A stretch of DNA of 24,136 nt, taken from IMG/VR virus record IMGVR_UViG_3300024300_000015, positions 1 through 24,136 of that record. The stretch is one strand, 5' to 3'. The stretch is from a virus. Each line of letters opens with the position of its first letter. Position 1 is the stretch's first letter. Positions 1-24,136 of the stretch are shown here, piece by piece. The notes under the pieces are model-generated. The model had not been told where the DNA came from. It saw nothing but the letters and a program-made list of their open reading frames with translations, and did no database searches. The position numbers and the translations under genes were made by a program.

Positions 1-52
1 CGCTTCGCTCCATCCAGGCTACGAGACTGAAACCCCTCACTGAGCGTCCGCC

Positions 53-559
53 ATGATCGAAGTCAAGATCGACATCGCCCAACTCCAGGCCGCTTTGACG
101 GAATTGCAAGGCAAGCTGGGTAACCCGCGGCCGGCGCTCAAGGAGATCGGCGAGGATCTGGTCGAATCCACGAAACAACGCTTCCCCGCCGGCATCGGGC
201 CGGATGGGAAGCCGTGGGCGCCCAACCGGCCCGCCACGCTGGCCAAGTACACGCACCGGGTCAAGGGCACGATGACCAAGGACCGCAAGCGGCTGTCCAA
301 GAAGGGCGAACGCCGCTGGGACAGCAAGCAGCCCCTGGTCGACCAGGGCACGCTCGGCGAACAAATCCATTACCGGATCGTCGGCCATGACACCCTCATC
401 GTCGGCAGCGGCGAGGAATACGCAGCGATGCAGCAGTTCGGCGGCACGAAGGCGGAGTTCCCAAACCTCTGGGGCGACATCCCCCCGCGCCCGTTCCTCG
501 GCCTCTCGATCGAGGACGAGATCATGATCCGCCAGACGCTGGAGTCGTGGCTACAGTAG
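53..559 (+). CDS. Phage virion morphogenesis protein, Mu gpG-like
   Basis: The 168-residue product looks like the phage virion morphogenesis family (Mu gpG type), a tail-completion or head-tail joining protein. Visible hallmarks are the short N-terminal amphipathic helix (IDIAQLQAALTELQ), a central segment with RFPAGIGPDGKPWAP, a basic stretch rich in K and R, then a C-terminal part with GSGEEYAAMQQFGG and PPRPFLGLS. Those two blocks are the parts of the family I recognise best. The length is normal for the family, so the gene appears intact. The ATG at 53 follows only a weak purine stretch. Its neighbours are other phage morphogenesis genes. The assignment comes from pattern memory, not from a search. 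Confidence 0.85.
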   Translation: MIEVKIDIAQLQAALTELQGKLGNPRPALKEIGEDLVESTKQRFPAGIGPDGKPWAPNRPATLAKYTHRVKGTMTKDRKRLSKKGERRWDSKQPLVDQGTLGEQIHYRIVGHDTLIVGSGEEYAAMQQFGGTKAEFPNLWGDIPPRPFLGLSIEDEIMIRQTLESWLQ

Positions 560-575
560 TGGCTGGTGAGTAGTC

Positions 576-601
576 GTAGGTCGGGCTTAAGCCCAACCTA
601 C
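576..601. repeat. REP-like palindrome
   Basis: A 26-base near-perfect palindrome has arms GTAGGTCGGGC and GCCCAACCTAC around TTAA, with one C/A mismatch. It sits just after the gpG-like gene and supplies the stop codon of the truncated minus-strand ORF. Palindromes starting GTAGGNTGGGC are common dispersed intergenic repeats in several gammaproteobacterial genomes. A second member of the type lies at 1044-1117. It could also act as a bidirectional transcription stop. Confidence 0.6.
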
Positions 602-991
602 TGTCGGCAGGCAGGCCGAAAACCGCATGGCGAGCAGCTGCCCCGTGTCGATCCGGGGCAATTCCGCCGCAATCGGGACCGACGCGGCCGCCAGAGGCTG
701 GTCGATCAGCGCCTGTCCGGCCTCCCAGGCCTGCGCCTGCCCGGCGGTCGCCGCGATGCCAGACTCCTCCGACAGCACCGCCAGGGTCTGCTCGATCTGC
801 TTCCGTAGCTGGGGCAGATACCACGCCAGAAAATCCGACGGCTGACCCTCGATGGCCTGCCGCACCTGGTCCGCGGCCAGATTCAGGAGCCGGACGACCT
901 CCCGGGCGGTATCGTCCTGGATGGCCCCGCGCTCATGGGCCGCCAGCTTGACCGCCCGCTCAAACGCGGCATTCTGTTCGGCCGGGTTCAC
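587..991 (-). pseudogene. Truncated phage structural (possibly minor head) protein
   Basis: This minus-strand ORF starts at a GTG (991) three codons after an in-frame stop and encodes 134 residues. The sequence is helical, with blocks such as DDTAREVVRLLNLAADQV, FLAWYLPQLRKQIEQTL and PRIDTGQLLAMRF. This resembles the N-terminal part of phage head-morphogenesis or minor capsid proteins, which are normally several hundred residues long. The reading frame ends inside the palindrome at 576-601, and its last residues (PTVGWA) come from that repeat. I therefore read it as a gene cut off at its 3' end. Its orientation is opposite to the gpG and tape-measure genes. The exact family is not recognised. 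Confidence 0.5.
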
Positions 992-1019
992 GCCGCCTCA
1001 CCCTTCGATTGCCCGGCAG

Positions 1020-1117
1020 GCCCTTCGGCTGGCTCAGGGCAGTCGTAGGATGGGCAAAGGCCGGCAGGCAGGTACGGCGCGGAGGTGATGGGCACGCAAT
1101 ACTTTGCCCATCCTACG
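1020..1117. repeat. REP-like inverted repeats in the intergenic gap
   Basis: The gap between two minus-strand ORFs holds a short inverted repeat (GCCCT at 1020-1024 with AGGGC at 1036-1040) and a longer perfect one. The longer repeat has 16-base arms at 1044-1059 and 1102-1117 (CGTAGGATGGGCAAAG and its complement), enclosing 42 bases. The arms share their GTAGG core with the palindrome at 576-601. No gene was found between 992 and 1121. Confidence 0.6.
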
Positions 1118-1121
1118 GGAT

Positions 1122-1268
1122 TCAAAAGTTGATGATCTTCCAGCCGTAATACGCCACGCCCAGGCAGCAGATGACGAACCCGGCCAGAATCAGCCAGAAG
1201 TTGACGGAAACCACGCCCAGCAAAATCAGCACCCAGGCGGCTACATACCATTGCGCGAACGGAGTCAT
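1122..1268 (-). CDS. Small membrane protein, 48 residues
   Basis: A minus-strand ORF starts at the ATG complementing 1266-1268 and stops at 1122-1124. It encodes 48 residues starting MTPFAQWYVAAWV and ending YYGWKIINF. Nearly the whole chain is hydrophobic and could form two membrane-spanning helices (about residues 8-23 and 24-41) joined by a tight turn containing an Asn. Composition this clean is unlikely in a random frame. However, no ribosome-binding site is visible, and the start almost touches the divergent tape-measure start. Tiny membrane proteins occur in phage morphogenesis and lysis modules, but I cannot name a family. Confidence 0.45.
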   Translation of the reverse strand: MTPFAQWYVAAWVLILLGVVSVNFWLILAGFVICCLGVAYYGWKIINF

Positions 1269-1270
1269 TG

Positions 1271-1565
1271 ATGTCTGAAATTAAGGTTGGAATCAAGATC
1301 GAAGCTGATGGTAGCAAAGGTCAGGCGGTGCTCACCACCCTGGAAGGTTCGCTGCGGCAAGTGGGCGGCTCGGCACGGCGGGTCACCCAGGACATTGGCG
1401 CCCTGCATGCGGGCTGGGCCAGGCTCAATGATCAGTTTTCCCGCCAGGCGGCCGCCAAGGCGTGGACCGATCAACTCAGCCAGGCCAGCGCCTGAAGCAA
1501 TCGATCGACACGACGACCCAGGCGGTCCAGCTGCAGGAACAAAGCCTACAAAGTTGGTTGAGTTT
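1271..1565 (+). pseudogene. Phage tail tape-measure protein, N-terminal fragment
   Basis: An ATG at 1271 follows ACGGAG at 1258-1263, a good ribosome-binding site. The product begins MSEIKVGIKIEADGSKG and continues with LRQVGGSARRVTQDIG, the typical start of tail tape-measure proteins, which set tail length and usually run to many hundreds of residues. The first frame ends at a TGA at 1493-1495. The coding pattern then continues in another frame (LKQSIDTTTQAVQLQEQSLQS), so there is a frameshift near 1480-1495. It stops at the first CRISPR repeat at 1566. Only about 95 codons remain, so the gene is broken twice, once by the frameshift and once by the array junction. Confidence 0.65.
1534..1565. 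other. Putative outermost spacer shared with the tape-measure gene
   Basis: The 32 bases directly left of the first repeat are exactly one spacer length. They also continue the tape-measure reading frame (codons for QEQSLQSWLS). No repeat precedes them. By analogy with the right-hand junction, I infer that they are both a CRISPR spacer and its protospacer in the phage gene. The PAM cannot be seen here because the array follows. The prediction is that the intact phage gene reads CTT from position 1566. Confidence 0.4.
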
Positions 1566-4500
1566 CGGTTCATCCCCACGGGCGTGGGGAACGGCGATTG
1601 CAGAAACTCCGTGGCTGAAATGGAGGCGGTTCATCCCCACGGGCGTGGGGAACGGCGGCATTTCAGCTCATTATTACGGATGCCGCCGGTTCATCCCCAC
1701 GGGCGTGGGGAACGGTATAAGACCTGGCGCTCGACCGACGGATCGTACGGTTCATCCCCACGGGCGTGGGGAACGGAGGGAGATGTTCCCCTTGCGCTGG
1801 CCGCCCAGCGGTTCATTCCCACGGGCGTGGGGAACGGGCGTGGGGAACGGATAACCATCGCCGACTGGATATCGGCTATCGCCGGTTCATCCCCACGGGC
1901 GTGGGGAACGGTGCATATCATCGCGGCGGCGGTGCAGTTCCGCCGGTTCATCCCCACGGGCGTGGGGAACGGATGCTCGATGCCGCCATCAATGGCGACT
2001 GCGCCGGTTCATCCCCACGGGCGTGGGGAACGGGAGGACCTGCTGGCTGTCGATGGCGCCGCAACCGGTTCATCCCCACGGGCGTGGGGAACGGGGCCGA
2101 GGTGCAATTCCTTACCGCCATCGATGGGGTTCATCCCCACGGGCGTGGGGAACGGGGTAACCATCAGGGTGAAGGCCGAACCGGTGACGGTTCATCCCCA
2201 CGGGCGTGGGGAACGGGGTGAACCAGAATGATCAAGCCGTCATCCGCGCGGTTCATCCCCACGGGCGTGGGGAACGGGTTGAACCAATGCATCCAGTTCA
2301 GGGCTAGTTCGGTTCATCCCCACGGGCGTGGGGAACGGGGAGGGCGATTGATCATGACCGACAACATCATCGGTTCATCCCCACGGGCGTGGGGAACGGT
2401 ACTGTTCCCACAGCACGGGGTTGATTTTGGCCGGTTCATCCCCACGGGCGTGGGGAACGGAGCCCCAGCATCAGCGCCGGGTCCAATTTGTACGGTTCAT
2501 CCCCACGGGCGTGGGGAACGGCCCCATACGCACCGGGCCGCCTATACCCGCGCCGGTTCATCCCCACGGGCGTGGGGAACGGCTTGACGGGGGGTGCGTC
2601 CGCCTCGGAGAAGGCGGTTCATCCCCACGGGCGTGGGGAACGGGTTCGCCGGAATGACCCCTGGCGGCGCGGCTACGGTTCATCCCCACGGGCGTGGGGA
2701 ACGGTGGGAAGTGTTCGAGCGGTTGGAAGATTGCTACGGTTCATCCCCACGGGCGTGGGGAACGGGGGCCATGGATTGAGACCGACCCACACCCTGCTGG
2801 TTCATCCCCACGGGCGTGGGGAACGGAGGACGGCCAGCGCCACCAGGACATAGGTACGCGGTTCATCCCCACGGGCGTGGGGAACGGGGATAAATGGCTA
2901 TCGCGGTCATGGCGCATGGCGGTTCATCCCCACGGGCGTGGGGAACGGCAGCCAGGCCGGCGGCTGGTATTCCCGCATCTCCGGTTCATCCCCACGGGCG
3001 TGGGGAACGGGGCTGCCCGCCATCCGGAGCCGGCGCGGACAGCGGTTCATCCCCACGGGCGTGGGGAACGGGCCCTCATGGATTCCTCAAGACCAGACTG
3101 AATCGGTTCATCCCCACGGGCGTGGGGAACGGTGCTGTGAATTCAACTTACGGATTGCCTCGATCGGTTCATCCCCACGGGCGTGGGGAACGGGCGACTG
3201 CCGCGGCCGTAACCGGTAGGGAGGTCGGTTCATCCCCACGGGCGTGGGGAACGGAAATGCCCGACCAATTTCGGGTGGCGCCTAATCGGTTCATCCCCAC
3301 GGGCGTGGGGAACGGTGCTTGACCAGAAAGGCCGCTACACACAGCACCGGTTCATCCCCACGGGCGTGGGGAACGGCTGCCCAAACACACGGCGGTGATT
3401 TCGAGGTACGGTTCATCCCCACGGGCGTGGGGAACGGATGACGCCAACGGCCCCGGCAGGTGATCGAACCGGTTCATCCCCACGGGCGTGGGGAACTGCT
3501 GGGTGAAATTGGCGGTGTAGCGGGCAACGCCGGTTCATCCCCACGGGCGTGGGGAACGGCCGGGCAGGATGTTACCCAGTTGGATGGCCTGCGGTTCATC
3601 CCCACGGGCGTGGGGAACGGTATCGCATTCGTGCGGTCAGGGACCTACAGGGCGGTTCATCCCCACGGGCGTGGGGAACGGTTGACGGCGGCCTTGGCCT
3701 GCTGCTTCTGGAACGGTTCATCCCCACGGGCGTGGGGAACGGTCTGGCGCCCTCCACATGCCCATCTCCATCACCGGTTCATCCCCACGGGCGTGGGGAA
3801 CGGTGTTCGGCGTCCTGCTCGGCGAAGCTCTTGCCCGGTTCATCCCCACGGGCGTGGGGAACGGGGTTATGCGTTCGATACCACCTATACCCCGATCGGT
3901 TCATCCCCACGGGCGTGGGGAACGGCGCCATCGCGTAATCCACCCGGAGGTTCGTGCCGGTTCATCCCCACGGGCGTGGGGAACGGGCGGCGGAGTAGGC
4001 CCGGTCGACCGTGGCGATCGGTTCATCCCCACGGGCGTGGGGAACGGGTACCGTCGCCGTTGAACAGGCAGGAGTCCTCCGGTTCATCCCCACGGGCGTG
4101 GGGAACGGGGCTCTGCAAAAAGCGGCTTTGCCATCAATAGTGGTTCATCCCCACGGGCGTGGGGAACGGAGCTCGTATCGCGACAAGCGGCGTTGGATAT
4201 ACGGTTCATCCCCACGGGCGTGGGGAACGGAATCTGGGAGTTCGCGATGCGCTCAAAAAAGGCGGTTCATCCCCACGGGCGTGGGGAACGGGTTGCATTC
4301 AAGGGTATTTGCAGGGTCAGTCCCGGTTCATCCCCACGGGCGTGGGGAACGGTCGGGGGCCGGCGCCGTCAGGGGCTCGCCGATCGGTTCATCCCCACGG
4401 GCGTGGGGAACGGGTTTTATTGATTGGAGAGACTAGAACATGGCGCGGTTCATCCCCACGGGCGTGGGGAACGGGGTCTACAGCCGATGATTCGGGATGA

Positions 4501-4719
4501 TTTAAGCCGGTTCATCCCCACGGGCGTGGGGAACGGGAGCAGCGAAAGTTTGTAGCCGTAGGGCACGACGGTTCATCCCCACGGGCGTGGGGAACGGTCG
4601 GCCCAGAATTGAGATATCTGCTCCTGCTGCGGTTCATCCCCACGGGCGTGGGGAACGGAACTCTAGGGTGGGCACCACCAGCAGGACGTCCGGTTCATCC
4701 CCACGGGCGTGGGGAACGG
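1566..4719 (-). CRISPR. Type I-E CRISPR array, 52 repeats and 51 spacers
   Basis: A 29-base repeat begins CGGTTCATCCCC and ends GGGGAACGG, with an internal palindrome around ACGGGCGT. It occurs 52 times with a 61-base period (spacers mostly 32, some 31 or 33). Repeats start at 1566, 1627, 1687 and so on to 4691. The repeat is of the type I-E (CRISPR2) class. The Escherichia coli repeat read in crRNA direction ends AUAAACCG; here the minus strand ends ATGAACCG, so transcription is expected on the minus strand with the leader to the right. The first plus-strand base varies (G at 2127, T at 2798 and 4141, otherwise C), as expected for the PAM-derived last base. The repeat at 1809 has an ATTCCC variant and a 13-base tandem duplication after it, and the repeat at 3470 ends AACTG. 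No cas gene and no AT-rich leader is present. Confidence 0.98.
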
Positions 4720-4754
4720 CTGGTATCCAGGGACCAGGAAAGCAAGGCCAGCTT
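4720..4754 (-). other. Putative terminal spacer/protospacer with AAG PAM
   Basis: The 32 bases after the last repeat (4720-4751) are in frame with the portal gene and show no break from the following codons. The next three plus-strand bases are CTT, so the minus strand reads 5'-AAG followed by the protospacer. AAG is the canonical PAM of type I-E systems, and the strand agrees with the crRNA direction inferred from the repeat. I infer that this stretch is both the next spacer of the array and its target in the portal gene. Confidence 0.55.
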
Positions 4755-6195
4755 CGAGCGGTTTGGCGTGGACGTGTCGGATATCCATTTTTCCAAGTGG
4801 ATGACGTTCCTGACCTCCATCATCTGCGCCATTTGGGGCTTCAGCCCGGAAGAGCTAAATTTCGAATCCTTCACCTCCGGCCGGTCTCCGCTGGCGGGGT
4901 CCGATACGTCGGAAAAGCTGGCGGACGCCAAGGAAAAAGGGCTCAAACCGATTCTGTATTACTACGAATCTCTATTCACCGATTACGTCCTGAGCGCGTT
5001 CGATGCCAGGTATGTCTTTCGCTGGACGGGCTTGGACGACGACGACCGCGTCGAAAAGCAAGAGCGCCAAAAGCTGGTGCTGACCGTCAACGAAATGCGC
5101 GCCATGGATAACCTGGAGGCGTTGGACGGGCCGTTGGGCGATGCGCCGCTCAATCCGTCGCTGATGTCGGTCTACCTGCAGACTCTTCAGGCGCCGCAAG
5201 GACAGCAGGATTTCGGTCAGGTGGGCGACGGCGGCGCGGATAGACAGGACGAGAGCCGAGAGAAGCCCGACTTCGGGCAAGGCGGCGCGGATTTCGGTAA
5301 GGACGACGAAGCTCAGCCGGATTTCGGAGACGGCGAGACGGATTTCGGGAAAAGCCTGGGTAGCGGCAACCCTTATCACGATGATCGCGGGCGGTTTACG
5401 TCCATTTTCTCTCGCGTTCGACAGGCGGACGATCGGCGCGGCAAAACGCACGCAGTAGCGGCGTTAACGCCAGAGTACGTTGAACGCATGTCTAAAGCCG
5501 TGGCGGATTTGCTTGTGACTACGCCGGCTGTCGTGTTGCCTACAGGCGCGGATAAAGCGAACAGGAAAAATGCACTGCAAGCCGCGCGGACCTTAGCCGG
5601 AAAGATGCGGGATCATGGACTGGCGATTCGCAATCGCGGTAGCGGAGCGCTTATCGAGCTATCTCGAACCGGGTTGCAACATGCCGGTTCCATGTCGGGG
5701 GATATTCGTTGCGCCTTGCTTATGTATAAGCTTCCAACGGCTTTGGCGCGGGCTGTGTATTTCAAATCGGAAAAGCCCGATCCGAGGAAAACGGGTAATC
5801 AGCGCTTGGCGGCTTATCACAAGTTTGCTGTTCCAATCCGTCATCATGGCGCATTGGCTTTGGCCATCATGCATGTTGAGGAAGACAACAGGGGGCATTT
5901 CTACTATGACGCCACACTGACGCCCGAGATAAAAAGGCTCGGTGGTAAACCTCCAGGTGCTGACGCCATGATGGACATGGCCGGAAGCCTGGCCCTAGAC
6001 CGAGCCTATTACGAGCATATCAAACGCTATCTCGAAGTCAAGCCGGGTCTGGGAGAGATCCACACGTTCTTCCGTAAATCGTTCATGCCGGATGCGGCGC
6101 ATGGCTTGGGCAAAGCGCTCCCGGTCGAGAACGAGTCTCCCACGCTGGATTTTGGTACGGTGCGCGACATCCCCCACGTGTATACCTTTGAGTAA
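4720..6195 (+). CDS. Phage portal protein, 5'-truncated, with C-terminal polyvalent-type domain
   Basis: An open frame of 491 codons begins at the array junction without its own start. Codons 1-150 carry portal hallmarks: FERFGVDVSDIHFSKWMTFL, GFSPEELNFESFTSG, SGRSPLAGSDTSEKLADAK and YVFRWTGL. The N-terminal half of the portal, probably a few hundred residues, is missing. Codons about 160-215 form an acidic linker with five DFG repeats. NPYHDDRGRFTS follows, a connector common in phage polyvalent proteins. The last 250 residues contain RLAAYHKFAVPIRHHGALALAIMHVEEDNRGHFYYDATL. This resembles large polyvalent protein-associated (LPD3-like) or BECR-nuclease-like domains attached to phage structural proteins. 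Portals form the dodecameric DNA gate of the capsid. The C-terminal assignment is tentative. Confidence 0.75.
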   Translation: MVSRDQESKASFERFGVDVSDIHFSKWMTFLTSIICAIWGFSPEELNFESFTSGRSPLAGSDTSEKLADAKEKGLKPILYYYESLFTDYVLSAFDARYVFRWTGLDDDDRVEKQERQKLVLTVNEMRAMDNLEALDGPLGDAPLNPSLMSVYLQTLQAPQGQQDFGQVGDGGADRQDESREKPDFGQGGADFGKDDEAQPDFGDGETDFGKSLGSGNPYHDDRGRFTSIFSRVRQADDRRGKTHAVAALTPEYVERMSKAVADLLVTTPAVVLPTGADKANRKNALQAARTLAGKMRDHGLAIRNRGSGALIELSRTGLQHAGSMSGDIRCALLMYKLPTALARAVYFKSEKPDPRKTGNQRLAAYHKFAVPIRHHGALALAIMHVEEDNRGHFYYDATLTPEIKRLGGKPPGADAMMDMAGSLALDRAYYEHIKRYLEVKPGLGEIHTFFRKSFMPDAAHGLGKALPVENESPTLDFGTVRDIPHVYTFE

Positions 6196-6204
6196 CCACC
6201 CGCC

Positions 6205-6432
6205 ATGACGAGTTTTGCCCTGTTCCTGGAACCCATCGCTGGATCGAGCGTCGAGCGCTGCTGCGCCGAGGCGGCGGCCATGGCCGACCGGCTGGGAGTC
6301 GCGGTGTGCTTCGACTTCAACGGCATCTTCTGCGCGGCCTGGCCGGGCGCTGGCGGGGACGCGCTCGCGGCGCGACTGACCGCCGAACTGCGCCGCGAAC
6401 GCGGCGACGACTGTATGGCGACACTGCATTGA
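6205..6432 (+). CDS. Small hypothetical phage protein
   Basis: This 75-residue protein starts at an ATG nine bases after the portal stop, with no clear ribosome-binding site. It begins MTSFALFLEPIAGSS and includes a Cys pair (VERCCAEAA), a segment LGVAVCFDFNGIFCAAWPG that could be a beta-strand pair, and a helical basic C-terminus. The layout resembles small phage proteins encoded next to portals, but I do not recognise the family. Its stop overlaps the likely start of the next gene by four bases (TTGA), which suggests translational coupling. Confidence 0.6.
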   Translation: MTSFALFLEPIAGSSVERCCAEAAAMADRLGVAVCFDFNGIFCAAWPGAGGDALAARLTAELRRERGDDCMATLH

Positions 6433-7013
6433 ACGCGCCGCGCGCCATTAAGCCCGCATCTCCCGCGCCGGGCGGCGTCGCGCCGGGCGACGAGTTGTAT
6501 TTCCATCACCCCGAACATGGCCCCCTGTGCGGCCGGGTCGCGGCCCTGGGCGAGCACGGCGTGCGGATCGAGCATACGTTGGCGGGCGAGGAACGCTATT
6601 TCAGGGTGCCATGGGAACAGGTTCATGGTCACAAGGCCCGCGCCGAGCGCCGCTTCGTATTGGTGGATCGTGGCGAGGACGGCGCCATCGCCGAGGACGA
6701 GGATGGCCGGCGGGTGTTCATCCGGGGCGAGATTCCAGAGGACGACGGCCGCGAACCGCTGGTCAAGGCCCTGCCGGTCGAGCCACTGGAGCCGCCACTG
6801 TCGTTGCGCGACCGCGCGGCTATCGACACCGCCCTGATGGCGGCCGGCTTCGAACCGTCCCTGGACTATATCCGCGCCACTTACGGCGAGCACTGGTCGA
6901 GGCTGGAACCGCCGCCATTGCCGGAAGCCTACGACGACGCGCCGTTGCGGCAGGCGCTGGAAGAGACCTCCGCCGCGCTGGCGGCTCTGCGCTCCGAGAT
7001 GGCGGCCCGGTGA
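6429..7013 (+). CDS. Phage protein with KOW/SH3-like domain
   Basis: I chose the TTG at 6429, which overlaps the upstream stop (TTGA). The frame stays open further upstream, but those residues are arginine-rich shadow sequence. The product is 194 residues. Residues about 14-75 (APGDELYFHHPEHGPLCGRVAALGEHGVRIEH) have the alternating pattern of a KOW or SH3-like barrel, also seen in the protein at 10035. A second beta-rich, acidic segment follows (RGEDGAIAEDEDGRRVFIRGEI). The C-terminus is helical. Such proteins are common near portal and MuF genes in large proteobacterial phages, with unknown role. The stop overlaps a GTG that opens only 14 codons (7010-7054), perhaps the remnant start of the next gene, cut where the DGR cassette begins. 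Confidence 0.65.
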   Translation: MNAPRAIKPASPAPGGVAPGDELYFHHPEHGPLCGRVAALGEHGVRIEHTLAGEERYFRVPWEQVHGHKARAERRFVLVDRGEDGAIAEDEDGRRVFIRGEIPEDDGREPLVKALPVEPLEPPLSLRDRAAIDTALMAAGFEPSLDYIRATYGEHWSRLEPPPLPEAYDDAPLRQALEETSAALAALRSEMAAR

Positions 7014-7054
7014 CGCTGGATCGCCAGGAGCAGCTCGCGCGCCAATCCGGGTAA
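7010..7054 (+). pseudogene. 14-codon remnant ORF before the DGR cassette
   Basis: A GTG overlaps the upstream stop (GTGA) and opens MTLDRQEQLARQSG before a TAA. The overlap and the helical start look like the beginning of a translationally coupled phage gene that has been lost. The base composition becomes AT-rich immediately afterwards (7055-7107), ahead of the DGR-linked genes. This may mark the left edge of an inserted module. Confidence 0.3.
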
Positions 7055-7107
7055 AGGCATATTTTTAGGAATGTGAAATACTGAGTTGATGGCAACGAGG
7101 AAATAAT

Positions 7108-7374
7108 ATGGCACGACAAATAACCTATTCAGGAACCTATTCCGGCAGCAAGATTATTACAGTATCCCGCATTGATCCGCCCTTCACGATCACGCTTTCT
7201 CCGGGCTCCGGGAATGTATCCCGCTGCGAAATCAAATCAGGCGGCAAATGGTTCGCTTGGCCGGCGGGCGATGTGTCTGAGCCAATGCGCGATGTGCAGT
7301 ACGGGCACATCGAAGAGGTGAAATTTACCCGCGTCAGCGGGTCATCCGACGATACCTATGAGGTGGTGGCATGA
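7108..7374 (+). CDS. Small beta-rich protein upstream of the DGR target
   Basis: The 88-residue product starts at an ATG preceded by GAGGAAATAAT, a strong ribosome-binding site. The chain is rich in Ser, Thr and aromatic residues, with alternating strands (ITYSGTYSGSKIITVSR, FTITLSPGSG) and no predicted helix. That suggests a virion surface protein or a chaperone for a fibre. Its stop overlaps the start of the DGR target by four bases (ATGA), so the two are almost certainly translated together. I do not recognise a family. AT-rich DNA before it (7055-7100) could hold a promoter, but I see no convincing pair of boxes. Confidence 0.65.
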   Translation: MARQITYSGTYSGSKIITVSRIDPPFTITLSPGSGNVSRCEIKSGGKWFAWPAGDVSEPMRDVQYGHIEEVKFTRVSGSSDDTYEVVA

Positions 7375-8357
7375 GCGGCTGGGGGAGCGAGCGCATTGCT
7401 CGCCGAGCATTCGCAAAATCCAATTCCTTGACGCCTGCCTGGATTGCTACGGGCAACTGGGCGGCGGCGGTCGGGCAGGAGTTCTACGCTGAGGTCGGAG
7501 GGAGGAATCTGATTGTCCCCGCCAATCGCGACATCGTCTTGCCGGTATCTCCGACGCCAGGGGCGGACTACGCGATCTGGTTAAGCCCGAACGGGTTTGT
7601 GCAGGCCTCGTCCAATTTCGTGACGCCGCCGAATACATCGGTGGACCGAAAGATCGGCGGATTTCATTACGCGCCTGGCGGCAATGCACCGGGGCGGGCG
7701 GGTGGCAATACCACGCCCGCCATCAATCCATACTCGATGTGGGACCTCACTTTCCGGCCCGCCTGTCCGGACCCGCGCGGAATGACGCTGGTGGCGGATA
7801 GTTTTTGGTGCGATATCTATATGCTCGGCGTGAATTACCTCGTCAACGGTACGAGTGCCTACAACGTCACAATCGCGGATGGTGCGTCTCCGCCAAAAAT
7901 AAGCACGAAGTTTGGTGGCGACGGCACGTCCGTTTATGCGGACGGCTCCTGGCACAACATGGGGGAAGCGCTCAAGCACTGGGGTAAACGGCATCCGACC
8001 TATGCGGAGGCCGAGGCAGCATTTTATGGTACGACTGAGGCGTCGTCTCTTGGATCGGATCCAGGATCCACTGTCCTCAACGCGCCATACACTTCTAAAT
8101 GGGGTGTGATCCAATCGACTGGCGTTATGTGGATATGGGGGTCCGATTTCGGCGGTGGTGCTGCTGGCGCGTCATGGTCTGCGAATACGGGCGGCCGAGG
8201 CAGCACATATCAGGCCGCGAACGCCGCGTTGCTGGCGGGCAACTGGATCCACGGGGGCCTCTCCGGGTCCGGCTGCTCGATCTGGAACCACTCGCCCGCG
8301 TACTGGGACAGCCACATCGGGGCGCGGGGCGTCTGTGACCACATGAGACGTGATTGA
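7371..8357 (+). CDS. DGR target protein, receptor-binding (C-type lectin fold)
   Basis: This 328-residue protein ends in a classic DGR variable region: AALLAGNWIHGG, SGSGCSIWNHSP and IGARGVCDHMRRD. The preceding part (LKHWGKRHPTYAEAEAAFYGTTEASS, GVMWIWGSDFGGGA, STYQAANAALLAG) matches phage tropism determinants with a C-type lectin or formylglycine-generating-enzyme-like fold. The N-terminal 140 residues probably attach it to the tail fibre. Six residues sit on template adenines: I293, H294, Y311, D313, S314 and H315. All replace Asn codons of the template. The likely role is host recognition, diversified by mutagenic retrohoming. The gene is intact and coupled to the upstream ORF. Confidence 0.9.
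   Translation: MSGWGSERIARRAFAKSNSLTPAWIATGNWAAAVGQEFYAEVGGRNLIVPANRDIVLPVSPTPGADYAIWLSPNGFVQASSNFVTPPNTSVDRKIGGFHYAPGGNAPGRAGGNTTPAINPYSMWDLTFRPACPDPRGMTLVADSFWCDIYMLGVNYLVNGTSAYNVTIADGASPPKISTKFGGDGTSVYADGSWHNMGEALKHWGKRHPTYAEAEAAFYGTTEASSLGSDPGSTVLNAPYTSKWGVIQSTGVMWIWGSDFGGGAAGASWSANTGGRGSTYQAANAALLAGNWIHGGLSGSGCSIWNHSPAYWDSHIGARGVCDHMRRD
8221..8344 (+). repeat. DGR variable repeat (VR)
   Basis: This 124-base segment aligns without gaps to the template repeat at 8786-8909. There are 12 differences. Six are at template adenines (VR positions 28, 30, 81, 87, 91, 93), changing AAC codons to ATC, CAC, TAC, GAC, AGC and CAC. Six are at other bases (positions 11, 21, 22, 69, 85, 120). Six of 21 template adenines have changed, against six of 103 other bases. 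The 3' part (ATCGGGGCGCGGGGCGTC) is identical and fits the initiation-of-mutagenic-homing region. Confidence 0.92.
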
Positions 8358-8377
8358 GCTGGGCGATAGCCCAGCTC
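8356..8377 (+). promoter_or_regulatory. Hairpin/cruciform downstream of VR
   Basis: A perfect inverted repeat has 9-base arms GAGCTGGGC (8356-8364) and GCCCAGCTC (8369-8377) around the loop GATA. It starts at the target gene's stop codon, 11 bases after the VR. In the Bordetella phage DGR, a similar short-stem, four-base-loop structure just after the VR promotes retrohoming. The run of seven T residues at 8385-8391 begins seven bases after the arm, so a weak terminator is the alternative. Confidence 0.75.
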
Positions 8378-8405
8378 GACGCGATTTTTTTGGATGGAAG
8401 GCTAG

Positions 8406-8786
8406 ATGAAACCCGTCGCGGACGCTGTTCAGTCCTATGACCAAATGGCCATCGTCGAAAAATACGAGGCCGTCATCGCCTATCTTTACCCGATCGCGCA
8501 GTCGATGCCTCGGAAGCACGGTATGGCGAGGGACATGTTTTTGCGATGCTTGCTCGGACAGCCCGATCTCTTTTATCAGGCCGGAAAATCCAATCAGGTA
8601 TCGAGGATTTATGCCGCAGATGCAGGCCTTGCGAATCTGCGGTTCTGGTTGCGGTTTTTGGTCAGGCCAAGTCTCCGGGGCATAACTCCCCACCAGCACA
8701 AAGTGGCTTTAATCATGCTTTCGGAGGTGGGGGCTATGGTAGGTGCGTGGCTGGCCAAACAGCGCAAGGGGCAAACCGGGCAATGA
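8406..8786 (+). CDS. avd: DGR accessory variability determinant (Avd)
   Basis: The 126-residue all-helical protein matches the length and pattern of Avd, the small basic four-helix-bundle protein that forms a barrel-shaped pentamer and binds the DGR reverse transcriptase and template RNA. Features seen are YEAVIAYLYPIAQSMPRKHG near the N-terminus, RDMFLRCLLG, LANLRFWLRFLV, and a basic tail ending KQRKGQTGQ. It lies between the target gene and the template repeat, as in the Bordetella phage cassette. GGAAGG just upstream of the ATG can serve as ribosome-binding site. The stop codon overlaps the first base of the template repeat. Confidence 0.85.
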   Translation: MKPVADAVQSYDQMAIVEKYEAVIAYLYPIAQSMPRKHGMARDMFLRCLLGQPDLFYQAGKSNQVSRIYAADAGLANLRFWLRFLVRPSLRGITPHQHKVALIMLSEVGAMVGAWLAKQRKGQTGQ

Positions 8787-8909
8787 CGCCGCGTTTCTGG
8801 CGGGCGCCTGGAACAACGGGGGCCTCTCCGGGTCCGGCTGCTCGATCTGGAACTACTCGCCCGCGAACTCGAACAACAACATCGGGGCGCGGGGCGTCTG
8901 TGACGACAT
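8786..8909 (+). repeat. DGR template repeat (TR)
   Basis: This non-coding 124-base copy of the VR would encode AGAWNNGG, SIWNYSP and NSNNNIGARGVCDD. Its AAC codons sit at the variable positions, the hallmark of a template, because adenines in the first two codon positions randomise the residue. It lies between avd and the reverse transcriptase remnant. The 3' end differs from the VR at position 120 (G instead of C), as expected for the unequal homing sites of VR and TR. An open frame reads through it but is not a gene. Confidence 0.92.
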
Positions 8910-8927
8910 CGCTTCACCGTTCTGCCG

Positions 8928-9377
8928 GTGTCACGGCTCGGCAGGCAGGCCATCTTCGCCAATGTTTACGGTGGCGCTTGCGATCGGTTTCTGCATATTG
9001 CCCTGGGTGAGCGGCATTGGGCACGCTACATGGATGACGTCGTTGTGCTGGGCCATGACCCGGTTCATCTCCGAGCCGTATTCGAGCGGTTGCGCGACTT
9101 CTCTGCAGAGGCCCTAGCGCTTTCCGTCAGCAAATGGCAGGTGGCGCCAGTGAACCACGGCATCAACTTCTTGGGGTATCGGATCTGGCCTCGCCACAAA
9201 CTGCTCCGGAAGGATTCCGTAATCCGCGCCAAGCGCAGGGTCGCTACTCTCCTCAAGCGTAACGACATCGCGTCGCTCGACCGGTTCATCGCATCATGGT
9301 CAGGCCATGCTCGATGGGCCGACACCCATCACTTGTTCGAATCATTGGAGATCTGCTATGCCAAAAACCAGTATTAA
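8928..9377 (+). pseudogene. DGR reverse transcriptase, C-terminal remnant
   Basis: The frame opens at a TGA at 8901 inside the TR and continues with LPVSRLGRQAIFANVYGG, then HWARYMDDVVVLG, then NFLGYRIWPRHKLLRKD and a helical thumb. These correspond to reverse transcriptase motif 4, the catalytic YMDD box of motif 5 and motifs 6-7. DGR reverse transcriptases are usually 300-400 residues; here about 150 remain. The fingers and motif 3, with its catalytic Asp, are missing. The loss begins within about 15 bases of the TR end, so a deletion (or a collapse during assembly) removed the gene's 5' half. An active enzyme is not expected. The last 20 bases overlap the next gene. Confidence 0.85.
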
Positions 9378-9840
9378 CACGCGCGCAGACCTGGATGCCA
9401 TCGCGGGCTCACCGGAGCACGCCGAGTTTATGGCGTTTCTAGCCGGATCGCTGTGGCGATTGGAGCGGGACGATGCAAGCCAGACCTGGGTGGCCGTCGC
9501 GGATGACTCGACAATCGGGCGGTACGGATTTGTCCGCAGCGATTTTCCTCATGCATCGCCGCCTGAGTTGCCGGTTTTGGTGCCGGCTGTTCTGCATATG
9601 CCGCAGCAAACCGTCTCGCGTTTCCAAGCCAAGGCGGCATTGAGCAATGCCGGTCTGCTGGCCCAGGTTGAAACCTTGATGTCGGACCCGGCAATCAATC
9701 CGATTGCGCGCCTGGCGTGGTCGGATGCGCAAGAGTTTCACCGTGCCAGTCCTACGGTCGCCGCCATGGCACAGGCGCTGGGGCTGTCCGCTGCGCAGCT
9801 CGATGCGCTGTTTGCCGCGGCGGCTGAGATTACTGCATAA
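9358..9840 (+). CDS. Phage tail-associated hypothetical protein next to the DGR
   Basis: I chose the ATG at 9358, preceded by GGAG at 9346-9349, over an earlier in-frame start that lies deep inside the reverse transcriptase frame. The product has 160 residues: MPKTSINTRADLDAIAGSPEH, a Trp-rich middle (SLWRLERDD, TWVAVADDSTIGRYGF), a Pro-rich loop and a helical C-terminus ending LDALFAAAAEITA. I recall similar proteins beside phage tail-fibre genes, where the final helices resemble a tail-fibre accessory protein, but no function is established. Overlap with the reverse transcriptase remnant suggests one transcription unit. Confidence 0.65.
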   Translation: MPKTSINTRADLDAIAGSPEHAEFMAFLAGSLWRLERDDASQTWVAVADDSTIGRYGFVRSDFPHASPPELPVLVPAVLHMPQQTVSRFQAKAALSNAGLLAQVETLMSDPAINPIARLAWSDAQEFHRASPTVAAMAQALGLSAAQLDALFAAAAEITA

Positions 9841-9856
9841 CCCACTGGAATACCGC

Positions 9857-9991
9857 GTGCTGGCCAACCAAGGCGAGGCCAGAGACGAGATTCACGAGTT
9901 TCAGCTCGCCGAGAACCCACCCTCTCGATTGGTGACGCTCGGGATGACGCTGGAAGAATTGGACGCGCTGCTGGCAGAGTTGGCCTCTTAG
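9857..9991 (+). CDS. Possible short ORF, 44 residues
   Basis: No ATG is available. A GTG at 9857, with GGA eight bases upstream, would give a product including GEARDEIHEFQLAENPPSR and ending TLEELDALLAELAS. The composition is that of a real acidic, helical protein end rather than a shadow, and no other gene occupies the stretch. It may be a small gene or the C-terminal remnant of a lost one. Confidence 0.35.
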   Translation: MLANQGEARDEIHEFQLAENPPSRLVTLGMTLEELDALLAELAS

Positions 9992-9997
9992 GTTCAA

Positions 9998-10012
9998 TCG
10001 TGACAGCACAAT
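9998..10012 (+). promoter_or_regulatory. TCGTGAC-NN-YANNNT motif (CACAAT)
   Basis: TCGTGAC, two bases, then CACAAT lies 22 bases before the GTG start at 10035. It is one of the recurrent intergenic sites described in the findings. GAGG at 10023-10026 provides the ribosome-binding site. The hairpin potential here is weak (TTCC with GGAA). Confidence 0.5.
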
Positions 10013-10034
10013 TCCGGAAAACGAGGAACCCATC

Positions 10035-10550
10035 GTGCCAAAACCCATCCCTATTCTGTTCGTCAAGTCCGACCTTGCCAACCGCCCCGGCCTGTCGTTG
10101 CAAGACGTAACGGACAAGGCCGGTCATCGAACCAAGCGCTGGAAACGCACGGCGCAAGAGTTGAAATCCACGAGGTCGGCGAAGAAGCAAGCCGAAACTC
10201 AAACAGCCGCGTCGCGCGATCCGGACCCGGAAGACCGGCGCGGTTCGGCGCGCGGCTATGGCACGCACGACCTGCAAGTCGGCGGCCGCGTCAAGTTCAA
10301 GGCCGGCGAGCACGAGGGCAAAGGCACGATTACCGCCATCGGCAAGGATGGCGTGACGATCAAGGATGCCGAGGGCCGCGAGCATGGTATTCACCATCAC
10401 GAGCTGACGCATTATGCGTCCAGCGACGAACAGAAACGAGGCGGTAAGCCACAACCAGATGGCGGCGAGGAAGGGCAGGCGGAACCGCGCGAGCCGAAAA
10501 AAGCAAACGACAGGGCTAAGGCAAGCGAATCCAAGGAAATCCTATCCTAA
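10035..10550 (+). CDS. KOW-domain phage protein
   Basis: The 171-residue product starts at a GTG after GAGG. Residues 1-45 contain VTDKAGHRTKRWKR, a connector motif seen in phage polyvalent proteins. Residues about 74-118 form a KOW/SH3-like unit (LQVGGRVKFKAGEHEGKGTITAIGKDG) ending in HGIHHHELTHY, a His-rich motif I have seen in proteins encoded near phage portals. The C-terminus is highly charged and probably disordered. A role in nucleic-acid or capsid binding is possible but unproven. Confidence 0.7.
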   Translation: MPKPIPILFVKSDLANRPGLSLQDVTDKAGHRTKRWKRTAQELKSTRSAKKQAETQTAASRDPDPEDRRGSARGYGTHDLQVGGRVKFKAGEHEGKGTITAIGKDGVTIKDAEGREHGIHHHELTHYASSDEQKRGGKPQPDGGEEGQAEPREPKKANDRAKASESKEILS

Positions 10551-10593
10551 ACTCCGGCGTCGGAACGCTGAAGACCACGGACGCGCCTAAAAA

Positions 10594-10608
10594 TCGTGAC
10601 GCCATACT
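10594..10608 (+). promoter_or_regulatory. TCGTGAC-NN-YANNNT motif (CATACT)
   Basis: TCGTGAC, GC, then CATACT lies in the gap before the membrane protein gene at 10638. The hexamer matches TATAAT at four of six positions and forms part of the hairpin arm at 10603-10617. Confidence 0.5.
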
Positions 10609-10635
10609 CCGGGCGAACCCTTCGCCTGGAGTATG
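10603..10635 (+). promoter_or_regulatory. Long hairpin covering the ribosome-binding site
   Basis: Arms at 10603-10617 and 10621-10635 form a 15-base-pair stem with one G-U wobble and a CCC loop. The right arm contains GGAG (10628-10631), the only ribosome-binding site for the ATG at 10638. If transcribed, it would hide that site and reduce translation until opened. Confidence 0.65.
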
Positions 10636-10637
10636 CC

Positions 10638-11228
10638 ATGCTGCCCTTCCGCTATCTTGCCTCACTGACCTTGTGGCTCGCCCTCTGGATTCCGTTCTAC
10701 CTGCTGGGCTTTCTGGCGGGCTGGGCCGGATTGCTTTTCTGTACTCGCGAGTCTGAACATTTGCCGTGGCTCTGGTGGCCCTGGGACAACTCGCATGGCA
10801 TCAATGGCACGCTGAATGGGAATAATCCGAAGTGGGTGGTTATCTGCAATCCTGAAATCAAAGATTTTCCTGTCTATGAACAGGGGAACTACCTGCGCTG
10901 GCTGATCGAGAGTAAGGCCGGGAAAGAGCGCGCCTATCGCAAGCGCTGGATTTGGCTGTTCTGGCGCAATCCAGTCTCCAACCTGAGCCTGTACCCGATG
11001 GGCGTAAGCGTCACCCGGCCGGTACGGCGCTCTACGCGGTTGCATGAGTTCGGAATCATGACCGAGCGGGTTACCGCGGGGTGGCCATGGTTCTATTCGG
11101 TCCTCATACCCTATAACGCGCGGCGCGGATTCTACTTCGGCTTTGGCTGGAAATTGCTGGATATTGAACCGACGACCAGACGCGCGCGGTTCATATTCCG
11201 CATCAGCCCCTACCGCGAATTGTCGTGA
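10638..11228 (+). CDS. Phage-associated membrane protein (DUF7338-like)
   Basis: I prefer the ATG at 10638 because GGAG lies six bases upstream; the longer frame would begin inside the TCGTGAC motif. The product has 196 residues. A long hydrophobic N-terminal stretch (residues about 5-32, YLASLTLWLALWIPFYLLGFLAGW) forms one or two membrane helices. Trp-rich blocks follow (LPWLWWPWDNSHG, YRKRWIWLFWRNPVSNL), then a beta-rich C-terminal part ending FIFRISPYRELS. This pattern recalls a phage membrane protein family often found near portal and MuF genes; its function is unknown. The stop codon overlaps the next TCGTGAC motif. Confidence 0.65.
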   Translation: MLPFRYLASLTLWLALWIPFYLLGFLAGWAGLLFCTRESEHLPWLWWPWDNSHGINGTLNGNNPKWVVICNPEIKDFPVYEQGNYLRWLIESKAGKERAYRKRWIWLFWRNPVSNLSLYPMGVSVTRPVRRSTRLHEFGIMTERVTAGWPWFYSVLIPYNARRGFYFGFGWKLLDIEPTTRRARFIFRISPYRELS

Positions 11229-11237
11229 CTGCATGAT
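11223..11237 (+). promoter_or_regulatory. TCGTGAC-NN-YANNNT motif (CATGAT)
   Basis: TCGTGAC, TG, then CATGAT overlaps the stop of the membrane protein gene. It lies only six bases before the ATG at 11244. A transcript starting at the usual distance from a -10 box would be leaderless or nearly so. Confidence 0.45.
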
Positions 11238-11243
11238 ACGGGC

Positions 11244-12392
11244 ATGGAAACACACGCCAGCTACCATCCTGTCCTGTTCGATCTGGGACTGCTATCGGCC
11301 TCGCAAACCGATAGCGCCCTGGAAGCCATCTACAAGGCCCAATCCGATGAACCGATAGAACAGTCGGACATCTGGGAGCCGCATCATTCCGCGTTTTTGC
11401 GCGATTTGATCGAGCGCTGCACGCAGCACGGACTAAATCGCATCGACGCCATACGCACCGAATTGTCGGCCTGGGCGTCCGGCGAGCGGCATTCCGGCAC
11501 AGGCGAACGCCTGACCCGCCCCGGCCTGCATCCGCGCTGGTCGCCGGACGAATTGAATCTGGTCCGGCTCTACCTGCAACACCTGCCGCCATCCGAATGG
11601 ACGCTGGAGGATTGGATGCTGGCCACCGAAGCGGCGTTTCAGCAGCACCTGCCAGCCGAATTCGCGTGGGAGGAGGCCGATTGGCTGACCAAGCGCGCGG
11701 TGACTCTGGGCCGGGTCGCGGCGCAACTGCCCGAGATCAATGAACGGCTGGCGCAAGCCATCGTCGACGCGGATACCATGCCCACGCCTTACGAGCGAGC
11801 GCTACAGTCCGCCGTGACCTATGGCCGCGCGCGAGCCGCCGAAAATATCACGCAAGCCTCCGATAGTCTAAGGCATCGCATCAAGCGAGTGCTGATCGAC
11901 CATGCCGAAGCCGAAGCCCTGAACGCGCCGCCGCAAAACCTGCAACAAAAACTCATGGACGCTTGCGGCGAGGCCAACCGCGATTGGCGCAAGATCGCGG
12001 TGACAGAAGCGGTTGAAATGCATAATCAAGGCATGGTGGCCGCACAAACGCCCGGCACGGTCCTGCGGCGCTTTGAGCAATACCGCAACGTCTGCGCCTG
12101 GTGCGCGAAGATCCACGGGCTGGAAGTCACGGTGGTTCCGGCTGATCAGCCATTCAAGGATGGCGAGAAGATGGTGTGGGTCGGAAAAACCAATCTGGGA
12201 CGGTCGGCCGCGCCACGCAAGCGCGTGGGACAGTATCTAGTCCCGCGCGAACCGGACGAGCGGTACTGGCCCGCGGCCGGCGCGCAGCACCCGCATTGCC
12301 GGGGTGGTTGGACTGTAGTCAAGCAAATCAAAGGTTCCGGCGATGATGAATTCGACGCATGGGTTCGCGCCAAACTGGCCGAGGTCAAGTGA
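11244..12392 (+). CDS. MuF-like phage head morphogenesis protein
   Basis: This 382-residue protein has a helical N-terminal two-thirds (SYHPVLFDLGLLSASQTDSALEAIY, YERALQSAVTYGRARAAENIT) and a C-terminal MuF core. The core includes WRKIAVTEAVEMHNQGMVAA, then a Cys pair (C284, C287 in NVCAWCAKIHG) and HPHCRGGW (H349, H351, C352), a likely metal-binding set typical of the family. MuF proteins are minor head proteins packaged in the capsid and needed for assembly, and often carry toxin domains; none is seen here. No ribosome-binding site is visible before the ATG, consistent with a short leader from the motif just upstream. Confidence 0.85.
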   Translation: METHASYHPVLFDLGLLSASQTDSALEAIYKAQSDEPIEQSDIWEPHHSAFLRDLIERCTQHGLNRIDAIRTELSAWASGERHSGTGERLTRPGLHPRWSPDELNLVRLYLQHLPPSEWTLEDWMLATEAAFQQHLPAEFAWEEADWLTKRAVTLGRVAAQLPEINERLAQAIVDADTMPTPYERALQSAVTYGRARAAENITQASDSLRHRIKRVLIDHAEAEALNAPPQNLQQKLMDACGEANRDWRKIAVTEAVEMHNQGMVAAQTPGTVLRRFEQYRNVCAWCAKIHGLEVTVVPADQPFKDGEKMVWVGKTNLGRSAAPRKRVGQYLVPREPDERYWPAAGAQHPHCRGGWTVVKQIKGSGDDEFDAWVRAKLAEVK

Positions 12393-12472
12393 TGTCCGCC
12401 CGGTTGCTGTTGTTCAAGGCGTGCGCGCCTGGGCGGTATTCATGTCAGGTGTTTGTACCGAACGAAATCTAA
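12392..12472 (+). CDS. Possible 26-residue ORF
   Basis: An ATG overlaps the stop of the MuF-like gene (TGATG) and encodes MSARLLLFKACAPGRY through VFVPNEI. The coupling geometry is good, but no family is recognisable and the reading frame may be fortuitous. Confidence 0.2.
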   Translation: MSARLLLFKACAPGRYSCQVFVPNEI

Positions 12473-12493
12473 AACTCATCAATAGCCACGACT

Positions 12494-13267
12494 ATGAACG
12501 CATTTCCTCTCCTATTCCTATCTAAGTCCCTCGTCCCCTCCCACACACGCCGCCTGAAAACCGGCAAGGTGGTCCGGGTCAGGCAATACAGCAACAAAGT
12601 CACCAAGCGGCCGGATGACGATGGGACGCTGGATATGTTTTCGGACAGTACCGAGGATAATACGGGCTTGTTTGGTGAATCTGCCAGAGCCGAACCCCGC
12701 AAAGACCTGATAGCCGAACACAAGCGCCTGGTGGACGTGTTGGATTCGCCCAGCCATGCCGATGACAAGGCGGAAGCGAAACGGCAGCGGGAGGAGTTGG
12801 ATGAGTATGAGTCGAAAGATAACGACAATCGGCGCATCAAGGCATTGATGGCGCGCGCTAAAGCGCTTGGGCTCAGTGGCGGCGGTCCTGGTCTTCACGC
12901 TTCCTTGATGGGCTATCTGGACGGCAAGAATCCCGCCGGCGTCGTCATGGACAGGGAGGTCGGTATTGCCGGACTTGAGCAAATGTTGGAGGCGTCCGAG
13001 GCCAAGTCGAAAATACCCAAGATTGTCGCCGTCCACAGCCGCCCCAGCGGTATCCCGAAAGATGGTGCGGGGGGCCGTGCAACGCAAAAACAAATCACCT
13101 ACGCCCTCTCCCTCCTCGCCAAGAAGGGCTATTCCACCAGGTACATGGACGCCAGCTTCAAGAAGCTCGGTTGCAGGATGCGCGAGCGTTCAGGACTTGT
13201 CTCAGAGTGGCTTGCCGGTATGACCATGGCGCAAGCCTCGGAATTGATTGATACCCTCAAGTCCTGA
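12494..13267 (+). CDS. Phage protein with polyvalent-type connector and DUF3072-like C-terminus
   Basis: The 257-residue product begins with VPSHTRRLKTGKVVRVRQY and GTLDMF, connector motifs typical of phage polyvalent proteins. A charged coiled-coil-like region follows (residues about 60-115), then a glycine-rich segment. The C-terminal 60 residues (RATQKQITYALSLLAKKGYSTRYMD, ending MAQASELIDTLKS) resemble the short helical DUF3072-type unit that ends many phage and plasmid proteins. No catalytic motif is visible. The ATG has no obvious ribosome-binding site. It may be an internal or virion-injected protein; this is inference. Confidence 0.6.
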   Translation: MNAFPLLFLSKSLVPSHTRRLKTGKVVRVRQYSNKVTKRPDDDGTLDMFSDSTEDNTGLFGESARAEPRKDLIAEHKRLVDVLDSPSHADDKAEAKRQREELDEYESKDNDNRRIKALMARAKALGLSGGGPGLHASLMGYLDGKNPAGVVMDREVGIAGLEQMLEASEAKSKIPKIVAVHSRPSGIPKDGAGGRATQKQITYALSLLAKKGYSTRYMDASFKKLGCRMRERSGLVSEWLAGMTMAQASELIDTLKS

Positions 13268-13329
13268 GGGCCAAGCTAGAGCACCTTGCTGGGCGTGGTC
13301 GGCATCCATGCCTCCTTCGCGAAAGCTGG

Positions 13330-13344
13330 TCGTGACACTACCCT
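13330..13344 (+). promoter_or_regulatory. TCGTGAC-NN-YANNNT motif (TACCCT)
   Basis: TCGTGAC, AC, then TACCCT lies in the 113-base gap before the gene at 13381. AGGAG at 13368-13372 is the ribosome-binding site of that gene. No strong hairpin follows at this copy. Confidence 0.45.
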
Positions 13345-13380
13345 TGCCCCCATTCACCCGACCGCCCAGGAGCGCACCTC

Positions 13381-13920
13381 ATGACGACCCCCTACAAACC
13401 CAGCGAGAATTACCCCGGCTTTGACCGAGACCTAGACTTGGATGGCGTCCAGGTCAAGAATGTAGGCGACCCGACCGACGATCAGGACGTGGCCACCAAA
13501 GCCTACGTTGATCCGCTGATGCGGAAGGCCGTTGTCATCCTGACCGCCGCCGAAATCAAGGCGCTGAACGCCACTCCCAAAACCTTAATTGCCGCACCCG
13601 GAGCGGGCCAAACCCTGGTGGTCGAGCGCTGCGTATTCAGGTTCCTGTGGGGTACGATTCAGTACACGGGCGGTTCGGCCTTATCGGTGATCCATAGTGG
13701 CGGTTCGACCAACCTGCTGGCCGGCACGCTGGCTGCGTCGTTCCTGACCACGCCGACCGCCGCCGTAACGGACGACGCCATCCTGGCCGGGCTGGGTACG
13801 CAACTGTCCGCGCCGCAAGCCACAGCCGTGAAGCTCAAGGCCGCCGGGGCCGAATTCGCTACCGGCGACTCCACGCTGGAAGTCAGCTTGTTCTACAGGC
13901 TGATTCCGGCCACGGCGTAA
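13381..13920 (+). CDS. Phage structural protein, probable head decoration or fibre-type
   Basis: The 179-residue product starts at an ATG eight bases after AGGAG. The N-terminal part (DLDLDGVQVKNVGDPTDDQDVATKAYVD) is a motif common to phage tail-fibre and virion proteins, where it precedes beta-structured repeats. The remainder is rich in Ala, Thr and Gly with beta strands (KTLIAAPGAGQTLVVERCVF, GGSALSVIHSGGSTNLLAG) and ends LEVSLFYRLIPATA. It has its own promoter-like motif upstream and a strong terminator downstream, so it may be a single-gene unit expressed at high level. I cannot separate capsid decoration from fibre roles. Confidence 0.6.
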   Translation: MTTPYKPSENYPGFDRDLDLDGVQVKNVGDPTDDQDVATKAYVDPLMRKAVVILTAAEIKALNATPKTLIAAPGAGQTLVVERCVFRFLWGTIQYTGGSALSVIHSGGSTNLLAGTLAASFLTTPTAAVTDDAILAGLGTQLSAPQATAVKLKAAGAEFATGDSTLEVSLFYRLIPATA

Positions 13921-13946
13921 ACCTCTCCACCTTGGAGCCACCCTTC

Positions 13947-13971
13947 AAGCCGCCTCCGGGCGGCTTTTTTT
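13947..13971 (+). terminator. Rho-independent terminator
   Basis: A stem AAGCCGCC / GGCGGCTT with loop TCCG is followed directly by a run of T residues (13965-13971). It lies 26 bases after the structural gene's stop. Confidence 0.92.
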
Positions 13972-13980
13972 GGTGAATGG

Positions 13981-14107
13981 TACACTGAGCGCACTGGGCG
14001 GCGACGACGAATCGCGGCCCAGCACTTCATCAATCGCAACCTAAACAGGAGGCTACGCGATGCCCAAACAGATTACCCAAAATCCGCCCATTGCCGCAAC
14101 CGTTTGA
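13981..14107 (+). pseudogene. Truncated duplicate of the Rha gene leader and start
   Basis: Positions 13981-14102 align without gaps to 18696-18817 (constant offset 4715), covering a -10-like box (TACACT here, TATAAT there), a hairpin, AGGAG and the first codons. The frame starts at 14060 as MPKQITQNPPIAATV and stops at 14105-14107, after only 15 residues; the other copy continues for 230. The rest of the gene is lost just before the AT-rich element at 14115. It is a remnant of a duplicated regulator, or a leader peptide if the hairpin is used. Confidence 0.75.
13994..14022 (+). promoter_or_regulatory. Leader hairpin, copy 1
   Basis: An 11-base stem (CTGGGCGGCGA with TCGCGGCCCAG, one G-G mismatch) carries the loop CGACGAA. 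Copy 2 at 18709-18737 has the same 11-7-11 architecture but different arms, with paired changes that keep the helix. Confidence 0.7.
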
Positions 14108-14114
14108 ACTACTT

Positions 14115-14392
14115 GTTAGGCTTTGTCATGAATTGGAATAGAGAAAATGCCTTAAAAAATCAAAAGGCCAGAACCAGAGATGGGCGCGATGTTTTTAATA
14201 TTCGAGAAGCTTTGCTTGATGGGAGATCTGTACTTATAGGAGATGTCGCAACCATAAAACGAGATTCATACAAGAAAGTAAGAATAATACCGATTGAATC
14301 CCATTACTGGGAAGATGGAGGATTAGGTAGGCATAGTGGAGACGATCTTATTGATGCCTAATGCATAATCGGCTTCACTATTGAAGCCTAAC
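14115..14392. mobile_element. AT-rich cassette-like element with 9-bp inverted ends
   Basis: The segment starts with GTTAGGCTT and ends with AAGCCTAAC, a perfect 9-base terminal inverted repeat. The end sequences fit the integron attC core pairs GTTRRRY and RYYYAAC. The interior is clearly poorer in GC than the surrounding DNA and holds one ORF. A hairpin GGCTTCA/TGAAGCC (14371-14388) sits at the right end. No full attC with L sites and no integrase is seen, so a solo cassette, a MITE-like element or chance remain possible. Confidence 0.45.
14128..14361 (+). CDS. Hypothetical protein within the AT-rich element
   Basis: An ATG at 14128, after TTAGG, gives a 77-residue product starting MNWNRENALKNQKARTRDG and ending GDDLIDA. 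It is rich in Asn, Lys and Asp, with a strand-like middle (SVLIGDVATIKRDS, KVRIIPIESHYW). Codon use with many A/T-ending codons differs from all neighbours and indicates separate ancestry. The family is not recognised; such small orphan ORFs are typical of mobile gene cassettes. Confidence 0.6.
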   Translation: MNWNRENALKNQKARTRDGRDVFNIREALLDGRSVLIGDVATIKRDSYKKVRIIPIESHYWEDGGLGRHSGDDLIDA

Positions 14393-14436
14393 GCCAAAGC
14401 CAGAAAAAAGCGCTAAAACCGCTGACATCCCTCCTG

Positions 14437-14451
14437 TCGTGACTTCACACT
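14437..14451 (+). promoter_or_regulatory. TCGTGAC-NN-YANNNT motif (CACACT)
   Basis: TCGTGAC, TT, then CACACT is followed by AGGCG, as at 19476-19495. It lies 26 bases before the ATG of the giant gene at 14478. Confidence 0.55.
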
Positions 14452-14452
14452 A

Positions 14453-14476
14453 GGCGCATCTTCTCCACGGTGCGCC
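14453..14476 (+). promoter_or_regulatory. Hairpin abutting the start codon at 14478
   Basis: GGCGCATC and GGTGCGCC pair over 8 bases (one G-U) around an 8-base loop and end one base before the ATG. No ribosome-binding site is present between hairpin and start. Confidence 0.6.
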
Positions 14477-14477
14477 C

Positions 14478-17400
14478 ATGTCCAAACGCTCTCGCAAATT
14501 TCTGTACGTTCGCCTCGACACGCTGGCCAAGGGCGGCCAAGGCTCGGGGAATTTTCATCATAAAGTCCGGAAGGGGAAACGCGGCGGGAGCGAGCCGGAT
14601 GATAATGCTCGGCTGATCGAAAAGACGTTAAAGACACACGCCTTACCGTGGCGGTATCTTGAGTTCTCCGAGGCGGCCTGGAGACAAGAGTTTCCCGATG
14701 GCGAAGTAAAAACGCCGATAGGCGTGGTCAAGCTGGGTGACCGTCAGCACGAGAAATTGCGCGATCTTGGAAGGAGCCGGTATTTCGGACTGATACGGCC
14801 CACGCTAGAAAATCCAACCTATGCGATTGCGACGCTGGAAACCGATGAACGGATGGCTGACCGAAAGTCGGCGGGGGAAGCGACTGGCCGCGCCTCAAAA
14901 CTGGAATTTATTCGGGCATTTATCAAGCCGGACGGGGAGCATCAAGGCTTCCTGTGCGTCACCATAGGGCGGGATGCCCTGGAAATTTCAGTCAGTTCAG
15001 GGCCACGGCGAGTGGGCGAATTAGCGAAGAAGGTAAAGAGGGGCGCTATCCTCTTGAAACTGCCTAGACAAGATCAGCCGCAAACCTTGGGAGTGGAGGA
15101 TAGCTACGCGAAGGCGGCTACGTATTCACAGTTTACCGATTCGCTTTTGAAAAGCAACCCGGACGCCCTGGCGCTGGATATTCTCGCCAAGGCCGAGCAA
15201 CTGGGCCTGTTCGACATTCCCGTGCCGGTCAAAACGTTCGTCCGCAAGGATGGCACAGTGGTGCCGGGACACGTGGCCACGCGCAAAAAGCGCATCGCGC
15301 CCAAGGGCAAACAACCGGATTTGTTCGGCGACCCCCAGCCGCGGGGCGAAGCCGTCAAGCTGGGCCGACTCGGGCACTTCATCGAGCGACACGGCGGATA
15401 TGCGCGGTTGCAGGCCACCTTGAACGGTTTCTCCAGCGCGCAACGCGACACGTTGCTGGACGCCATGGCCAAGCTGTCCGGCAAACCCCACGCGGAAATC
15501 GTTGACCTTCTGGCCAACGGCGCCAAGCATGAAATGCCGACCGCCGCGCATGACAACCAGGGCCGCGATTTGGACGCCACGCGGCGCGCCGTTTACGCCG
15601 AGAAAGAACGTCACGACCAGGGTCGCGAAGCCAGCCATCGCGCCTTCGAGCGCGAGATCGAGGCAACGCCGCTGGCGGACTGGACCGAGTTCGAGGGTAT
15701 CCAGGTGTTGCGCTCCGGAAATTCCCGGTATGTGGGCGTGCCGGCCAGGGATAAACCGACGGCCGCCACGTTCCATATTATCGATACCGAACGGCGCGAA
15801 CCCGTTGTTCAGGTCAAGCGCGATGAGGTCCGTTCCTGGCTCTGGCGGGCGGCGAAAGCCGAACGAGAAGAGCATGAATTTCTAAATGACGAAAAGCCAA
15901 AAGAACCCTTGCGCTTTGACTATCCGTCGCTGGTCGATGATGAACAGCGCAAACGCTTGGAATCGTGGCATGCGGCCGGCGCTGACCCCGAAACTAGACC
16001 GGCTGAACGCGGGATTTACTTGCCTGGCATGTCGGTCGGTAAGCTGGAACGACTGTTACAGAAAGATTCACTGACCGCGCAGGACAAGGAATCACTCAAG
16101 GATTACAAATACCTGTTACTGGCACAGCCGAATGATGCGGCTGAAAAAGGCTTCATGGTGCATGTCCAGGGTGACAAGGGCGGGTTCCTCGCGCCGAAAA
16201 ACAAGTTTTGGCTGACGAACATTGATCATGCGCTTGAGGGTAAGGCCAAGACCGAACCCGAGGGCGGGCGCTGGCATCGGGTGACGCCGGAAAAAAAGCC
16301 CGAATTTCAAGCTACTCACGAACTACCTGATGGCACTCAAGTTGTGGCCAATACCGACGAGCCGGGCGTCTGGGTGGATGCGCGCGGCGACGAGTACGAG
16401 AGCGACGAGGCGTATCCGCTCCATGCCCCACGAGAAGGCGACCGCAACGCCGAAGGCTTGGTGTTCCATAATGGGCGCTGGCATCGGGAGGATGGGGTAG
16501 AGCCGCAAGACCGCGAGTCTTCCGAGCCCAACGCCTTGGGTACGGCCGCCGCATTCTCGGACGACGACCCCAATTCGCCAGACTACCGCTACCGGGATAC
16601 CGGGTACGTTGCCGGGTCGCGGAAGGAGCAGGCTGCGATTTTCATTCGCGCCGAGGCGCGCAAGGGCGCGAGATTGCGCGCCACGGATATTGACTGGCAG
16701 GCCATCGAAACCAATCCGCGCGAGGCGAAGGAACTCATTATCAAGTCCAACCTGTTCGGCGCGGTCGATTGGGACGCGCTCAAGGCCGGCGGCATGGAGC
16801 CTGGCGCTGGCTTCCTGGTGGATCGCGTCTATGCCAGCATCGCCACGGAACCCGCCGAGGATAGTCCGCAAGCGCGCCACGATTACGCGATTGGACTGGA
16901 ATCGCTGCGGGATCGGCTGGAACGATGCAAGACTCCGGACGAGGTGACGACAGTCCTGGACGATATCCGGTCGGAGTATGACGGCTATCTGTTCAACGCG
17001 GATGAGCAGGCCAGACATGACCGCGCGTCGGCCATTGCCAAACGGCTTTCCGATCGGTATTGGACGCTCAGGAAAGAGCGGGAAACCATTATTAAGGCGG
17101 CTGTCGATCTAAGGGACCAGATAGACCGACTGAAGCGGGACCAGGACCAGCGCATCGATCGCAAGCGGAAGCCCGATCCCAATATCGAACAGCGCATCGC
17201 CGAACTCAAGCCGGAGCATGATGCCGCGCTGCAAGCAATCAACGATTGGGATGACGCGCATCCGGAAATGCAAGAGGCGTGGGGGAGCGCTGCCGTGGGT
17301 AGCAGCTTGCGCTCCGAGGTCAATGCGGCCTGGGAGGCCGCATCGGATATCAAGGCTGCATCGTTGGCGCGCAATCGGTCGGAAAACCCCTTGCACCGCG

Positions 17401-18692
17401 CTTGGGCCTTGATGGGGCCAAAATTCGCGAGCATCATGAGATGGCGTCGCCACGACGGGTCGGTTACGTTCCAGGGCCACGTGACGGCGGCGAAAACCGG
17501 CAAGATCAAGGACTGGTCGTGGGCGGAAAAAGACCGCGCCACGATGCCCAGGATGGGCCGGCAAAAGGTCCGGTTCCAGCTTCGGGTGGTCGAAAAATTT
17601 ACCCGGGTCGGCGGCCGGCCGGTGGCGGCGGATTCTACCGCCATACTGAAAAATCAATTCAATCTGCGCGAGGTCCAGTCGGGCAACTGGGTGTTGTCCG
17701 ATCCCGAGTCGGCGGCGTTTCATGTCCAGCGTTCCGCCGAAGCCCTAAGCGATTTGGCGGACCTGATGCAAATATCCGATGACGCCGTATCGGTCAACGG
17801 TCGGGTGGCGCTGGCCTTTGGCGCGCGCGGCAGGGGCAGCGCCGGATTTGGCGGTGCGGCCCGAGCGCATTACGAACCGGTGCAGCGCGTCATCAATATC
17901 ACCAAAATGGGCGGCGGCGGCTGTCTCGCGCACGAGCTGTTTCATGCGATAGACAACCTGACGAGCGAATGCGAGACCGGGAAAGCGTCCGGAGCGGATG
18001 ATTTCATCACGGAAAACCCGGACTTGTTGCCGGATGGCAGGCTCAAGGATGCCGTGCTGGGGTTCCGCCAAGCGATGCTTGCCGGACAGCATCGCCTGTA
18101 TGTGAAAATCAAATACAGCGAGAAGGATGTCAGGATTGCCCGCTACAACCTGGATCGGGACAAGCCATCGCCCATCGCCGCCATGATCAAGTCCGCGCCG
18201 GATTTGGAAACCGCGTTGCGGCAATTGGACGATCATTACTTCGCCAGGGGCGGATGGGAAGGACCCCACCGAAAACGTACCGCCAAGAACCGTGAAGGCT
18301 GGCGCAAGATTGCGGCGGCCTGGCATGATGGCATGCAGGTATCGGGCGGAGTGGCCAAGGTCAGGGCGGGGCCGCCCATGTCGTCCTATGCCTACGAGGC
18401 TCAGTTGATCGATGAGGGCGACTACGGAAAGTATTGGTCGTCCACGCATGAACTCGCGTCCCGGGCGTTTCAGGCATGGTGCGAGGATCGGCTGTCCGAA
18501 TTGGGGCGCAGGAACGATTACTTGTCCGCCAATGCCGACAACAAATACTACAAAACCCCGGCCTTCGGGGAATGCAAGCCCTTCCCCGAAGGCGACGAGC
18601 GGATGCGCATCAATGCCGCGATAGACCGTCTGGTGGAAGCCATTCGCGATAGCGGTTCGCTGTATAAGGCGTTCTTTGACTTAGCCCGTTGA
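14478..18692 (+). CDS. Large polyvalent phage protein: nuclease-like N-terminus and LPD1-like zincin motif
   Basis: This 1404-residue modular protein is probably packaged and injected with phage DNA. Residues 20-38 contain GGQGSGNFHHKVRKGKRGGS, a connector seen in polyvalent proteins. Residues about 45-185 (TPIGVVKLGDRQ, RSRYFGLIRPTLENP) resemble phage BECR-fold nuclease domains (barnase/EndoU/colicin E5-D/RelE-like). A second connector (FVRKDGTVVPGHVATRKKR) is near 255. A charged coiled coil spans about 860-925. Residues about 990-1200 fit the LPD1 polyvalent domain: FNLREVQSGNWVLSDPES, VNGRVALAFGARGRG, then HELFH (H1152, E1153, H1156), a zinc-metallopeptidase-like HExxH. The end (YWSSTHELASRAFQAW, PFPEGDERMRIN) is the usual LPD1 tail. 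No frameshift is seen. The catalytic roles are inferred from family resemblance only. Confidence 0.8.
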   Translation: MSKRSRKFLYVRLDTLAKGGQGSGNFHHKVRKGKRGGSEPDDNARLIEKTLKTHALPWRYLEFSEAAWRQEFPDGEVKTPIGVVKLGDRQHEKLRDLGRSRYFGLIRPTLENPTYAIATLETDERMADRKSAGEATGRASKLEFIRAFIKPDGEHQGFLCVTIGRDALEISVSSGPRRVGELAKKVKRGAILLKLPRQDQPQTLGVEDSYAKAATYSQFTDSLLKSNPDALALDILAKAEQLGLFDIPVPVKTFVRKDGTVVPGHVATRKKRIAPKGKQPDLFGDPQPRGEAVKLGRLGHFIERHGGYARLQATLNGFSSAQRDTLLDAMAKLSGKPHAEIVDLLANGAKHEMPTAAHDNQGRDLDATRRAVYAEKERHDQGREASHRAFEREIEATPLADWTEFEGIQVLRSGNSRYVGVPARDKPTAATFHIIDTERREPVVQVKRDEVRSWLWRAAKAEREEHEFLNDEKPKEPLRFDYPSLVDDEQRKRLESWHAAGADPETRPAERGIYLPGMSVGKLERLLQKDSLTAQDKESLKDYKYLLLAQPNDAAEKGFMVHVQGDKGGFLAPKNKFWLTNIDHALEGKAKTEPEGGRWHRVTPEKKPEFQATHELPDGTQVVANTDEPGVWVDARGDEYESDEAYPLHAPREGDRNAEGLVFHNGRWHREDGVEPQDRESSEPNALGTAAAFSDDDPNSPDYRYRDTGYVAGSRKEQAAIFIRAEARKGARLRATDIDWQAIETNPREAKELIIKSNLFGAVDWDALKAGGMEPGAGFLVDRVYASIATEPAEDSPQARHDYAIGLESLRDRLERCKTPDEVTTVLDDIRSEYDGYLFNADEQARHDRASAIAKRLSDRYWTLRKERETIIKAAVDLRDQIDRLKRDQDQRIDRKRKPDPNIEQRIAELKPEHDAALQAINDWDDAHPEMQEAWGSAAVGSSLRSEVNAAWEAASDIKAASLARNRSENPLHRAWALMGPKFASIMRWRRHDGSVTFQGHVTAAKTGKIKDWSWAEKDRATMPRMGRQKVRFQLRVVEKFTRVGGRPVAADSTAILKNQFNLREVQSGNWVLSDPESAAFHVQRSAEALSDLADLMQISDDAVSVNGRVALAFGARGRGSAGFGGAARAHYEPVQRVINITKMGGGGCLAHELFHAIDNLTSECETGKASGADDFITENPDLLPDGRLKDAVLGFRQAMLAGQHRLYVKIKYSEKDVRIARYNLDRDKPSPIAAMIKSAPDLETALRQLDDHYFARGGWEGPHRKRTAKNREGWRKIAAAWHDGMQVSGGVAKVRAGPPMSSYAYEAQLIDEGDYGKYWSSTHELASRAFQAWCEDRLSELGRRNDYLSANADNKYYKTPAFGECKPFPEGDERMRINAAIDRLVEAIRDSGSLYKAFFDLAR

Positions 18693-18701
18693 CGGTATAA
18701 T
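18687..18701 (+). promoter_or_regulatory. Promoter-like CGTTGAC-NN-TATAAT before the Rha gene
   Basis: GTTGAC, GG, then a perfect TATAAT overlaps the stop of the giant gene. The two-base spacing rules out a classical -35/-10 pair but equals the spacing in the TCGTGAC family. The -10 box should be functional. Confidence 0.6.
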
Positions 18702-18708
18702 AGGCGCA

Positions 18709-18737
18709 CTGCCCACTAGCTACGAACTGGTGGGCAG
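18709..18737 (+). promoter_or_regulatory. Leader hairpin, copy 2
   Basis: An 11-base stem (CTGCCCACTAG with CTGGTGGGCAG, one G-U) carries the loop CTACGAA. It lies about seven bases after TATAAT, so it should form at the 5' end of the Rha mRNA. Compared with copy 1, the arms have changed in a pairing-preserving way. Confidence 0.75.
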
Positions 18738-18774
18738 CACTTCACCGATCGCAACCTAAACAGGAGGCTACGCG

Positions 18775-19467
18775 ATGCCCAAACAGATTACCCAAAATCC
18801 GTCTCTTGCCGCAACCGGCCATGATCTGGTAGAGGTGCGAAAGGCGCAACCGTTTACTACAACTTTAGCTGTATCTGCTGGCACTGGGCTGGCACACCCC
18901 GCTATCATGCAACTCATTAGAAAGTACATTGCAGACTTTCAAGAGTTTGGCTTACTGACATTTCAAATTGCACCAAGAAAGGGCAATAGGCATGGCGGTG
19001 GCAATGTTGAGTACGCTGAACTCAATGAAGATCAGGCTACCTACCTCATCACGCTCTTCCGCAACAATGACGTGGTGCGCAGGTTCAAGATTCGCCTGGT
19101 TAAAGCCTTTCGCGCGGCAATCACTGAGATTGAGCGGCTTACTCACCAAAAGCAAGACCCACAATGGCAACTCATCCGCGATGAAACGAAGGTAGGCTTC
19201 AAATGGATGAGCGACACGCTCAAGGAAACGCGGGAATCGGTCGGCAAGGCTACCATGCCGCATCATTTCCAGAATGAAGCGCGGATGATCAACGCGGTGC
19301 TAGCCGGCAAGCATGGCAAACTGGATCGCAACACGCTGAGCGCGTCAGACTTGGTGCTGATGGCTGAACTGCAAAGACTCAATGCCGTGCTGATCGGGCA
19401 AAACATGCCGTACAAGGACCGTAAAGCCGTTCTCATGGATCGGGCTGTCAAGAAGCTCGCCGCTTAG
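18775..19467 (+). CDS. Rha-family phage regulatory protein
   Basis: The 230-residue product starts at an ATG eight bases after AGGAG. Residues about 20-125 fit the Rha domain: HPAIMQLIRKYIADFQEFGLL, then FQIAPRKGNRHGGGNVEYAELNEDQATYLITLFRNNDVVRRFKIRLVKAFR, which matches the family's pattern of a DNA-binding winged helix with the conserved FK..L..AF helix. The C-terminal half contains a basic, helical segment (HHFQNEARMINAVLAGKHGK) and probably a second DNA-binding or oligomerisation unit. Rha proteins are regulators found in lambdoid and other temperate phages. Here it sits between two giant structural genes with its own promoter-like box and leader hairpin. Confidence 0.75.
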   Translation: MPKQITQNPSLAATGHDLVEVRKAQPFTTTLAVSAGTGLAHPAIMQLIRKYIADFQEFGLLTFQIAPRKGNRHGGGNVEYAELNEDQATYLITLFRNNDVVRRFKIRLVKAFRAAITEIERLTHQKQDPQWQLIRDETKVGFKWMSDTLKETRESVGKATMPHHFQNEARMINAVLAGKHGKLDRNTLSASDLVLMAELQRLNAVLIGQNMPYKDRKAVLMDRAVKKLAA

Positions 19468-19475
19468 ACTAAATG

Positions 19476-19490
19476 TCGTGACTTCAGGAT
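19476..19490 (+). promoter_or_regulatory. TCGTGAC-NN-YANNNT motif (CAGGAT)
   Basis: TCGTGAC, TT, then CAGGAT is followed by AGGCGG. It lies 35 bases before the start of the helicase gene and shares GTCGTGACTTCA with the copy at 14436. Confidence 0.55.
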
Positions 19491-19491
19491 A

Positions 19492-19521
19492 GGCGGCGGT
19501 ACTTCAACTCTTGCCGTCGCC
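19492..19521 (+). promoter_or_regulatory. Hairpin before the start codon at 19526
   Basis: GGCGGCGGTA and TGCCGTCGCC pair over 10 bases (two G-U) around a 10-base loop, ending four bases before the ATG. No ribosome-binding site is visible. Confidence 0.6.
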
Positions 19522-19525
19522 TGTC

Positions 19526-22500
19526 ATGAACCATTTTCCGGACTTCTCTTCTCATACCCGGCTACTCAAGGCCGAGCGGACCGAACGCCATCCCAGCGCA
19601 GCCCAGATCAAGGCGGGCAATTACACCAAGCGCAAGGTGCCTTGGCGCGGCATGACCATCAGCGTCGAGAACGAGGCGGGCAGCACCCGATCCGGCACGG
19701 ACCCCGGCGGCAAGCGCTGGAGCATCAGGATGAAGTTCGCCTATGGCTACCTCAAGCTCACGGAAGGCGTGGACGGGGATCATGTAGACGTGTACCTGGG
19801 GCCTGACCTGGATACCGCGCCCAATGTCTACGTGGTGCATCAACGCAAGGTCAACGACTGGAAAGCCTATGACGAGGATAAGGCCATGTTGGGATTCACG
19901 TCCCGGCGCGCGGCCGTCAAGGCATTCCTGGCCAACTACACCGACCGGCGGTTTCTCGGGCCGGTCACGGTCATGCCGGTCGATGAATTCATCGAAAAGG
20001 CCAGGGCGACATTCAACCAGCCAAGGATGATCAAGACCTTTGTCGGTCACAGTGGCCGGCCAGGACTGATAGGCTGGTCAGTGAAGCGCATGCCGGCGCG
20101 GGACGGAAGCGAGGGTATGTCAGTCCCTGATGACGCCCATATTCGCCAGGTCAACGCTACCGTCAATAGGCAAATCGAAGCCTGGGCCAACCGGTCATTA
20201 CCCACTAGCACGCTTTTGGATTTAGGGAGACCGTCCAGCATCCTGAGACGATTTGGCGTGCCGGATAAACCCATTCACTTAACGCAATCCGTTCTACGCA
20301 AGGCTACCGACAAAAAACATGGCCTGCATCCAACCGATCTCAAGGATCTAACACTGCACATTCAAGCGCCGTTGGCTGTATTCAAAAGCCGAAAAGGCAA
20401 GAATAGCCTGGTGGTCTTAACTGAAATCACGCATGAACAGGGCAATCTGATAGCCGCGCTGGACCTGAATGTTAAGCGCTTGGAATCAGATATTCACGAT
20501 ATTCGTAGCGTTCATCCAAAAGCCGATGCAAAGGTAGGCTATTGGCTGGCGGATGGATTGCTGCTGGGTTACGCAAAAGACAATGGCCGCCAGTGGCTTG
20601 AGTCCTCAGCCCCGTCCAATTCGGGGCAGTCCCAAGCCATGGCAGCCATCGTAAATGCGATTGTTTATGACAGAAGCCATCTTGTCAATGTCCAGGATAT
20701 ACGGAAAAGCATCGTCCTGACATTCCCATCCGGGAGTGTCTATTGGTTGTTCCAGCACCAATACCGCTGGCAAGTCAGCGCGCTCTTGCTCAAGGCGCTG
20801 GGACCGGGCGAGCGCTGGATAACAGTATTCCCTAACGGAAAAGAAAATAAAGGCGTGCCCGTACTGGTCCGCGAAACGCACGGCGGCTCCGGCGTCTATC
20901 ACGTCATAGGCGGTGCCGGCGGCAAGCTCAACTATCTCAAGATGCGCGGCATAAAGCCCGAGGCCGACTATAAGGCCCAAGCGGCGGAACGCGCGGCGGT
21001 CCAGCGTAAGGCGCGACAGGAACAAGCCAGGATGGACCGCGAATCGGGCGTGGCCGACATTAAAAAGACGCAACGGGATGCTATCGTCGCCAAGCAGCGC
21101 GAGGCCGAGCGGCGATTCATCGAGGAGGTGGCCAAGCGACAAGGCTGGAAAGAGGAAGATATCGCCTTTGACGAAAAGGCCCACGCCAAGCTCTCGGATG
21201 CGGCCAAGCGCAAAGCCTATGCCAAGCATCACGGTGCCCTGCTGCGCAAGGCCAATGAAGCCATCGATCTACAGCGGCAACGGCTGGTCGAAGACCCGGA
21301 CTTCCGCGCCGAGGCGGGGCTTGCCAATATGCCGGCGCAAAGCGCGGTCAGTCACGAGCTATCGGTAGCCGATATCGATCCGGTCACGCCGGGCAAGGTC
21401 ACGCTGGGGTTCTCCCATGCGTTCGGCGAGCGGGCGCAACAGGCCGGCCTCTCGAAAGAGGCTATCCAGGCCGAGGCCGAGGCGACGCGAGACGCGCGGC
21501 TGACGCCGGACGAACGCGAGGCCCGCATCCGTCGCGGCGAAACCAGGCAAGCGGTCAAGGAAGAATTGGAACGCCTCCGCGAGCCGTCCAAGGCTGACGC
21601 GCTCAAGCCGAAACTGGCGGAAGCTCGGGAAGCGGTTGAGATGGTCAAACTGCAAAAGCAGTTGCAGTCCATCCAAAAGCAAGCACGGGAAGCGCGGGCG
21701 GATGTGGATAAGGACCCGTCCGGCAAGATTAAGACCTACAACATCACTGTGGGCGGGTCCGATCCCGACCTGGATGAAAAAGTCCGCGAGCAGGTTGAAA
21801 ACGACATTAGAACGGTCCAAACCCGAACCTTCCTGTCCGCCATACGCGATACGGCGGGCCAGGATTACGAGCAATCCCTGAATGCGGCCATCGGCGCCGG
21901 CGCCTTCGATTCCGTCAATGCGCTGGCCATCGCGGCGGGCGGCGCGGCGCTGGTGGATCGGTCGGTCGTCGACGTGCTGGGGCCGGCCGGCGCGGCGCGG
22001 GTGCTGGCGCGGCGGCTACATGCCGATTTGGACAAGGGCACGGTGGACACGCTGACCGAGGATTTTGGCGACTTTCACGCCAATCATTACATGGCCACGT
22101 CGAAGGCGGCTCTGGAGCAAGCCGCCGAACTGCGCGAGACAGCCAGGCAACTCGAACTGGATGAGGCTCATGGCGCTCATGACCTGGTGACCGCCAAGGC
22201 CATTACTGAACGCAAGCTGGAAGCATTGACGGAAGCCCATCGCCTGCTCGCAACGGCGCTCGGGGAAATGGAGACCAACGCGGCGCTGGTCGCCGCGCTC
22301 AAGTCCGGCCGCGCCAATAAGCCGCTGGAAGTCGCCCTGGGCGGCGTCTCGCCGGAAGACGCCATCAGACAGGCGCGCGCCATTGGGCTCCCGCGCGTCG
22401 ACTACCGGCTGGACCAGGTGGCGGGCAATGAAATCCTGACCGTGACCCCGGAAGGGCTGGACCGTCTGGCCAGGCCCATCGATGTGGCCGATTTGCGGCG

Positions 22501-24136
22501 GCGGCGGCGTACCTTGGACATCATGGAAGGCCGGGAGGATGAGGAGAACTGGCTGCCTAAAGGCGTGGCCAATCGTCCCGATCTCGCCATGCCGCCCGCC
22601 GATCCGGGCGTGGCGTCCGTGCTGGCCAAGCCGTTCGAACCGGGTGCAGACCTGGCCCGATCCCTGCGGGACTACATCGGCGGGCGCATGGCGGACGGAG
22701 ACGCCGCAAGCGACATTCTGGCGGACATTCAAGGCAAGCCGTTCTTCGACAAGGCGGGCGATGAACGCTTCGGTGACTACCTGTCGGCGCTGAACGAGGT
22801 GGCTCCGCTCAAGGACGCCAAGGGCCGGCCGAGACCCATCGAAACCATGCGGCCGGAATTCGAGGCCATGGCGGATGAGTTTGTCGCCAAGCATTACGGG
22901 GCCGACCGCACGCCGCTACATCGGCAAACCTTCGACCCAAACGACGAGAAGGCGGCGGAATCGCTCTATCGCACCCTGGCGGAAGTGCCCGAGGGCATTG
23001 CCGCGTTCACGCCGATCGGCGAATTGACGCATGAAGATCGGCGCGCCTTGCGGGAATTCTTCCATGCCCATGTGGCGCGGGAAGACGAGGACGCGGCGGC
23101 CATTCGGCATCGTCTGGAAGCCATGAGCCGGCATGAGCCGGAACGCGAGTTTACCGACATGTTTGGCGAAACCGTGGAAAACCCGGAATGGCGCGAATGG
23201 AAGAACGAGCGTGATGGACTGGCGGAACAGGCCAATAAAGCCTCGCTGACCTGGGATAAGTACACGTCCATTCTGCGCGGCCATGCCAATGCCTATGCCA
23301 CGCTGCAAGACATGATCCGATCGCGGGTCAACCAGGGGTTTACCGAACATTACAACCGGGCGCATCCCGATAAGCCGCTCAAGCGCGGGCGGACTCCGGT
23401 GCGCAACTCCCTGGCCCACGCGGACGCGATCGATCCGGCATTGCGCGAACAGCGTCTCGATGAGCAGCGGCAATTCAATGCCCGGCTGCAAGCGCGCGAC
23501 CGCGGCCAGTTCGCGTCCGATGACGTGATCGGCAAGCAACAGTCCGCGCGAGCCGCCGAGGAGGCCGACAAGCAAGCGCAATTCAACCTGTTTGGCGACG
23601 ATGAACCCGCCGACAAAACCGCAACCCCACTCAAGGCCGACGAGCGCTACACGCTAGGCCATGCCGCCGAAAACCAGATTGCCCGCATGGTCCCGATGAT
23701 GGCGCGCAACTTCAAGCCGGGACAGCCGTTCAAGATGTGGCAACCGTCGATGAACGGCAAAGGCGTGGCGCGGCAGCGGGCCATCAAGCTGGTGGAGGCC
23801 AATAAGCGGTTTGCCCTTGGATTGGGTCCGGGCAGCGGCAAGACGCTGATTCAACTCGGGTCAATCAGTCACCTGTTGTCAAAAGGAAAGATCAATAGGG
23901 CGCTTGTGTTGGTCCCGTCCATCGTGCAATCGGAATTCCGCGCCGAAGCCGCCCGCTATCTCGATCCCAAGGCCAATGGCGGAAAAGGTTTCAACTATCA
24001 CATCGAACCCGGCGCATCGCGGGCGGAACGCATCGCGGCCTACAAAGACCCGCAACATCATTTCGCCGTCATGACTCATTCGGCGTTCCGTGACGACATG
24101 ATCCACATGGGCGCGCAACAGGCCGGCATCGAACCA
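19526..24136 (+). CDS. Giant polyvalent protein with pyrophosphatase-like, MuF C-terminal-like and SF2 helicase modules (3' incomplete)
   Basis: An uninterrupted frame of 1537 codons runs to the window end without a stop. Residues about 15-165 carry a pyrophosphatase-like module of phage polyvalent proteins: NYTKRKVPWRGMTISVENEAGS, EGVDGDHVDVYLGPD (Asp83, Asp85, Asp88 recall the family I pyrophosphatase signature) and MLGFTSRRAAVKAFLANY. Residues about 173-370 resemble the MuF C-terminal BECR-like domain (LHIQAPLAVFKSRKGK, GNLIAALDLNV, GLLLGYAKDNG). RWITVFPNGKENKGVPVLV and YHVIGGAGGKLNYLKMRGIK (about 430-465) are a further polyvalent-protein signature. Long coiled coils follow (470-700). GPGSGKT at 1434-1440 is a Walker A box, followed by RALVLVP, which fits superfamily 2 helicase motifs I and Ia. 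It is probably a DdrB-like, DarB-type injected anti-restriction or helicase protein. Confidence 0.8.
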   Translation, partial: MNHFPDFSSHTRLLKAERTERHPSAAQIKAGNYTKRKVPWRGMTISVENEAGSTRSGTDPGGKRWSIRMKFAYGYLKLTEGVDGDHVDVYLGPDLDTAPNVYVVHQRKVNDWKAYDEDKAMLGFTSRRAAVKAFLANYTDRRFLGPVTVMPVDEFIEKARATFNQPRMIKTFVGHSGRPGLIGWSVKRMPARDGSEGMSVPDDAHIRQVNATVNRQIEAWANRSLPTSTLLDLGRPSSILRRFGVPDKPIHLTQSVLRKATDKKHGLHPTDLKDLTLHIQAPLAVFKSRKGKNSLVVLTEITHEQGNLIAALDLNVKRLESDIHDIRSVHPKADAKVGYWLADGLLLGYAKDNGRQWLESSAPSNSGQSQAMAAIVNAIVYDRSHLVNVQDIRKSIVLTFPSGSVYWLFQHQYRWQVSALLLKALGPGERWITVFPNGKENKGVPVLVRETHGGSGVYHVIGGAGGKLNYLKMRGIKPEADYKAQAAERAAVQRKARQEQARMDRESGVADIKKTQRDAIVAKQREAERRFIEEVAKRQGWKEEDIAFDEKAHAKLSDAAKRKAYAKHHGALLRKANEAIDLQRQRLVEDPDFRAEAGLANMPAQSAVSHELSVADIDPVTPGKVTLGFSHAFGERAQQAGLSKEAIQAEAEATRDARLTPDEREARIRRGETRQAVKEELERLREPSKADALKPKLAEAREAVEMVKLQKQLQSIQKQAREARADVDKDPSGKIKTYNITVGGSDPDLDEKVREQVENDIRTVQTRTFLSAIRDTAGQDYEQSLNAAIGAGAFDSVNALAIAAGGAALVDRSVVDVLGPAGAARVLARRLHADLDKGTVDTLTEDFGDFHANHYMATSKAALEQAAELRETARQLELDEAHGAHDLVTAKAITERKLEALTEAHRLLATALGEMETNAALVAALKSGRANKPLEVALGGVSPEDAIRQARAIGLPRVDYRLDQVAGNEILTVTPEGLDRLARPIDVADLRRRRRTLDIMEGREDEENWLPKGVANRPDLAMPPADPGVASVLAKPFEPGADLARSLRDYIGGRMADGDAASDILADIQGKPFFDKAGDERFGDYLSALNEVAPLKDAKGRPRPIETMRPEFEAMADEFVAKHYGADRTPLHRQTFDPNDEKAAESLYRTLAEVPEGIAAFTPIGELTHEDRRALREFFHAHVAREDEDAAAIRHRLEAMSRHEPEREFTDMFGETVENPEWREWKNERDGLAEQANKASLTWDKYTSILRGHANAYATLQDMIRSRVNQGFTEHYNRAHPDKPLKRGRTPVRNSLAHADAIDPALREQRLDEQRQFNARLQARDRGQFASDDVIGKQQSARAAEEADKQAQFNLFGDDEPADKTATPLKADERYTLGHAAENQIARMVPMMARNFKPGQPFKMWQPSMNGKGVARQRAIKLVEANKRFALGLGPGSGKTLIQLGSISHLLSKGKINRALVLVPSIVQSEFRAEAARYLDPKANGGKGFNYHIEPGASRAERIAAYKDPQHHFAVMTHSAFRDDMIHMGAQQAGIEP

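Follow-up and report, generated by a model that had tools for sequence, protein, structure and literature searches.

The window, here the whole analysed stretch of 24,136 bases, is an IMG/VR virus record of class linear in which a long CRISPR array is bordered on both sides by phage genes (Table 1). The repeat, CGGTTCATCCCCACGGGCGTGGGGAACGG on the plus strand, recurs with a period of 61 nt and leaves regular spacers of 32-33 nt. Its minus-strand reading, GTTCCCCACGCCCGTGGGGATGAACCG, is a type I-E repeat of 29 nt with the conserved stem and the AUGAACCG handle. A 27-mer of this repeat was also present in arrays of many gamma- and betaproteobacteria; the repeat does not single out one host, as it is common to many proteobacteria. 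In several of the repeat-bearing bacterial genomes similar AT-rich leader-like ends were located upstream of the first repeat in minus-strand orientation, which supports the minus strand as the crRNA direction. In the window, the place that corresponds to these ends, beside the first repeat as read in crRNA sense, holds portal coding sequence and no leader. No cas genes were recognised among the scanned proteins of the window, which is a fragment. The 51 complete spacers had no match within 8 mismatches in the rest of the window and no match among 50,697 phages. Near the leader-distal array end, at 1802-1850, one repeat is degenerate and contains a partial duplication within itself (GGGCGTGGGGAACGGGCGTGGGGAACGG).

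Table 1. Features of the window around the CRISPR array
Feature	Position	Strand	Remarks
Virion morphogenesis protein (gpG-like, PF05069)	53..556	+	E 1.2e-24; left-hand phage
Tail tape measure protein, N-terminus	1271..1565	+	frameshift near 1490; broken by the array
Possible second spacer/protospacer, tape-measure-like coding	1534..1565	-	32 nt, adjoins the first repeat; PAM hidden by the repeat
Type I-E-like CRISPR array	1566..4719	-	52 repeats of 29 nt (28 + PAM-derived base), spacers mostly 32 nt
Last repeat	4691..4719	-	leader-proximal side in crRNA sense
Putative spacer = protospacer	4720..4751	-	32 nt, spacer-positioned and portal coding
PAM position	4752..4754	-	CTT on plus = AAG on crRNA strand, canonical I-E PAM
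Phage portal, C-terminal part fused to LPD3 domain	4720..6192	+	N-terminal part and terminase missing

On the right side, the array passes directly into the portal gene. The initial annotation had described an unbroken portal frame without a leader at this place, and the open reading frame 4609-6195 is indeed open from the last repeats through the junction; from base 4720 on it encodes LVSRDQESKASFERFGVDV... The assignment of the 32 bases behind the last repeat to a portal gene was likewise borne out by the match to the PHROG portal family (E 4.5e-18), with the LPD3 domain fused behind. The portal query matched 619 phage records, and it was absent from the 11 repeat-bearing genomes examined. 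When the portal protein was searched directly against IMG/VR, no match was obtained; a degenerate DNA pattern retrieved one contig, L076, with a terminase followed by an intact portal of 844 aa that runs through the homologous site. Homologous portal genes without bases 4720-4751 had been regarded beforehand as an argument against a protospacer at this position. The comparison returned the opposite: 26 of the 32 nt were identical in L076, including a CTTCGA kept on the PAM side, and the alignments to the best portal matches, PHB04-like phages, started at query residue 1, which is base 4720. Ahead of base 4720, where the window has the repeat, a Pro-Val is conserved in L076 and in six aligned phage portals, thus the phage sequence starts exactly at the repeat/spacer border.

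The 32 nt of this stretch, CTGGTATCCAGGGACCAGGAAAGCAAGGCCAG, combine spacer length and a position at the repeat with a PAM on the right side and strand, and they are very probably spacer and protospacer at once. A copy flanked by two repeats was not found in the sequences retrieved. The initial annotation had presented these bases as a spacer of the array directed against the phage in the window; geometry, portal identity and the homology breakpoint agree with this claim, from which the spacer status is deduced. The 29th base of the repeat is variable (49 C, 2 T and 1 G on the plus strand), which fits a PAM-derived base, and the stretch common to array and phage therefore comprises at least 33 nt, 4720-4752. 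The about 33 shared bases through which the sequence had been proposed to pass from array to phage are thus confirmed as a minimum.

Phage coding sequence also passes into the array at its left edge (1565/1566), which the initial annotation did not mention. The N-terminus of the tape measure protein located there was confirmed by L095. The pattern of the left junction had no match in IMG/VR, thus the left PAM is unreadable. The PF05069 protein and the tape measure protein were absent from six complete genomes of PHB04-like and related phages and also from L076, which is itself only a fragment. The families on the left are hence missing from phages of the right-hand type, the best relatives of the two sides differ, and as judged from these comparisons the left and right flanks probably come from different phages. 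Thus, of the earlier proposal that the window names both an array and its prey, the prey on the portal side fits, but the left flank seems to stem from another, unrelated phage. Between the left-flank genes, at 572-601 and 1042-1118, palindromic elements of the GTAGGATGGGCAAAG...CTTTGCCCATCCTAC type were observed. The element at 1042-1118 matches several gammaproteobacterial genomes, so that the left flank may represent the remnant of a prophage in a chromosome.

The arrangement at the right junction recurs in other virus contigs. The window repeat was present in only three other IMG/VR contigs, and L067 was the sole one of these with more than one repeat copy. It ends in four repeats, the first of which is preceded by AAG and 32 nt inside another portal gene, and phage portals align through the last portal residue before the repeat. 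A survey with a degenerate I-E repeat pattern yielded 84 IMG/VR stretches and 67 non-redundant upstream ends, window and L067 included. In 20 of these 67 virus-contig ends (about 30 %), the first repeat was preceded by AAG at a distance of exactly 35 bases (-35), in support of the canonical PAM that the initial annotation had read from the CTT behind the 32 bases. From the other offsets a mean of 1.2 was expected (binomial p 5e-19); without the window and L067, 18 of 65 ends had the motif. Across all offsets up to 200, every other trinucleotide stayed below this count of 20, and 20,000 permutations gave at most 8. Among bacterial genomes with the window repeat, AAG at -35 was found in 1 of about 45 ends, a Nitrosomonas MAG in which the site lies beside a phage-type regulator in a prophage-like region. 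As control, AAG at -34, one base off, was counted in 1 and 0 of 360 genomes. For type I-F ends the signal was weaker than for I-E, with CC at -34 in 6 of 37 ends (p 0.005). In two type I-F contigs (L225, L227) and one of type I-E (L104), a 32-nt protospacer-like sequence flanked the repeat or array on either side; this looks as if a spacer-repeat unit had been recombined in.

We consider it likely that the contig is a chimera, in which a host I-E array is joined to a PHB04-like portal gene via a shared spacer/protospacer, with the assembler as the most likely agent and the left edge probably formed likewise. A host resembling the gamma- or betaproteobacteria would carry a spacer identical to 4720-4751, and the target of this spacer would be a PHB04-like phage in the same sample. 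The shared 33 to 34 bases, spacer plus PAM-derived base, would allow the contig to switch from the array into the portal gene; 33 of them are certain, and the 34th would be added if the phage has a G before CTG as in L076. At the left edge, a spacer against a second phage would have led into the tape measure gene seen there. The chimera is supported by the exact repeat/spacer border, the position and strand of the AAG, the breakpoint of the portal homology, the unlike left flank and the recurring signature. Since the genes at the two flanks are broken and stem from unrelated phages, a crossover by the assembler is the simplest agent. From this pattern we infer that the host has the 32 bases between two repeats, that the join is an in silico product and that the left edge arose in the same way. 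The geometry of AAG, 32 nt and repeat is by itself no proof of an assembler crossover, because four virus contigs (L068, L115, L121, L142) show the same geometry with apparently intact phage flanks.

These contigs belong to a larger group. The 20 cases with AAG and 32 nt comprised 11 solitary repeats and several mini-arrays; solitary or few I-E repeats exactly 32 nt after AAG were present in L068, L103, L107, L115, L121, L127, L135, L142 and L146. Judged from the gene context, many of the 20 cases sit between apparently complete genes, and the repeat often follows a stop codon by 0-21 nt (L068, L103, L107 family, L115, L121, L135). In L142 the repeat lies between terminase and portal, two genes that are adjacent or nearly so in relatives; L120, L155 and L171 may be rearranged. 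A simple spacer/protospacer crossover does not resume in the same phage at the adjoining base and does not explain the intergenic solitary cases, so that the virus-contig ends with this signature cannot be assembly errors throughout; these cases suggest a PAM-registered insertion of CRISPR repeats into phage DNA. Hypothetically, these insertions are linked to Cas1-Cas2, which measures this PAM distance. Alleles without the repeat that span the sites of the intergenic solitary repeats were found neither in phages nor in E. coli genomes and plasmids nor in the Nitrosomonas family.

The host adaptation machinery may take phage DNA as prespacer, cut 32 nt from the AAG and join a repeat to it. Solitary repeats and arrays 32 nt past an AAG would be the result, a source of solitary repeats in phages, and the junction in the window would be one such product; we regard this as doubtful. 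A real DNA join at this particular junction, either as a half-site integration by Cas1-Cas2 that kept the PAM-side phage tail or as a homologous recombination over the 33 bp of spacer and protospacer, seems unlikely. From the established biochemistry of Cas1-Cas2, a half-integrated prespacer with a still untrimmed PAM should show the order AAG-32-repeat on its leader side, and this is the order observed. The many virus contigs that combine AAG-32-repeat with complete-looking gene flanks indicate that some process acts in real DNA, and the mild enrichment of CC-32-repeat in type I-F ends and the protospacers duplicated on both sides in L225 and L227 point in the same direction. However, the join in the window breaks two essential phage genes and connects flanks that do not belong together, unlike the intergenic insertions, and contig-end cases with a long array are equally explained by assembly.

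That a chimera arose at the repeat border by chance or in the library, with a coincidental AAG, is quite unlikely. CTT accounts for 0.9 % of the trinucleotides in the right flank and for 2.5 % in the portal reading phase at this place, so a single 3-base match in the portal gene has a probability of 1-2.5 % and might occur by accident, but the border coincides exactly with the end of the repeat, the geometry recurs in L067, and 35 is the only offset with an enrichment of AAG. A phage-borne array inserted into a phage genome, in line with the viral class of the contig and with known phage-borne mini-arrays (PMC6858448; also the L107 family, Klebsiella phage KP13-16), is very improbable in view of the 52 repeats, the flanks of cut tape measure and portal fragments from different phage types and the lack of spacer-distal contiguity with the portal. 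Arrays in phages have a median of 6 repeats, against 41 on average in cellular arrays of class I (PMC7162821), thus an array of 52 repeats is typical of a host and not of a phage.

The array shares with E. coli-type I-E arrays the repeat class, the 29-nt repeats, the 32-nt spacers, the PAM-derived last base and the AAG 5' of the protospacer, but no cas genes were recognised among the scanned proteins of the window, no leader is present, and the last 'spacer' runs on as a phage gene. Two unrelated phage flanks, cut genes and a join in an expected shared stretch are features of chimeric metagenome contigs; here, however, the shared stretch is an immune record, so that host-prey information is carried along. 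Virus-borne mini-CRISPR arrays (PMC6858448) are likewise found on contigs of viral class. They are small and reside in intact viral genomes, whereas the array of the window is host-sized and is bordered on both sides by cut genes of unrelated phages. An unannotated I-E mini-array with its own leader-like sequence was noticed in the isolate Klebsiella phage KP13-16 (L230, 1422-1590). The solitary repeat units of phages (Racr, PMC10651486) have in common with the window that CRISPR repeats occur in viral contigs, and our survey recovers solitary repeats; they differ in being single and intergenic, whereas the window has an array of 52 repeats and a join inside a gene. The Racr paper speculates on function and on integration into arrays, and keyword searches of it gave no mention of PAM-registered positions of solitary units. 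The open-access literature, subscription papers being outside the scope, yielded no description of exactly this chimera and none of solitary repeats in PAM register.

If the window is a chimera, the sequence of AAG, spacer length and repeat offers a cheap flag for false viral contigs that requires the sequence only. Since the immune record itself is the place of the misjoin, this flag also tells which host and prey belong together; for the window, the prey of the array would thereby be identified. If the intergenic cases are real insertions, the solitary repeats of phages (RNA anti-CRISPRs) would gain a testable mechanism of origin tied to spacer acquisition.

The portion of the window to the right of the portal gene holds further phage features. 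A diversity-generating retroelement is present at 7371-9374, with an Mtd-like target gene carrying a variable repeat. Its template repeat lies near 8800-8920 and is directly followed by a reverse transcriptase without the N-terminal part, possibly another misjoin or a real deletion. The region 14478-24136 encodes polyvalent proteins of very large size, in which LPD1, inorganic pyrophosphatase-like, MuF_C and helicase domains occur, as is typical of large injected phage proteins.
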